Part shown: piece by piece, positions 1-64,000 of the stretch
Position numbering within the stretch: position 1 is the first letter of the stretch
Layout: each line of letters begins with the position of its first letter
Assembly (NCBI GenBank): GCA_021780105.1
Contig: JAJXZJ010000046.1
Location: 186,001-250,000, forward strand
Length of the DNA: 64,000 nt
Source of the DNA: a bacterium
GTDB taxonomy: Bacteria > Verrucomicrobiota > Verrucomicrobiia > Limisphaerales > J093
Reading direction: 5' to 3'
Position numbers and translations under genes: made by a program
Notes under the pieces: model-generated
Told to the model about the DNA's origin: nothing
Database searches by the model: none
Seen by the model: the letters and a program-made list of their open reading frames with translations, nothing else

Positions 1-25
1 TCAGCGTCATCACCGTCAATCATTC

Positions 26-484
26 TCAGGTATGCCCTGATGATGCCGAATCTGTGCCCAGCCGGGCAGATCGGGTATTCCCCAAATCCGCCCTCATGCT
101 CCCACAATCCTCCCCCATCAATGTTGGGGTATATGGTGGTGGTTCCAAGTTGATTGCGATAACTTTGGCCTCGGAAACGCCGGAAGCCTGCGGGTTGTTC
201 GTGCTCATTCCTTCTGGGTTACTGAATCCGTCCAAGGCAGAGCCGGCTAGCCGGCAGGCGGTAACCGCACCGATGGTGTCAGCGTGCGGAAACAGCCGGA
301 CACGCTTGGCGGCAAAGAGCGGCAACGCGTCGGCGCGAATGCGGGCGCAACCGCCCAGCATGGCCACCGGGGCGCAATCGCCTTCCCGGACTTCCACCAG
401 CAGAAACGCACAGGTGGCCAGCAGATCGGGGCAGCCTTCCACCAGCGCAAGGGCCGAAAAGCCTCCGGCCTCCCCGATGCCCAC
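26..484 (-). pseudogene. Fragment of a toprim/primase-like mobile-element protein, likely truncated
   Basis: Translation has EGCPDLLATCAFLLVE...CAPVAMLGGCARIRADALPLFAAKRVRLFPHAD, resembling toprim-type primase segments of mobile elements. Similarity fades after HADTIGA and both ends look incomplete. Confidence 0.45.
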
Positions 485-509
485 GGGCCACGCTGCTTGC
501 GAGCCGGAC

Positions 510-652
510 AGGCCACCGTGGATTTGACCGACGAACAGATTCTGGAGCGGTTGCTGGCCTTGAACCTCGAACGCGCGGCGGAGGAAGCCAAAGCCGCGAA
601 GCAGAAGAAACCCAAGGCGCAGCGCGCCAAGTCAGCCGACGAAATGGTTTAA
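510..652 (+). pseudogene. C-terminal remnant resembling a DNA methyltransferase/restriction-modification protein tail
   Basis: In frame with ORF 284..652: VDLTDEQILERLLALNLERAAEEAKAAKQKKPKAQRAKSADEMV*. This looks like the C-terminus of large Eco57I-type methylases. The upstream part of the ORF is antisense to the primase fragment. Confidence 0.35.
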
Positions 653-655
653 CGC

Positions 656-966
656 GTGAACACCTTGCGAGATTGTTTCGGGCGGGAAGCGCGGCTGACC
701 GATGAGCGGCGGGCGCACATTTTGGAGCACGCGGCAATGGCGGGCACGGCGGCGGAAATTGAACGGGTTTTGCGGACGCCTCAGCTTGTCCGCTGTTCGC
801 GCACGGACGAGGCGGTGCGATTGTTCTGCGAATTCCATGTGCAAACGATTGTGGGTGGCAAATGCTGTGCGTCGTGGTTAAATACGCAGAGGGCGACGCG
901 TTTGTCATCACCATCTACCTGACCGACAAGCCCAAAGCCGGAGAAGACTTATGGCCCAGCAAGTAA
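656..966 (+). pseudogene. Frameshifted toxin-like (nuclease/PBECR- or DUF4258-like) protein upstream of DUF2283
   Basis: Frame 1 reads GTG-NTLRDCFGREARLTDERRAHILEHAAM...FCEFHVQTIVGGK. From ~862 the other frame continues MLCVVVKYAEGDAFVITIYLTDKPKAGEDLWPSK*, ending at 966. This is consistent with one missing base near 860-862. Confidence 0.5.
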
Positions 967-1160
967 ACGTGTGGTTCGACGCCGAAGCTGACTTCCTGGA
1001 AGTGCGGTTCTCGGACAAGGCCGGCTTCATGCGTGAAACCAAGAACGACGCCGTGATGGAACGGGTGGACGACGAAGGCAACATCCTGGGTTTCGCCATC
1101 ATGCAGGTAAGCCGGTTGGCGAAACAAAAACCGCTGGTGGCGGAGTTGGTTCCCGCGTGA
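951..1160 (+). CDS. DUF2283 domain-containing protein (putative antitoxin partner)
   Basis: MAQQVNVWFDAEADFLEVRFSDKAGFMRETKNDAVMERVDDEGNILGFAIMQVSRL; typical DUF2283 pattern (YDxEADvLyi...DeeGnivGieil). Confidence 0.7.
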   Translation: MAQQVNVWFDAEADFLEVRFSDKAGFMRETKNDAVMERVDDEGNILGFAIMQVSRLAKQKPLVAELVPA

Positions 1161-1342
1161 ACAGGCGCGGCCATTCCCGGCGGAATGACGGGGAGCATTG
1201 CCCGGGGCCGCACGGGTGAACAGCGCCCGGTTCGACGGGCCGGAATGCTGGCAGCCGGGGTGAACGGGCCGAAACAGTCTTTGCCGGTTGCTTGCAGACG
1301 GTTTCCGGCCTGGTGGCGACAGCGGGAAACACACTTCACGAA

Positions 1343-1870
1343 ATGAGCGATTCCCCATGTGACCTGCGGCAACCGCCGCCGGCGATTTCGCTGCGACCGG
1401 AGCGGCGCGAGGACGAACCTTTTTTGTTTGAGGTCTATGCCAGCACCCGCGAGGAGGAGTTGAACCAGACCGGATGGGATCTCGCCACGCGCCGCGCTTT
1501 TCTGGACCTGCAATTCCAGGCGATGCGCCGGGGCTACCGCAGCATGTTCCCGCGGGGGGAATTCACCATCATCCTCCTGGCGGGGCAGCCGGTGGGCCGG
1601 CAAGTGATGAACCGCTCGGAAACGGAGATTCGACTGGTGGACGTGGCGTTGTTGCCGCAACACCGGGGTCAGGGCGTTGGCACCCGCCTGCTCCAGGATT
1701 TGCTCGCGGAGGCATCAAGCACAGACAAGACGGTCTGCCTGCATGTGTTGAAGGGCAGCCGGTCCGCCCGGCTTTACGAGCGCCTGGGGTTCCGACGCGT
1801 GGGAGCGGACGGGATTTATGATCGCATGGAGTGGAACATGGTGGCGTCCGGCTCTTCGCCGAGGCTTTGA
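1343..1870 (+). CDS. GNAT family N-acetyltransferase
   Basis: VDVALLPQHRGQGVGTRLLQDLL...ARLYERLGFRRVG motif; ATG at 1343 in frame with ORF 1292..1870. Confidence 0.8.
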   Translation: MSDSPCDLRQPPPAISLRPERREDEPFLFEVYASTREEELNQTGWDLATRRAFLDLQFQAMRRGYRSMFPRGEFTIILLAGQPVGRQVMNRSETEIRLVDVALLPQHRGQGVGTRLLQDLLAEASSTDKTVCLHVLKGSRSARLYERLGFRRVGADGIYDRMEWNMVASGSSPRL

Positions 1871-1878
1871 GCGCGCCT

Positions 1879-2223
1879 TCAGACTGGCTTGATCAGGCGG
1901 CTAAAGACGACCTGGTAATGAAGGGACGCCGCATCGCGTCCGACCGGCACGACGAACAGATCGAACTGCCCGATCTGGTCGTGTTCGAACCGATACATCT
2001 GCTGCGGCAACAATGGCGTCGGTGGTCCGTGGAATAGAAGTGAAAAGCTCTCCTGTCGAAGACCGCCGGCAGCGGCTCCAGCGCTGGCGTTGACCCGATT
2101 CCGGGCGGCTTCGACCAGAACGAACTCAACCTGCCTGTCCGCGTCGTGGCGGACGCGGAACCGGGTTTGCAGCAGGGAAGACAACTTCTCCAGGGAAAGC
2201 TGGTCGAGGGGCACGGTGCTCAT
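1879..2223 (-). CDS. Hypothetical protein, DUF6916-like
   Basis: MSTVPLDQLSLEKLSSLLQTRFRV...ESFSLLFHGPPTPLLPQQMYRFEHDQIGQFDLFVVPVG; internal ATG at 2223 chosen. Confidence 0.55.
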   Translation of the reverse strand: MSTVPLDQLSLEKLSSLLQTRFRVRHDADRQVEFVLVEAARNRVNASAGAAAGGLRQESFSLLFHGPPTPLLPQQMYRFEHDQIGQFDLFVVPVGRDAASLHYQVVFSRLIKPV

Positions 2224-2240
2224 CTGACAGTCACAATGGC

Positions 2241-3734
2241 CTATGCGGCCGACACCGGTTGGTTGCGCGGGGCCGAAGTCGTTTTGCCGTCCGGTTTGTA
2301 GCGGAACACCGCAGCGAACAAACCCAGGATGATCAGCGCGCCCACGGCCGGCTGGAACCAGATTTTGTCCCACAACGGTATCGGCCGGGAAAGTGTGCCG
2401 AGGGCGACAGTCGCCAACTCACCGGTGGCATGAAAGCCGTCGGCTTCATGCCGGTAAACCTCCACCTTGGCGGCCGTGTCTTTGGTGGGCTTCTCCGCGC
2501 CATTTTTCACGATCTCCTTGATTTTGCCGTAAGCCGTCGCGCCGTTGGCTTCCCAACGGGCGTAGTTGCCTTCCACCCACGAAGTCGGATCGCTTACGGC
2601 CTGGGTCCGGGCCGGTTCCACCGCCGGGAAGCTGTATTTCTCGACGATTGTGCCGGACAGGCTCGTGCCGACAAACATGCCCAGGCCGAGCGTGACCAGC
2701 GCGATGAAGCCCTGCGCCTTGGCGCGGATGGCGTCCCAGGCTTTTTGGTCCGTGTAAATGTAGGCCGTGACGAAGAAGAAGTCATAGCAGACCCCGTGCA
2801 TCACGATGCCAAGGTAAAGCGGCCATAGGATGCTGGTGTTGTAGCCAAACCAAAACAGAAAATACCGCACGCCCCAGCTCGCCATGCCGACCATGAGCAT
2901 CCATTTCACGCCCAGCCGGGCGAAGAACCAGGGCATCACCAGCAGGAAGAAGATTTCCGAAACCTGGCCGAACACGGTCTTGCCGGTGACATCCGGCATG
3001 TTCAGTTCACCGAAGAATGTCGGCGCGAAACTGAAGTAAAACGACAGCGGGATGCTGATGAGGAACGCACTGACGACGAAGATGGCGAACGAGCGTTCCT
3101 TCAACAATTGCAGCGCTTCGAGGCCGAGCACGTCGCTGACGGTCACCTTCTCATGTTTTGCCTTCGGCGGCGTGTGCGGCAGCGTGAGGCAATAGACGCC
3201 CATGACCAGCGACGCCACGCCGGCAATGACAAACGGAATGGGCGTCGTCACGTCGAAGGCCTTGAACTTCTCCACCATGGCAAACTGGCCGATCACCCAG
3301 ACGGTGACGATCCAACTGATCGTGCCCAACACCCGGATGCGTGGGAATTCCTTGCCCGGATCCTGCATCTGGCCGAAGGAAATCGAGTTGGTCAGCGCCA
3401 GGGTCGGCATGTAGCAGAGCGTGTGGGCGATGAGCAGCGCGTAAAACACCGGGAAGGTGGTGGCGCGCGCCAGCGCCAGCGCCAGCACACCGCCGAGGAC
3501 GTGCATGGCGGCCAGCACTTTTTCCGTGGCAAAGAACCGGTCCGCCACCATGCCGACGAAGAACGGCGAGATGATGGCCGCCAGCGCGGTGGAATTGTAA
3601 GCGAGGCCGATCTGCTGCTGGGTGAAGTTCAGGGTGCCGCCCAAATACCGGCCCATCGTGACATACCAGGCCGCCCAAATGGCGTATTCCAGAAACATCA
3701 TGATTGAGAGCCGGACACGGATGGAGGTGCTCAT
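2241..3734 (-). CDS. MFS transporter, nucleoside:H+ symporter (NupG-like) family
   Basis: MSTSIRVRLSIMMFLEYAIWAAWYVTMGRYLGGTLNFTQQQIGLAYNSTALAAIISPFFVGMVADRFF; many TM segments. Confidence 0.8.
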   Translation of the reverse strand: MSTSIRVRLSIMMFLEYAIWAAWYVTMGRYLGGTLNFTQQQIGLAYNSTALAAIISPFFVGMVADRFFATEKVLAAMHVLGGVLALALARATTFPVFYALLIAHTLCYMPTLALTNSISFGQMQDPGKEFPRIRVLGTISWIVTVWVIGQFAMVEKFKAFDVTTPIPFVIAGVASLVMGVYCLTLPHTPPKAKHEKVTVSDVLGLEALQLLKERSFAIFVVSAFLISIPLSFYFSFAPTFFGELNMPDVTGKTVFGQVSEIFFLLVMPWFFARLGVKWMLMVGMASWGVRYFLFWFGYNTSILWPLYLGIVMHGVCYDFFFVTAYIYTDQKAWDAIRAKAQGFIALVTLGLGMFVGTSLSGTIVEKYSFPAVEPARTQAVSDPTSWVEGNYARWEANGATAYGKIKEIVKNGAEKPTKDTAAKVEVYRHEADGFHATGELATVALGTLSRPIPLWDKIWFQPAVGALIILGLFAAVFRYKPDGKTTSAPRNQPVSAA

Positions 3735-3814
3735 GGGTGGCGACGCTAGAAAATCCCGCGCCGCTTGGCAAGTGCGTTGCGAGCATCGGCCTGCGAAAGA
3801 CGCGGGCGGCGTCG

Positions 3815-5173
3815 CTATGCCCGGTCTTTCGACTTGAGATTGCGGCTGACCCGGGCGAGTCGCTTTTCCCATTCGCCCTTGTGTGCGAGCGGATCGGCGT
3901 CGGTGCCCCAGAGTTTTTTTACCATCTCGCGCTGCGGCACAAACGGGCATTTGGCCTTCGGATTTTCGTGCGCCCGGTCGAGCTGGCGCAAGGCGAGCTG
4001 CGCGCCGGTCATCAGCGCGGGCTTGTCCGGCCGGCCGAAGCGCGTGTTCAGCGTGTGCGCGGCGGCGTCGAGAGCGCCCCAGCGTTCGGCCTCGGTGGCG
4101 CCCCAGAGCGTGGGCTGGGTGTCGAGCCGCGAAAGGTTCCAGAAGGCCAGCCGGATTTGGCGGACGGGCTTGCCGGCGCGGCTCATCACGTCGCGGAAAA
4201 GCCGCTCCAGCGCGGCGTTGATGACCGAGTTCAAGAACTGCGGATGCTCGAAGCGATGGCCGCCGCCGATCTCGGTGAAGTCGTGGAAGCGGATCGTCAG
4301 GCCGAGTTCGCGCGCCTGCAACTGCTCGCGCCGCAACTGTCCCACCAACCGCGTGGCCTCGCTCAACGTGAACGTCAGCGCCGCCTCATAATCCGGCTCG
4401 TCGTAGGGCAGGGTGGTGTTGCTGGAAATCGTGGTGCGGTCCTTGACCTCCAGCAGCAGCGGTTCGTTCCACCGGCCGTTGGCGAAGAGCCAGAGCTGCT
4501 GGCCCCAGATGCCGAATTTCTGCTTCAGCAGCGGCGACGGCAGTTTTGCCACATCGCCGAAGGTCACTGCGCCAAGCGCCGCCAGCGCGCGCTGCCGGTT
4601 CTTGCCGATGCCGGAAAGCTCGCGCACGGACCGGTCCTTCAGAAACTCTTTTTCCGTCCCCGGCGACACTTCGAGGAAGCCCGGCTTGGCCGCGTCGGTG
4701 GCGAGCTTGGCCAGCCGCGAGGAGTCCGCCAGCCCGCCGGAAACCGGCAGGCCCACCTCGCGCCGGATCCGCTCGCCGATGGCCTTCGCGTAATCCAGCG
4801 GCCGTGTGTCGCGCCAGACGTGCTTGTCCATTGTCGTGAGATCGAGGAAACCCTCGTCAATGGAGACGGGCACCAGCACCGGCGTGTGTTCCTCCAGGAT
4901 GCGGAACATCGCCTGCGAAAGCCGGCGGTAGTCGTCGTAGTGCGGCCGGCAGAGGACACCTTGCGGGCAGAGCCGCGCGGCCTCGAAGCACGCCATGCCG
5001 GTCTTCACGCCGAACTTTTTGGCGAGGCGGTTCGCGGCGATGACGATGCCGTCGCCGTGGCGTCCGCCGCCGACCCACACCGGCCGGCCGGCGAGCCGGG
5101 CGTCGAGCGCGATTTCGCAACTGGCGAAGAAACTGTCGCCGTCCACGTGCAAAATGCGGTTTGCGTCGCCCAT
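3815..5173 (-). CDS. Y-family DNA polymerase (DinB/ImuB-like)
   Basis: RILHVDGDSFFASCEIALDARLAGRPVWVGG...VPVSIDEGFLDLT...LSGIGKNRQRALAALG; catalytic D and DE residues retained. Confidence 0.85.
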   Translation of the reverse strand: MGDANRILHVDGDSFFASCEIALDARLAGRPVWVGGGRHGDGIVIAANRLAKKFGVKTGMACFEAARLCPQGVLCRPHYDDYRRLSQAMFRILEEHTPVLVPVSIDEGFLDLTTMDKHVWRDTRPLDYAKAIGERIRREVGLPVSGGLADSSRLAKLATDAAKPGFLEVSPGTEKEFLKDRSVRELSGIGKNRQRALAALGAVTFGDVAKLPSPLLKQKFGIWGQQLWLFANGRWNEPLLLEVKDRTTISSNTTLPYDEPDYEAALTFTLSEATRLVGQLRREQLQARELGLTIRFHDFTEIGGGHRFEHPQFLNSVINAALERLFRDVMSRAGKPVRQIRLAFWNLSRLDTQPTLWGATEAERWGALDAAAHTLNTRFGRPDKPALMTGAQLALRQLDRAHENPKAKCPFVPQREMVKKLWGTDADPLAHKGEWEKRLARVSRNLKSKDRA

Positions 5174-5332
5174 GCGGGTTTCCCAAGTTAACCCGCGCCA
5201 CGCCGCCGCCAAGCCGCAAAAGCGACTTTTGTTGCGCCCTGGGACGGCCTTTGTCCGGGGGCGGACGGTAGAAAGAAGGGTTTGCCCGGCACTCGGGTCA
5301 ACGATGCCGGGCGGGGTCGCGGGCGGTGGCGG

Positions 5333-8300
5333 TCAAGGTTGGGCCGGCGAAACCAGCAGGTAAAAACGCGTGGCCGCCGTGGCCGGATCGGAGATGTCCT
5401 CCTCGGTGTTCGTGGTCGGCGCCGGCACGTCCACCAGTTTCTGCCAGGCACCGTCGGCGACCTGTTCACGGAACAGGACGCTGTAAGTGCGGCCGGCAAG
5501 GGCCTGGAAATGCAGGTGCGTGACGCCACCGATGAGTTCCGCGGCATCGAAGCGCAGATCGGTGAGCGGCGCGGGCGGGTTGTCGGCGCCGGCCGTGGGC
5601 GCGGCGGCCTGCCAGTTGGCCGGCTCGTCGCCGAAGGCGCTGCTGTCAATGCGCTGGAGCGAGAAGCCGGTGCCATCGGCGTTCGTGGGCCAGGGCGCCT
5701 GGTTCCGGTATTCCACCTGATCCACCAGCACATGGGGCACCTGGCCGGGCTGCGGGTCCGACGCGGTTTCCGGTTTGCCCGGTTCATAAAGCCCCACGCT
5801 TTCGCCTTCGTTTGCCAGGTTGCCGGTGTAAGGCCCCCCAATCGGCGTGGCGGCATCTACGTTGTATTTCGCGCAGAACAGGGCGAGCTGCACCGGCGAG
5901 GACGCCGGATCAAAGTTGACGACCAACGCGTAACCGCCCGCCGGCAACGTCGCGCCGGTGGGGAAGGTGAACGTGACGCCGTCGCCCAACTGCCAGGTGT
6001 TCGTGGGCGCGGCGGTGTCGAACAACGGCACCGGCCGGGTGGAAATGTTCCGCAGTTCGATGAACTCGTCGAGCGTGTTGTTGTTCGTGCCCAGCAGCGG
6101 CGGGTTGAACATCAGTTCGTTGATGACGACCGGCCCGACGACCGGCCCGGCATTCGGCGCGCCGAGCGTGGGGCGAAGTTGGGCGACGAAATGTTCCAGA
6201 CTGTCGCTGGTGACAGAGCGGCCAAAGGAAACGCCTTTGCGGGAGGCGCCAAATTTGAACCCGTGCGTGTAGCCGGTGATGTTCGTGCCGTTGCCGGAGA
6301 ACAGATGCGCGGAGTCGCCCAGCCGGCTGAGGCCGAAGCCGTTGGTGCCGGCGCCGAACTGCGCGGCAGTCAGGACGACGAAGCCGTTGGTCGGCACGAT
6401 GGTGTGGTCGGGGATGCGGTATTTGAGCGGCGTCTGGAAATCATCCGAGAGAAACCACCCGCCGATGTCCGCCGGCGTGTCCGTGGGATTGAACAATTCC
6501 ACCGAATCCTGCTGGCTGGTGTCGGGGTCGGCGAGGGCCTCGTTGACCAGCACGGTGGGGAAGGCTCGCGGCGGGGCGTCGGTGGCGCCGGGCGAGCCGT
6601 GGAGTTCGCCGCTGACGCGCCAGTTGGCGGCGCTGGACCAAGCGTCCGCCGGAGCGTTGACGTCCGTGGGCACAAGCGAAAAGCCAAGTCCATCGGTGAT
6701 GGGATACCAATTATTATTGAAGGTGAAATCCAGGATCGGCTCCTGCATCGGGCCGGTCAAAACGAGCTGGTCGCCGGCGTTGCTGAGGCTGCCGGTGTAT
6801 TCGCCGGCGATGTTGGTGGCGCCGGGGTGGCGGGAGAGAAAGGCCGCCGTATTCTTGACGACCAGCACGTAACCGCCGGCGGGCAGGTTTGTGACGCCGC
6901 TGGCGGCGGTGAAGGTGAATTGGATGCCGCCGGTGAGGCTGAAGCCGATCAGGTTCAGCGGCGTCGTGCCGGTGTTTTGCAATTCGAGGTAGGAGAAATT
7001 CTCCACGTCGTTGGTGTCGCCGGCCGGCGGCGGGGCGTCGTGATACATGATTTCCGTGATACGCAACGCCGGCGTGGTGAGCGTGTAGGTGGCGGCGACG
7101 GGGCCGGACCACGGACTGGAAAGCGGCGGGTTGGCGGCGGTGCCGGTCAAATTCCGGTGGCTCGGGTCGTAGGCGCGGGCGACGATCCGCTCGTTGCGGG
7201 TGACGTAGAACGGTCCGGTGTAGGGAATCGCGGCAGGTAAAATGCCGCCTCCGCGCTGGCGCGGATCCGAGCCGTCCGCCGTGTAGAAGATCGTGGCTTT
7301 CGCGGGACCGCTGAGCGACACCGACACCCACCCATTGATGGGACCGCCCGGCAGACTGATTGCCGGGGCGGCGACGAAGTTGGTGTCAATGAAGTCCACG
7401 CGGTTCGAGAGCCAGGATTTCATGTGGTCAATTTCCCACTGGTAACTGCCGCCGCGGGGAGTGGTGAACCCCGGCCAGCGGACGATTTCGCGCGCCTCCG
7501 CCTCGCGCAACTGGCCGGTCAGACCGTCCACCTCCGCGTATAAATTTGTCAGCGCAAACGGCCCGCGGCGCAACTCCTCCCAGCGGTCAATCCACTTTTG
7601 CCAGAAATCAATGTCGAGGAACAGCCGGTCCCACCACGGGTAATGGAACATGTCGGTGCCGTAGTCGGGCACTTGCGACTGCCAGACGCGCGGGTTGGTG
7701 TCGCGGCCGTCGGTGGAACCCAGCGAGCGGTCGAAGTCCCACAATGGGCCGAACGTCAGTTTGCCGTCGCGCGGTTTGTAGAAGAAGGTGCTGAGCCGGA
7801 GGGCGTCCACGTTGAACGCGAGCGTGTTCAGGATGTGGTGGTCAATCCACGAATCCACGTCCACGAATTGCGCGTAGCCGTTCACCGGGTCCGCGAAGTT
7901 CGGTGCTTCCAGCGTGGCGTAGAAGTTGTTCAGGTAAGCATTGATGTATTGCCATTGCGCCTGGCGCTGCGGCTGGGTCAGCTCGACGTATTTCGGATCC
8001 TCGGAGTTGATGCCCTGGGCGGCCGCGTAAATCTGCCCTTCGCCCGCCGGGGGCCGGTCAATACCCAGCAAATACCCGCCGGTGACGAGCGGCGGCGTGG
8101 CCTGCTCGGGCTGGAGCTTGTCAATGTTCACGCGGTCCGGGCTGATTTTGATCTTCTCCTCCAGCACATAAACACCGTTGTAGTTGGCCCGGTTGAGCGG
8201 GCCGCCGGCGACGTTGACAAACACCTCCACCAGGCGGACACGCGACGAATAGCGGCCGATGGTCCGGCTCAGGTCGTGCATGAACGGGTTGTGGATCAGC

Positions 8301-10522
8301 ACCGGCTCGAAGTTGTCGCACGCGTAAAGCACCCAGTCCGCGTCCGCCGGCAGACCCAGCACGGCTTGGCCCTGGTCGTCGCCGAATTCGTCCCACAGCG
8401 CGAGCCGGTAGTTGTGCTTGTCCTGGTAAAGCGTGCTGGAGCCGCGGATGCTGATGCCGGCGCGCACGCTCAACGTGGGCGGGTTCGTCAGCGAAGTCCG
8501 GCCCGCGCCCGGATCGAAGACGGCGAAGTTGGCGAACTGCCGCCGGCCGGAAGGCACCGCGCCGCCTTTGAAATTGTAAAGGACCAGCAGCGGCAGGTTG
8601 GAGGTGAAGTTGGTGACGTTGTCACTCAACGCCAGATAGGTTTCGCTGTGCGGCGCCCCCGGCAGCAGCCCCGGCACGAAGGCGCGGGCGCGGACCTGCA
8701 CGCTGTTGGAAATGACCAGCGCACTGGTGAACACCGGCGACAGCTCCGTCGGCAGATTCGTGCCCAGTTCGTAGTGAATGACCGCGTTGGTCGCCGGCGT
8801 GCTCAGCGCCAGGGCAAACGGCGTCACGAACGTGCTGCCGGTTTGCGAGAACTTCACATCCGGCGCAAACCCCGCTCCGCCGATGGCGTTGGGCGCGCCC
8901 GGCGTCGGCGTCGGGAAATACAGCAACAGGTTTGGGCTCGCGCGGTCCCGGCCGTAGGAAACGTCGGCCGATTGTGCCGGGTAGCTCAACGCGGAAACCA
9001 GATTGGTCTGCGCGTCCGACAAGGCGAGGTAGCCGCCCGCCTTCGGGAGCGTGAAATCCGTGTGCAGCGGCGCGGCGGCATTCGTGCGGTTTTTGCCCGA
9101 AGCAAACACGATCAGGTATTGATTCGGCAGCAGGCTGACCGCAGGAAACCGCCATTGCGCGGGCTGCGTGGCGGCGTCGCTGAAAAACCAGCCGTTCAGG
9201 TTCACGGTCGCGTCGCTGCCGTTGAACAATTCGATCCAGTCCGAGCTGTCGCCATCCTCATCGCGCAGCGTCTTTTTGTTGTCCGCCATGATTTCGTTGA
9301 TCATGACCGCGGTGACCGCCGTTTCGGGATTGAGCGTGTAATTCCAACCAGAACCGGTGAAGGCGTTGGGCGGGACGGCGAGGTCCTGGATGCCGTGGTT
9401 CGGACTCCACGCCACCTGCACGACGCCCGTTGCTGGCTGCGGAAATGCGAAGAGATAGTCCGTGCCGGTCACGGCGGTGAGGTTCGTCGCCGGGCGGCCG
9501 TTCACCAGCAAGTCGCCGGCGTCCACGCCGGTCACGTTCTTGTTGAACATCACTTCGATCTGCGTCAGCGCCGAAACCAGCGTGCCGGCGGGCGGCTCAA
9601 CGGTGGTCACCGCGGGAGGCGTGGTGTCGGGGACGCCGCCCGAGGCAATCGTGGTGATGACGACGTTGTCCAGATGCGTGTTTTCGTTGGCGCCGCCGGT
9701 GCGGCCGGCGACGACGAACCGGCCCGGTCCGGGGCTGAAATTGACGGCGGCGTGGTCAAGCAGCGTCGCGCCTTTCCAGACCACCGTCAGTTGCGAGTTG
9801 GTGCTCAACTCGACGTGCAGGTGCGCCCAGCAAAGGCCGGCCGGATTGCCGGTGTTCTGGCCGTCGTAGGGTCCGGTCTGAATGCTGTTGGCGTCGGTGC
9901 AGGCGTTTTGGCCCGCCGGGTCGGCAGCGTTGACGCCGTTTTCGTCCGGCATGGCGTATTCAAGAATCGTCTGGTTGTCCACGCGCACGATTACGCCCTC
10001 GATGTCGCTGCCGTCGGGGAGGGGGTTGCCCGCCCACGTGTCGAAGGCGATGGCAATGCCGGAGGCAACGCCGTCTTCCGCCTGGCCGGGCACGGCGAAG
10101 TCGTTGATTGGGTCGGTGCCGGCGAGCATATCCTGCACGACCATGTCACTGGTGTGGACGAAATTGATGCTGAAACCGTCGGCCGGCCGGCCGCTGGTCG
10201 GATTGCCCACGCGCAAGTCCGCGTCGAACGTGAATCCTTCGACGACCTGGTTCGGGTCCAGGTCCGGAAACATCACCGCTGCGTCCGTGCCGCTGACGGC
10301 ATCCAGCAGGGCGAGATAACCATCGTTGGCGCCGCCGCTGGCTCCGCCCGCGGAGCGCCAGGCGGGGTAGCCGGCCGAGCCAATCATCGCAATGCCCGCC
10401 TTGGCCGGGTCGGCGTTGAAATTAAACGTCGCTGAGCTGGCCAGACACGTGGCGGCTCCCAGCCCCAGCGCCATCAACCGGACCAACCAGACATCGGTTC
10501 CACGAATACGCATAGAAGTCAC
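5333..10522 (-). CDS. Large secreted CotH-kinase / lamin-tail-domain / chitobiase-like surface protein
   Basis: 1729 aa with signal peptide, concanavalin-like N-terminus, repeated lamin-tail segments (VMINEIMADN..DSSDWIELFN; VLVNEALADPDTSQQDSVELFNP; VVINELMFNPP..FIELRN) and a CotH core (VEVFVNVAGGPLNRANYNGVYVLEEKIKI..FGPLWDFDRSLGS). Confidence 0.85.
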   Translation of the reverse strand: MTSMRIRGTDVWLVRLMALGLGAATCLASSATFNFNADPAKAGIAMIGSAGYPAWRSAGGASGGANDGYLALLDAVSGTDAAVMFPDLDPNQVVEGFTFDADLRVGNPTSGRPADGFSINFVHTSDMVVQDMLAGTDPINDFAVPGQAEDGVASGIAIAFDTWAGNPLPDGSDIEGVIVRVDNQTILEYAMPDENGVNAADPAGQNACTDANSIQTGPYDGQNTGNPAGLCWAHLHVELSTNSQLTVVWKGATLLDHAAVNFSPGPGRFVVAGRTGGANENTHLDNVVITTIASGGVPDTTPPAVTTVEPPAGTLVSALTQIEVMFNKNVTGVDAGDLLVNGRPATNLTAVTGTDYLFAFPQPATGVVQVAWSPNHGIQDLAVPPNAFTGSGWNYTLNPETAVTAVMINEIMADNKKTLRDEDGDSSDWIELFNGSDATVNLNGWFFSDAATQPAQWRFPAVSLLPNQYLIVFASGKNRTNAAAPLHTDFTLPKAGGYLALSDAQTNLVSALSYPAQSADVSYGRDRASPNLLLYFPTPTPGAPNAIGGAGFAPDVKFSQTGSTFVTPFALALSTPATNAVIHYELGTNLPTELSPVFTSALVISNSVQVRARAFVPGLLPGAPHSETYLALSDNVTNFTSNLPLLVLYNFKGGAVPSGRRQFANFAVFDPGAGRTSLTNPPTLSVRAGISIRGSSTLYQDKHNYRLALWDEFGDDQGQAVLGLPADADWVLYACDNFEPVLIHNPFMHDLSRTIGRYSSRVRLVEVFVNVAGGPLNRANYNGVYVLEEKIKISPDRVNIDKLQPEQATPPLVTGGYLLGIDRPPAGEGQIYAAAQGINSEDPKYVELTQPQRQAQWQYINAYLNNFYATLEAPNFADPVNGYAQFVDVDSWIDHHILNTLAFNVDALRLSTFFYKPRDGKLTFGPLWDFDRSLGSTDGRDTNPRVWQSQVPDYGTDMFHYPWWDRLFLDIDFWQKWIDRWEELRRGPFALTNLYAEVDGLTGQLREAEAREIVRWPGFTTPRGGSYQWEIDHMKSWLSNRVDFIDTNFVAAPAISLPGGPINGWVSVSLSGPAKATIFYTADGSDPRQRGGGILPAAIPYTGPFYVTRNERIVARAYDPSHRNLTGTAANPPLSSPWSGPVAATYTLTTPALRITEIMYHDAPPPAGDTNDVENFSYLELQNTGTTPLNLIGFSLTGGIQFTFTAASGVTNLPAGGYVLVVKNTAAFLSRHPGATNIAGEYTGSLSNAGDQLVLTGPMQEPILDFTFNNNWYPITDGLGFSLVPTDVNAPADAWSSAANWRVSGELHGSPGATDAPPRAFPTVLVNEALADPDTSQQDSVELFNPTDTPADIGGWFLSDDFQTPLKYRIPDHTIVPTNGFVVLTAAQFGAGTNGFGLSRLGDSAHLFSGNGTNITGYTHGFKFGASRKGVSFGRSVTSDSLEHFVAQLRPTLGAPNAGPVVGPVVINELMFNPPLLGTNNNTLDEFIELRNISTRPVPLFDTAAPTNTWQLGDGVTFTFPTGATLPAGGYALVVNFDPASSPVQLALFCAKYNVDAATPIGGPYTGNLANEGESVGLYEPGKPETASDPQPGQVPHVLVDQVEYRNQAPWPTNADGTGFSLQRIDSSAFGDEPANWQAAAPTAGADNPPAPLTDLRFDAAELIGGVTHLHFQALAGRTYSVLFREQVADGAWQKLVDVPAPTTNTEEDISDPATAATRFYLLVSPAQP

Positions 10523-10819
10523 CTGTCAGCCCCGCCTGTCTCAGACAGGACCGGATGCACCGCCAGCCTCCAGTCACCGTCACATTAGATTGCGGGTCAA
10601 CACGGCCGGAGTATTCATTTTTCTGTTTTGGAAGCAATTTCTTTACCAGTTCTTGATTGCGCTGGCCGGGCAGAAGCTCGGCCCGGCGGCACCGCCGCGC
10701 CGCCCTACCATTAAAATTCCGCAAATCAGGACACTACCGCTGGCCGGCTTGCCAAGCGGCCGGGCCGTGCTTTACTTCGGCTCGAACGGATGGTTGCCGC
10801 CAAGTCCTGATGCCTGACC

Positions 10820-11197
10820 ATGAATGCCGCCTGGCCCCGTCTTTTGCGCGTCGCCGAAAGCGAAGTCCACGACACACTGCACCGGTTGCCGGCGCGTTTG
10901 CGCGTGGCGGCCGGGCCGCTGCCGGTGACTTACGAGCGTGTTCCGAACGCGGCGATCCTGGCCGACGGTTTTGAGCCGGATTTGCTGGGTCTGTTTGTCG
11001 GCAATGCGTTTGACGAGGAAGCATCCGGCGCGCTGGACGTGCCGCCGCAGATTCTGCTCTTTCTCGAAAACATTTGGGACTTCGCCGAGGGCGACGAGGC
11101 GGTGTATCGCGAAGAAGTCCGCACGACCTATCTCCACGAACTCGGACACTACCTCGGCCTCGACGAACTGGACCTGGAGGAACGCGGGCTGGAGTAG
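10820..11197 (+). CDS. Metallopeptidase family protein (zincin-like, DUF1025 type)
   Basis: EVRTTYLHELGHYLGLDELDLEERGL with HExxH-x-x-x-x-D pattern. Confidence 0.85.
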   Translation: MNAAWPRLLRVAESEVHDTLHRLPARLRVAAGPLPVTYERVPNAAILADGFEPDLLGLFVGNAFDEEASGALDVPPQILLFLENIWDFAEGDEAVYREEVRTTYLHELGHYLGLDELDLEERGLE

Positions 11198-11221
11198 CCG
11201 CCGGCCGGCGCATCGTCGCCG

Positions 11222-12319
11222 TCAATGCAGCTTGCGGCTGTTGAGGGCGGTGACGTCCACGTTCTTGGGCGCCTCGACCAGCAGCCGTTTCACGTCGGCG
11301 ACAAAGCGCTGCACATCCTGTTCACTCGTGTCCCACGCGCACATCAGCCGCGAGCCGCCCTGGCCGATGAAGGTGTAAAACTTCCAGCCCACCGCGCGCA
11401 ACGCGACGATCAGGAACGGCGGCATCTCGGCGAAGACGGCGTTCGCCTGGCGCGGGAACAGAATCTTGATCTCCGGAAGGCGCGCCAGCTCGTCGTGGAG
11501 CAACCGCGCCATCGCGTTGGCGTGGGTGGCGTGCCGCCGCCAGGCGCCGTCCTGCAACATGCCGACCCACGGCGCGGACATGAACCGCATTTTCGAGCAA
11601 AGCTGACCGGCCTGCTTGCAGCGGTAGTCGAATTCCGCCGCCAGGTCGCGGTTGAAGAACACCACGGCGTCGCCCACGTGCGTGCCGTTCTTCGTGCCGC
11701 CGAAACACAGCACGTCCACGCCCGCCTGCCAGGTGATTTCCTTGGGCTTCACATCGAGCGAGGCCACGGCATTCGCAAAGCGTGCGCCATCCATGTGCAG
11801 TTTCAGCCCGAACTGCCGCGTTTTGGCCCAGATCGCCTTTAGTTCCTCGACCGTGTAAACCGTGCCCAGCTCGGTGGCCTGGGTGACGCTCACCGCCCGC
11901 GGCTTCGGATAATGAATGTCCGTCCGCTTGGTCACCATCCGTTCGATGCCGGCGGGATCAATCTTGCCGTCGGCGCCGGGAATCTGGAGCACCTTCATCC
12001 CGTTCGAGAAAAACTCCGGCGCGCCGCATTCGTCGGTTTCCACGTGCGCGGTCTCGTGGCAGAGAATGCCGTGGTAAGACTGGCCCAGCGACGCCAGTGA
12101 GAGCGAGTTCGCCGCCGTGCCGTTGAAGACGAAAAACACCTCGCACTCCATCTCGAAAACCTCGCGGATGAGGTCCGCGGCGCGCGCGGTCCAGGGATCG
12201 TCGCCGTAGCCGACGGCGTGGCCGCGGTTGGCTTCTTCGAGGGCGGCCCAGGCTTCGGGACAAATGCCGGCGTAATTGTCGCTGGCGAAGTGACGACGGA
12301 TTTCCAAGTGATTGCTCAT
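11222..12319 (-). CDS. Low-specificity threonine aldolase family protein
   Basis: FASDNYAGICPEAWAALEEANRGHAVGYGDDPWT...HMDGARFANAVASL...FGGTKNGT; PLP-dependent beta-eliminating lyase pattern; ATG at 12319. Confidence 0.85.
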   Translation of the reverse strand: MSNHLEIRRHFASDNYAGICPEAWAALEEANRGHAVGYGDDPWTARAADLIREVFEMECEVFFVFNGTAANSLSLASLGQSYHGILCHETAHVETDECGAPEFFSNGMKVLQIPGADGKIDPAGIERMVTKRTDIHYPKPRAVSVTQATELGTVYTVEELKAIWAKTRQFGLKLHMDGARFANAVASLDVKPKEITWQAGVDVLCFGGTKNGTHVGDAVVFFNRDLAAEFDYRCKQAGQLCSKMRFMSAPWVGMLQDGAWRRHATHANAMARLLHDELARLPEIKILFPRQANAVFAEMPPFLIVALRAVGWKFYTFIGQGGSRLMCAWDTSEQDVQRFVADVKRLLVEAPKNVDVTALNSRKLH

Positions 12320-12470
12320 GATCAATTCGCAAAAACGGCCCGGAGTCTGCGCCGCCGCCGCCGGGCTGGCGAGCACTTTGCGGTCGTCGGAAGAAGCGGA
12401 TTGCGGCGGCCGCGGAAGTCCGCGACGTTCCGGCATTGGAAAACGCCTCGTTCCCGGCCATGCTCGCGCC

Positions 12471-13079
12471 ATGAGGCAAGCCGGTTATCGCCAGGCGATC
12501 GAGGATTACATCCGCGCAAACGCGCAACCGCCGGACAAGTTCAGCCACCAACCGCGGCTGTATCAACTGGCGCGGCGGTTGGCTGGCGACCGGCCGTTCG
12601 ACGACGACGTGCTGCACGCCGCGGCGTGGCTGCACGATCTGGGCGTGTTCGTCGGCCACCGGCCGGAGGACGTTGCCGCGCTGGCCGTGTGGGACCACGT
12701 GGCCTACGCGGTGAAAATGGTGCCGCCGTTGCTGGAGCAGTGGGGATTTCCCGCCGGCAGAATTCCGGCCGTGCTCGAAGTCATCCGCACGCATCTGCCG
12801 TCGGCGAGGCCGACGTGCTTCGAAGGCACGCTGATGCGCGACGCGGACCTGCTGGAGCAGCTTGGCGCCGTCGCGATTCTGCGCACGGTCAGCAAAGTGG
12901 GGCGGGACACGCGCTTCGTGCGCTTTGCCGACGCGTTGCGCGTGCTGCGCCGGAACGCGGAGCAACTGCCTGCGCTGCTGGAACTGGACACCGCACGCCA
13001 TTTGGCCGAGCCGCGCGTGGCGGTGTTGCGCACTTTCCTCGTGACGGCGGAAACCGAGGCGGCCGGGATTGAATTCTAG
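12471..13079 (+). CDS. HD domain-containing phosphohydrolase
   Basis: DDDVLHAAAWLHDLGVF...VIRTHLP...LMRDADLLEQLGAVAILRT; start ATG at 12471. Confidence 0.75.
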   Translation: MRQAGYRQAIEDYIRANAQPPDKFSHQPRLYQLARRLAGDRPFDDDVLHAAAWLHDLGVFVGHRPEDVAALAVWDHVAYAVKMVPPLLEQWGFPAGRIPAVLEVIRTHLPSARPTCFEGTLMRDADLLEQLGAVAILRTVSKVGRDTRFVRFADALRVLRRNAEQLPALLELDTARHLAEPRVAVLRTFLVTAETEAAGIEF

Positions 13080-13097
13080 CCGGCTGGCAACGGCGAC

Positions 13098-14018
13098 TTA
13101 AAGCGCCAGAATGCGGTCCAGTTTTTCGGCAATCTGGTGCAGCCGGGCGGCCGGTTCCACACCGGGCGGCGTGTAGGCGGGTTCGGCAATCGCCCAGCCT
13201 TTGTAGCCCACGTCGTCCAGTGCTTTCATGATGGCCGGCCAGTCGTTGTCGCCGTCGAGATAGTCGGCGTTGAAGCCGGCCCAGAGGCCCTCCTTCTCCA
13301 TTTTCTTTTTGCTGAATTCCTTGAAGTGGAGGTTCTGCGCCCGCTTGTCGAGGATGCGAATCCACTGGTCGGCCCAGCCATAGCGGCCCACGTTGCCGAT
13401 GTCGAACCACCAGCCCACCGCCTGGCTGTTAAACGAATCCACGTAATACCGGGCCTCCATGGGGCTGAGGATGAAATTATTCCAGACGTTTTCGAACGCG
13501 ATTTGCATGCCCAGATCCTCCGCCAGCGGGATCGCCTTGCGAATTTCCGCCTGCGACCGTTCCCACGCATCCGCATAGCCGATCTTCTCGTTGACGACCC
13601 CCGGCACCAGCAACACCGCCGTGGCGCCGTAGGCCTTGGCATCGCGCAGGGATTGGTTGAGACCCTCGAGGCCGGCGGCGCGCACGGCGGGGTCAGGATC
13701 GCTGAGCGGTTTGCCCCAGTGAACGGAGTCGCAGACGCTGGGCACGAGCACGCCGGTCGCGTCGCGCGCTTTGAGCACGTCGGTCTGGTTCATTCCGCTG
13801 TCCATCTGGATGCCGTCCAAGCCGGCGTCCTTGGCCATCTTGAACTTGTCCAGCACGGTGCCCTTGCCGCCGATGCCGCCCCACATGATGCCCTTTTTCC
13901 AAGGGCGTTTGTCGGCGGCGAGCGCGGCGGGTGTGAGTGCCGTGGCAGCGAGGGCGCCGCCCGCGGCCTTCAGAAAATCGCGACGATTGACGGGGTTCAT
14001 GGCGGGAGTTCCGTTCAT
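13098..14018 (-). CDS. Sugar phosphate isomerase/epimerase, TIM-barrel, Tat signal
   Basis: NRRDFLKAAGGALAATALTPAALA Tat-type signal; IAFENVWNNFILSP...WFDIGNVGRYG...LHFKEF. Confidence 0.8.
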   Translation of the reverse strand: MNGTPAMNPVNRRDFLKAAGGALAATALTPAALAADKRPWKKGIMWGGIGGKGTVLDKFKMAKDAGLDGIQMDSGMNQTDVLKARDATGVLVPSVCDSVHWGKPLSDPDPAVRAAGLEGLNQSLRDAKAYGATAVLLVPGVVNEKIGYADAWERSQAEIRKAIPLAEDLGMQIAFENVWNNFILSPMEARYYVDSFNSQAVGWWFDIGNVGRYGWADQWIRILDKRAQNLHFKEFSKKKMEKEGLWAGFNADYLDGDNDWPAIMKALDDVGYKGWAIAEPAYTPPGVEPAARLHQIAEKLDRILAL

Positions 14019-14045
14019 TTGAGATTCAAAACGCAGCGCCTTGGT

Positions 14046-15365
14046 TTAGACGAAGGCTGTGCGGCCCGGCACCGCCATCGGCCGGATGGGCAACTGGCCG
14101 TCCCATTTCAAGTCGTCGGGCACCAGCTTGTCCTCCGACTTCAGAATCTGGTCCCACGTCAGTTCGGCGCCCGTGTAGGCCGCGGTGCGGCCCATGAGCG
14201 CCATGAGCGTGCTGTGGGCCATCCATTCGCCGTCGTTGATCACGTCGCCGCTGCGGATGGAGGCGAACAGTTCGTTGTGCTCGTTCTGATACATGTGCGC
14301 GCCGGGGTTCGGGCCTTTGAACCGCCACGGCTTGGCGCCGCGGATGGTGGGCGCGTTCCAGCCGCCGGTGCCGACGCCGGTTGAGCCAATTACGTAATCC
14401 GAATTGTCGCTGTAGCAGTTGCTGATCTGGCGCTGGGCCATGAAGGCGCGCACGCCGTTTTCGTATTCGAAGAACACGTCAATGTGGTCGTAAATGTTGC
14501 CCTCGTGGTTGGGAATCTGCCGGCCGCCGGTGGCCACGGCCTTGATGGGCAGCGCGCCGTTCATTGCCCAGGCGATCTTGTCAATGCTGTGGCAGGCCTG
14601 CTCCACCAGACCGTCGCCGGAGAGCCACACGAAATTATACCAGTTGCGCAGTTGCCACTCGACGTCGCTCATGCCGGCGGGCCGGGTGTCGGCGGGCGGC
14701 ATGGGCTTCACCGGCCCGGTGAGGTAGGTGGCATAGACCGCCCGCACCTCGCCGAGCTGGCCGTCGTGGATGCGTTGGTAGAAATCCCGGCACGCCTCGT
14801 CGTGGCGCCAGCAGAAGCCCGCCACCAGCGCCAGTTTCTTTTCCTTGGCGGCGGCACCGGAGGCCAGCACCGAGCGCAAGCCGGGCACGTCCGTGGCCAT
14901 CGGTTTTTCGCAGAAAATGTGTTTGCCCGCGTCCACCGCCGCCTTCAGGTGCAGCGGCCGGAACCCCGGCGGCGTGGCCAGCAACACCACATCCACGCCA
15001 CTGGACAGGACTTTCTGGTAGGCGTCCAGGCCGACGAACGTCGTGTCCGGCGTCACGGTGATGCGTTCCTTGAGGGCCGGGTCGCCGCGCAGCGAACCCA
15101 GCGAGTTGCGCGCCTGCGATTCGAGGATGTCGCCGACGGCGCTCAGGACCACGTTTTTATCCGCGTTCAACGCCTGGCTGGCGGCGCCGGTGCCGCGGCC
15201 GCCACAGCCGATCAGCCCCACTTTGAGCGTGTCGCTGTTCGCGGCGAACGCTTTTTCAGGAAACGCCAGGTGGGCGGCAAAGGCCGCGCCGAGCGTGGCG
15301 GCGGTGGAGGTTTTGAGGAATTCACGGCGCGTCGTGGCCAGAGCGGGCTTGGTGTCAGCTTTCAT
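14046..15365 (-). CDS. Gfo/Idh/MocA family oxidoreductase, Tat signal
   Basis: TRREFLKTSTAATLGAAFAAHLAFP; LKVGLIGCGGRGTGAASQAL...GKHIFCEKPMATD. Confidence 0.9.
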   Translation of the reverse strand: MKADTKPALATTRREFLKTSTAATLGAAFAAHLAFPEKAFAANSDTLKVGLIGCGGRGTGAASQALNADKNVVLSAVGDILESQARNSLGSLRGDPALKERITVTPDTTFVGLDAYQKVLSSGVDVVLLATPPGFRPLHLKAAVDAGKHIFCEKPMATDVPGLRSVLASGAAAKEKKLALVAGFCWRHDEACRDFYQRIHDGQLGEVRAVYATYLTGPVKPMPPADTRPAGMSDVEWQLRNWYNFVWLSGDGLVEQACHSIDKIAWAMNGALPIKAVATGGRQIPNHEGNIYDHIDVFFEYENGVRAFMAQRQISNCYSDNSDYVIGSTGVGTGGWNAPTIRGAKPWRFKGPNPGAHMYQNEHNELFASIRSGDVINDGEWMAHSTLMALMGRTAAYTGAELTWDQILKSEDKLVPDDLKWDGQLPIRPMAVPGRTAFV

Positions 15366-15540
15366 CGCAATTTCAAGGTTTATGTTGCCCGCAGTTAAGG
15401 CCCGGGGCGTTGGGCCGTCAAGTCCGGGGCCGGGGCGCGGTGCAGCGGCGAGCTAGGAAGCGCGGCGATTTTCCGCCGCGATTTTCCGCTTTGCCCGGTC
15501 CCGCCATGCGTTATGCTGCCGGCAACAAAAGCCAGAACGT

Positions 15541-16863
15541 ATGGACCACCAGTATGTCGAACGCGTCGTGGATCTGCTCGATCCCAGCCTGAACCGCATT
15601 CTCAACATGACCGTCGAGGACGCCCGCCGGCGCGTGCTCTCCGGCCGGCCGGAGGCCGTGCGCGAGATTGACGGCTCGTTTGCGCTGCTGGCGCGCGACG
15701 GCCAGACCGTCCGCCTGGCGCGCTCGCTGGACCGCCCCATGCGCTATTTCCTCGCCAAACGCGCCGCCGGCCCGGCGCTGATCGTGGCCGACCGGATTGA
15801 CGCCCTCCGCGAACAACTCGACCGCGAGGGCCTCGGCGGGCAGTTCCACCCCAGCTACACGCGCATGGTGCCGGCGCACTACGTGGTGGAACTGCGCCTG
15901 ATCGGCTGTCCGGATCCGGACCCGACCTACACACGCTTCTTCACCCCGGAGCGGAACGTGCTGCCGGCGGACCTCACCGAAATCGGCCGGCGCTACCTCG
16001 GCGCGCTGGCGGAGGAAATCGCCAAGTGGCTGCGGCTGGTGCCGGAGCGCGAGCCGATCGGCGTCGCTTTTTCCGGCGGCGTGGACAGCGGCGCGGTTTT
16101 CCTGACGACCTACCACGTCCTGCGCACGCTGGGCATGAACCCGGCGCGGCTGAAGGCGTTCACGCTGTCCTTCGGCGACGGCCCGGATTTGCGGCAGGCG
16201 CGCGAATTTCTGGACCGCCTCGGCCTGGGCTTGTTTCTTGAACCCATCGAAGCCGATTTCGCTGCACTGGACCCCGCGGAAACGATCCGCGTGCTGGAGG
16301 ACTACAAACCGCTCGACGTCGAGTGCGCCTCGATGGGCCTGGCGCTCGCGCGCGGCATCCGCCAGCGTTATCCCGAATGGCGCTGCCTGCTTGACGGCGA
16401 CGGCGGCGACGAGAACTTGAAGGATTATCCGATCGAGGAAAACCCGGAGCTGACCATCCGCAGCGTGGTGAACAACCTGATGCTTTACCACGAGGGCTGG
16501 GGCGTCGGGCGCATCAAACACTCGCTCACCTACAGCGGCGGTTTGAGCCGGAGCTACACGCGCACCTACGCGCCGGCGCGACACTACGGCTTCGAGGGCT
16601 TCAGCCCGTTCACGCGGCCCAGCGTCGTCGAGGTGGCCGAAGGCATTCCGTTCATCGCGCTTACGCATTACGACGTGCCGACGCTTTACTCGTTGAAGGG
16701 CGAAATTGTGTCACGCGGCGTGAAGGCGGTGACGGGCCTCGACATGCCGGTGTTCGAAAAACGCCGTTTCCAGCACGGCGCGGTGGCCAAGGAACGCCTG
16801 CGTTCGCGGTTGCCGGAGCAGGAAGTGGTTTACCGGCGGCAGTTCCTGGCGATGTATCAGTAA
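15541..16863 (+). CDS. Asparagine synthase-related protein (ATP-pyrophosphatase domain, degenerate N-terminal amidotransferase)
   Basis: IGVAFSGGVDSGAVFLTTYHVL PP-loop; LLDGDGGDENL; N-terminus MDHQYVERVVDLL lacks the Cys2 nucleophile. Confidence 0.75.
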   Translation: MDHQYVERVVDLLDPSLNRILNMTVEDARRRVLSGRPEAVREIDGSFALLARDGQTVRLARSLDRPMRYFLAKRAAGPALIVADRIDALREQLDREGLGGQFHPSYTRMVPAHYVVELRLIGCPDPDPTYTRFFTPERNVLPADLTEIGRRYLGALAEEIAKWLRLVPEREPIGVAFSGGVDSGAVFLTTYHVLRTLGMNPARLKAFTLSFGDGPDLRQAREFLDRLGLGLFLEPIEADFAALDPAETIRVLEDYKPLDVECASMGLALARGIRQRYPEWRCLLDGDGGDENLKDYPIEENPELTIRSVVNNLMLYHEGWGVGRIKHSLTYSGGLSRSYTRTYAPARHYGFEGFSPFTRPSVVEVAEGIPFIALTHYDVPTLYSLKGEIVSRGVKAVTGLDMPVFEKRRFQHGAVAKERLRSRLPEQEVVYRRQFLAMYQ

Positions 16864-16875
16864 CCCAGTCAATTC

Positions 16876-17430
16876 ATGCGCGCTACCGGCCCGGATGAAT
16901 TGGTCGGTTGGATCGCCGCAAGCGGCCTCCTTGCGGTCATGGTCTGGTGCGCTGTCAGGTGGCTCATTCACGGGAAGTCGGTACCCGATCCTTGGGATGC
17001 AGCGACGGCAGCCCGCTTGGACGATCCGGAGATCAAGCCGCTCTGCACGCGTTGCCTCTGTCCGCACGAAGAGACGGATTGGTTCTGCCCCAACTGCGGC
17101 ATGGCTGCCAGTCCTACGACCAACTGGATGCCCTACCTCAACTACCTCTCTCTGGGGGATGTCTTCCGGCACGGGACTTCAGGAGACATCCCGCTGCACT
17201 GGACCGCTGTTCTGGGTTACATCCTGGTCTCGTCCATTTACTACGGAGGTTTCGTAGTTCCTTTCATATGGTTGTCTCCCTTGTTGGGTTCGTTGGCAGC
17301 GATTCCGGGACTGGTGTTTCTGGCGTTCTACTGGCGGCAATTGGCGGGCAACATCCGGCGCCATCGGGACGAACAGGACCATCGTCCGACGCCAATCGAG
17401 GCGGGCACGGGCATTGCACCGGCCGGTTAA
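16876..17430 (+). CDS. Membrane protein with a zinc-ribbon-like motif
   Basis: N-terminal TM; CTRCLCPHEETDWFCPNCGMAA (CxxC-x13-CxxC-like); two further hydrophobic segments. Confidence 0.6.
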   Translation: MRATGPDELVGWIAASGLLAVMVWCAVRWLIHGKSVPDPWDAATAARLDDPEIKPLCTRCLCPHEETDWFCPNCGMAASPTTNWMPYLNYLSLGDVFRHGTSGDIPLHWTAVLGYILVSSIYYGGFVVPFIWLSPLLGSLAAIPGLVFLAFYWRQLAGNIRRHRDEQDHRPTPIEAGTGIAPAG

Positions 17431-17436
17431 AGGAAG

Positions 17437-17937
17437 ATGAACGATCCTTCGATTGCAATCGCTCCCGCCACCGCAGCGGACGTGCCACTGGTGCTGGTGC
17501 TGATCCGCGCGCTCGCCGACTACGAGCGCCTCGCACACGAGGTCACCGCCACCGAGGACTTGCTCCGCGAAACCTTGTTCGGCCCGCAGCCCGCGGCCGA
17601 GGCGATTATTGGCCGCCTCGACGGCCAGCCCGCAGGTTTTGCACTGTTTTTCCCGAACTACTCGACGTTCCTCGGCCGGACGGGAATCTACCTGGAAGAC
17701 ATTTTCGTGAAGCCGGAGTTTCGCGGGCGCGGTCTGGGCGAGGCACTGTTGCGCCATGTCGCCAGCCTCGCCGTGGCACGGAACTGCGGACGGTTCGAGT
17801 GGGCCGTGCTGGACTGGAACGAGCCGGCGATCGGTTTCTACCGCAAGCTGGGAGCGCAGGTCTTGGAAGACTGGAAGATTTGCCGCATCGCGGGTGAGGC
17901 GTTGACGCAGTTGGGCGGAGGAAGTGGTGGTTCTTGA
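17437..17937 (+). CDS. GNAT family N-acetyltransferase
   Basis: IYLEDIFVKPEFRGRGLGEALLRHVASLAVARNCGRFEWAVLDWNEPAIGFYRKLGA. Confidence 0.9.
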   Translation: MNDPSIAIAPATAADVPLVLVLIRALADYERLAHEVTATEDLLRETLFGPQPAAEAIIGRLDGQPAGFALFFPNYSTFLGRTGIYLEDIFVKPEFRGRGLGEALLRHVASLAVARNCGRFEWAVLDWNEPAIGFYRKLGAQVLEDWKICRIAGEALTQLGGGSGGS

Positions 17938-18007
17938 ATCCAGCGGCGCATGCCATTCCCAATCTGGGTCGCCGCCGCCGTCCCCGCCAGCCCGGCCGTG
18001 AAACAGT

Positions 18008-18745
18008 TCACGGCTTGACGTAGCGGACGACGACCGAGGTGCCAAACAGCCGTAAAGGCGACTGTTCGAGCCACCGCATCAGGCCGAACAGGGGACGGAG
18101 AAAACGCTGGAAGGGGTTGCCCCCGTGCTCGAACGTCGGCCAGGCATAGTCCACGGCCACCCGCTTCAATCCGCGGGCAACGAAGAGCGAATCGAGGTCG
18201 CGCACCGTGAACACGCGGGCGAGGGAGAGCCTGTGGTGAAGCCAGGGCAGGTAGGGCAGAAGGGGAATGCGGGTGGCGAATTCACGGGAACCGATGCGCA
18301 TGCCGTGGTTCTCAAAAGGGAACCAACGGTTGGGGACCGTGATCAGCAGTTCACCGCCGGAACGCAACACCCGCGCGATCTCCGCGGCGGCACCCTCCAG
18401 ATCGGGGACGTGTTCCAGCGTCTCGATGGTGACAATGGAATCGAAGTGGTCCTTGGGAAACGTCATCGCGGAGGCGGACATGTTCTGCACGACGAACTTG
18501 TCCTGTCCTTTGACCGCGTCGCGGAACACTTCGAGATACGGCTCCTGCACATCAATGCCGCACACTTGTTGAAAGCCGGTGCCCAGCGCCGACGTGAACA
18601 TGCCGGTGCCGCAACCCACGTCCAGCATGCGCTCCCCCTGCAACCGGCCCAAGCGACGCAGCTTCCCGGCGATCACGGCCACGGTCTTCTGGTGTCCCTG
18701 CCCGCGCGACGTACCGACAAACAGTGGCTGTTGCGTCTCAATCAT
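18008..18745 (-). CDS. Class I SAM-dependent methyltransferase
   Basis: MLDVGCGTGMFTSALG...FDSIVTIETLEHVPDLEGAAAEIARVLRSGGELLITVPN. Confidence 0.85.
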   Translation of the reverse strand: MIETQQPLFVGTSRGQGHQKTVAVIAGKLRRLGRLQGERMLDVGCGTGMFTSALGTGFQQVCGIDVQEPYLEVFRDAVKGQDKFVVQNMSASAMTFPKDHFDSIVTIETLEHVPDLEGAAAEIARVLRSGGELLITVPNRWFPFENHGMRIGSREFATRIPLLPYLPWLHHRLSLARVFTVRDLDSLFVARGLKRVAVDYAWPTFEHGGNPFQRFLRPLFGLMRWLEQSPLRLFGTSVVVRYVKP

Positions 18746-18866
18746 GACGCGCCATTGAGTATGGAGAAAGCGGCGTGCTGTAAAGGACAATGACGGTGGC
18801 AGGCAAACCCGCGCATGAGGGGTTTGCCGGGCGTGGTCACGCGCGCAAGACTCGCGAAGGATGAAG

Positions 18867-19280
18867 TCAGGATAACGTCTGCGTCGTTCGCACGACGCTC
18901 ATGGCCTGGTCAAAGTTCACGACGTTGACCTTAACCAGCTTGGCTTTTGCTTCGGAAATGATCTTGCTGGAGAATTCGCCCCACTGCTTGTCATTCAGCA
19001 TGAACATATTCCCGTCGCAGTGCAGGTGGGGCACATGAATGCCGCCGCGGATGCCGGGATCCAGGATGTGCCGGCTGGCGTTTGGCGATTTCACGTTCGC
19101 ATTGGCGGTGCTTCCGATTTCGCCCACCGCCGCCGGTATGGCGGCCGCGCTGACGGGCTGGAGTTCGTTTTTCCGAACGAAGTCGCCAACGGCCTCGGTA
19201 TTCTGAATCCAGTAGTCCAACCACCCGCCGATCGGCAGCGGCCGGTGCAAGAGCGGGTTCACCAATAGTTCGTCGTTCAT
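18867..19280 (-). CDS. Small protein, possible substrate or accessory of the overlapping radical SAM enzyme
   Basis: 137 aa; ATGA overlap with the radical SAM gene stop (19277-19280). Contains LDPGIRGGIHVPHLHCDGNMFMLNDKQWGEFSSK. Confidence 0.6.
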   Translation of the reverse strand: MNDELLVNPLLHRPLPIGGWLDYWIQNTEAVGDFVRKNELQPVSAAAIPAAVGEIGSTANANVKSPNASRHILDPGIRGGIHVPHLHCDGNMFMLNDKQWGEFSSKIISEAKAKLVKVNVVNFDQAMSVVRTTQTLS

Positions 19281-20629
19281 GGTGGCCCTCTCATTGTTGT
19301 TTGTTTGTCTGCCTGAGGTGTTTCGAAATCCGCGACGGCGCTGTTAACAGAAGCCGCCGTCGGTTTCCCCATCCCGCTTCCTTGGGGAAGCCGGCTGTTG
19401 AGCTGCGGAGCGCCGGCCAGATGGTGGAGGAAGACTGGACCAAGCCGTTTTCCCAGGACGGTGAAAACCTCGAACGCCGTTTGAACCGCGGCGCGCTCGG
19501 ACGCGCACAGAAAGGGTCCCACCCGGTTGTAATAACCGGTCATGAACGCGTTGGAACAGCCACACCAGTTCATGCAGCAAACGCGCAGGCTGCAATCCAC
19601 GCATTCGGGGTTGGCCTGCCCACAGGTGGCCAGCCGCCAGGAAAGACGGCTGAGATCCAGCCCCCGATCCACGTGTCCGATGCGATTGGCCTCGCCCACA
19701 CCAGATCCGATCAGGCGTTCGCAGGGATAAATGCCTCCGTCAGGCGTGAACGCCATTTCCCCGCGCCCCATCTGGCAGCGTTCCGCGGGGTGGTACCCCC
19801 CGCGAAGCAGCACCGCAATCTTGCTGTCAATCAGACTGACGAAATGCGGATCACCGGCCAGATACCAGGAGATGTAACGCTCGCCGATGGCCCGGTAAAT
19901 CTCCGGCAGAGCCTTCGCTTCGGTCTCCGTCCAGGGAGCTGAAAAGTCGGGGTTGAGATAAATCTGTCGCAGCCCCAAACCGGAAAAATAGTCAACCGTC
20001 TCCGGCAGGTGACGGAATGTCTTCGGACCATAGACCGCGTTCACCAAGACCGCCGGCAGACTGAGGCGCGCGAGTCTCAGGTTGTCTTCGACGACGGCCG
20101 CCGTGTCCCGGCCTTCCAATGTGCGCCGGAACATATTCTGCACATGCGGCGGGCCGTCACAGCTCACGCAGAATTTGACCCCGGACGCCTTGAGATAATC
20201 CGCGATCGCCGTGGAAAACAGGGTGCCATTGGTTGTCAGCGTGAGGCCCACTTCCCGCCTTTGGCGGCCCGGATGGCTGGCGATGAGGTCAGAGATTGCT
20301 TCGATGAGAGGAAACTCCAGCAGCGGCTCGCCGCCAAAGAAACCGATTTCGATGGCCCGGCCCGGCGAGGCGTTCCAGAAGATGAAGTCGAGAATCTTCG
20401 CCGCCATGGCGAGTGACATGGTGGCGCCACTCTTGCCGACATAACAATACGAACAGGTGAGATTACAGCGCAGGGTTACACACAAAGTGTATTTCAGCGG
20501 ACGTTGCTGGGCCAACCGCCGGGATCCGCTTTCATCCGCAGTGGCGCTGGCTGGCATTACGCGGTTGGATGGGTCGCGATCCACAGGCTGCCTCTCCGGA
20601 CACCGGTTGGTTTCGTGGGTCGGCAGCAT
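19277..20629 (-). CDS. Radical SAM/SPASM peptide-maturase-like protein
   Basis: CVTLRCNLTCSYCYVGKSGATMS (CxxxCxxC), GFFGGEPLLEFPL, and C-terminal SPASM-like cysteines (CERLIGSG...CGQANPECVDCSLRVCCMNWCGCSN). Confidence 0.85.
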   Translation of the reverse strand: MLPTHETNRCPERQPVDRDPSNRVMPASATADESGSRRLAQQRPLKYTLCVTLRCNLTCSYCYVGKSGATMSLAMAAKILDFIFWNASPGRAIEIGFFGGEPLLEFPLIEAISDLIASHPGRQRREVGLTLTTNGTLFSTAIADYLKASGVKFCVSCDGPPHVQNMFRRTLEGRDTAAVVEDNLRLARLSLPAVLVNAVYGPKTFRHLPETVDYFSGLGLRQIYLNPDFSAPWTETEAKALPEIYRAIGERYISWYLAGDPHFVSLIDSKIAVLLRGGYHPAERCQMGRGEMAFTPDGGIYPCERLIGSGVGEANRIGHVDRGLDLSRLSWRLATCGQANPECVDCSLRVCCMNWCGCSNAFMTGYYNRVGPFLCASERAAVQTAFEVFTVLGKRLGPVFLHHLAGAPQLNSRLPQGSGMGKPTAASVNSAVADFETPQADKQTTMRGPP

Positions 20630-20977
20630 GATTCCAATTACTCACCCCATCCCGCTCTCAACGGAACTTTCGCGGCGTTCTGAAGACAAAAACCACCACC
20701 TTCATCCGCAGGATCATGCGCGCCCGGCTACGGCCTAGTTTCCACAGTTTACTACGGAAATTGGCGACGCCGATTACAGTCACGGTCGTTCTCGATGGCC
20801 GTTAGGACGACGAGGGACGGAGCGTGCCGGCTGGCAATGTGGACCGCCAGTTTCCCGTCGGCAACGGGTGAAGATGGATTTGCGATTCACGGCGCCATCA
20901 AACTGCTGGCCGCGTTCGCGGCTCCCGCCAGTGCGGGTTTATTTTGCGAAATGAACGCTGCCTGCTACGTTGGCGAC

Positions 20978-21814
20978 ATGTCGCGTATCCATGAAGCGAA
21001 GACGGCAGCGGCTCCGCTGCGGCCCGAAGTTTGGGCGAGGACGCCGCTCCAGGACAAGCAAAGCGAACGGGACCACCGTGATCTGCGGATTGACAAGGTG
21101 GGCGTGCGCGGGCTGCGTTTCCCCATCGTCATCGGGGACAAGGCGCACAGCACGCAAAACACCATCGCCACGATCGGCATGTATGTGGATCTGCCCAAGG
21201 AGTTCAAGGGCACGCACATGAGCCGTTTCATCGAGGTGCTCAACGCCCACGGCAGCATGGTCCATGTGGAGAACATCCCGGACATCCTTTACGCGATGCA
21301 GCGGCGGTTGAAGTCGGAAACCGCGCACCTGGAGATGGAGTTTCCGTTTTTCCTCGAAAAGCAGGCGCCGGCGACCGGCATGACGGGACTGATGGACTAC
21401 ACGGCGCGGTTCAACGCCACGGCCTGTGGAGCGGAAATTGATTTTGTGCTGACGGTGATTTGTGGCGTGACGACGCTGTGCCCGTGCTCCAAAGCCATCA
21501 GCCGTCACGGCGCGCACAATCAACGCGGCGTGGTCACGGTGCAAATCCGTTCGCACAAAACGGTTTGGATCGAAGATCTGATTGCGATCATCGAACGCTC
21601 CGCGAGCAGCGAGCTGTTTTCCCTGCTCAAGCGCGAGGACGAAAAGGCGGTGACTGAGCGCGCCTACGAGAACCCCGTCTTCGTCGAAGACCTCGTGCGC
21701 AATGTCGCCCTGCAACTTAACGCCCATGCCGACGTGACGTGGTTCAAGGTCGAGGCGGAAAATTTCGAGAGCATCCACAATCACAATGCCTACGCGTGCA
21801 TTGAGAAGGGCTGA
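20978..21814 (+). CDS. folE2: GTP cyclohydrolase FolE2
   Basis: VDLPKEFKGTHMSRFIEVLN...CPCSKAIS..GAHNQRG...NFESIHNHNAYA; start ATG at 20978. Confidence 0.93.
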   Translation: MSRIHEAKTAAAPLRPEVWARTPLQDKQSERDHRDLRIDKVGVRGLRFPIVIGDKAHSTQNTIATIGMYVDLPKEFKGTHMSRFIEVLNAHGSMVHVENIPDILYAMQRRLKSETAHLEMEFPFFLEKQAPATGMTGLMDYTARFNATACGAEIDFVLTVICGVTTLCPCSKAISRHGAHNQRGVVTVQIRSHKTVWIEDLIAIIERSASSELFSLLKREDEKAVTERAYENPVFVEDLVRNVALQLNAHADVTWFKVEAENFESIHNHNAYACIEKG

Positions 21815-21892
21815 CTGCGGTGGCCCCAACCGACGCCCGGACCTGCTTAACGCCTTGTCCAAACCCGGCCCGCTCCGTAGTCTCCCGACTCC

Positions 21893-24043
21893 GTGAATCT
21901 GAAATCCTTTCTGGCTCATCTGCCGCTGGCCTGCTTGGCGGCTTGTTTCTTCATGTCTGATCAAACCACGTTCGCTGCCGCGCCGAACCCGACCGGGACG
22001 GCGGCTTCCTTTACCGCCTTCGAGCAAACCGCCCCGCAGTTTCACAACCTCGTCGTGCTGCCCGAATTTGAAACCACGCCGGAGGCGGTGACCGCCTCCA
22101 CCGACCGCGCCATCGCCACCGCAAATGCCGCGCTGGACCGCCTGGGCCAGCTCGGCGCCGGGCAGGTCACGTTCGAGAACACGGTGGGCGCGTTGGATGA
22201 CATCGGCAATCCGGTCAACAACACGGCCAACCGGCTGGCACTTATCAAGGAAACCAGCACCAGCGCCGCCGTGCGGGACGCGGCGACCGACGCGCTGAAG
22301 AAGTTGCAGGAGTGGGCTGTGGGACTGGATTACCGGGACGACGTTTACCGCGTCGTCAAAGCCTATGCCGACACGAAGCCAAAACTCGCGGGCGAGCCGG
22401 CCAAGCTGCTCGCCGACACGCTGCGTGATTACCGCCGCGCCGGGCTGGCGTTGCCGAAGGCCGATCGCGACGCCGTGGAACGGATGCGCAAGGAACTGGC
22501 CGTGCTCACGACGGATTTTGAGAGCAACATCAACAAGGCGGAGAAGGCGCTCCAATTCACCAGGGCGGAGCTGGACGGCGTGCCGGAAAGCTTCCTGAGC
22601 CAGCCGGGCGTCAAGACCGGGGACGACGAATACACCGTGATGGCCAACATCACCTGGCACTACCTCGCCCTCATGGAGAACGCCCGGCGGGAGGCGACGC
22701 GCCGGCGGGTTGACACCGAGCGATTCAACCTTGCCCGTGAGCAGAACATTCCGCTGGCGGAGAAGATTGTCGTCCTGCGCGACGACATCGCGAAGAAGCT
22801 CGGTTACGCGAGCTGGGCCGATTTTCAACTCGAAGTGCGCATGGCCAGGAACGCGGCGACGGCCATTGACTTCGAGCAGCGGCTGACGAAAGGCCTGCAG
22901 CCGAAGTTTGACGCCGAGCTGGAGGCCTTCCGCAAGCTGAAGGTGGCCGAGACGGGCGACGCGAACGCGCAAATCCACCGTTGGGACTGGCGCTACTACG
23001 CCAACCAGTTGAAGAAGCAGAAGTTCAACGTGGACGCCGAGCAGCTCCGGGTTTACTTCCCGATGCAGCGCGTGCTCGATGGCATGTTCGCGATTTACCA
23101 GCGCATTTTCGGCCTGCGGTTTGCGCAGATTGAGCCGCCCTACAAGTGGATTGGCGACCTGCAGCTTTACGCGGTGTCCGATGCCGCGACCGGCGAGCCG
23201 CTGGGGCTGTTCTATCTCGATCTCTTCCCGCGCGAAGGCAAATTCAACCACTTCGCCGTGTTTCCGATCATTGACGGCAAGCGCCTGGCCGACGGCCGAT
23301 ACGAGCGGCCCGTTGTCTCGCTCGTGTGCAATTTCCCGCCGCCGTCGCCGGACAAGCCGTCGCTGCTTCAGCACAGCGACGTGGAGACGCTGTTTCACGA
23401 ATTCGGCCACGCGATGCATGGCATCCTCACCCGCGCCCGCTTCGCCCGCTTTTCCGGCGCGAACGTGCCGCGCGACTTCGTGGAGGCGCCTTCGCAAATG
23501 CTGGAAAACTGGGTTTGGGACAAACGCGTGCTGGACAGCTTCGCCGCCGACTACCGGGATCCCTCGAAGAAAATTCCACCCGAAATCTTGGGCCAGCTTC
23601 GGGCTGCGAAGTATGCGATCTATGGCTGCTTCTACCGGCGGCAGCTTTCCTTTGGCTTGATGGATCTGACGCTGCACACGCAAATCCACGAGACCAACGC
23701 GGCGGACGTGCTTGCGGTCTCCGACCGGGTCCTGAGCGACGTGTTTCTCCCGGTGCCGGCGGACACGGCGTTCCTGGCCTACTTCGGCCACTTTGCCGGC
23801 TACGACGCCGGTTATTACGGTTACGCCTGGGCCGACGCCATCGCCGCGGACATGGCCACGGTGTTTGCGAAGGCGCCGGACGGTTACTTCGATGTCCAGG
23901 CCGGCCGGCGGCTGCGCGACGAGATTTACGCCGTCGGCGACTCGCGGGACGCGAACGTCTCCATTGAAAAATTCCTGGGCCGTTCTCGCTCGCTCGAGCC
24001 ATTCCTCAAGAAAATCGGCGTCGAATCCAGCGCCGGGAAATAG
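21893..24043 (+). CDS. M3 family metallopeptidase (oligopeptidase/Dcp-like)
   Basis: ETLFHEFGHAMHGILTRA (HExxH) and full-length M3 architecture with signal peptide-like N-terminus. Confidence 0.9.
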   Translation: MNLKSFLAHLPLACLAACFFMSDQTTFAAAPNPTGTAASFTAFEQTAPQFHNLVVLPEFETTPEAVTASTDRAIATANAALDRLGQLGAGQVTFENTVGALDDIGNPVNNTANRLALIKETSTSAAVRDAATDALKKLQEWAVGLDYRDDVYRVVKAYADTKPKLAGEPAKLLADTLRDYRRAGLALPKADRDAVERMRKELAVLTTDFESNINKAEKALQFTRAELDGVPESFLSQPGVKTGDDEYTVMANITWHYLALMENARREATRRRVDTERFNLAREQNIPLAEKIVVLRDDIAKKLGYASWADFQLEVRMARNAATAIDFEQRLTKGLQPKFDAELEAFRKLKVAETGDANAQIHRWDWRYYANQLKKQKFNVDAEQLRVYFPMQRVLDGMFAIYQRIFGLRFAQIEPPYKWIGDLQLYAVSDAATGEPLGLFYLDLFPREGKFNHFAVFPIIDGKRLADGRYERPVVSLVCNFPPPSPDKPSLLQHSDVETLFHEFGHAMHGILTRARFARFSGANVPRDFVEAPSQMLENWVWDKRVLDSFAADYRDPSKKIPPEILGQLRAAKYAIYGCFYRRQLSFGLMDLTLHTQIHETNAADVLAVSDRVLSDVFLPVPADTAFLAYFGHFAGYDAGYYGYAWADAIAADMATVFAKAPDGYFDVQAGRRLRDEIYAVGDSRDANVSIEKFLGRSRSLEPFLKKIGVESSAGK

Positions 24044-24272
24044 CGCGTTTGGCAAACATCGAGGTCGTTATGCCGGGGCGCTGTCAACCTGTCATGTGGC
24101 GGTGCAAGAGCGTTGTGAATAACGGTGAAACCGTCGGCCGCCGTTGCCCCGAACCCGCCACGCCGCTGACCACCATTCGCGGCGAGCGCAGCGCTGGCGC
24201 CGCCAGGTGCTGAGGTCAATCCGGCTGGCCCAGGCTTTGACAGTGGCCGCCGAGGACGCCTACACTGTGGCC

Positions 24273-25382
24273 ATGCGCGTGGTGAAGGTCCCGCTGGGAC
24301 AACGGAGTTATTCCATTTTCATTGGCAGCCGGTTGCTCCCCCGGCTGGGCGGCGAGTGCGCCCGGCTCAAGCTGGGGCGGCGCTGCGCCGTGATTGCCGA
24401 CGCGCGCGTCGCGCCGCTTTACGCGGATGCCGCGCTGGCGAGCTTGGAAGCCGCCGGTTTCGCGCCGGTGCTCCTCACCGTGCCCGCCGGTGAAACCGCC
24501 AAGCGCCTGGCCAACGTCCAGCGCTGCTACGACCAGCTTGCCGCGCACCGGCTGGAGCGCAAGTCGTTCATCGTGGCGCTCGGCGGCGGCGTGGTGGGCG
24601 ACCTGGCCGGCTTCGTCGCGGCAACGTTTCTGCGCGGGGTTGCATTCGTCCAGGTGCCCACGACGTTGCTGGCGCAGGTGGACAGCTCGGTCGGCGGCAA
24701 GGTGGGCGTGAACCTCGACGCGGGTAAAAACCTCGTCGGTGCGTTTTACCAGCCGCGGCTGGTGCTGGCCGATCTCGACATCCTCGGCACGCTGCCGGAA
24801 CGTGAGTTGCGCGCGGGTCTCGCCGAGGTGATCAAATACGGCGTCATTGCCGACGCCGCGCTGTTCCGCCGGCTGGAGCGCGAGGTGCCGAAGCTTCTGG
24901 CGCGCGATCCGGCCACGCTGGCGGCGGTCATCGCGCGCTGTTGCCGGATCAAGGCCGTGGTCGTGGGCCGGGACGAAACCGAGAGCGGCCTGCGGGCGAT
25001 CCTGAATTTTGGCCACACGATCGGCCACGGGCTGGAGGCGATTTCGCGTTACGGCAGCTATCTGCACGGCGAGGCGATCAGCATCGGCATGGTGGCCGCG
25101 GCGGCGCTTTCCGCGCGCGTGGCGGGCCTGCCGGCGGGCGACGTGGCGCGGATTTCCGCGCTGCTCGACCGCGCCGGTTTGCCCACGAGCGTCCGGCTCG
25201 CCGCGCCGCAGCGCAAGCGTTTGCTGGCGGCGATGCAACACGACAAAAAGGTCAGCGGCGGCGAGGTCAAGTTTGTCCTTGCGAAACGGATCGGCGAGGT
25301 CGTCGCCGGCCAGGCGGTGCCGGAAGCGTTCATTCTGGAGTCCATCCCCGTCCAATCACCAACCTTCGAACCGAAGTCCTGA
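24273..25382 (+). CDS. aroB: 3-dehydroquinate synthase
   Basis: ALGGGVVGDLAGFVAATFLRGV.FVQVPTTLLAQVDSSVGGKVGVN...ILNFGHTIGHGLEA; ATG at 24273. Confidence 0.93.
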   Translation: MRVVKVPLGQRSYSIFIGSRLLPRLGGECARLKLGRRCAVIADARVAPLYADAALASLEAAGFAPVLLTVPAGETAKRLANVQRCYDQLAAHRLERKSFIVALGGGVVGDLAGFVAATFLRGVAFVQVPTTLLAQVDSSVGGKVGVNLDAGKNLVGAFYQPRLVLADLDILGTLPERELRAGLAEVIKYGVIADAALFRRLEREVPKLLARDPATLAAVIARCCRIKAVVVGRDETESGLRAILNFGHTIGHGLEAISRYGSYLHGEAISIGMVAAAALSARVAGLPAGDVARISALLDRAGLPTSVRLAAPQRKRLLAAMQHDKKVSGGEVKFVLAKRIGEVVAGQAVPEAFILESIPVQSPTFEPKS

Positions 25383-25385
25383 TCC

Positions 25386-26030
25386 GTGTCTGTCAGCGAA
25401 ACCATCGTCCGCGAATTCTTCGAGCTGCGTGGCTTCCTCGTTCACCAGCGCCGGAAATTCGTCTCGCCGAACGCCCGCGACGAGGAGGAGATTGACTTCT
25501 TCGTGTTGAACCCGCGGCCGGCGGCCGGCGCGGAACCGCTGCCGTTTGTGCTGGCGTCGGCGGACCTGCGGCGCGTGGAGCGCGCCATCGTGGTGGTGAA
25601 GGGCTGGCACACGGAGACGTTCAGCCCGGCGCGGCTGGCGAGCACGCCGGAGATTTTCCGCTTCGTGGAGCCGGCGAGCTTCCGGCAGGCGGCGCGGTTT
25701 TTTGGCGACGGCGTGACGCTGACGAAAATCCTCATCGTGCCGGCGCTGCCGCAGGACGAGGCGGCCCGCGGGCAAAGCATCGAGCTGCTGCGCGCCAAAG
25801 GCGTGGACGCGGTGGTTCCGTTCCGCACGCTGCTGGCCGATTTGGTGGCGGAAACCGAACCGAACCGGAACTATCAGAAGTCCGACCTGCTCCAGATCAT
25901 CCGTGTCTTGAAGAACTACGATTTTTTCCGCGAGTCGCAGATGGAATTGTTCAAACCGAAGCGCCGCCGGCGGACGCGTCCGGAGGAACCGGGCAAGGAC
26001 GGCGCCAACCAGCCGGAACTGCCCGGCTGA
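25386..26030 (+). CDS. Hypothetical protein immediately downstream of aroB
   Basis: 214 aa ORF beginning 3 nt after the aroB stop; SETIVREFFELRGFLVHQRRKFVS...EEEIDFFVLNP; no confident family. Confidence 0.65.
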   Translation: MSVSETIVREFFELRGFLVHQRRKFVSPNARDEEEIDFFVLNPRPAAGAEPLPFVLASADLRRVERAIVVVKGWHTETFSPARLASTPEIFRFVEPASFRQAARFFGDGVTLTKILIVPALPQDEAARGQSIELLRAKGVDAVVPFRTLLADLVAETEPNRNYQKSDLLQIIRVLKNYDFFRESQMELFKPKRRRRTRPEEPGKDGANQPELPG

Positions 26031-26085
26031 GCGGCGCGATTTCCACGTCACGGCGGCCGCGCGCGGCAGGCCTGCGAAAGGAAAA

Positions 26086-26107
26086 GGCGCCGGGGTGCCC
26101 CGGCGCC
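26086..26107 (-). terminator. Putative intrinsic terminator for the minus-strand gene at 26136
   Basis: Perfect inverted repeat ggcgccgggg-tg-ccccggcgcc. Read on the minus strand it is followed by TTTTCCTTT. It lies between convergent genes. Confidence 0.7.
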
Positions 26108-26135
26108 GTGCGCTAAACAGATTACCGACCCGCAA

Positions 26136-27545
26136 TCAGGCTTCCCAGCCTTCGCGATTGTTGCGGGTGGTGAACTGGGCCGATTCCGGCAGGTTCGGCG
26201 ATTTCATGTTCGGGCCGTCCCATTCCATGCGGCGGTCTTCGCCCACGCGCAACGCCACGCAACCGAGCAGGATCACCTCAGCAAGGTACGCGGCAATGTC
26301 GAACCGCGAGTAAGGCAGGTTGGGATTGTTCTCCTTGATGGCCTGGACCCACTCGGCGTGCTGCCGGTAGTCGGTGTCGCCCTTCGCCGGGTTGCGCGGG
26401 ATGGTTTGCGGGATGCTCTTGACGGCGTCGTGCTTGTCGCCGGCCTTGAACTCGTCCTCGCCCTTCATCGCCAGATAGAACTGGGCGCCGTAATCGTCCG
26501 GCGAAAACACCTTGCCCTTTTCACCAATGATCAGCGCGCCGCTGCCGGGCAGGTTGCCCTGCGTCGCGATGATTTCCCTGATCTTGTCCGCCTCGGGACG
26601 AAGCGGCTTGAGCGCGTCGTCCGGATTGCCGTCATACCACCAGAACTTGAGGCGCGGCAGGCCTTCGCGCGCGGGGAATTCGTAGCGAATCCGCGAGGTC
26701 TTCGGGAAGGTTTCCGGGTAAATCCGCGAGCCGAGTTCGTATTCGACGACGTCCGGATAACCCATCTTGCAGGCACGGAACGGCATGTTGACCGTGTGGC
26801 AGGCCATGTCGCCCAGGGCGCCGGTGCCGAAGTCATACCAGCCGCGCCAGGCAAAGGGGTGATACACGCCCTTTTTATACGGGCGCATCGCCGCCGGTCC
26901 GATCCAGACGTCCCAGTCGAGGGTATCCGGCACCGGGTCTTCGCCCGCCGGCCGTTCGAGGCCCTGCGGCCAGATGGGGCGGTTCGACCAGACGTGGACT
27001 TCGAGCGGGTTGCCGATGATGCCCGCCTGGATGACTTCCACGGCGCGGCGCAGGCCGTCTTCGGAACTGCCCTGGTTGCCCATCTGGGTGACCAGTTTCT
27101 TCTCGTTTGCCAGCCCGCGGACGATGCGGGCTTCGTGGACGGTCTGAACAAGGGGCTTCTGGCAGTAGATGTGCTTGCCCATTTTCATCGCCCGGATCGC
27201 CGCCACACCGTGGTTGTGATCGGGTGTCGAAACGGTCACCGCGTCAATTTCATTCCCGATCTCTTCGAGCATCTTGCGGTAATCGCGAAACTGCTTCGCC
27301 TTCGGAAACTGTTTGGCCTTTCGGTCAAGCGTGTTCCGGTCCACGTCGCAAATGCCCACGATGTCGCAGCCGGCGCGGGCGACGTCGCTGCTGTCACTAT
27401 CGCCTTTGCCGCCGACGCCGATGCAGGCAACGCTCACGCGTCCGTTGGCGCCCAGAACCCGGCCCACATACGGGAAAGCCAGAGTGGCGGTACCCACGGC
27501 CGCGGTCGTGCGGCTCAAAAACTGTCGTCGAGTCAATGTATTCAT
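26136..27545 (-). CDS. Gfo/Idh/MocA family oxidoreductase, Tat signal
   Basis: TRRQFLSRTTAAVGTATLAFPYVGRVLGANGRVSVACIGVGGKGDSD...GKHIYCQKPL. Confidence 0.9.
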   Translation of the reverse strand: MNTLTRRQFLSRTTAAVGTATLAFPYVGRVLGANGRVSVACIGVGGKGDSDSSDVARAGCDIVGICDVDRNTLDRKAKQFPKAKQFRDYRKMLEEIGNEIDAVTVSTPDHNHGVAAIRAMKMGKHIYCQKPLVQTVHEARIVRGLANEKKLVTQMGNQGSSEDGLRRAVEVIQAGIIGNPLEVHVWSNRPIWPQGLERPAGEDPVPDTLDWDVWIGPAAMRPYKKGVYHPFAWRGWYDFGTGALGDMACHTVNMPFRACKMGYPDVVEYELGSRIYPETFPKTSRIRYEFPAREGLPRLKFWWYDGNPDDALKPLRPEADKIREIIATQGNLPGSGALIIGEKGKVFSPDDYGAQFYLAMKGEDEFKAGDKHDAVKSIPQTIPRNPAKGDTDYRQHAEWVQAIKENNPNLPYSRFDIAAYLAEVILLGCVALRVGEDRRMEWDGPNMKSPNLPESAQFTTRNNREGWEA

Positions 27546-27886
27546 GTTGCGCTGTCTTGCTGTTGATACCGCGTTCGCGGTCGCCCCGCCCGCCTTGCCG
27601 GCAGCCTGACGGGACACGTTAAAATGTTCCGGCACTAGCTTAGGACGCACGCGGGGCATTGCCTGTTCAACAACCCATGCCGTGCGACCCGCTATTTGTG
27701 TGGTCAGCAACCGCTCAGGACAAGCAAATTCCAGTCGCTGCCGGCCGGTGCGGCGGGGCCGGTTGACATCGGAACCGCCGGGCGGCGACGTTGTCCGGCG
27801 CGCGCGGCCGGCCGGTCCGCGTGAGGTTTGCGATAATTTCCTGTCGGATTACCGGCCTTGGCGGCCATCATCAGGTGTAAGCGGCC

Positions 27887-29308
27887 ATGAATGATCACGC
27901 TCTGCTTCGGGAATTCGCGGACGCCGGTTCACAGACAGCCTTTCAGGAACTGGTCGAGCGGCACGTTGCCCTGGTTTATTCCGCGGCGCGCCGGCGGTTG
28001 GGCGACGCCCACCTGGCTGAAGACGCCACACAACAGGTGTTTGCGCTCCTCGCCCGGAAGGCGGCCCGCCTGCCCGAGTCCGTTGTCCTGTCCGGCTGGC
28101 TTTACCGGGCCGGCGGCCTGGTCGCCGCCGAAATCAGCCGCCGCGAACGGCGTCGGCAGCAGCGTGAAGCCCTGGCCGCGCAAGCCATGAACGACCTGTC
28201 TCCCGATGCCACCTGGCGCGAGATTGAGCCGTTGCTCGATGAAGCAATGGATGAACTCGGCCACGCCGACCGCGATGCTGTGGTGCTCCGCTATTTCGAG
28301 AACAAAAGCCTCCGCGAGGTCGGCGCCGCCCTCGGCGTGAGCGAGGACGCCGCGCAAAAACGGCTGACCCGTGCGCTGGAAAGGTTGCGTTCGTTCCTCG
28401 CCCGGCGCGGGAAGACCGTCGCCGTGGGCGCGCTGACCGGCGCCATTGCGACCGGCGCCGTGCAGGCTGCACCAGCCGGTTTGGCGCAATCGGTCGCTTC
28501 GTTTGTTTTAACCTCGGCCGCCGTCGCGGCCTCAACCTCAACCATTGGAAGCCTTATGAACCTGACTGCAATCAAAACCATTATCACCGGTGCCGTCGCC
28601 GTTGGCGGCGCGGCTGCCATCGTCGTGCAACATAACAACCTCAGCCATCTCCGCGTGGAGCAACAAGCAACGTTGAGCCGCGCCCAAGCCGCCGAACAGG
28701 CTGCGACCAACGCCCAGCAGGCGCTGGCGGCGGCGAACGCGACGGCGCAAAACGACCCCCGGCTCGCCGAACTCGTGCGGCTGCGTGGCGAGGTTGCCGC
28801 CTTGCGCCGCAGCCAGGCAGAGTTGACCACCAAAAACGCGCAGTTGACGCAAGCCGTGCAGCAGTCCGCTGCCGTCAAGGCCCAAGCGGATCAGGCCACC
28901 GCCGAAAAGGACGCCCTGAAGGAACAAGCCATTGCCAAGATGAATTACACCAAGCAGTGGCTCCTTGCGTTCATCATGTTTGCGCAGGACCACAACGGCC
29001 AGTTGCCCAAAACGTTCCAAGACGCAAACGCGTATATTCAAGACGCAAACGGCAATTCTCCTATCAATCAATCCGGCGATCTGAAGCCTGACCAGTTTGA
29101 AATCATGTATCAGGGGGCGCTAAAGGCGATTCAGAACCCCGCGCAGACGATCCTGATCCGCGAGGTTCAGCCGTTTGCGGGTCCGGACGGCGCCGGCATG
29201 AACCGAACCTACGGCTTCGCGGACGGCCACGTTGAAGTTCACCACGCAGACAACGGCGATTTCGGCCCGTGGGAAAGCACGCATCTGGCCGCGACTCAGG
29301 GCCAATAG
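27887..29308 (+). CDS. ECF-type sigma factor with C-terminal membrane segment, coiled coil and pilin-like domain
   Basis: Sigma70 r2/r4 (FQELVERHVALVYSAARRRLGDAHLAEDATQQVF..REVGAALGVSEDAAQKRLTRALERLR), hydrophobic stretch (IITGAVAVGGAAAIVV), Ala/Gln-rich coiled coil, C-terminus with GFADGHVEVHHADNG. Confidence 0.85.
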   Translation: MNDHALLREFADAGSQTAFQELVERHVALVYSAARRRLGDAHLAEDATQQVFALLARKAARLPESVVLSGWLYRAGGLVAAEISRRERRRQQREALAAQAMNDLSPDATWREIEPLLDEAMDELGHADRDAVVLRYFENKSLREVGAALGVSEDAAQKRLTRALERLRSFLARRGKTVAVGALTGAIATGAVQAAPAGLAQSVASFVLTSAAVAASTSTIGSLMNLTAIKTIITGAVAVGGAAAIVVQHNNLSHLRVEQQATLSRAQAAEQAATNAQQALAAANATAQNDPRLAELVRLRGEVAALRRSQAELTTKNAQLTQAVQQSAAVKAQADQATAEKDALKEQAIAKMNYTKQWLLAFIMFAQDHNGQLPKTFQDANAYIQDANGNSPINQSGDLKPDQFEIMYQGALKAIQNPAQTILIREVQPFAGPDGAGMNRTYGFADGHVEVHHADNGDFGPWESTHLAATQGQ

Positions 29309-29379
29309 TGCTAACCTGCCCGCAACCATTCCATACGTCTCCATGCCGGACAAGGGGCTGGAGATTTCATGCTGATACC

Positions 29380-31656
29380 TTACTGAAGCTGTGCCATGGC
29401 AGATGGTGGCCGGCTTGTCGGATCGGATGCCCAATGATAATTGGGAAATGAGGACATTTGAAACGTCAGGTTGCCGCCCGCGAGAATTTGGCCATGCCGG
29501 ATGTAAACTTGGTCGAAGGGATGACCGTTTAGAGTGGCTGAATCAATGTAGTATTCCTGTGGTCCATTGTTTTTGGCCGTGATCGTAAAAGTTTTGCCGT
29601 TTTGCAGGTGGATGATCGCCTTGTCGAAAATCGGACTGCCGATGAGATAATCGGGTGTGCCCGGACAAACCGGATAAATCCCCAAAGCACTGAGCACATA
29701 CCACGCGGACATCTGGCCGGTGTCCTCATCACCACATAATCCATCTGGTGTTGGTTGATAGAGCAAATCCATCACCTGCCGGATGCGCACTTGTGTCTTC
29801 CAAGGCTGCCCGGCGTAATCATAGAGATAAATCACGTGGTGAACCGGCTCGTTGCCGTGCGCATACTGGCCGAGGTTTTGCGCCACCATTTCATTCATCT
29901 CGTGAATCATGAAATGATACGTGCCCACCTTGACTTCCGTTCCCGCGTTGAACATGGCGTCCAGCTTGTTGGCAAACGCCTTGTCGCCACCCATCAACCG
30001 GATCAGTCCCGGCACATCTTGCATCACGCTCCAAGTCCATTGCCAGGCATTGCCTTCGGTGAACGCCCCGCCCCACTCAACCGGATCAAACGATTCCCCC
30101 CAGGAACCTTCCTTGTTGCGCGGGCGCATGAAACCGGTCTTGGGGTCGAAAACATTGGTGTAATTCATGGCGCTTTTCAGAAAGGCCTTTTCCACGTCTG
30201 CCCGTCCGGCGGCCTTCGCGAGCGTAGCGGCGCAGAAATCGTCGTAGGCGTATTCAAGCGTCTTGGAAGTGCCAGCCCCCACTTCAGGATACGGCACATA
30301 ACCCAACTGGTCATAGACGGCTTCACGCCCCATTCCCCAGAATCCACTGTGATGCGCGTCATGAAGGGTGGCATTCACGGCGGCGGCCAGGTCAAAATGG
30401 GTGATGCCCTTAACCCAGCCATCCGCCAGCAAGGAAAAGGCGTGGTTGCCGATCATCACCTCGCGGTTGCCCGGACTGGACCAGGACGGCAGCCAGCCGC
30501 TTTCGTTGTAGGAAGTGATCAGGCTCTGCAAAATTTCGGCGCTGATTTCCGGATAGAGCAAATTGTAAAGCGGATGCGCGGCGCGGAAAGTGTCCCAAAA
30601 ACCGGAATCCGTGTAGAGCACGCCCGGATGCACCTTGCCGTCGTAGGGGCTGTAATGAATCGGCTGATGGCTTTCGTCATAGTCGTAGAAGCGGTGCGGA
30701 AACAAGATGCTGCGATAAAGCGCGCTGTAAAAAGTGCGCCGTTGCTCCAAGGTTCCGCCTTCAACCTGCACGCGGCCCAAAGCCTTGTTCCAAACGTCCT
30801 CGGCACGATGCCGGACGGTGTCAAAATCAGCATCGCCGATTTCCTGCTGCAAATTGCGCACCGCCTGATCAGGGCTGATGTAGGAAGACGCCACCTTGCA
30901 TTCCACAACTTGGTTTGCGCTCGTGTCGAACTTCACATAGGCGCCCACGTGCTGGCCTTCCAGATGGGTCACGCCGGCCCGGATGTCATCGTCCGACCAA
31001 ACGCCGTAAGCCGTGAAGGGGCGGTCGAAGACGATGACAAAATAGCTGCCAAAATTATCCGGCACCACGCCGCTGTTGTCGCGGGCGACGCCGATGATCT
31101 TGTTTTCCGACGGAATGATTTCAACTGAACCCGGCTGGGCACTTTTGAATACATCAATCACCACATAAGACGCGTTGGTGGGCTGATGGAAGGTGAACCG
31201 AAAACGGGCGGCGCGTTCCGTCGGCGTCACTTCGGCCGTTTCCTTCCATGTGTCCAAATCCACCTTGTAATAGCTGGGCTGGGCGATTTCGTTTTCATGC
31301 TCGAAAACGGACGCGCGTTCCTTTTCCGTGACGGCCAGCCTTCCGGAAACCGGCATCAACGCAAACGCGCCATGTTCCTGGATCCAAATGCTCGGCTCAT
31401 GGGACTGGCGGATTCCGTAGAATTTGTTGTCCCGGTATTCGTAAAAGGCCGATTGGGGTTGCGGTTTGGTGTAGGGGGACCAGGTGTTCTCCGGAAACGG
31501 CAGGGCAATCTCCGGGTAGGTGTTCCCATGAGAGAATCCATCACGCGAATCGGTGCCTTGCAGCGGGTTCGCCAGATCCACCAGTTGAATTCGCTCGGCC
31601 CGGATTCCGGCCACGGCCAAGGATGCACTCACGCCCGCCAACAATATAATGTTCAT
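29380..31656 (-). CDS. GH92 family glycoside hydrolase (alpha-mannosidase-like)
   Basis: VDLANPLQGTDSRDGFSHGNTYPEIALPF; WDTFRAAHPLYNLLYPE; GGDKAFANKLDAMF; GNEPVHHVIYLYDYAGQPWKTQ; GLCGDEDTGQMSAWYVLSALGIYPVCPG. Confidence 0.93.
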   Translation of the reverse strand: MNIILLAGVSASLAVAGIRAERIQLVDLANPLQGTDSRDGFSHGNTYPEIALPFPENTWSPYTKPQPQSAFYEYRDNKFYGIRQSHEPSIWIQEHGAFALMPVSGRLAVTEKERASVFEHENEIAQPSYYKVDLDTWKETAEVTPTERAARFRFTFHQPTNASYVVIDVFKSAQPGSVEIIPSENKIIGVARDNSGVVPDNFGSYFVIVFDRPFTAYGVWSDDDIRAGVTHLEGQHVGAYVKFDTSANQVVECKVASSYISPDQAVRNLQQEIGDADFDTVRHRAEDVWNKALGRVQVEGGTLEQRRTFYSALYRSILFPHRFYDYDESHQPIHYSPYDGKVHPGVLYTDSGFWDTFRAAHPLYNLLYPEISAEILQSLITSYNESGWLPSWSSPGNREVMIGNHAFSLLADGWVKGITHFDLAAAVNATLHDAHHSGFWGMGREAVYDQLGYVPYPEVGAGTSKTLEYAYDDFCAATLAKAAGRADVEKAFLKSAMNYTNVFDPKTGFMRPRNKEGSWGESFDPVEWGGAFTEGNAWQWTWSVMQDVPGLIRLMGGDKAFANKLDAMFNAGTEVKVGTYHFMIHEMNEMVAQNLGQYAHGNEPVHHVIYLYDYAGQPWKTQVRIRQVMDLLYQPTPDGLCGDEDTGQMSAWYVLSALGIYPVCPGTPDYLIGSPIFDKAIIHLQNGKTFTITAKNNGPQEYYIDSATLNGHPFDQVYIRHGQILAGGNLTFQMSSFPNYHWASDPTSRPPSAMAQLQ

Positions 31657-31849
31657 TCAGTTAGAATCATTTTCCAGCATACAGTAAATTAACCTGTTTT
31701 CCTTAGGTTGACCAACAATCTCCGCACAAACAGCTATCAGCAAGTCAGCGACCTCCGGCAACGCCGGAGGCTTGAATGCTGAACCGCCCAAGGCAGATTA
31801 GTCTTGGAGCTGCTCCAGGCGGCCGAGCACCGGCTGGAAACAGCCAGCC

Positions 31850-32464
31850 TCAGCCTTTCTTGGCGACCATGAGGAACACCGGGAATTCCCTCCGCTGGCC
31901 GCCAACTTCCTTGTTGATGCGAAACACGGTCGCAAAGCTCACTTCCTGAAAGCCCGCCCCGCGCGCCTGGGCGGCGAGTTCGGCGCGATCGAAGCCGTTG
32001 TGCCCGGAGAAACCCGCGCCGTGGAATGAGCCGTCTTCCGTGTCCAAGTCCGCCAGACACAACCAGCCCGGCGCCGTGAGCAGCGCGTGGAAGTCGCGCA
32101 GCAGTTTGTCGGTGTCCGCGATGTGATGGGCGGTCAGCAGTGTATAGACGAGCTGATGTTTTTCCGCCGGCAGCGGGTCAGTTTCGAGGTTGAACTTCAC
32201 CGGCGTCAGGTTGGTGACGCCGGTAGCGGCGATCTTCTCCTTCAGCACGGCCAACATGCCATCGGAGCTGTCCGCCAGCGTGATTTTTCCCAGGCGGGAT
32301 CGTAGCGCGAAACTCAGCAGGCCGGTGCCGCAACCGCATTCCAGCGCGTTCATTGTCGGCGCCAGGGGCACGCGGGTCTTGATCGCTTCCGCCACGGCGC
32401 GGGCGCGTTCCCACTTGGCCGGATCGGCGTCCCAGGTGCGGGCTTTGAGGTCAAACTCATTCAT
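31850..32464 (-). CDS. Class I SAM-dependent methyltransferase
   Basis: MNALECGCGTGLLSFALRSRLGKITLADSSDGML; ATG at 32464. Confidence 0.88.
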   Translation of the reverse strand: MNEFDLKARTWDADPAKWERARAVAEAIKTRVPLAPTMNALECGCGTGLLSFALRSRLGKITLADSSDGMLAVLKEKIAATGVTNLTPVKFNLETDPLPAEKHQLVYTLLTAHHIADTDKLLRDFHALLTAPGWLCLADLDTEDGSFHGAGFSGHNGFDRAELAAQARGAGFQEVSFATVFRINKEVGGQRREFPVFLMVAKKG

Positions 32465-32602
32465 GGTTCGAGAATCATAGCCAGCGCGCCGGCCGCCGGC
32501 AATTCCGCGCTGTAGTGCGATGACCGCTGCGTTGCATCGGCGGGCAATTGCGATACACTTTCGTGCCAGCACGGCCGGCAGCGCCGCCGTGGCCAACGAA
32601 CC

Positions 32603-35221
32603 ATGGACCTCAATAAATTTACGGAGAAATCACAGGCCGCGTTGCAGGCAGCCCAGGAAATTGCCACCCGCAACCAGCACCAGGCGGTGGATGTGGAGCA
32701 TCTCGCGCTGGCGCTCATCGAGCAGGAAGGCGGGCTGGTGCCGCGGTTGTTTGAACGCGCGAAGGCGTCGGTCGAGTTGATCAAGGCCAGGCTGGAGGCG
32801 GAACTGGCGCGGTTGCCGCGCGTCAGCGGTGACACGGCGGCGGCGCAGGGAATCTACGTCACCCAGCGGCTGAACAAGCTGCTCGTCACCGCGCAGGACG
32901 AGGCGAAGAAGCTCAAGGACGACTACGTCAGCGTCGAGCACCTCGCGCTCGCGCTGTTCGACGAGCTGGCCAGCACACCGGTCGGACAGATCTTCAAATC
33001 CCTCGCCGTCCAGCGGAACGAGTTCCTCAAGGCGCTTACCGAAGTCCGCGGCAACCAGCGCGTCACCAGCCAGAATCCCGAAGCCACCTACGAGGCGCTC
33101 GAAAAATATGGCCGCGACCTCACCAAGCTCGCCCAGCAAAACAAGCTCGATCCCGTCATTGGCCGCGACAACGAAATCCGCCGTTGCACGCAAGTCCTCT
33201 CCCGTCGCACGAAGAACAACCCGGTCCTCATCGGCGAACCCGGCGTGGGCAAGACCGCCATCGTCGAGGGTCTCGCGCGGCGCATCGTCGCCGGTGACGT
33301 GCCGGACAGTTTGAAGGAAAAAAGGATTGTCGCCCTCGACCTCGGCGCGCTCATCGCCGGCGCCAAGTTCCGCGGCGAATTCGAGGAGCGCCTCAAAGCC
33401 GTGCTCCAGGAAGTCACCAAGGCGCAGGGCCAGGTCATCCTGTTCATTGACGAGTTGCACACGATGGTCGGCGCCGGCAAGGCCGAGGGCGCGATGGACG
33501 CCGGCAACATGCTCAAGCCCATGCTCGCCCGCGGCGAGCTGCACTGCATCGGCGCGACCACGCTCGACGAGTATCGCAAACACGTCGAGAAGGATGCCGC
33601 GCTCGAACGCCGTTTCCAGCCCGTGCTCGTCGCCGAGCCGACCGTCGAGGACAGCATCAGCATCCTGCGCGGCCTGCGCGAGCGTTACGAACTGCACCAC
33701 GGCGTCCGCATCCAGGACGGCGCGCTCGTCGCCGCCGCGCAGCTTTCCCACCGCTACATCGCCGACCGTTTCCTGCCTGACAAGGCGATTGACCTCGTTG
33801 ACGAGTCCGCCGCCAAGCTTCGCACCGAGATGGAATCCATGCCGGAGGAATTGGAGCAACTCGAACGCCGGCTCATGCAGCTTGAAATCGAGCGCGAGGC
33901 CTTGAAGAAGGAAAAAGACGCCGCCAGCAAGGAGCGCCTCGCCGTTTTGGAGAAGCAAATTGCCAATGTGAAGCACGAACGCGATGCGCTCAAGGCCCAG
34001 TGGCAGGGCGAGAAAAGCGCCATTGGCGACGTCCAGAAACTCCGCGAAGCCATCGAAGTTGCCCGCAACGAAATGGAAAAAGCCCAGCGCCAGGGCGACT
34101 TGACCCGCGTGGCCGAATTCAAATACGGCAAGCTCCCCGGCCTCGAAAAACACCTCCAGGAACTCGAAGCCAAAGCCACCAGCGCCAAAGGTGGCGCGCG
34201 GCTGTTGCAGGAAGAAGTCACCCCCGACGAAGTCGCCGAAGTCGTCTCCCGCTGGACCGGCATTCCCGTCTCGCGCCTGCTCGAAGGGGAGAAGGAAAAA
34301 CTCCTGCGCCTGGACCAGATTCTCCACCAGCGCGTCATCGGTCAGGACGAAGCGGTGCAAGCCGTCGCCGACGCCGTCATCCGCGCCCGCTCCGGACTCA
34401 AGGACCCCAAACGCCCCATCGGCTCCTTCATCTTCCTTGGCCCCACGGGCGTCGGCAAAACCGAGCTCGCCCGCGCCCTCGCCGAGTCCTTGTTTGACAG
34501 CGAGGAGAACATCGTGCGCATCGACATGAGCGAATACATGGAGAAACACGCCGTCTCGCGCATGATCGGCGCGCCGCCCGGCTACATCGGCTACGATGAA
34601 GGCGGCCAGCTCACCGAAGCCGTCCGCCGCCGGCCCTATTGCGTGGTCCTCTTCGACGAAATCGAGAAGGCCCACGCCGACGTCTTCAACGTCTTCCTCC
34701 AAATCCTCGACGACGGCCGCCTCACCGACAGCCAGGGCCGCGTGGTGGACTTCAAGAACACCATCATCATCATGACTTCGAACATCGGCAGCCCGCTGCT
34801 GATCGAGAACGCGAGCGAGTCCGGCGACATCCAGGAAGGCATTCGCAATCAAGTCATGGCGGAGTTGCGCCGCCATTTCCGCCCCGAATTCCTGAACCGT
34901 GTGGACGACACCGTCCTCTTCAAGCCGCTGACGCTCGCCGACATCAAGAAGATCGTGGAGCTCCAGCTCACGCTCTTGCGCGCCCGCCTGACCGACCGCC
35001 ACATCGCCCTCGACCTGAGCGATGCTGCCAAGGAACACCTTGCCCGCGAAGGCTACGACCCCGTCTATGGCGCCCGTCCGCTCAAACGATTCCTCCAACG
35101 CGCCATCGAAACCCCGCTCTCCCGCCAGCTCATCTCCGGCGCAGTCACGGACCACAGCCGCGTGACCGTGGAGTTCAAGAAAGGCGAACTGGTCTTCGAG
35201 ACGAAGGTGGGGAAGAAGTAG
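32603..35221 (+). CDS. clpB: ATP-dependent chaperone ClpB
   Basis: Two AAA+ domains ([34 protein letters not shown]), N-domain [21 protein letters not shown], middle coiled coil. Confidence 0.97.
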
Positions 35222-35316
35222 GGCAGCGCGTCGCGCCTGTCTCAAATTCACAGTGACCACCTCCTCGTTTGCGGCTCCCTTCCCATGAGAATGCTAGTCA
35301 TGTTACGATCCGCTTT

Positions 35317-35781
35317 GTGAAGACTGTTTCAGCCCCGACAAGGCGCGTGTTTGCCACAACCGATGCCGCCACGCGAAAACGAATGCGTGGCGTACCTTCA
35401 GCGGACACAAGCGTCGAGAAGTTGGCACGAAGTGTCCTGCACTCTAAAGGATTTCGGTTCTCTATCGGGCGGCGGGAACTTCCTGGCAAGCCAGACATTG
35501 TGTTGCGCCGTCATCGGACCGTGATTTTCGTTCACGGGTGCTTCTGGCACGGTCACAGGGCGTGCTCCAAGGGAGTGACCTTGCCGGCTCGGAACCGAAC
35601 TTTTTGGGCGAACAAGCTCCGATACAACAAGGCGAAAGATAAGCGCGTCGCCACGGAGCTGCGCCAGCAGGGGTGGAAGGTCATCACTGTCTGGGAATGT
35701 CAGACAACGGACCCGAAGCGATTGGTGCGGATTCTGACTCGCAAGCTTCGGGAAAATGCTGTCAAATCGCCGCCATGTTGA
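35317..35781 (+). CDS. vsr: Very short patch repair endonuclease (Vsr)
   Basis: TRKRMRGVPSADTSVEKLARSVLHSKGFRFSIGRRELPGKPDIVLRRHRTVIFVHGCFWHGHRAC..WANKL..ELRQQGWKVITVWECQT. The start is uncertain; the ORF opens at 35269 and a GTG lies near 35317. Confidence 0.9.
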   Translation: MKTVSAPTRRVFATTDAATRKRMRGVPSADTSVEKLARSVLHSKGFRFSIGRRELPGKPDIVLRRHRTVIFVHGCFWHGHRACSKGVTLPARNRTFWANKLRYNKAKDKRVATELRQQGWKVITVWECQTTDPKRLVRILTRKLRENAVKSPPC

Positions 35782-37187
35782 CGAAAGACATACGGAGCAT
35801 TCGCACAGAGCGAGGCATCGGCCAGCGAGAGCTAGCGTTGAAGGCGAGCGTGCCGCTGGCTTGCTTGAACAAGTGCGAGCGCGGACTCCTGCTTCCCGAC
35901 GACTCCTTCTTCAACGCAATCGCGACGGCGCTGGCCGTGCCCGCGAAGGAACTGCGACAAGTCCAGACCGCTCTGGCCGTGTCCGCTACACCGGGCGAAG
36001 GATATACCACCGCGCTGCCTAACGGCTTCTTCGTTACCAAGCGACGAGCAGAAGTAAAGGCCGCACTGATTCCGGTTGTAGATCTGTTCTGCGGAATCGG
36101 CGGTTTCTCGCACGGCTTTGAACGCACTGGGCGTTTCCAAGTGGTGGCTGGGCTGGATTTGCTGCCCGACCGGATTGAGACGTTTTGTGAAAACCATCCC
36201 ACTGCCACGGCATTCTGTGCGGACATCAAGAGCCTGAGTTTTCAGGCACTGGCCAATGAAAGCCCAAATCCAGAGGTGGTGATTGGCGGCCCACCTTGCC
36301 AGGGCTTCTCGTCCATCAGGCCCTTCCGAACTCTGACGGAGGGTGATCCCCGTAACAACCTGTTTGAGTACTACGCCTTGTTCGTGGAGCGTTTCCGCCC
36401 TTCATGGTTTGTCTTGGAGAACGTGGTTGGGTTGCTCACGCACAAAGGCGGGCAGACTCTAAGAACAATCACGGACGTATTCGACGGGCTTGGTTATCGT
36501 ACGGACTGGAAAGTCCTGAACGCCGCGCTCTATGGCTTGCCCCAAAGACGAGAACGCTTGGCTATCGTCGGAAACAGGCATGGCGTCAGCTTCGAGTGGC
36601 CGAAGACAACGCATCACTTGGAAGCGCGGAGCATGGCGGGCAAGCTGGGACAAGTCAGCGATCAACTTCCATTGTTTGGACAGAACCTCCCACCCGCGCT
36701 CACCGTGATGAACGCGATTCACGACCTGCCGGAAATCAAGGCTGGCCAATCGGCTTCGTTCTACCGGGAGGATGTTGAGCCGACACCCTACGAACAACGC
36801 CTCAGAGGTGATGAACAGGTGTTGACGATGCACGAATCTACCGCCCATTCGCCCCGGATGCTCGAAATCATCAGAAAGTCCGGCTCGAACCGGTATGCGC
36901 TGCCGGAGGGAATGGTTTCAAGCGGTTTCAGCACTTGCTACAGCCGACTTGAACCTGACCAGCCCAGCGTCACGGTGACGGTGAACTTTGTACATCCGGC
37001 CTCCAATAAGTGTATCCACCCATTTCAAGACAGAGCGCTCACGCCGAGAGAAGGGGCGCGTCTCCAGGGATTCGAAGACAGCTTCAGGTTCAAAGGAAAC
37101 CGGAGCCAAGTGGTGAAGCAAATCGGCAACGCCGTGCCGCCTCTACTTGGGCAAGTTCTCGCCGAGGCGTTGCTCCGGCACATGTAG
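35775..37187 (+). CDS. DNA (cytosine-5) methyltransferase with N-terminal XRE-type HTH
   Basis: MLTKDIRSIRTERGIGQRELALKASVPLACLNKCERG HTH, then VVDLFCGIGGFSHGFE...IGGPPCQGFSSIRPF...VLENVVGLL...RQ IGNAVPPLLG. Overlaps the vsr stop by 7 nt. Confidence 0.93.
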   Translation: MLTKDIRSIRTERGIGQRELALKASVPLACLNKCERGLLLPDDSFFNAIATALAVPAKELRQVQTALAVSATPGEGYTTALPNGFFVTKRRAEVKAALIPVVDLFCGIGGFSHGFERTGRFQVVAGLDLLPDRIETFCENHPTATAFCADIKSLSFQALANESPNPEVVIGGPPCQGFSSIRPFRTLTEGDPRNNLFEYYALFVERFRPSWFVLENVVGLLTHKGGQTLRTITDVFDGLGYRTDWKVLNAALYGLPQRRERLAIVGNRHGVSFEWPKTTHHLEARSMAGKLGQVSDQLPLFGQNLPPALTVMNAIHDLPEIKAGQSASFYREDVEPTPYEQRLRGDEQVLTMHESTAHSPRMLEIIRKSGSNRYALPEGMVSSGFSTCYSRLEPDQPSVTVTVNFVHPASNKCIHPFQDRALTPREGARLQGFEDSFRFKGNRSQVVKQIGNAVPPLLGQVLAEALLRHM

Positions 37188-37188
37188 A

Positions 37189-37833
37189 TTACCGAACGAA
37201 TAGAGCCTGATACTCGCGGAAGATTCTGCCAGCTTTCGATCCAGGGAATCGCTCCAAATCGTAGTACACCACTTTGAGTTCGTCCATTCCCGCCGCGTTC
37301 ACCACTGCCGTCTTGCCCGAATCGCCGGGCGTATTGCTCATCTGGAAATGGTTGGTTTCAAGCCGGCCTGCCCTCAGTTCCCAAATCCAAACGACATCTC
37401 CTCGATTTTCCACGCCACGAGTGAACACCCCGCGCTCATCCGCCAACACGTAGCGGCATGTCAGGTAGAATCCGGGTTTTGGCAGGTGCCCTTTGGGCTT
37501 GTTGTCCTCCAGGGCGATTTTGATTTCCGTATTCGAGGCGTTTGGAGATTCGGCCAGCAAATCTGGATACTTGTGCGGGCCATTCTTGCGAAACACTCCG
37601 CCCGAAGCGTTGGCAATGCCGGCGCCAAGCAGATTGCCCAGCATGGAGGACAGGTTGGCCAGTTCGACCATCGCTGAAAGGCGCGGGTTGCCCATCGCGA
37701 GCAACCGTTCGTCAATGGCGTCGAGCGTTGCGTAGGCTGAGGCGACACCTGCCGCGAGCATCTGGATTGTCAGTCCAGATTGGGTAAGCGATTGGGCGTT
37801 CAGAAAGCTGGCAGGATTGGGTTGGCGCAGCAT
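37189..37833 (-). CDS. Putative type II restriction endonuclease (PD-(D/E)xK type)
   Basis: HKYPDLLAESPNASNTEIKIALEDNKPKGHLPKPGFYLTCRYVL gives a PD-x(n)-ExK signature; convergent with the methyltransferase. Confidence 0.7.
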   Translation of the reverse strand: MLRQPNPASFLNAQSLTQSGLTIQMLAAGVASAYATLDAIDERLLAMGNPRLSAMVELANLSSMLGNLLGAGIANASGGVFRKNGPHKYPDLLAESPNASNTEIKIALEDNKPKGHLPKPGFYLTCRYVLADERGVFTRGVENRGDVVWIWELRAGRLETNHFQMSNTPGDSGKTAVVNAAGMDELKVVYYDLERFPGSKAGRIFREYQALFVR

Positions 37834-37837
37834 AAGA

Positions 37838-38077
37838 CTATTCCTCCTCCTTCCGCAACGAAATGCCCTTGATGAGATTGGAGGCCGGGATGTTCAGCAC
37901 CGCCGCCAACTTGAACAGATTCAGAACGCCGAGATTCCTTTCCCCGCGTTCAACGCCACCGACGTAAGTGCGGTCTAGGTCTGCGCGATACGCAAATTCC
38001 TCTTGGGAGATGGCAGCCTTTTCGCGAGCCTTGCGAATCTGTTGGCCCAGTTGAACGAGCGTTGGGTTCTTTTTCAC
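37838..38077 (-). CDS. XRE-family HTH protein, putative R-M controller (C) protein
   Basis: [54 protein letters not shown]; 4 nt upstream of the endonuclease start, with a GGAGGAGG RBS-like motif. Confidence 0.85.
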
Positions 38078-38182
38078 CCGGCCAACCTGTCACGGTTGCC
38101 GTAAATCAGTCCACGGACTATCCGTATCACCCGCCCGTCGTGAATCCGTTCTTCCCAAACTAAGCACCTTGCCAGCGAGTTT

Positions 38183-38371
38183 GACCGGCATTCCCGTCTC
38201 CCGCCTCCTCGAAGGCGAGAAGGAAAAGCTCCTGCGCCTGGACCAGATTCTCCACCAGCGCGCCATCAGCCAGGACGAAGCCGTGCAAGCCGTGGCCGAC
38301 GCTGTCATCCGCGCCCGCTCCGGCCTCAAGGATCCGAAACGCCCCATCGGCTCGTTCATTTTCCCCGGTCC
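38183..38371 (+). pseudogene. Partial clpB copy (duplicate fragment)
   Basis: [63 protein letters not shown]. By eye about 19 mismatches over ~189 nt against 34255..34443. Confidence 0.9.
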
Positions 38372-38537
38372 TTTTTCACGTCATGGTGTCTGTCTCGGTG
38401 TTCTTCGCGTCCCGTGTGGGCCTGACCGTCGGAGTCCAGCGGCGCCGAGGTTGTGTGGGTCGGAGACAGGCAGGACGCCGCCGGCGTGATTGAATTGCCG
38501 TGCAAACCGCGCGCTTCTCTGCCATCTTGGCAGCCTG

Positions 38538-39179
38538 ATGAAACGGAGCGCTGTCGTCTTCGGCTGTTTGGGTGTGCTCGTGGTGGCCGTCCTGTTGGTG
38601 GGCGGTCTGGTGGCCCTGAGTTACAACGGAATGGTCGGCCGCGCGCAGGCAGTGGACCAGTCCTGGGCGCAGGTGCAAAACGTCTATCAACGGCGTGCCG
38701 ACCTCGTTCCCAACCTCGTCGCCACGGTGTCCGGTGCGGCGAACTTCGAGAAATCCACGCTGACCGAGATCACCGCCGCGCGGGCTTCCGTGGGCCAGAT
38801 CAAGCTGGATCCCAACCAGGCGCCGACGGATCCGGCCCGGCTGGCGCAATTTCAACAGGCCCAGGACCATCTTTCCTCGGCGTTGTCACGCTTGCTGGTC
38901 GTGGTCGAACGCTATCCGGACCTGAAAGCCACCGCCAACTTCCGCGACTTGCAGGCACAGCTCGAAGGCACGGAGAACCGCATCACCGTCGAGCGGCAGA
39001 AATTCAACCAGGCGGTGCAGACCTACAACACGAGTGTGAAGACGTTTCCGAACGTTTTGTTCGCCGGCCTGTTCGGTTTCCAGCCGAAGCCGTATTTCAC
39101 CGCCACCGCCGGCGCGGAGACGCCGCCGAAGGTGGAGTTCAACTTCAATTCCCCGCAACCGGCGCCGGCCAAGCCTTGA
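38538..39179 (+). CDS. LemA family protein
   Basis: YNGMVGRAQAVDQSWAQVQNVYQRRADLVPNLVATVSGAANFEKSTLTEITAARA; NRITVERQKFNQAVQTYN. Confidence 0.93.
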   Translation: MKRSAVVFGCLGVLVVAVLLVGGLVALSYNGMVGRAQAVDQSWAQVQNVYQRRADLVPNLVATVSGAANFEKSTLTEITAARASVGQIKLDPNQAPTDPARLAQFQQAQDHLSSALSRLLVVVERYPDLKATANFRDLQAQLEGTENRITVERQKFNQAVQTYNTSVKTFPNVLFAGLFGFQPKPYFTATAGAETPPKVEFNFNSPQPAPAKP

Positions 39180-39180
39180 C

Positions 39181-39999
39181 GTGTTCGTGAACCGGGCCAG
39201 GCCAGATTCGCGCGCCGGCGGACGTTTTCGTCCGTTCGCGGCGCTGCTGCTTCTCGGCCTGGGCCTGACGGTCGCGTGGGCGTCGGAAGTGATGCCACCC
39301 AAACCGGCGAACTATTTCAACGATTACGCCGGCGTCGTTTCCGCTGCCACAGCGATGCAGTTGAACCGGAAGCTGGAGGATTTCGAGCGGGCCACGTCGA
39401 GCCAGATCGTGGTCGCGGTGTTCCAGAAAATGCAGAGCGACTCGTCGCTGGAGGATTACACGCACCGGATTTTTCAGGCGTGGCGAATCGGGCAGAAGGA
39501 CAAGAACAACGGCGTCGGGTGGTTCGTGTTCGTGCAGGACCGGCGGATGCGAATCGAGGTCGGCTACGGACTCGAAGGCACGCTGCCGGACGCGCTGGCC
39601 AAGCGGATCATCGAGGACGACGTGGCGCCGCATTTGCGGTCGGGCGACTACGACGGCGGTTTGGTTGCGGGCGTCAACGCCATCATGCAGGCGACGCGCG
39701 GCGAGTATCGCGGAACTGGTCGCATGGTCGGAGAAAGGAACCACGCGGCAGGGCGCAATTCGGCGGGCAGCATTTTCAGCGTCATCATTCCACTGCTTAT
39801 TTTCCTCGTCTTTGCCTCGCTTTCCTTTCGCCGGCGCGGAGTCGTCTGGGGCGGGGGCAGCTTCGGATCGGGCGGTTGGGGCTCCGGCGGGGGCTGGAGC
39901 GGGGGTGGTTGGGCTGGAGGAGGTGGCTGGGGCGGAGGCGGAGGTTTCTCCGGCGGTGGCGGGTCATCGGGCGGTGGGGGAGCCAGCGGCAGTTGGTGA
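39181..39999 (+). CDS. TPM domain-containing protein with Gly-rich C-terminus
   Basis: FNDYAGVVSAATAMQLNRKLEDFERATSSQIVVAVF...GVGWFVFVQDRRMRIEVGYGLEGTLPDALAKRIIED; C-terminal GGGGWGGGGGFSGGGGSSGGGG. Confidence 0.93.
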   Translation: MFVNRARPDSRAGGRFRPFAALLLLGLGLTVAWASEVMPPKPANYFNDYAGVVSAATAMQLNRKLEDFERATSSQIVVAVFQKMQSDSSLEDYTHRIFQAWRIGQKDKNNGVGWFVFVQDRRMRIEVGYGLEGTLPDALAKRIIEDDVAPHLRSGDYDGGLVAGVNAIMQATRGEYRGTGRMVGERNHAAGRNSAGSIFSVIIPLLIFLVFASLSFRRRGVVWGGGSFGSGGWGSGGGWSGGGWAGGGGWGGGGGFSGGGGSSGGGGASGSW

Positions 40000-40005
40000 C
40001 GTCAC

Positions 40006-40440
40006 ATGCATCCGAAGGAATTCATCAGTCAGTTGGATGAGACGCGCGTCGTGGCGGCCATTGCTGCGGCCGAAGACCGGAGTTCCGGGCAGATACGCGT
40101 CTATTTGAGCCGGCGTCGGCACAACGACGCGCTGGCGGACGCGCAACGGCAATTTGTCCGGCTGGGCATGACCCGGACGCGTCATCGCAATGGCGTGTTG
40201 ATTTTTCTGGCCCCGCGGAGCCACACGTTCGCGGTCGTTGGGGACGTGGCCGTGCATGAGAAATGTGGCGATGAATTTTGGAAAGGGGTTGTCGCAGCCA
40301 TGAGTGAGTTGCTTCAGCAGGGCAACTTCACGGAGGCGGTTCTGCACGGCATCGCGCGCACCGGTGATCTGCTGGCGGCTCACTTTCCCCGCGACCCGGA
40401 CGCCAAGGACGAACTGCCTGAGGATATCGTCCGCGATTAG
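40006..40440 (+). CDS. TPM domain-containing protein
   Basis: AIAAAEDRSSGQIRVYLSRR...RNGVLIFLAPRSHTFAVVGDVAVHEKCGDEFW. Confidence 0.88.
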   Translation: MHPKEFISQLDETRVVAAIAAAEDRSSGQIRVYLSRRRHNDALADAQRQFVRLGMTRTRHRNGVLIFLAPRSHTFAVVGDVAVHEKCGDEFWKGVVAAMSELLQQGNFTEAVLHGIARTGDLLAAHFPRDPDAKDELPEDIVRD

Positions 40441-40533
40441 CGCCCACGTCAGCCCGCTGTGGAACCGGCCGGACGGAGGCCGCGCAACCGGTGCAAAATC
40501 AGATCGTTGGTTCCGGTTGATCTGGCGGGCGGT

Positions 40534-41997
40534 TCACTGCGCGGCCGTTTTCCCGGTTGGCGCGTTGTTCTTGCGCGTGGCGGAAGACTTATTGCCGCTG
40601 TTGCCGCTGTTTTGTTCCGCCCAGGCCTGGAGCATTTCGATGGCGCGACCGAGCACGCCGGCCGAACCGCGGAACTGCGCCGAACCGCGGGGTTCATTCG
40701 CACGCGACCACCACTCGTGGAAGTCCCCGACGCGTCTAACGCGGGCAACCATCGGCTTCAGTTCGCGATAGGCGTCCTCAACGAAGCCGTTCCGCACCAG
40801 TTGTTGAATCATGCGCCCGCCGAACCACGACCAGTCGCCGCCGTTCTGGTAACTATACGGCTGGGCCATGCCGGGGTTTTTGAAGAAACCCGGCGGATAC
40901 GGCGGATACATCGTCAAGCCAATGGTCGCGGCGCCCGCGCGGCGCACGTCGTCGGTCATCCATCGCAGCGACACGGCGATTTCATCGTGATTGAGCAGCC
41001 CGGCTTCAATGGCCACCGCCGTGCCGCCGTGGTAAAAAATCGCATTTTCGTCGAAGGACTTTGGAAAAGGCGAACCGGCGAGATAAACGTGTGGTATGAA
41101 TTTCTGCCGGCGCGTGTCCCACAAATGCCGGCGGATGTTCTGCTTGAGATTGTCGCGGACCTCACGCCAGTGCGCCGCTTCCGGTGCGTTGTCACCGAGC
41201 AGTTGCAGGTAGTCGTTGAGCGCGATGAGCAGCATGGCGTTGTCGTAGATGTCCAGCGCGCGGTGCGAACTCGCGTCGAATTCCACGCCCCACGGCGACT
41301 CCGGTTGCACGTCACCCCAGTCCGCGGTGGTGGCGCCCCAGACCAGCCCGTGTGGGGGATCGAACCGCTCGGTCAGCACGTAATTCAGTGCGCGGCCCAG
41401 CCGTTCACGCACCGTCACGCCGGCGATGGTCTCGGTCAGGATGGAGCGGTCACCGGTCACGCTGACGTATTTGCGCACGGCCTGGACGAGCGACGATTCC
41501 TGATCGGTTTCCACCGTGTTTTTGTGCGCCATGAGGTTCGGCGCCAGTTTCGAGGTGCGGTAGGCGTATTTGACCTTCGCCTGGTCCATCGGGATGTAAC
41601 CGTCCACGATGTCGCCGTTGGTGCCTTGGAACTTGAAGAAGGTCAGCAACGCCTCGCGGAAGCGCGCCGGCGGGTTTACCTCGAGCGCCACCTCGATGAA
41701 GGTGTTCAGGTCGCGAATCCACACCTCGCCGTAGCCGCTGCCGGCGTTGAGGCCGCTTTTCAAAAGTTCCTGCGCCATGCGGTGGACATCGCGCAACGTT
41801 TGATCCGCCAGAATCTCCTTCGCCAGCGCGGCGCGCCGGGCGGCGGCGTCCGGCTGCGCGAAGGCCACGACGGTCACGGTGAACAGGCCCGTCAGCAGCA
41901 GCCGTTTGAAACCGAGCACCAGTGTCGAGGCGCGGGCCGGCGTCGCTGTCCGGGGGCGCCGGGGAAAAGGTGGGCCGCAGGGTCGCAGTGATTTCAT
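40534..41997 (-). CDS. Six-hairpin glycosidase-like secreted protein
   Basis: SGYGEVWIRDLNTFIEVAL...GDIVDGYIP...ETDQESSLVQAVRKYVSVTGD...GLVWGATTADWGDVQ...NGGDWSWFGGRMIQQL. Confidence 0.75.
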   Translation of the reverse strand: MKSLRPCGPPFPRRPRTATPARASTLVLGFKRLLLTGLFTVTVVAFAQPDAAARRAALAKEILADQTLRDVHRMAQELLKSGLNAGSGYGEVWIRDLNTFIEVALEVNPPARFREALLTFFKFQGTNGDIVDGYIPMDQAKVKYAYRTSKLAPNLMAHKNTVETDQESSLVQAVRKYVSVTGDRSILTETIAGVTVRERLGRALNYVLTERFDPPHGLVWGATTADWGDVQPESPWGVEFDASSHRALDIYDNAMLLIALNDYLQLLGDNAPEAAHWREVRDNLKQNIRRHLWDTRRQKFIPHVYLAGSPFPKSFDENAIFYHGGTAVAIEAGLLNHDEIAVSLRWMTDDVRRAGAATIGLTMYPPYPPGFFKNPGMAQPYSYQNGGDWSWFGGRMIQQLVRNGFVEDAYRELKPMVARVRRVGDFHEWWSRANEPRGSAQFRGSAGVLGRAIEMLQAWAEQNSGNSGNKSSATRKNNAPTGKTAAQ

Positions 41998-42130
41998 GCG
42001 CCAGTTTTTCTTAAGATTGGAATCCGCGCGTCAAGCCTGTTCTGCGGGCAACTTCATTCGGCGCCAAGGCCACTAGTTCATTGACGCCCCGGCCGGCCGT
42101 TCGTAGTGTCCGCCAGCTTTCGGACCGGAT

Positions 42131-42376
42131 ATGAATGCCAAACTCCTGCTCAAGACAGTGTTTTTGATCGTCATGCTGTTGTTGTTGGTCTTGATTGGCC
42201 TTAACAATCCCGCAAAGGTGTCGCTGACACTGCCGTTCCTGCCCAAAGTCTCCCAAGCAGCGGCAATCATGTATTTCGCCTTCTTTGCTCTCGGCGTCCT
42301 CACCGGCACGGTGTTGACGGCCGGCGGGGGCAAACGCGGGGGTGGCGCGGGCAGATCCGCCAAAAGCGGCCAGTAA
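42131..42376 (+). CDS. Small LapA-like (DUF1049) membrane protein
   Basis: LLLKTVFLIVMLLLLVLIGLNNPAKVSLTLPFLPKVSQAAAIMYFAFFALGVLTGTVL; two TM segments. Confidence 0.65.
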   Translation: MNAKLLLKTVFLIVMLLLLVLIGLNNPAKVSLTLPFLPKVSQAAAIMYFAFFALGVLTGTVLTAGGGKRGGGAGRSAKSGQ

Positions 42377-42378
42377 CT

Positions 42379-43362
42379 TCAACGTTCCACCAGCCGTTTG
42401 TAGGCAAGGACGCCGTCCACGATGGCGCGCGCCGTTTCGGCGCGGTGCGTGGCGTCGTAGATCTCCCGCGCTTCGGCGGGCGCGCTCATGAACCCACCTT
42501 CCACCAGTACGGCCGGCATCTCGGCGGTTTTCAACACGGCGAAGCGCGCCCGGCGCACGCCGCGGTCCTTTGCGTTCAGGTTTTGCAACAGGGCCTTTTG
42601 CAGCCGGTAAGCGAGCAGCACGTTACGCGCGTTGTTCAAGTTGCCGACCTGGGCGTTCGTGGGGCCGTTGTCCTCGCCGCGGGCATTGGTGGAGGAGGCG
42701 CCCGGCGGGGTCAGGCAATAGACTTCCACCCCCTTGGGATCCGGTTCGCCGTTGCCGGCGGAGTTGTAGTGCAGGCTGATGAACAGGTCGGCGTGCTTGC
42801 GTTTGGCAACCGCCGGGCGGTCAGGCAGGTCCACAAACTCGTCCCGCGTGCGGGTCATCACGACGCGGAAACCGGCGGCCTGGAGCAAACTGCGAACTTT
42901 GGTGGCGAGCAGCAGCGTGTAAACCTTTTCCTGATGGGAGCCGTCTTCGTTACCCGGCTGGCGTCCGCCGTGGCCGGGATCGAGCGCGATGACGCGCACC
43001 TTTTCGCCGCGCCGGTTGTGGACTGGCTGGAGCAGGGGTTGGAGGGTGGTCTTCACGTCGAGACTGGAAATCAGGATTCGCCCGTTGGAGGGAGTGACCG
43101 GCACCGACAGCCAGACATGCACGCCGTTGAACTCCATTTCGCGGGAATTGATCGTGAAGCTCAGGCGCATTGCGCGGTTGGTGGCGTGGGCATCGCGGCT
43201 GCGCCGGTCCCAGTCCAGCCGCAAGGAGCTGGCCCTGGCCCAAACCGACAAATCCAGATATTGCCGACCGTAGAGGTTGATCGGTGGCGGCGTGGATCCG
43301 GCCGCGTGCAGTGGCGGCAAGCTGGAGACAAGGAGCCAGATGACGACGGCGAATGACTTCAT
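42379..43362 (-). CDS. N-acetylmuramoyl-L-alanine amidase (Amidase_3)
   Basis: VIALDPGHGGRQPGNEDGSHQEKVYTLLLATKVRSLLQAAGFRVVMTRTRDEFVDL...ADLFISLHYNSA...PAVLVEGGFMS. Confidence 0.92.
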   Translation of the reverse strand: MKSFAVVIWLLVSSLPPLHAAGSTPPPINLYGRQYLDLSVWARASSLRLDWDRRSRDAHATNRAMRLSFTINSREMEFNGVHVWLSVPVTPSNGRILISSLDVKTTLQPLLQPVHNRRGEKVRVIALDPGHGGRQPGNEDGSHQEKVYTLLLATKVRSLLQAAGFRVVMTRTRDEFVDLPDRPAVAKRKHADLFISLHYNSAGNGEPDPKGVEVYCLTPPGASSTNARGEDNGPTNAQVGNLNNARNVLLAYRLQKALLQNLNAKDRGVRRARFAVLKTAEMPAVLVEGGFMSAPAEAREIYDATHRAETARAIVDGVLAYKRLVER

Positions 43363-43530
43363 TGGCGCCACACGCTGCCCGCGGCGTGCCGTCGCTTCAA
43401 GCAAAAGCGCGTTCGCACGGCGGCGATTTGTGCCTCTGAGGTGGTGGTAGATGCCGCGAACGATGGAGAATTCCGAGAGGTCAGGCAACCCGGCCCGGCG
43501 GGTATCCCCGGTGTCCGCGCGCGGCGCGGT

Positions 43531-44628
43531 TCAGTTGGCGCGGTTGAAATCCAGGGCGACCAGTTCGCCGGGACGAACCTTCAGCCCCGGCGGCACGCTT
43601 ACCCAGACCGGCAGGCCGATTTGCACGAACTGCTGGGACGCCGGTTGCGGCAGCAGCACCGGTTTGGTGGGACCCATCCAGGCACCGACGGATTCCACGC
43701 GCCCGATGCCTGTGGCTCGGCGCAGGGACCGGGATGTGACCTTGACCGGCATGCCCACCACGGGTTCCACCGACATGGGTTGCGGCACGTAGGCGACAAT
43801 GCGCGTGGCCGCGGTGGCCGTGATCGTCACGATCGCATCGCCGGCGCTCACGTTCTCGCCGTCCCGGTGGAGAATCACGCTGATGACGCCGTCAATCGGC
43901 GCCACCAACGGCGTCGGCCCCAGCTCCGCCTCGGCCAGATCCAGCTTCTTTTCCTCGACGTTGATGGCTGCCTGGATGGCGTCCGCCGGGGCCGCCAGCG
44001 GGCGGGTTAATTCGCCGAAGCCCTGGAGGGTGTCCTGAATGTTCGTCAGCACATGGGTTTCTTCCTCCACCTCGGCCCGGGCACTGTCCGCGTCGCGTCG
44101 CGCGATTTCATACGCGTTCAGGGAAACGACGTCGTTGGTGTCGCCGTGGTAGAGACCGGCAACGCGTTTGAACTGGCCCTCGGTGTATTGGCGGCGAATC
44201 CTGGCCTGCGCAAGGCGGGTCCGGGCTTCGAGTTCCCGCAGGCGGTAGTTCTCGACCTGGTATTCGATTCGCTCGCGGGTAAAGGTGGGCGTGATTCCGA
44301 GCCGGGTTTGCTCGATCTCCGCGCGGATGACCGCCAGGGAACGCTCCAGCACCTTGGGATCGGGCACCAGCACGGCCAGGACATCGCCGGCATGCACCGG
44401 CTGGTTGAGGCCGGCGTGGAACTGGGTGAGCTGGCCGGCCTTGGCGCTGGTTAAATTGGCCTGGACCGTCTCCACCTGGCCGGTGACGTTCGGCGCGGCG
44501 GCGTATTGAATCCAGATCGAAACCGCCACCGCCGAAACCGCCACGAAGACGAGCGGCGGCAGGAATTTCATGCGGAACTCACGCCAGACCAGTCGCGGTG
44601 GCGTGGGAATGGGCGGCAACGATTTCAC
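43531..44628 (-). CDS. HlyD-family periplasmic adaptor / membrane fusion protein
   Basis: N-terminal TM; GQVETVQANLTSAKAGQLTQFHAGLNQPVHAGDVLAVL; coiled coil; LVAPIDGVISVILHRDGENVSAGDAIVTI. Confidence 0.82.
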   Translation of the reverse strand: MKSLPPIPTPPRLVWREFRMKFLPPLVFVAVSAVAVSIWIQYAAAPNVTGQVETVQANLTSAKAGQLTQFHAGLNQPVHAGDVLAVLVPDPKVLERSLAVIRAEIEQTRLGITPTFTRERIEYQVENYRLRELEARTRLAQARIRRQYTEGQFKRVAGLYHGDTNDVVSLNAYEIARRDADSARAEVEEETHVLTNIQDTLQGFGELTRPLAAPADAIQAAINVEEKKLDLAEAELGPTPLVAPIDGVISVILHRDGENVSAGDAIVTITATAATRIVAYVPQPMSVEPVVGMPVKVTSRSLRRATGIGRVESVGAWMGPTKPVLLPQPASQQFVQIGLPVWVSVPPGLKVRPGELVALDFNRAN

Positions 44629-44631
44629 GGC

Positions 44632-45318
44632 TTAAAATTCGGATTCGTCCTCGGCGTGGAGGCTGGTCACCCGGGACACGCCCGGCAGAACCTTCAATTC
44701 GTGGAGCAACTCCTCGGAGCGGGCGGGGTCGCGCAACAACACCCGGTAGGAGAGATCGGTCCCGCCGAAATTCTCGTTGGAGCGATGGCTGGCGCAAAAG
44801 GAGCGCCGGCTGTGGCGGTGGAGCAGCAGGCGCAAATCGGCAAGGTCCGCCGCCGCACGGGTCCAGTTGAGGTTTACGATGAGGTCGTAACGGTTGCGGC
44901 TGCCGAAGGCGGTGAACCAAAGGTAGAACATGATGACCGAAACCAGCGCGCAGACAATCACCGCCACCGGAAAGCGCTGGGTGCCCGCGGCCATGCCCAT
45001 CACCAGACAACCCAGGATGTAACTCGTGTCGAGCGTGTCCCGCAGCACGTTGCGGAACCGCACGATGGCGAAGACCGCCATCATGCCGAAGGCGGTCACC
45101 AGGTTGTTCGACAACACCATCATCACCGCCGCCACCAACACCGGCAGGATGACCAGGGAGGCGACAAACGACCGTGAATACGACAGGCCCGTGTGGGTGT
45201 AGATGTAAACCCACGCCAGCGCGTGGCCGCCGAGGAAGGCCAGCAGCAATCCCAGCACCATCAGCGGCACGCTGATGGGGGTGCTCGCGTAATCTCCACG
45301 GAAAAACCAGTCGCTCAT
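44632..45318 (-). CDS. DUF4956 domain-containing membrane protein
   Basis: Several TM segments then FGMMAVFAIVRFRNVLRDTLDTSYILGCLVMGMAAGTQRFPVAVI, characteristic of DUF4956. Confidence 0.88.
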   Translation of the reverse strand: MSDWFFRGDYASTPISVPLMVLGLLLAFLGGHALAWVYIYTHTGLSYSRSFVASLVILPVLVAAVMMVLSNNLVTAFGMMAVFAIVRFRNVLRDTLDTSYILGCLVMGMAAGTQRFPVAVIVCALVSVIMFYLWFTAFGSRNRYDLIVNLNWTRAAADLADLRLLLHRHSRRSFCASHRSNENFGGTDLSYRVLLRDPARSEELLHELKVLPGVSRVTSLHAEDESEF

Positions 45319-45324
45319 ACAAAA

Positions 45325-46170
45325 TCAGGCCGGGACAATCTGGGACATGGGCGTCGGGATTTCCTCGGCGGCCGCTTCCACCGGCGACGGCGGCGGCGGC
45401 GGCGCATCGGTTTGAACCGGTTTGCTCCCGATCAAATTCTCTTCGCCGATCAGTGCCACGCCATCCCCGTATTTCGCCGCCGAGGTGCGCTCCAGGTCAA
45501 ATCGCTGGACCAGCTCCCGGAACCAGTTCGGGAACCGGCCGGTGAACTTCAGCTCCAAAATCACCCCGGTGCCGAACGGCCGCACCGGATTGTCCTGCGC
45601 CAACTCCAATCCCGCGCCGAACTGGCGGGCCACGCACACCTCCCGGTCCATGGTGACGCGCACGGAGTTGTCCTGCGTGCTGACCCACGCCTCGCGCTGG
45701 TAGGCCACATGCGCCTTGGGCCGCGCCTGCAGGTCGAGCATCAACCGGCAGAAATTCTGCAGCGCCACCAGATGATCCGGCCGCGACGAGAGCAAATGCG
45801 CCGGCTCCGGCAGGTGCCCCGCCAGCAGCCAGTTGACGGCCGCGCGCCGCACGCCGGCCCGTTGCTTCAGGATGGCGTCGTTTTGCCGACGTTTGATTTC
45901 AAAGAAAACGGGCGAATTCGGACGCTCATCGTAGAAGCGCAGCCGCAACTTGAACCGGTTTTTGGACCCGTTGAACGTCTCGCGGAAGGTCCGCAAGTCG
46001 TCCGAGTCCAGATACAGACTGTGAATCGGATAGGACAACCCCGGCCGGCCCACGCCGTATTCGTCCAGTTCAAGGAACGATTGCACGAAGCCCCGCACCT
46101 CCAATGCGATGGCCTCGCGGACGCGGTATTTCAACTCAACTCGTTGTAGTTGAAGCTTGTCTGGTCCCAT
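45325..46170 (-). CDS. VTC domain (polyphosphate polymerase-like) protein
   Basis: RVELKYRVREAIALEVRGFV...YPIHSLYLDSDDLRTFRETFNGSKNRFKLRLRFYDERPNSPVFFEIKRRQNDAILKQR; ATG at 46170. Confidence 0.88.
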   Translation of the reverse strand: MGPDKLQLQRVELKYRVREAIALEVRGFVQSFLELDEYGVGRPGLSYPIHSLYLDSDDLRTFRETFNGSKNRFKLRLRFYDERPNSPVFFEIKRRQNDAILKQRAGVRRAAVNWLLAGHLPEPAHLLSSRPDHLVALQNFCRLMLDLQARPKAHVAYQREAWVSTQDNSVRVTMDREVCVARQFGAGLELAQDNPVRPFGTGVILELKFTGRFPNWFRELVQRFDLERTSAAKYGDGVALIGEENLIGSKPVQTDAPPPPPSPVEAAAEEIPTPMSQIVPA

Positions 46171-46335
46171 ACCGAACGCATTCGGTTTGTTGCTTGTCGT
46201 CACCAAATCGTCATGCAAGCGTTGCCGCAATGTCAAGCTCGCGACGGGCACACCACCGTGCTTTGGTGTTTCGAGTCACTGGTTTATTGAACTGAACACC
46301 GAAAAGAAAGCAATATTAATACCAATTCGCCTCCA

Positions 46336-47406
46336 GTGGCCGCAGACTTGGCATCCGCCTCCGGTCGGCTAGTCTCAACGCCCGTGCCGACTTCCCGCGA
46401 AGCCTCTCACGCCCCGTCCGAATATCCGGACCTGCCCGCCGCGCGCGACCGGTGGATTCTGGCCCGGCGGACGCCCCGGCCGCGGCACGACCTCGGGAAA
46501 CCGCAGGGCGTGTTCGTCGAGGACGAATGCGCGGCGTCGGGCGTCATCGCACCGGTCTTGACGGTCCTGCTCACCAGCCGCGAATGTCCGTGGCGCTGCC
46601 TGATGTGCGACCTCTGGCGGTTCACGGTGACGCAGGATATTCCTCCCGGGGTGATTCCGGCGCAAATCCAGCACGCGTTGCACAACCTCCCGCCCGGTCC
46701 GCAACCCCGCCAGATCAAGCTCTACAACGCCGGCAGCTTCTTCGATCCCCGCGCCGTGCCGCCCGTGGACGACGACACCATCGCCGCGCAACTGGCGCGG
46801 TTCGAGCGCGTGATCGTCGAGTGTCACCCGGCGCTCGTCGGCCCGCGCTGCCGCAGTTTCCGCGACCGGCTTGCCGCTCACGCGACCGCTGCGTCAGCCG
46901 CTGCTCCGGCGTTGGAAGTGGCCATGGGTTTGGAAACGGCGCATCCGGAAGTGCTGGCGAAGTTGAACAAGCGCATGACACTCGACCAGTTCCGCCGGGC
47001 GGCCGGCTTCCTTCGCGCAAACCACCTCGCCCTGCGCGTCTTCATCCTCGTGCAACCGCCGTTCCTTCCGGCCGAAGCGGCGGTGGAATGGTCGGTGCGG
47101 TCCACGGAACTGGCGTTCGACTGCGGCGCGACCGCCGCCACGCTGATCCCCACGCGCGCCGGCAACGGCGCATTGGCCGCGCTCGCCACCAACGGCGAGT
47201 TCACGCCGCCGCGGTTGGTGACGCTGGAGGCGGCGCTCGAAGCCAGCCTGGCGCTGCGGCGTGGACGCGTTTTTGCCGACGTTTGGGATTTGAAACGTTT
47301 CGCCGACTGCGCGGTCTGTTTTCCCGCCCGTGCCGAACGACTCAGACAAATGAACCTGATGCAGCGAGTTTTGCCGCGTGTCGCTTGCGTCGCGTGCGGC
47401 GGCTGA
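46336..47406 (+). CDS. Radical SAM protein (archaeosine RaSEA/Elp3-like subgroup)
   Basis: LLTSRECPWRCLMCDLWRFTVTQDIPPG (CxxxCxxC), IKLYNAGSFFDPRAVP, VAMGLETAHPEVLAKLNKRMTLDQF; C-terminal CAVCF...CVACGG. Start uncertain. Confidence 0.75.
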   Translation: MAADLASASGRLVSTPVPTSREASHAPSEYPDLPAARDRWILARRTPRPRHDLGKPQGVFVEDECAASGVIAPVLTVLLTSRECPWRCLMCDLWRFTVTQDIPPGVIPAQIQHALHNLPPGPQPRQIKLYNAGSFFDPRAVPPVDDDTIAAQLARFERVIVECHPALVGPRCRSFRDRLAAHATAASAAAPALEVAMGLETAHPEVLAKLNKRMTLDQFRRAAGFLRANHLALRVFILVQPPFLPAEAAVEWSVRSTELAFDCGATAATLIPTRAGNGALAALATNGEFTPPRLVTLEAALEASLALRRGRVFADVWDLKRFADCAVCFPARAERLRQMNLMQRVLPRVACVACGG

Positions 47407-47707
47407 CCGGGGTTGGTCCAACCACACGTGAATTGCTCCGCTGGAACGCCGCCCTACCGTTCGAAACACGAACGCCGTCACGAGTTGGATGGTGGCGCCG
47501 GATGCATCGGAGCGCTTCTACCGCGCCCGGTTGGTCAGCGGCGGCGGCTCGTGAGTGCCGCGGATGCACCGGTTTCCAACCGGCTTGGGGCGGACGGAGG
47601 TCTAAACCGGCTGGATGCCGATGCGGTGGCCACGTTCGGCAAAGACCGAAGACAACGTTATTGCGTTGGCGGTGTCATGTCTTCCATACCGTCCGGAAGC
47701 GGGTGGT

Positions 47708-49423
47708 TTATTTCGCCCGGAAGACGGCGATTTCTGAAAGCCCGATGTTCGGGCTGCCGGGCTTCGCGCCGGTGACGAGGAAGGCGACCCAGTTCACGGT
47801 CTTCGGCGGGAATTTCACTTCCAGTCCGCGCTTGGCATCGTCGGGCAGCGCGCCGGTTTTCAACGTCGTGCCGTCGCTGAAGACGAGCAGGCCGGCGGTG
47901 ACTTGATCCAGGAGGTTCGGCCGGTCGAAGAGCCAGATGCGGTCAATGCGCTGCGGCGTTTCCCACGTGAGCCGGAGCATGGCGGTGTCGCGCTCGCCGT
48001 TGCTGGCCCATTCGTGGCGGAGGTCGCCGGGAAAACCGTCCACCACGCCGTCCACGGCGCCCGCGGCGGCGTAATCCGGATGCACGGAACTGACCGTGAG
48101 CCGGGCGCGCGGCGCCATGTTGTCCGGCGAGCCGAGCGGATCGGCCGGCCGGCGGTCGTCCGGCGTCAGCAGCCGGATTTCCTGGAGACACATTCCGTAG
48201 CGGCTGCCGGGCGGGCGCGTCTCGAAGCGCACACCGTTCCAGCCCTGGCTGAAATTCGCGGCGTAGCACAGCCACAGCGTGCGGCCATCGGCGCCGATAA
48301 ACTTCGACGGCACGTTCACGAAGTAAGCCTGCTCGCCGAAATGCCGGAGGTAGGCGACGCGCTTCCACGGGCCGGTGATGCGGTCGGATTCGAGGAGGTA
48401 GGTGTTGAAGTAGGAAACCGTGTTGCCGCCGTCGGTGACGCACAGGAGGAATTTCTTCAGCGGCGCGTCGTAGGTCATCGTCACGCAACCCATGTTGTCG
48501 GGCCACGCAGCAACCGGCTGAATGCGACGGAAGTCGTGCGTCCAGACCGGTTCGCCTTGGGCGTCGTCGCCGGCGAAGAACTCGTATTGCGACGCGTCGT
48601 TCATGGCCGCGATGCCCGGTGTGACGCGGAGCAGATAGATTTGGTCGCCGGTGATCCAACTGTCGAAGCCGAACCGGCGGTTCGTGTTGTTCGAGGCGCC
48701 GTGCGCGACGAGGTAGGCCTTGCCGTCGGGCGAATGTTCGAGGTTCCGGCCGAAATCCACGAAATGCGGCGAACCGATCTTCACCGGCTCACCGTTGAGC
48801 GAGGTTTCTCCGAACAACGGTCGGGCCGGCGTGCAAGACGTCTGCGTCCAGGTCTTGCCGAAATCGGTGGACCAGCGGAAGCCGACGAACGGTCCGAGCC
48901 ACGGCCAGTTGTAATTCATGCCGTCGTGCGGCACGGAGCCGTCCGGTCCCAGGCAATACGTGCCGTAATACCACACGCCGTTGTAAACGAGACTGCCGCA
49001 CGGATACCGGCCGCGATACGGCGAAGGGTCGGACGCATAGACGGCCTGATTCGTCACGGTGAGATGGAGCGGGTCGTCGCCCAAAATCGTCGCAAAGCCG
49101 GTCGTGGCATTCGTGCCGGCGGAGGACGCGCCGAGGCCGTTGACCTCGCCGTCGGTCCACGGCGAGTAGAGGTTGCCGTCGGCCGCCCACGACGGATACC
49201 AGGTGTCCGCGTGAACGTATTCCGCGTGGCGGCCGGTGAAGCCGATGCCGGTCAGCGTGGTGGATTTGGGGAACGGACAACCGGCCGGCGCCTCGTCCGG
49301 CCAGACGTGAAACGGCACTGGTGGCGGCGCGTCAATCAACTCCTGTGTGGCGCCCAGCCCCGTGGCACAAACGGCCAGCAACGCGGCGAGAGTGAACAGC
49401 GCATTCATTTCCGTAATTTCCAT
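47708..49423 (-). CDS. Secreted DUF4185-like protein with C-terminal discoidin-like region
   Basis: LTGIGFTGRHAEYVHADTWYPSWAADGNLYSPWTDGEV...NLEHSPDGKAYLVAHG...LWLCYAANF; C-terminal PARLTVSSVHPDYAAAGAVDG-like segment. Confidence 0.65.
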   Translation of the reverse strand: MEITEMNALFTLAALLAVCATGLGATQELIDAPPPVPFHVWPDEAPAGCPFPKSTTLTGIGFTGRHAEYVHADTWYPSWAADGNLYSPWTDGEVNGLGASSAGTNATTGFATILGDDPLHLTVTNQAVYASDPSPYRGRYPCGSLVYNGVWYYGTYCLGPDGSVPHDGMNYNWPWLGPFVGFRWSTDFGKTWTQTSCTPARPLFGETSLNGEPVKIGSPHFVDFGRNLEHSPDGKAYLVAHGASNNTNRRFGFDSWITGDQIYLLRVTPGIAAMNDASQYEFFAGDDAQGEPVWTHDFRRIQPVAAWPDNMGCVTMTYDAPLKKFLLCVTDGGNTVSYFNTYLLESDRITGPWKRVAYLRHFGEQAYFVNVPSKFIGADGRTLWLCYAANFSQGWNGVRFETRPPGSRYGMCLQEIRLLTPDDRRPADPLGSPDNMAPRARLTVSSVHPDYAAAGAVDGVVDGFPGDLRHEWASNGERDTAMLRLTWETPQRIDRIWLFDRPNLLDQVTAGLLVFSDGTTLKTGALPDDAKRGLEVKFPPKTVNWVAFLVTGAKPGSPNIGLSEIAVFRAK

Positions 49424-49773
49424 AGCGGTTTTTCAGCGGAAAGAACGGCCACGGTTTGGTTTGGCGCGGGCGCAGTCGAAGCCGCCGGGACGGGCGGCCA
49501 TCCCGCGACGGTCAGGAGTGGGAATACGCAGGCAACAATGCGATTCATGGCGGTCATGCAAGTTAACGCTCCCACGCCCACGGGTGGCGACGGGTTGGTT
49601 GAGATTACGCGCTGCCACGCTGGGCAGGCAACTCATCAATCGCTTTGATGCAAGTCAAACGCGGTGTGGTTCGGCAGCGCAAGGCAACCTGCTCAGGCGC
49701 AGACGCAGCTCCCCGGCCTGGTCTGTTCCGGCCCGGCAAATCGTTTGTGTTTTCCCGCACGGCAGGCTAAGGA

Positions 49774-51042
49774 ATGGCGCCAGTCATGGCCATGAATGTT
49801 GAATCTGATCTCGATCCCTGCCGCGCGAAACGAGACGGTGGCGCGGGAAGCCGTTGGCGCGGGTTGTGCGTGGCGTTGTCGCTGGTCGCGGTCAATCTGG
49901 TGTTCGGTCAGCCGGCGCTCTCGGCCGCAGCGTCAGCAGTGCCCGGCCTGTTCTACACGAATTTCCATTCCGCCGATCCGCTGTGGTCCATTCACGTCGT
50001 GCGGATTGACCGGACGATTCCCGGCGTGGAAATCCATTCCGTTCACGCGGGCAACCACGTCCTGGGCATGGCGACGCTGACGGCCCAGATCGAGCGCTTC
50101 GACCGCGCCCGCGGCACCCCGGTGGCGGCGGTGAACGGCGATTTTTATCAGCGGGACAGGGACTACGCCGGCGATCCGCGCGGGCTGCAAATCGTCGAGG
50201 GCGGGTTGCTGCATTCCCCGTCGGGCGGGGCCAGTGTCTGGATTGACGCGGCCGGTCAGCCCCAGACAGGCACGGTTGCCTCGCGGTTTCAAATCCTCTG
50301 GCCCGACGGCAAGGCCACGGCGTTCGGGCTGAACGGCCCGCGGGCCGCTGGCGGCGTGGAGCTTTACACGGCGGCCCTCGGGGCCTCGACACGCACGGCC
50401 GGCGGCCGGGAACTTATTTTGGAATTGCCGGAAGGCGGCGCGTGGCCGCCGTTGCGGATCGGCGTCACGAACACGGTCCGGGTGCGGGCGGTGCGGGCGG
50501 CCGGCGATACGCCGTTGACGCCCGACACCGTGGTGTTGTCCGTCGGGCCGGGCGCGATTTCGGCCGTTCCACCGGTGGCGGCGGGCGCGGTTTTGCGGAT
50601 TTCCACCGCGACGACGCCGGACTTGCGCGGGGCACAAACGGCAATCAGCGGCGGGCCGGTGCTGATGCATCGTGGCTGGCGCCAACGCATCACGCAACCG
50701 GCCGGGGAGTCCTACGAATTCAGTTCCATGCTCGAACGGCATCCGCGCACGGCGATCGGCTGGAATCGGGAGTATTATTTCCTCGTGGAGGTGGACGGCC
50801 GGCAGAAGAACCTGTCGGTCGGCATGACGCTGAACGAGTTGTCCAAGTTCCTGGCGAAACTGGGTTGCGAGGAGGCCATGAACCTCGATGGCGGCGGCTC
50901 GGCGACGCTCTGGTGCGAGGGGGCGGTGCGCAACCACCCGTGCGACGGAGGCGAGCGCGGCATTGCCAATGCGCTGATTGTCACCTGCCAACAGCCGGCC
51001 ACGGCTGCGACCTCCGGTGCGGGTGTCGGCTTAAATAATTGA
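49774..51042 (+). CDS. Phosphodiester glycosidase (NAGPA-domain) family protein, paralog 1
   Basis: GTPVAAVNGDFYQRDRDYAGDPRGLQIVEG...HPRTAIGWNREYYFLVEVDGRQ...GCEEAMNLDGGGSATLW. Confidence 0.88.
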   Translation: MAPVMAMNVESDLDPCRAKRDGGAGSRWRGLCVALSLVAVNLVFGQPALSAAASAVPGLFYTNFHSADPLWSIHVVRIDRTIPGVEIHSVHAGNHVLGMATLTAQIERFDRARGTPVAAVNGDFYQRDRDYAGDPRGLQIVEGGLLHSPSGGASVWIDAAGQPQTGTVASRFQILWPDGKATAFGLNGPRAAGGVELYTAALGASTRTAGGRELILELPEGGAWPPLRIGVTNTVRVRAVRAAGDTPLTPDTVVLSVGPGAISAVPPVAAGAVLRISTATTPDLRGAQTAISGGPVLMHRGWRQRITQPAGESYEFSSMLERHPRTAIGWNREYYFLVEVDGRQKNLSVGMTLNELSKFLAKLGCEEAMNLDGGGSATLWCEGAVRNHPCDGGERGIANALIVTCQQPATAATSGAGVGLNN

Positions 51043-51172
51043 CTCATAATTGGTTGGACAATGCAGCGGGATTAAATCGTCGGTAACCGGCAGTCCGAAT
51101 CAGCGGCATGAAACCTGCTTTTTCCAGTAGATTAGAATGGCGTGATTTGGCGTGCGGTAAAGTTATGACTCC

Positions 51173-52378
51173 ATGAACCTGGTCGTGGACGCAACGTGGC
51201 GACGGTTTCGTCGGCTGGCGGTCTTCTCCGCGGCCGCCGGGTTGTCGCTCGGGTTGCTGGGCGGGAAATTGACGGCGGGTTTCGCGGGCACCGAGACACC
51301 GTCGGCCGGCCGCCACGATCACGGCTTCTCCTACCTCCACGACACGGTGGCGGAGGTTCCGTGGTCCATTCACATTTTCAAGCTGGAACGCGCGAACCGC
51401 GATTTCGACTTCTGCACCACGCTGGGCAACGGCGCCACGCAGGGGCTGACGACGGTTTCCGAACAGGTCAAACACCTGCCGCCGTCGTTGGGCGAGCCGG
51501 TGGCGGCGGTGAACGGCGACTATTACAACAAGCACGAGCATTACCTCGGCGACCCGCGCGATCTCCAGATTTCCCAGGGCGAAGTCGTGAGCGCCCCGGC
51601 CGGCCACATGTGCTTCTGGATGGATGCCGCCGGCAATCCGCACATGACGAACGTGCTGTCGCGCTTCCGGGTGATCTGGCCGGACGGAGCCGCGACACCA
51701 TTCGGTCTGAACGAGGAGCGGACCAGCGACCAGGCGGTGCTTTACACGCCCGCCGTGGGAGACAGCACGCACACCCAGGGCGGCACGGAACTGGTGCTCG
51801 CCGAGGCGACGAATCAGTGGTGGCTGCCGCTGCGGGTCGGGCAGGTTTACCAGGCCCGCGTGGTGGAGGTTCGCGCCGGCGGCGACACCGCGTTGAAGCC
51901 GGGGACCATGGTGCTGTCCCTTGGGCCTGAATTGGAAGGGCACGTGCCAAAGGTCCAAACCGGCGACACGGTTCGCGTGATCACGGAAACAGTCCCGAAC
52001 CTGGCCGGAGTGAAAACCGCGGTGGGCGGCGGCCCCACCTTGGTGCGCGACGGCAAGGCAATGGAATGGGGCGGCATCCAGATGCGGCACCCGCGCACGG
52101 CGATCGGCTGGAACCGCGATTTTATTTTTCTCGTCGAAGTGGACGGCCGGCAAAGTCAACTGTCCATGGGCATGACATTTTCGGAACTGGCCGGCTACAT
52201 GCGCAAACTGGGTTGCGAGCAGGCCATGAACCTCGACGGCGGCGGTTCGTCCACCATGTGGGTGCTCGGCAACGTCATGAACAGCCCGTCCGAAGGCCAG
52301 GAACGGCCGGGAGCGAACGCCTTGGTCGTCGTGGACAAACGCAACAGCCTCCGGCTGCCGGTGCAAGTGCGGCGATGA
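51173..52378 (+). CDS. Phosphodiester glycosidase (NAGPA-domain) family protein, paralog 2
   Basis: EPVAAVNGDYYNKHEHYLGDPRDLQISQGE...HPRTAIGWNRDFIFLVEVDGRQ...GCEQAMNLDGGGSSTMW. Confidence 0.88.
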   Translation: MNLVVDATWRRFRRLAVFSAAAGLSLGLLGGKLTAGFAGTETPSAGRHDHGFSYLHDTVAEVPWSIHIFKLERANRDFDFCTTLGNGATQGLTTVSEQVKHLPPSLGEPVAAVNGDYYNKHEHYLGDPRDLQISQGEVVSAPAGHMCFWMDAAGNPHMTNVLSRFRVIWPDGAATPFGLNEERTSDQAVLYTPAVGDSTHTQGGTELVLAEATNQWWLPLRVGQVYQARVVEVRAGGDTALKPGTMVLSLGPELEGHVPKVQTGDTVRVITETVPNLAGVKTAVGGGPTLVRDGKAMEWGGIQMRHPRTAIGWNRDFIFLVEVDGRQSQLSMGMTFSELAGYMRKLGCEQAMNLDGGGSSTMWVLGNVMNSPSEGQERPGANALVVVDKRNSLRLPVQVRR

Positions 52379-52381
52379 CGC

Positions 52382-54013
52382 ATGACCGGGTTCTGGTGTT
52401 CAGCTCCGGTGGTTTGTCTCCGCGTCATGAGCTGCCTCGTCGTGGCCGGTGCCTGGCTGGCAACTGCGCTGGGGCAAGGCGCCGGCGGTGGGTCGCAACC
52501 GACGGCGACCCCTCCCTTGAAAGGCGAGGGTCTTTTCGCCGCCAATCCTATTCGCCGCCTCGCGATTGAAATCCCGCCGGAGGAAATGGCATCGCTGCGC
52601 CGGGATGCGCGCGAGTTTGTGCCGGCCACCGTGCGGGAGGACCAAACGGTTTGCCGCGAGGTGGCGGTCCACTTGAAAGGCTCGACCGGCAGCTTCCGCG
52701 GCCTCGACGACAAGCCCAGCCTGACGCTTGATTTTGCCCGGTTCCAGCGGGACCAACGATTTCACGGCCTGCGGCGGATTTACCTCAACAACTCCGTCGA
52801 GGACCCGGCCTGCGTCAACGAAATCATCGGGAGCGAACTGTTCCGCGCCGCTGGTGTGCCGGCGCCGCGCGTGACGCGTGTCGAGGTTACGTTGAACGGA
52901 CGCCGCCTGGGTCTTTACGTGCTGAAAGAAGGGTTCACCGAGGATTTCCTCGCCAGCGCTTTCCGCCGGGTGGAGGGAAACCTCTACGACACCGATTGGG
53001 GGCACGACGTGGACCAGCGCATGAAGCGCAACCTGGGTCGCGGGCCGCGGGATGAACAGTCCGATCTGGACGCCCTGGCCGCCGCTGCGCAGGAGCCGGA
53101 CCCGGAACGTCGCTGGCAGCGGCTGAGCGGCGTCTTGGACCTGGACCGATTTCTCAGTTTCATGGCCATGGAGGTGATGATCTGCCACCGGGACGGTTAT
53201 TGCCTGGCGCGGAATAATTTTCGCATTTACCACGATCCCGAAACCGGCCGCATGGTTTTTCTGCCGCACGGAATGGACCAGTTGCTGGGCAAGTCCGACC
53301 TGCCCTGGGAGCCGCACATGGCCGGCCTCGTGGCGCGGGCGGTCATGGAACTGCCGGAGGGACGCCAGCGGTATCGGGAACGTTTCACCGCGCTGTTCGG
53401 GCGCCTGTTCGATGTCGCGAGCCTGACCAACCGCGTGAACCAGCTTGTCGGCGATGTGCGTGCCAGCGTCAGCGTCAGTGAATTCAACGCCATCGCCGCG
53501 GAAGCCGCCGCCGTGTGCGATCGCCTGCGGCAACGCCACGCCTTCCTCGCGGACGAATTGCGCCGGCCCGAACCGGCACCGGTGGCGTTGCCCGCTGGCG
53601 TGGCCAAGCCCGGCAGTTGGTTCAAGGTGGATGACCCGTTGGACGGCCGGATGGATGTGGCGCGCGACGCTGACGGCCGGCAGTCGTTGCACATCAAGTC
53701 GGGCGCGACCACAGCCGCATCGTGGCGGGCGCGGGTGTTGCTGAATCCGGGGCGTTATCGCTTCGAGGGCAAGGCCAGGGTGGCGGCCGTCAGGCGTTTG
53801 CCGAACAGCCGGCACCAGGGAGCCGCGCTTCGCGTGGCCGGCGAAACCCGCGCCGACGCGGGCTTGGAGGGCGATGTGCCGTGGCGTCCGCTGAACTTCG
53901 ATTTCGAGATCCGCGCGGCCTCGACGTGGGTCGAATTGATCTGTGAACTGCGCGCCAGCGGCGGCGACGCCTGGTTTGATCTGGATTCGCTGCGTTTGGT
54001 GAAGATCCAGTGA
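52382..54013 (+). CDS. CotH kinase family protein
   Basis: VHLKGSTGSFRGLDDKPSLTLDF...FHGLRRIYLNNSVEDPACVNEIIGSELFRAAGVPAPRVTRVEVTLNGRRLGLYVLKEGFTEDFL...MVFLPHGMDQLLG. Confidence 0.9.
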   Translation: MTGFWCSAPVVCLRVMSCLVVAGAWLATALGQGAGGGSQPTATPPLKGEGLFAANPIRRLAIEIPPEEMASLRRDAREFVPATVREDQTVCREVAVHLKGSTGSFRGLDDKPSLTLDFARFQRDQRFHGLRRIYLNNSVEDPACVNEIIGSELFRAAGVPAPRVTRVEVTLNGRRLGLYVLKEGFTEDFLASAFRRVEGNLYDTDWGHDVDQRMKRNLGRGPRDEQSDLDALAAAAQEPDPERRWQRLSGVLDLDRFLSFMAMEVMICHRDGYCLARNNFRIYHDPETGRMVFLPHGMDQLLGKSDLPWEPHMAGLVARAVMELPEGRQRYRERFTALFGRLFDVASLTNRVNQLVGDVRASVSVSEFNAIAAEAAAVCDRLRQRHAFLADELRRPEPAPVALPAGVAKPGSWFKVDDPLDGRMDVARDADGRQSLHIKSGATTAASWRARVLLNPGRYRFEGKARVAAVRRLPNSRHQGAALRVAGETRADAGLEGDVPWRPLNFDFEIRAASTWVELICELRASGGDAWFDLDSLRLVKIQ

Positions 54014-54026
54014 TCACGTTGTCTGT

Positions 54027-54057
54027 CCACCGGCCGGTGGTGTCACGGGCCGTGACA
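54027..54057. promoter_or_regulatory. Two adjacent palindromes, candidate operator sites
   Basis: ccaccgg|ccggtgg (54027-54040) directly followed by tgtcacgg-g-ccgtgaca (54041-54057), ahead of an AT-rich stretch (gattatatcggattaatgaag). Confidence 0.4.
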
Positions 54058-54208
54058 TGGCGCAGTTCGTGCTGAGTTTTGATTATATCGGATTAATGAA
54101 GACTTTACTTCGCTGGAACCTGATTTGAAACTGGGCCAGCCGCCCCGACGGTGTGCTGCCGTGCTGTCTGCGGTTGGCCGGAACATCCCGGCGGAAATGA
54201 TCGCGAAC

Positions 54209-54871
54209 ATGAGACGAAGCAAACGAGCGCTGGCGTTCACGTTGATTGAGTTGCTGGTGGTGATTGCCATCATCGCCATTCTCGCCGGACTTTTGTTGCC
54301 CGCCCTGGCCAAGGCCAAGGCCAAGGCCAAAGGTATCGCCTGCCTCAACAACCTGCGGCAAATCGGCATCGGCTTCCGCCTGTGGTCCACGGACAACGGC
54401 GACAAATATCCGTGGAATCTCACCGTGACCAACGGCGGCAGCCTGGGCTCGGCGGATTGGACCGACAATTACCGCATTTGTTCCAATCAATTCGCCACGC
54501 CGCAAATCCTGCTTTGCCCCACCGATCTGACCCGGCGCGCGGCCACCAACTGGGCGTTCATGTTCGGCGACCAGAACATCAGCTATTTCATCAGCACCAA
54601 CGCGAGCGATGCCGTCACGCAGTCCATTCTCCTGGGGGACGACAACGTCACCGGCGGCGGGGGCGGCCTGGACCCCACCTGGACCGTTTTCCTGGGCACG
54701 TCCATTGACGCGGCCTGGGACCAGAAACGGCACGTCCGCGCCGGCTACCTGGCCCTGTCGGATGGCAGTGTGCGGCTCACGAAAACCCAGAGTCTGCGCG
54801 ATCAGATCAACGCCGAACTGGACGCCGGTATGACCAACGTCGTCTTCTCCAAGCCGCGGGGCATTTTCTGA
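54209..54871 (+). CDS. Type II secretion/pilin-like (G-type prepilin) protein
   Basis: [69 protein letters not shown]. Confidence 0.92.
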
Positions 54872-54920
54872 GCGCCATGAATTTCGCCGCCGAAACCGCC
54901 GGCCAACCACGCCAGATGCC

Positions 54921-55583
54921 ATGCGCCCGCGCCGAGTAACGAACGTCCTTGCGATGCTCGTCATCGTCGCGGCCTGCGCCGTCCTTTTCCTCTTGGTGGA
55001 ACCGTTGCCGCCGCGGATCAACGCCGGGGTGCCGTCCGCGGTTGGTGACGTTCTGGCCCGTGAAGCGCTGCAGCGGCTGAAACCCGGCGGCCGCTTGACG
55101 GTTATCACCCGCGACACCGCCGCGTTCAAACATCCCGAGACGGACATTCTGTTTCAAAGCTTCACCCGCGTCATCCGGAAGGGCGGGGCCAGCATCACCG
55201 CGGTGCAGGCACTGCAAGTGGATCCGTTGCGGCCAGTGGACGTCCCACCGGGCGATTTTTTTGAGTGGATTCGCAAATCGCCACCGGGAAGTGTCATCGT
55301 TTCGTTCATGGGACCACCGCTGCTGACGCCTGATCAGATGGCCCAGCTCAACACGGTCAATCCGGCGATCCTCGCGTTTTGTCCGGGCAGCCTGGCGCAG
55401 CGCATTGACCTCCGGAAGTTGTTCGCGGCGCATTTGCTGGAAGTGGCGGTCATCAGCCGCCCCATGCCGCGACCGCTGGCCGCCGGTGCAAAGGGGGCGG
55501 AAGGCTGGTTTGACGCCAATTACATCAAACTCACATCGGCGAATGTCGCCAACCGCGATGACGATGCGGACGCGTCCCGTTAA
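54921..55583 (+). CDS. Hypothetical membrane-anchored protein
   Basis: N-terminal TM (VLAMLVIVAACAVLFLLV) followed by soluble domain LAREALQRLKPGGRLTVITRDTAAFKHPETDILFQSF; co-directional with flanking pilin-like genes. Confidence 0.65.
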   Translation: MRPRRVTNVLAMLVIVAACAVLFLLVEPLPPRINAGVPSAVGDVLAREALQRLKPGGRLTVITRDTAAFKHPETDILFQSFTRVIRKGGASITAVQALQVDPLRPVDVPPGDFFEWIRKSPPGSVIVSFMGPPLLTPDQMAQLNTVNPAILAFCPGSLAQRIDLRKLFAAHLLEVAVISRPMPRPLAAGAKGAEGWFDANYIKLTSANVANRDDDADASR

Positions 55584-55593
55584 CCTTGGCCTG

Positions 55594-56298
55594 ATGCAAC
55601 GTCAATCCGCCATCCAGTCTGCCGCCTTGCGGGGGCGCCTGGTGGCGTTCACTCTGACGGACCTTTTGGTGGGGCTGGCGGCGCTGGCGGTGGTGGTGGC
55701 CGCGGTGATGCCGCCGGTGGTGGCCGCGCGGCGGAAAGCGCAACTGGCCCGTTGCACCGCCAATCTCGGGCAGATTGACCAGGCGGTGCTGGCGTTTTCC
55801 CACGACAACGGCGGCACACTGCCGGCGCCAGTGGCCGGCCAGAAGGGCGACCTCTGGTGGTGGTATAAGGAGCAGGTCAAGCCCTATGCGGGGCTGAAGG
55901 GCCCGTCTTCGACCAACGACGCCGTGTTCGCTTGTCCGAATGACCGCGGTTACTCCGACCCGCGGCCGTTTCATGACAGCGCCCGGTTTGACTACAACAG
56001 CTACGTTTTCAATGGCGTCTTCCTGCCGGGAACGCCCAACATCGCCGGCTGGCCGCTCACAGCCGTGAAACAACCTCAGCGCACGCTTCTGGTCATGGAA
56101 TGGACCGCCCACGCGCCGCTTTCCTGGCACCACAGCCGGACCGGCCGGAACAACCTGCCGTTCTATTGCGATGCCCAAAGCGTGGTCGGCTTCGTGGACG
56201 GCCACGTCAGCTTCACCAAAATTTACTACGATGGCTACAACGCCGCCTTCACCCAGGATCCCATTGCCGGTTATGACTATCAATACAGCGGAAACTAG
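55594..56298 (+). CDS. Divergent prepilin-like protein (DUF1559/H-X9-DG-like)
   Basis: VAFTLTDLLVGLAALAVVVAAVMPPVVAARRKAQLARCTANLGQIDQAVLAFSHDNGGTLP...VVGFVDGHVSFTKIYYDG; ATG at 55594. Confidence 0.82.
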   Translation: MQRQSAIQSAALRGRLVAFTLTDLLVGLAALAVVVAAVMPPVVAARRKAQLARCTANLGQIDQAVLAFSHDNGGTLPAPVAGQKGDLWWWYKEQVKPYAGLKGPSSTNDAVFACPNDRGYSDPRPFHDSARFDYNSYVFNGVFLPGTPNIAGWPLTAVKQPQRTLLVMEWTAHAPLSWHHSRTGRNNLPFYCDAQSVVGFVDGHVSFTKIYYDGYNAAFTQDPIAGYDYQYSGN

Positions 56299-58339
56299 CC
56301 GTGTCGTCGCCTTGCCGCCCGCCGTCCGCCGTCCCGGCAGCAGGCGGCTCGCGCCGGCAGTTGTTGCGTGGACGAAAGGCTGGTTGCTGCTGGCCGCGCT
56401 CGCGTGGGGCTGCCTTGCGGCGGCCGCCGGCGCGGTTCCGGGTCCGTGGGAGCCGATTTTCAAGGGCGTTGATCGCGCGTCCGGCACCAATACTCCGGGC
56501 ATTGCCGGCAACTTTCCCCGCCGGCAGGTCGTGCGTTGTGTCCGGGTGGACCTGACGGATCCGGACATTCAACTTTTTGCGACGCCCAAGGCTGCCAGCT
56601 ACGGCCTCGAATCGCGCGAGACGCTGAGCCTGACGGTGCCGGACTTTCTGAAACGGAACCAGCTCCAGGTGGCTTGCGACGCGAATTATTACAACGCCAG
56701 CCCCGGCGGCGCGGATCCGACCAGTGAAGGCGTGCCGTGCGATGTGTTCGGCCTGGAGATTTCCAACGGGACGGTCGTTTCGCCGCAGACGACGGCCGAC
56801 ATTGGCGGCGATCCGCGCTTTGCGGCCTTGCTCTTCACGACCAACAACCAGCCCAGCTTCGTCTTTGTGAATCGTCCGCCCGGCACCAATACGGCCGGCA
56901 TCTACACGGCCATCACCGGCTATTACCCGATCGTCTCCAACGGCGTAAACATCGGGTCGGCCACGATCAACGCTTACCCCGACAGTTGGATTCACCAGGC
57001 GCAGCCGCGCACGGCGTTCGGCGTCACGCAGGACAATCGCTATCTGCTCATCATGACGATTGACGGCCGGCAATCCGGTTACAGCGACGGCGCCCTGGAC
57101 TCGGAAACGGCCTATTGGATGTTGCAGTTTGGCGCCTGGAACGCCATCAACATGGACGGTGGCGGCTCCACGTCGCTTTACGTGGCCGACAGCACCGGCA
57201 ATCCTGTCGCCGTGGATCACTCCAGTTATCTGGCGGCTTACGGACACGAGCGCTACGTCGGCTCCCATTTCGGAGTCTGGGCCAGGCCGCTGCCCGGCTT
57301 CATCAACGACGTGACCGCGATTCCCGATGACACCGCCGTCACGATCACCTGGACCACGACGTCTCCCGCCACGACGCAGGTGGCCTATGGATTGACCACG
57401 GACCTGGGCCTTTCCACGCCGCTGCAAACGAGCCCAACAACGAATCATGCCGTGGCGCTGACCAACCTCACCCCGGCGACGGATTATTATTTCAACGTCA
57501 TTTCGAGCCAGGGCGCTGAACAATACACCTCGTCGAACTTCGTTTTTACGACGACCAACTATGTTGATGTGAGCCTGCTCTTCGACATCACCAACACCTG
57601 GACCTACACGACCGCCAACCTCGATGGCGTGAACTGGACGGCCCGAAATTACGATGACTCGGGCTGGCTCGGTTCCGGGCCGGGGTTGCTCTGGGTGGAT
57701 GTGCGTTCCACCGGGCCGAATCCGGACGTGGGGCCGAAGAACACGCAGATGCCGGCGGATCCCAACAACAACGGCTTTCCTTACGTCACCTATTACTTCC
57801 GCACGCACTTCGCCTTCACGAACAATCTGGCGGGTGTGGCGCTGACGCTGTCCAACTACGTGGACGATGGCGCGGTCTTTTATCTGAACGGCGCCGAGAT
57901 TTACCGGTTGCGGATGGATGCGGCGCCGGCGGTCATCACCCACACCACCCTGTCCAGCGACTATCCGTGCCCCGACGACCTCAACAATTATGGGAACGCG
58001 GTGTGTCCCGACGTGTTCAGCCTCAACGGCGACCTGGCGACAAACCTGGTGGCCGGCGACAACGTCCTGGCCGTCGAAGTGCATAATTACAACGCGCTCA
58101 GTCCGGACATCACTTTCGGCAGCGCGCTCTTCATCAACGAGCCGCTGGACGCGAGCCCGGAGTTGAGCCTGTCAGCCGTGTCGGGCCAGCTCACGCTGAA
58201 CTGGAGCCGCGGCGGATTTTATCTACAGAGCGCCCCGTCGCCCGCAGGCCCGTGGGTCGACGTGCCGGGACCGGTCGTGATCGGCCCCTTCACCGTGTCC
58301 ACGGCGGAAGCGGCGCAATATTACCGGCTGCGACGTTGA
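56273..58339 (+). CDS. Phosphodiester glycosidase (NAGPA-domain) protein, paralog 3, with FnIII and galactose-binding-like C-terminus
   Basis: LQVACDANYYNASPGGADPTSEGVPCDVFGLEISNG...QPRTAFGVTQDNRYLLIMTIDGRQ...NAINMDGGGSTSLY; FnIII-like segment; ATG at 56273 overlaps the upstream gene by 26 nt. Confidence 0.85.
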   Translation: MTINTAETSRVVALPPAVRRPGSRRLAPAVVAWTKGWLLLAALAWGCLAAAAGAVPGPWEPIFKGVDRASGTNTPGIAGNFPRRQVVRCVRVDLTDPDIQLFATPKAASYGLESRETLSLTVPDFLKRNQLQVACDANYYNASPGGADPTSEGVPCDVFGLEISNGTVVSPQTTADIGGDPRFAALLFTTNNQPSFVFVNRPPGTNTAGIYTAITGYYPIVSNGVNIGSATINAYPDSWIHQAQPRTAFGVTQDNRYLLIMTIDGRQSGYSDGALDSETAYWMLQFGAWNAINMDGGGSTSLYVADSTGNPVAVDHSSYLAAYGHERYVGSHFGVWARPLPGFINDVTAIPDDTAVTITWTTTSPATTQVAYGLTTDLGLSTPLQTSPTTNHAVALTNLTPATDYYFNVISSQGAEQYTSSNFVFTTTNYVDVSLLFDITNTWTYTTANLDGVNWTARNYDDSGWLGSGPGLLWVDVRSTGPNPDVGPKNTQMPADPNNNGFPYVTYYFRTHFAFTNNLAGVALTLSNYVDDGAVFYLNGAEIYRLRMDAAPAVITHTTLSSDYPCPDDLNNYGNAVCPDVFSLNGDLATNLVAGDNVLAVEVHNYNALSPDITFGSALFINEPLDASPELSLSAVSGQLTLNWSRGGFYLQSAPSPAGPWVDVPGPVVIGPFTVSTAEAAQYYRLRR

Positions 58340-58370
58340 CAGGCCGGGCGGAAACGCAGGCGCCGCGGGG

Positions 58371-59123
58371 TCACTTGCCGTCGAGCAGCACCACGGCATC
58401 GCGCCGCAACCAGCCGACCCCGCGCGCCGCGCCGCCGACCTGCAGCCAGTTGTCCTTCCGGTCCAGCACCTGAAGCTCCTGTCCATCGTGCAGGGTCTGG
58501 AGCTTCGGCGATTCCTCCAGCGGTCCGTGATGCAAAACAGCCTCGCGCTCCACGACGATCGCCGTGGCGGTGAGGAACCGGTTGCCCGCGCCCACCAGCA
58601 GACCGGAACCGAACAGCACCAGCGCGGTGAACGACGCCAGCAGCGGCCGCCGCCACGTCGCGCGCCGCTCCGGCCAGAACTGGCCCGCGACCAGCATTCC
58701 CAGCCACAGCCAGAACGCGACGCCGCTCAGCACGGACCATTCGTTGAGCGTCAGACGGCCGGTCCACCGTTGGGAGAGCGACAATGGCGCCGCCACACTG
58801 CCGGCCACGGAGCCGCGCGCAAAACGGAGGTTCGCCCGGATGTCCGGATCGCGCGGCGCCATCCGCTCCGCCAGACGATAATTCAGAATGGCCTGGCCGA
58901 TGTGGCCCGATTTGAACAGCGCGTTGCCGAGATTGAAGTAAAGCGCCGGTGACGCGCGGCCCACCGCGAGCATCTTTTCGTAGGCGGCGGCCGCCTCGGC
59001 ATATTTGCCTTCCTCGCCGAGCTTGTTGGCCCGGTCGAAGGCCGTCGTCACGTCATCGGCCCGCAGCGGGCTTAGGGCCGCGGCGAGGGTCAACAAGCAG
59101 AACAGGCGGGCAAGCGAGCGCAT
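58371..59123 (-). CDS. BatE-like TPR/SH3 protein
   Basis: TPR FDRANKLGEEGKYAEAAAAYEKML..PALYFNLGNALFKSGHIGQAILNYRLAERMAP; SH3-like C-terminus. Confidence 0.82.
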   Translation of the reverse strand: MRSLARLFCLLTLAAALSPLRADDVTTAFDRANKLGEEGKYAEAAAAYEKMLAVGRASPALYFNLGNALFKSGHIGQAILNYRLAERMAPRDPDIRANLRFARGSVAGSVAAPLSLSQRWTGRLTLNEWSVLSGVAFWLWLGMLVAGQFWPERRATWRRPLLASFTALVLFGSGLLVGAGNRFLTATAIVVEREAVLHHGPLEESPKLQTLHDGQELQVLDRKDNWLQVGGAARGVGWLRRDAVVLLDGK

Positions 59124-59130
59124 ACCGGTT

Positions 59131-60921
59131 TCAGAGTTTCAATTGCCCGATGGCGAGCAGGGTTGACTCGACTTGCGGGACCAGGGTCGCGAGGTTCGGG
59201 CGGGTGCCGCCAGGGGCGTAACGTTGCTGGTTGCACGCCTGGAACAGTTCATGTGCCGCCGCCAGCAGGGCCGCGTCCACGCCGCGTGGCTGCAATTGCT
59301 CATCCAGCACGGCCTCGGTGATGGACGCGGCGGGCAGGCTGAGGCGTTCGCCGAGTCCTTCCTGCAGCAGCCGGAAAATCAGCGCGAAGAACGCGTCGGC
59401 ATCGTTCGCGTCCGCCCGCCGCGCCAGCTCGGCAAGGCCGCGTTTGAGTTGTTTGGAGACAAGCTGCCGGCGGACGAGCTGGGGATTGCGGGCGAGGTGA
59501 TCCTGCCGCTTGCGCCAGGTCAGGGCGCCGAGCCAAGCCAGCACGGGCACGGCCTGCAACGCGAGGAACCACGGCCGCTGAATCAGCGGCGGGGCGATCA
59601 TGCTTAAGGTGCCGAGACGGACCTTCGCTCCGACGATGTCGGTCGGGGCGCCCGCGGGAGCGCCACTGGCGTTGGCCGTCATCAAGGACGGGCCGCCCGC
59701 GCTTGGCCGCACCACGACCGGCACGGCCGGCTGCGTCAGCGTGCGGTAACTGCGGGTGGCGGGATCGAAATAGCTGAACGCCAGGGCCGGCAGCTCCCTC
59801 ACGTCGAGACTCTCGGGCACCACCACTTGCTGGAACGTCTTGGTTCCTTCCACGCCGAGCTGGTCCGTGGTCTCCACCTGGCTCGTCGGCGGGTAAACCT
59901 TGAAATTGTGCCATTGATCCAGCGACGGCAGGGCCACATTGTCCAAGGCGCCTTGGCCGGTCACGCGCACGGTGAGCGTGATCGGCTCGCCGATCGCGAC
60001 GTTCGTGGGGCTGACCGTGGCGCTGAAGGTGAACGAGCCGACCGCGCCAGCGAACGAGGCGGGCGCGTTTTCGGCGGGCAGGGGCAACACATGGATCGTC
60101 TGCGCGTCGCTGGTCAGCGTGCGCGGTTGCAACTGATAACGCCGGCCAAAGAACGGGTCGTCGAACAGATCGTCAAACATCGGATTGCCGGTGCGCTGCC
60201 GCGCAATGGGAATCCGCAGATTCAACCGGCATTCCGCCGGGCCGACTTTCAAATCGCCCAGGCGGGTGGCCACCACCGTGGTCCGCACGGTTGCGCGCAG
60301 ATAAACGCGGTTGCCCACGCGCACCTGTTGCTGGGGCAAGGTCGCGGATTTGCCGGAAGTGAAGCCGTCCGCCGGCAGCGGATCGAGTTGGACGTCCTGG
60401 GCGTTGGCGTAGTAAAGCTGCACGTCCAACGGAAGAACTTCACCGAGATAGATCGTCGTCTTGGCGGGGATGAGTTTGAGCAACGCGGGTTCGCCCGGGC
60501 CGGCCGCGGCGGGGGCTTGTTCGTTGGCCTTGAGCACGCGCAAGGTCACCGGCGCGGAGCTGACGATCTTGCCGTTTACGTTGACACTGATGGCTGGAAT
60601 GGTGAAGACGCCCGGCTGGCTGGCAGTCACGAGGTAATTCAGGCTCAGCACCATGGATTGCCGGCCGTTGTCAATGGTCAGCGCCGTGCCCTGTCCGGCG
60701 TACGTCGAGTTCAGGCCGGGCACCGGCGGCAGCGCGGGCACGGTGCGGGGCTGACAGTCCTCGAACTGCAAGGCAAGCTGCGCGCTCTCGCCCAGATGGA
60801 TCGTGTCCGGATCGAGCCGCGCCGTCAGGCCCTCGGCGAAAACGGCGGCCGCCGCGAACCAGAGGCCCGCCGCCAGCGCGACGCCAAGCACCCGGACGAA
60901 GCTGGTTGAGTTTAGGCGCAT
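59131..60921 (-). CDS. BatD family protein
   Basis: LTARLDPDTIHLGESAQLALQFE...NGRQSMVLSLNYLVTASQPGVFTIPAISVNVNGKIVSSAPVTLRV. Confidence 0.9.
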   Translation of the reverse strand: MRLNSTSFVRVLGVALAAGLWFAAAAVFAEGLTARLDPDTIHLGESAQLALQFEDCQPRTVPALPPVPGLNSTYAGQGTALTIDNGRQSMVLSLNYLVTASQPGVFTIPAISVNVNGKIVSSAPVTLRVLKANEQAPAAAGPGEPALLKLIPAKTTIYLGEVLPLDVQLYYANAQDVQLDPLPADGFTSGKSATLPQQQVRVGNRVYLRATVRTTVVATRLGDLKVGPAECRLNLRIPIARQRTGNPMFDDLFDDPFFGRRYQLQPRTLTSDAQTIHVLPLPAENAPASFAGAVGSFTFSATVSPTNVAIGEPITLTVRVTGQGALDNVALPSLDQWHNFKVYPPTSQVETTDQLGVEGTKTFQQVVVPESLDVRELPALAFSYFDPATRSYRTLTQPAVPVVVRPSAGGPSLMTANASGAPAGAPTDIVGAKVRLGTLSMIAPPLIQRPWFLALQAVPVLAWLGALTWRKRQDHLARNPQLVRRQLVSKQLKRGLAELARRADANDADAFFALIFRLLQEGLGERLSLPAASITEAVLDEQLQPRGVDAALLAAAHELFQACNQQRYAPGGTRPNLATLVPQVESTLLAIGQLKL

Positions 60922-60974
60922 CGGGTCGCAAAACGGTTCGGTTTCATTGGACCGGCCTGGTTGGAGATTGCGCG

Positions 60975-62891
60975 TTACCAATCACGTCGGATGCGGTTTT
61001 GTTTGTTCGGGTCGGCCGGCGGCACGAAAATCATCGGCCGCTCCTCGGCTTTGGCCGCTTCGAGCACGCGGCGGGCCTGCTCCGGCGTCATCTGGCCGGC
61101 CGGCACGCCGGCAAAGTTCGCGGGCGGTTCGCCGGTCTTGGGCTTCGGTTCGCCGGCGGATGGCGGCGGCGATTGGTCGGCTTTGACCTGCGGCGGCGGC
61201 TGGGGCTTGGGTTGGGACTGGTCCGGTTTGGGCGAGTTGGGTTGGCGTTGTTCTTTTTTCGACGACTGGTTCTTTTGCTGTTCGTTCTTCTGTTCGCTCG
61301 AATTCTGTTGCGACTGGTTTTGTTTTTGGTCCTTGCCTTGATCCTTCTGTTGTTGGTTCTGCTGCTGCTGTTGCTGCTTTTGTTGCTGCTGGCGCAGTTC
61401 CTCCAGTTTTTTGGCCACCAAGTCGCGATTGAATTTCGCGTCCGCATCCTGCGGGTTGAGCTTGAGCGTGTTGTCGTAGTTCGTCAGCGACAGTTCCCAG
61501 TTTGCCATGGTCTGGTCCGGCGAGGCCGCCTTTTCTCCCAACCGGTAATGCGCGTTGCCCAGGTTGTAGTAGGCGCGGGCGAGCAGCGTTGGATTGCTGG
61601 AATAAATCGCGCTGGTCAGTTCGTTGGTGGCCTTTTGATAATCGTGGTTGCGGTAGGCCGTGGTGCCGGTGTTGAACTGGAGCCGGGAATCGTTCGGCTG
61701 CTTTTGCAGGAGACGCTGGTATTCGCGCTCGGCATCGGAGAACCGGCCCCGTTCGTAGGCGCGGCGGGCAGCGGCGGGCGAGGCCAGCGCCGGCAGGACG
61801 ACCAGCAGCGCCAGGCCGATGCTGACGGCCTGCCGCAGCGACGGGTTGGACGCGTTGAGAATGGCATCGCTCCGCGGGACGCGCCGCCGGTCGGGCAGGA
61901 ACATTTCCACCAGCAACAAGACGATGGCCAGGCCGAGCGGCCACTGGAAGCGTTCGCGGGGCTGGCGGAGCAGCCGGGATGAGATGTCGTTCGTCGGCAG
62001 CGGCGCGAGCCGGGCGTTGTAGAGCTGCTCCATGGCGTTCGCTCCGCGCAGGGCGAGGTAGTCTCCTCCCGTGGTGCGGGCAATGTTTTGCAGCAGTTCA
62101 GTGTTCAGCTTGGAAATGACCGGCCGGTTGTTTTCGTCGGTGACGTAGGTCGTATGCCCGTTCTCGTCATGAATGCGGATGCGTTCGCCTTGGGGAGTGC
62201 CGATGCCCACGGTGAAGATGCGCATCCCGGCGTGGGCGGCTTTCGCGGCGGCGTCTTCGGCGCCCCCTTCCTGGTCCTCGCCGTCGGTGAAAAGCACCAT
62301 GACCTTGTGATTGTCGCCGTCCTCCTTGAACGCGGTCAGCGCGGCGTTGATCGCCTCGCCAATGGCCGTGCCGCCTTCGGGAATGATCCCCACGTCGAGC
62401 GAGTTGACGCTCTCGGCGAAGGCATCGTTGTCGAGCGTGAGCGGGCATTGGAGAAACGCCGTGCCGGCGAACGCCACCAGTGCGAAGCGGTCGCGGCGGG
62501 CGACGCGCATCAAGTCCAGCGCCGCCAGCTTGGCCAGTGCGAGGCGGCTGGTGTTGGGCGACAGGTCGGTGGTCAACATGCTGCGCGAGGTGTCAATGGC
62601 CACGACGATGTCCAGGCCGCGTTGGTGCGCCTCCTCCCATTCGAACCCGAATTCCGGCCGGGCCAGCGCCAGCAGGATCAATGCCGCCGCGGCCGCGATC
62701 AGATAGAGGCGCGCCTTCTGCCGGCGCGCGGAGACGCCGACGGTGAGCTGGGCCAGCAGGCGGGACCGCACAAACTGGCGGATGAGCTGCTGCCGTTTGC
62801 GCCAGGACCAGCGCAGAAACCACGTCAGCAACGGCAGGGCCACGGCCAGCAGCCAGAGCATTTCCGGTTTGGCGAAGAAGAAGTCGTTCAC
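60975..62891 (-). CDS. VWA-domain protein fused to TPR and Q/N/K-rich tail (BatB/BatC-like fusion)
   Basis: VWA MIDAS DIVVAIDTSRSMLTTDLSPNTSRLALAKLAALDL; TPR GRFSDAEREYQRLLQKQPNDSRLQFNTGTTAYRNHDYQKATNEL; GTG start overlaps the batA stop. Confidence 0.9.
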   Translation of the reverse strand: MNDFFFAKPEMLWLLAVALPLLTWFLRWSWRKRQQLIRQFVRSRLLAQLTVGVSARRQKARLYLIAAAAALILLALARPEFGFEWEEAHQRGLDIVVAIDTSRSMLTTDLSPNTSRLALAKLAALDLMRVARRDRFALVAFAGTAFLQCPLTLDNDAFAESVNSLDVGIIPEGGTAIGEAINAALTAFKEDGDNHKVMVLFTDGEDQEGGAEDAAAKAAHAGMRIFTVGIGTPQGERIRIHDENGHTTYVTDENNRPVISKLNTELLQNIARTTGGDYLALRGANAMEQLYNARLAPLPTNDISSRLLRQPRERFQWPLGLAIVLLLVEMFLPDRRRVPRSDAILNASNPSLRQAVSIGLALLVVLPALASPAAARRAYERGRFSDAEREYQRLLQKQPNDSRLQFNTGTTAYRNHDYQKATNELTSAIYSSNPTLLARAYYNLGNAHYRLGEKAASPDQTMANWELSLTNYDNTLKLNPQDADAKFNRDLVAKKLEELRQQQQKQQQQQQNQQQKDQGKDQKQNQSQQNSSEQKNEQQKNQSSKKEQRQPNSPKPDQSQPKPQPPPQVKADQSPPPSAGEPKPKTGEPPANFAGVPAGQMTPEQARRVLEAAKAEERPMIFVPPADPNKQNRIRRDW

Positions 62892-63883
62892 GGCAGCTTC
62901 CTCCACACCGTGTTGGCGAGAATGATTTCCAGCATCAGCAACACAAAACCAGGCAGCGCCACCAGCTCGAACAGTTCCTTGTAGCGCTGATATTTTTTCA
63001 GTTCCGCGGACGATTTTTCCATCCGGTCAATCCGGTTGTAAATGTTGCGCAAGGTGTCCGTGCTGTCACCGCGGAAATAAGCGCCACCCGTGCGCTGGGC
63101 GATGGTCCGCAGCGCGTCCTCGTCAATGTCCACCTTGACGTTGGCGTAGTGCTTCTGCCCGAAGGCGTCGAAATACGGCACGGGCGCCGTGCCCCGCCGG
63201 CCGACGCCGATGGTGTAAATTTTGACGCCCAGCGCCTGCGCCGCGTCGGCGGCGGTCAGCGGTGGCACCTTGCCGGCGTTGTTTTGTCCGTCCGTCATCA
63301 GGATGATGATCCGACTCTTGGACGGCAATTCGGCCAATCGGTTCAACGCGGCCGTGATCGCGGAGCCGATGGCCGTGCCGTCCTCGACCGTGCCGATGCG
63401 CAGGCGGTCCACATCCTCCAGCAGGAAATCGTGATCCAGCGTCGGTGGCGACACCACGTAGGGCCGGCCGGCGAACGCCACCAGACCGATCCGGTCGTTG
63501 GGACGCTTCTGGATGAACGAGCGCAGCACGTCCTTCGCGACGAACAGCCGGTTGACGCGGCGTCCGCCCATTTCAAAGTCCTCCGAGTTCATGCTGCCGG
63601 AAAGGTCAATCGCCACCACGATGTCCACGCCGCTGGCTCTTACCGTGTGTTCACCGAGCCCGAGTTGCGGCCGGGCGAGACCGACAATCAGCAGTCCCAG
63701 CGCCAGCCAGCGCAGCCGCAGCAAAATCCTGCCCGCGTGGGAGCGGGTGACGCCGGTGATGCCCTTGACCAGCGCCACCGAGGAGTAAAGGAACGCCGGC
63801 TGGCCACCACGTTTGCCTTTCAGCCAGGCCAGCACCGGCAGCAGCAACAGCAGGAGCAGAAACCAGGGATGCGCGAATCTCAT
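62888..63883 (-). CDS. VWA-domain protein BatA-like
   Basis: GVDIVVAIDLSGSMNSEDFEMGGRRVNRLFVAKDVLRSFI...DGTAIGSAITAALNRL...IILMTDGQNNAG. Confidence 0.92.
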   Translation of the reverse strand: MRFAHPWFLLLLLLLPVLAWLKGKRGGQPAFLYSSVALVKGITGVTRSHAGRILLRLRWLALGLLIVGLARPQLGLGEHTVRASGVDIVVAIDLSGSMNSEDFEMGGRRVNRLFVAKDVLRSFIQKRPNDRIGLVAFAGRPYVVSPPTLDHDFLLEDVDRLRIGTVEDGTAIGSAITAALNRLAELPSKSRIIILMTDGQNNAGKVPPLTAADAAQALGVKIYTIGVGRRGTAPVPYFDAFGQKHYANVKVDIDEDALRTIAQRTGGAYFRGDSTDTLRNIYNRIDRMEKSSAELKKYQRYKELFELVALPGFVLLMLEIILANTVWRKLP

Positions 63884-64000
63884 GGCGATGGCACGGGGGA
63901 GGGCGGTGAGGGCGGTTGGGCAACCGGCCCCGCCTGGGTTTCGCGCACCAGTGTGAAGGCCGCGTTGTAGAGTGCGCGCAGAGCCTCGTGGTCTGGCTCC
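63880..64000 (-). CDS. C-terminal end of an upstream Bat-operon gene, truncated by the window edge
   Basis: Open minus-strand frame EPDHEALRALYNAAFTLVRETQAGPVAQPPSPPSPVPSP*, with the stop overlapping the batA ATG (ATGA). Confidence 0.5.
   Translation of the reverse strand, partial: EPDHEALRALYNAAFTLVRETQAGPVAQPPSPPSPVPSP

Follow-up and report, generated by a model that had tools for sequence, protein, structure and literature searches.

Gene content and layout of the locus

Positions 49774-58339 of the window (the 64-kb stretch of DNA analysed here) carry seven co-directional genes on the plus strand, as called from open reading frames. Pfam recognised three NAGPA domains, a CotH domain and an N_methyl pilin motif among their products, which confirms the seven-gene, same-strand locus described in the original prediction. 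The genes fall into two modules, NAGPA1-NAGPA2-CotH (module A) and Pil1-MemX-Pil2-NAGPA3 (module B). Spacing is 130 nt between NAGPA1 and NAGPA2 and 3 nt between NAGPA2 and CotH, while in module B 49 nt separate Pil1 from MemX and 10 nt separate MemX from Pil2. The CotH-Pil1 junction spans 183 nt and contains a terminator-like hairpin, of a kind no commoner in the window than in shuffled sequence, so that two transcripts are possible; a promoter scan found nothing.

NAGPA1 has alternative starts at 49774 or 49870, and the Pil1 reading frame is open from 54125. Pil2 probably starts at 55594. The ATG at 56273 is the most likely start of NAGPA3; the resulting 26-nt overlap with Pil2 recurs in three relatives (loci L139, L140 and L144). 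N-terminal hydrophobic segments of the export type are present on 7/7 products, all of which look exported.

Phosphodiester glycosidase-family proteins

NAGPA1 (49774..51042, plus strand), a predicted exported protein with a hydrophobic N-terminal segment, is the first of a tandem pair completed by its paralogue NAGPA2 (51173..52378, plus strand). NAGPA3 (56273..58339, plus strand) combines a NAGPA domain with an FN3 domain of the Pur_ac_phosph_N type (Pfam E 1.5e-7) and C-terminal surface-type domains, and has full-length orthologues in about 20 relatives. All three match PF09992 (E 1.1e-33, 1.3e-37 and 2.2e-22 for NAGPA1, NAGPA2 and NAGPA3) with bit scores of 117, 130 and 81 against a cut-off of 25, and are thus true family members, as first proposed. 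A genome profile search found them to be the sole NAGPA genes of the 4.55-Mb genome. A wide phylum spread of NAGPA1/2 was considered and rejected, as only two further matches were found among 289 genomes.

In the tree, NAGPA1 groups with first-of-pair genes across a 100/100 branch, and the pair is one old duplication whose order has been retained since. The AF2 model of NAGPA2 (pLDDT 87.6) matches 5h3k, 6ozd, 3ohg and vertebrate NAGPA (Foldseek E 3e-20 to 1e-8), and the protein is accordingly modelled with the fold of solved NAGPA structures. The N/RTA/DGR/DGGGS signature residues are conserved in NAGPA1 and NAGPA2. Of the motifs said to be common to the three proteins, PRTA.G and N(L/M)DGGGS were indeed found in each, whereas NGDYY/NGDFY is absent from NAGPA3, which reads CDANYYN; the first motif of NAGPA3 has D in the window protein and N in 15/15 relatives.

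The vertebrate uncovering enzyme (including human NAGPA) and the DUF2233 proteins 3ohg, 6ozd (BPSS2145) and 5h3k (Slr0280) share their fold and the NGD/NGG, RTA, DGR and LDGGGS motifs with NAGPA1/2, and NAGPA3 keeps the later motifs. Unlike these proteins, the cassette enzymes are bacterial, occur in tandem pairs, carry an insert between motifs and, in NAGPA3, are fused to FN3 and surface domains; nor does the cassette hold a phosphotransferase partner, unlike the uncovering enzyme system. Some ShfP-type calcineurin-like surface phosphoesterases are fused to FN3 (Pur_ac_phosph_N) and NAGPA (PMC11188070). NAGPA3 would resemble them as a putative extracellular phosphoester hydrolase family joined to the same FN3 type, although it lacks the calcineurin domain and its pilin context is new.

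CotH kinase

The CotH product (52382..54013, plus strand) is a predicted kinase, matching PF08757 (E 8.8e-28) and aligning with 5jd9 (E 1e-19). Its Asp pair D271/D299, which does not vary among 16 homologues, is equivalent to D228 and D251 of Bacillus spore-coat CotH (5jd9/5jda), for which roles as the catalytic Asp pair have been described (PMC7821199). The cassette protein differs from Bacillus CotH in its export-type N-terminus and in a C-terminal carbohydrate-binding-like domain (about residues 410-543), a region weakly matching the endoglucanase 8ag9 (E 0.005); furthermore, the cassette has no CotB/CotG-type substrate. Signature residues of the NAGPA and CotH proteins are largely intact. 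CotH products are phosphomonoesters, for which no NAGPA activity is known, and no supply of ATP to a periplasmic kinase is known either.

Pilin-like proteins and MemX

Pil1 (54197..54871, plus strand) has the features of a canonical class III pseudopilin (A/FTLIE): a predicted prepilin N-terminus, in common with the pseudopilins of type II secretion systems (T2SS) and type IV pili (GspG, GspK), with a hydrophobic helix, an N_methyl motif (E 1.9e-6) and a glutamate at position 5 that is retained wherever the N-terminus of an orthologue is readable (32/32). An H-X9-DG-like motif was seen by eye near the C-terminus of Pil1 only, not of Pil2. An identity as DUF1559 or H-X9-DG pilins was rejected, as neither protein matches either model in Pfam or NCBIfam.

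Pil2 (55594..56298, plus strand) is an atypical pseudopilin in which Asp replaces Glu at position 5 (D in 19, S in two, N in one and E in one of 23 readable orthologues). Its N-terminus is pilin-like; the protein has no Pfam match and only a weak match to GspG (NCBIfam E 0.001). The lack of E5 is reminiscent of the tip pseudopilin GspK; unlike GspG and GspK, however, Pil2 has a C-terminal domain that forms a family of its own and is very conserved among orthologues. In contrast to T2SS and type IV pilus loci, the cassette lacks core machinery, except in the single lineage (L157) where T2SS core genes GspE-F-G-H lie directly downstream.

Between the two pilins lies MemX (54921..55583, plus strand), a membrane-anchored protein of 220 aa with a single transmembrane segment and no Pfam match. 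Its AF2 model (pLDDT 91.7) suggests a Rossmann fold like that of type-I periplasmic sugar-binding proteins (Foldseek E 4e-5), the likeness being at fold level only: the match is partial (TMq up to 0.49), and MemX does not have the two-lobed PBP fold.

Conservation across genomes

A scan of ∼85,000 species genomes returned 50 related loci, essentially all in Verrucomicrobiota, 14 of which keep the exact seven-gene order; Pil1-MemX-Pil2-NAGPA3 order is kept in 37/47 loci. The cassette is operon-like and conserved in Verrucomicrobiota, mainly in Limisphaerales/Pedosphaerales. Restriction of the neighbourhood to one genome, the main observation that would have counted against the original prediction, is therefore not what was found. 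That the only NAGPA genes of the genome sit here, in a gene order shared across species, points to more than chance, and the cassette, kept together in many Verrucomicrobia, is a real though uncharacterised surface system.

Module A is present in 18/19 module-B genomes (Fisher p 2e-12 by genome, 4e-6 by family). The modules are adjacent in differing arrangements at L059, L054, L118, L126 and L168, separated in genomes G012, G019, G021, G053, G109 and G024, and inverted in G013. Divergence is correlated among Pil1, MemX, Pil2 and NAGPA3 (r 0.53-0.78), and weakly between CotH and the pilins (r 0.18-0.30). MemX and Pil2 overlap translationally by 4 bp in 13/35 loci, and in relatives 19/19 strong MemX orthologues have a full NAGPA3 about 0.9 kb downstream of them.

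Flanking metabolic genes were discarded as a functional clue, being mostly housekeeping and variable between loci. In L117 and L135 NAGPA3 is followed downstream by a gene for a PstS-like binding protein; L140 has a homologue of it, and also a GH20 gene upstream. A second CotH, sometimes with a lamin-tail domain (LTD), is found beside several loci.

Proposed function

The cassette probably encodes a surface system that processes phosphate-linked sugars extracellularly. Our best explanation, which we put forward tentatively, is an exported, pseudopilin-linked system that would hydrolyse sugar-1-phosphodiesters, with CotH phosphorylating a partner. Pil1 would be the major-type and Pil2 a minor or tip-type subunit of a short fibre, powered by a type II secretion or type IV pilus machine of the cell, and MemX would be the partner of this fibre, anchored in the inner membrane and bearing a lobe like those of sugar-binding proteins. 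NAGPA1-3 would be exported to the surface or periplasm and would cut glycosyl-phosphodiesters in cell-surface or environmental glycan, while CotH may phosphorylate a Ser/Thr-bearing exported partner and so tune assembly or attachment, rather than synthesise the NAGPA substrate. This reading draws on the gene order kept in distinct species, the constant MemX-NAGPA3 linkage, module co-occurrence, translational overlaps, correlated divergence, the ordered NAGPA1/2 duplication, intact signature residues and the MemX fold, together with the T2SS, PstS-like and GH20 genes noted above. It is also consistent with a cultured verrucomicrobion in which alginate raises one pseudopilin and the alginate clusters include pulG-like pseudopilins (PMC13274419). 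Against it stand the fold-level nature of the MemX likeness, T2SS genes in one lineage, variable flanks, the weak CotH-pilin correlation, the 183-nt gap and a periplasmic kinase without a known ATP source.

Several of these observations would also fit nutrient scavenging, in which the NAGPAs attack exogenous phosphomannans, teichoic-acid-like polymers or phosphoglycans, freeing sugar and phosphate, and the pilins and MemX capture substrate. The resemblance of MemX to periplasmic sugar-binding proteins, the PstS-like and GH20 genes, the verrucomicrobial link between pseudopilins and polysaccharide use (PMC13274419) and a genome search that found no CDP-glycerol-type transferase all favour it; yet the linked genes occur in few loci, neither a transporter nor a set of glycoside hydrolases is conserved in the cassette, and the kinase is left unexplained. 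We consider this reading rather unlikely. The original prediction, in which pilins or lamin-tail proteins would carry a phosphodiester modification made or edited by the locus, is unsupported as a build-and-edit pathway because no bond-making gene was found, neither in the cassette nor, for the CDP-glycerol type, in the genome (the Stealth search had no positive control), and because CotH chemistry does not feed NAGPA. The editing reading, with CotH and a further phosphotransferase decorating pilins or surface proteins and the NAGPAs trimming or uncovering them, is modelled on the uncovering enzyme, which acts thus on mannose-6-phosphate. Although CotH and NAGPA share one operon-like unit with signature residues intact, and second CotH genes flank several loci, we judge it improbable: no phosphotransferase is conserved in the cassette, the genome search for the CDP-glycerol type found none, and the kinase product and NAGPA substrate are chemically different. 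Least probable in our estimate is that the two modules, one of NAGPA/CotH surface enzymes and one of pilins, MemX and NAGPA3, lie side by side solely because they were inherited together and do not function jointly. The genomes with separated or inverted modules and the weak tracking of pilins by CotH speak for this; the strong co-occurrence, and adjacency in different arrangements, speak against it.

A bolder version of the pseudopilin-linked hydrolysis reading, which we regard as unlikely, is a dedicated, CotH-regulated pseudopilin fibre that carries or delivers the three phosphodiester glycosidases, an undescribed class of surface machine with MemX founding a family of pilin partners. If true, it would remodel or harvest phosphate-linked glycans in Verrucomicrobiota. 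The component families of the cassette are known, but a search of open-access papers suggests that their conserved combination has not been described: it found no system of such composition, as the original prediction had supposed, and no paper with both phosphodiester glycosidase and CotH. Hardly any work has characterised bacterial NAGPA-domain proteins or exported CotH kinases, common as both are, and pseudopilins abound in verrucomicrobia, with 67 pulG-like homologues in a single isolate (PMC13274419). The cassette joins all three with a new partner family and offers a testable entry to each: Pil1 and Pil2 are candidate CotH substrates, the bacterial NAGPA enzymes gain a possible role, and Pil1-MemX is a defined pair of pilin and partner.

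Other genes in the window

The suggested lamin-tail link proved occasional. The locus itself encodes no lamin-tail protein, and such proteins were rejected as conserved members, being mere occasional neighbours (CotH+LTD beside L059 and L126); an LTD+CotH giant lies at 5333-10474 of the window, 39 kb from the locus. The VTC gene at 45325-46251 (minus strand) merely happens to lie nearby. VTC/DUF4956 was rejected as part of the system, as VTC occurs in 90/117 relatives and was not found on cassette contigs. The cassette thereby differs from the VTC-DUF4956-CotH clusters, in which CotH lies beside VTC elsewhere in the host and related genomes.

Gene content of the cassette

Gene prediction from codon usage, together with open reading frames in all six frames, placed seven plus-strand genes at window positions 49774 to 58339, as had been predicted from the sequence. 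The predicted three NAGPA proteins and CotH kinase were recovered by Pfam in genes 1, 2 and 7 (NAGPA1, NAGPA2, NAGPA3) and gene 3, respectively, with an N_methyl pilin motif in gene 4 (Pil1) and no Pfam family for genes 5 (MemX) and 6 (Pil2); NCBIfam contributed only generic pilin matches for the cassette proteins. The enzyme and pilin families are all known, MemX excepted, which has no family in either database. Each product carries one hydrophobic segment, at its N-terminus, and none elsewhere, which makes export or membrane anchoring probable for all seven. The three NAGPA genes are the only ones in the genome (4.55 Mb, 78 contigs); for CotH domains there are nine other sites outside the cassette, two of them within a single frame.

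Conservation and genomic surroundings

A Pil2 alignment, used as query against the genomes of about 85,000 species of bacteria and archaea, returned 50 loci, all titled Verrucomicrobiota or unclassified bacterium, several of them Limisphaerales or Pedosphaera. Of the 50, 14 have the exact order NAGPA-NAGPA-CotH-Pil1-MemX-Pil2-NAGPA3; among the 47 whose Pil2 frame is intact, Pil1-MemX-Pil2-NAGPA3 is contiguous in 37, and a directly joined NAGPA1/2 or CotH gene is present in 33. Some loci are mutual close relatives, and independent cases are fewer than these counts. The possibility raised in the original prediction, that the neighbourhood is confined to one genome, thus clearly fails. Four contigs titled Akkermansia muciniphila (L151, L159, L175, L176) also bear the cassette and appear to be Verrucomicrobia MAGs under a wrong name.

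Of 117 relatives, 30 have proteins of the NAGPA1/2 type (E<1e-60) and 19 have MemX orthologues (E<1e-38). All 19 of the latter encode a full-length or near-full NAGPA3 just downstream of MemX on the same strand, and 18 also have NAGPA1/2 (Fisher p 2e-12; 4e-6 when collapsed by family). NAGPA1/2-type proteins are rare beyond the order, and 289 genomes of the phylum gave two further matches.

Genes for GspE, GspF, GspG and GspH follow the cassette in the L157 lineage, and several GspF-type proteins are encoded elsewhere in the window genome. A PstS-like protein gene follows NAGPA3 in loci L117 and L135, and L140 contains a homologue; all three have a further CotH gene downstream, and L140 a GH20 gene upstream. 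Since the remaining neighbours are mostly housekeeping genes and variable between loci, the unit is the cassette alone.

The cassette comprises module A (NAGPA1-NAGPA2-CotH) and module B (Pil1-MemX-Pil2-NAGPA3). The halves are divergent in two relatives (G013, G010) and separated in five (G019, G021, G053, G024, G109), and in G047 NAGPA2 has shifted to the cassette end. A 4-bp overlap joins MemX to Pil2 in 13/35 loci. Between Pil2 and NAGPA3 the overlap is 26 nt in three relatives, as it is in the window if NAGPA3 starts at the ATG at 56273. Pairwise divergence is correlated within module B (r 0.53-0.78); the correlations with CotH are lower (0.18-0.56).

NAGPA proteins and CotH kinase

In a maximum-likelihood tree, the NAGPA genes that come first in a pair all fell on one side of a 100/100 branch and those that come second all on the other, which points to an old duplication with gene order retained since. 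The NAGPA2 model (pLDDT 88) matches Slr0280 (5h3k), BPSS2145 (6ozd), 3ohg and vertebrate NAGPA, and R308, D324-G325-R326, L354-D355-G356-G357 and S359 are invariant across 27 homologues. Of the motifs originally proposed to be shared by the three proteins, PRTA.G and N(L/M)DGGGS held, but NGD[FY]Y is absent from NAGPA3. NAGPA3 retains the later motifs; its first motif, which reads ACDANYYN and spans residues 99-106 or so when translated from 56384, has Asp where 15/15 compared relatives have Asn, and the window copy may therefore be altered in activity. NAGPA3 also carries a fused FN3 domain of the Pur_ac_phosph_N type (Pfam), a type it shares with surface phosphoesterases (PMC11188070).

The cassette CotH aligns with Bacillus CotH (5jd9), and by alignment and spacing D271 and D299 are the counterparts of D228 and D251, loss of which inactivates BsCotH (PMC7821199). 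The C-terminus of the cassette kinase gave a weak match to a carbohydrate-binding domain (E 0.005).

Pseudopilins and MemX

Pil1 keeps E5 in 32/32 readable orthologues. At Pil2 position 5, 19 of 23 readable orthologues have Asp and the others Ser, Asn or, once, Glu; this residue suggests a minor or tip-type subunit. MemX was modelled (pLDDT 92) as one TM helix and a Rossmann-like lobe whose nearest structural matches are sugar-binding proteins of the periplasm (TMq up to 0.49, E 4e-5); the likeness is one of fold, and MemX is not counted among these proteins. More distant MemX homologues directly adjoin a larger pilin, without NAGPA3, in 15 of 20 fetched loci (L094-L113), which suggests that pilin and MemX are a general pairing taken up by the cassette. 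These distant homologues and their pilins form a widespread uncharacterised pair in the order.

Proposed function

Given the gene order, conservation, export-type N-termini, modelled NAGPA2 and MemX folds and signature residues established here, a pseudopilin-linked exported system would cleave sugar-1-phosphodiesters, and CotH would act on an exported partner. No paper in the open-access literature searched names phosphodiester glycosidases and CotH together. The original prediction of a scheme that builds and edits a phosphodiester surface modification lacks a bond-forming enzyme; a search of the window genome found no CDP-glycerol-type transferase. Because of that absence, the MemX fold and the PstS and GH20 neighbours, we lean slightly towards an external glycan rather than the cell's own surface as substrate.

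The gene immediately upstream of the cassette, transcribed in the opposite direction (window 47708-49423, minus strand), encodes a 571-aa protein that matches DUF7402 and, weakly, DUF4185. Further out, genes for a VTC polyphosphate-polymerase domain, DUF4956, HlyD-like and amidase_3 proteins stand in a row (45325-43531, minus); the VTC gene was rejected as a cassette part and is an incidental neighbour. VTC-CotH neighbours also occur at C71 of the window genome and in relatives. In a 1713-aa protein (5333-10474, minus), a CotH kinase is combined with four lamin tail domains and with C-terminal domains of the chitobiase type.
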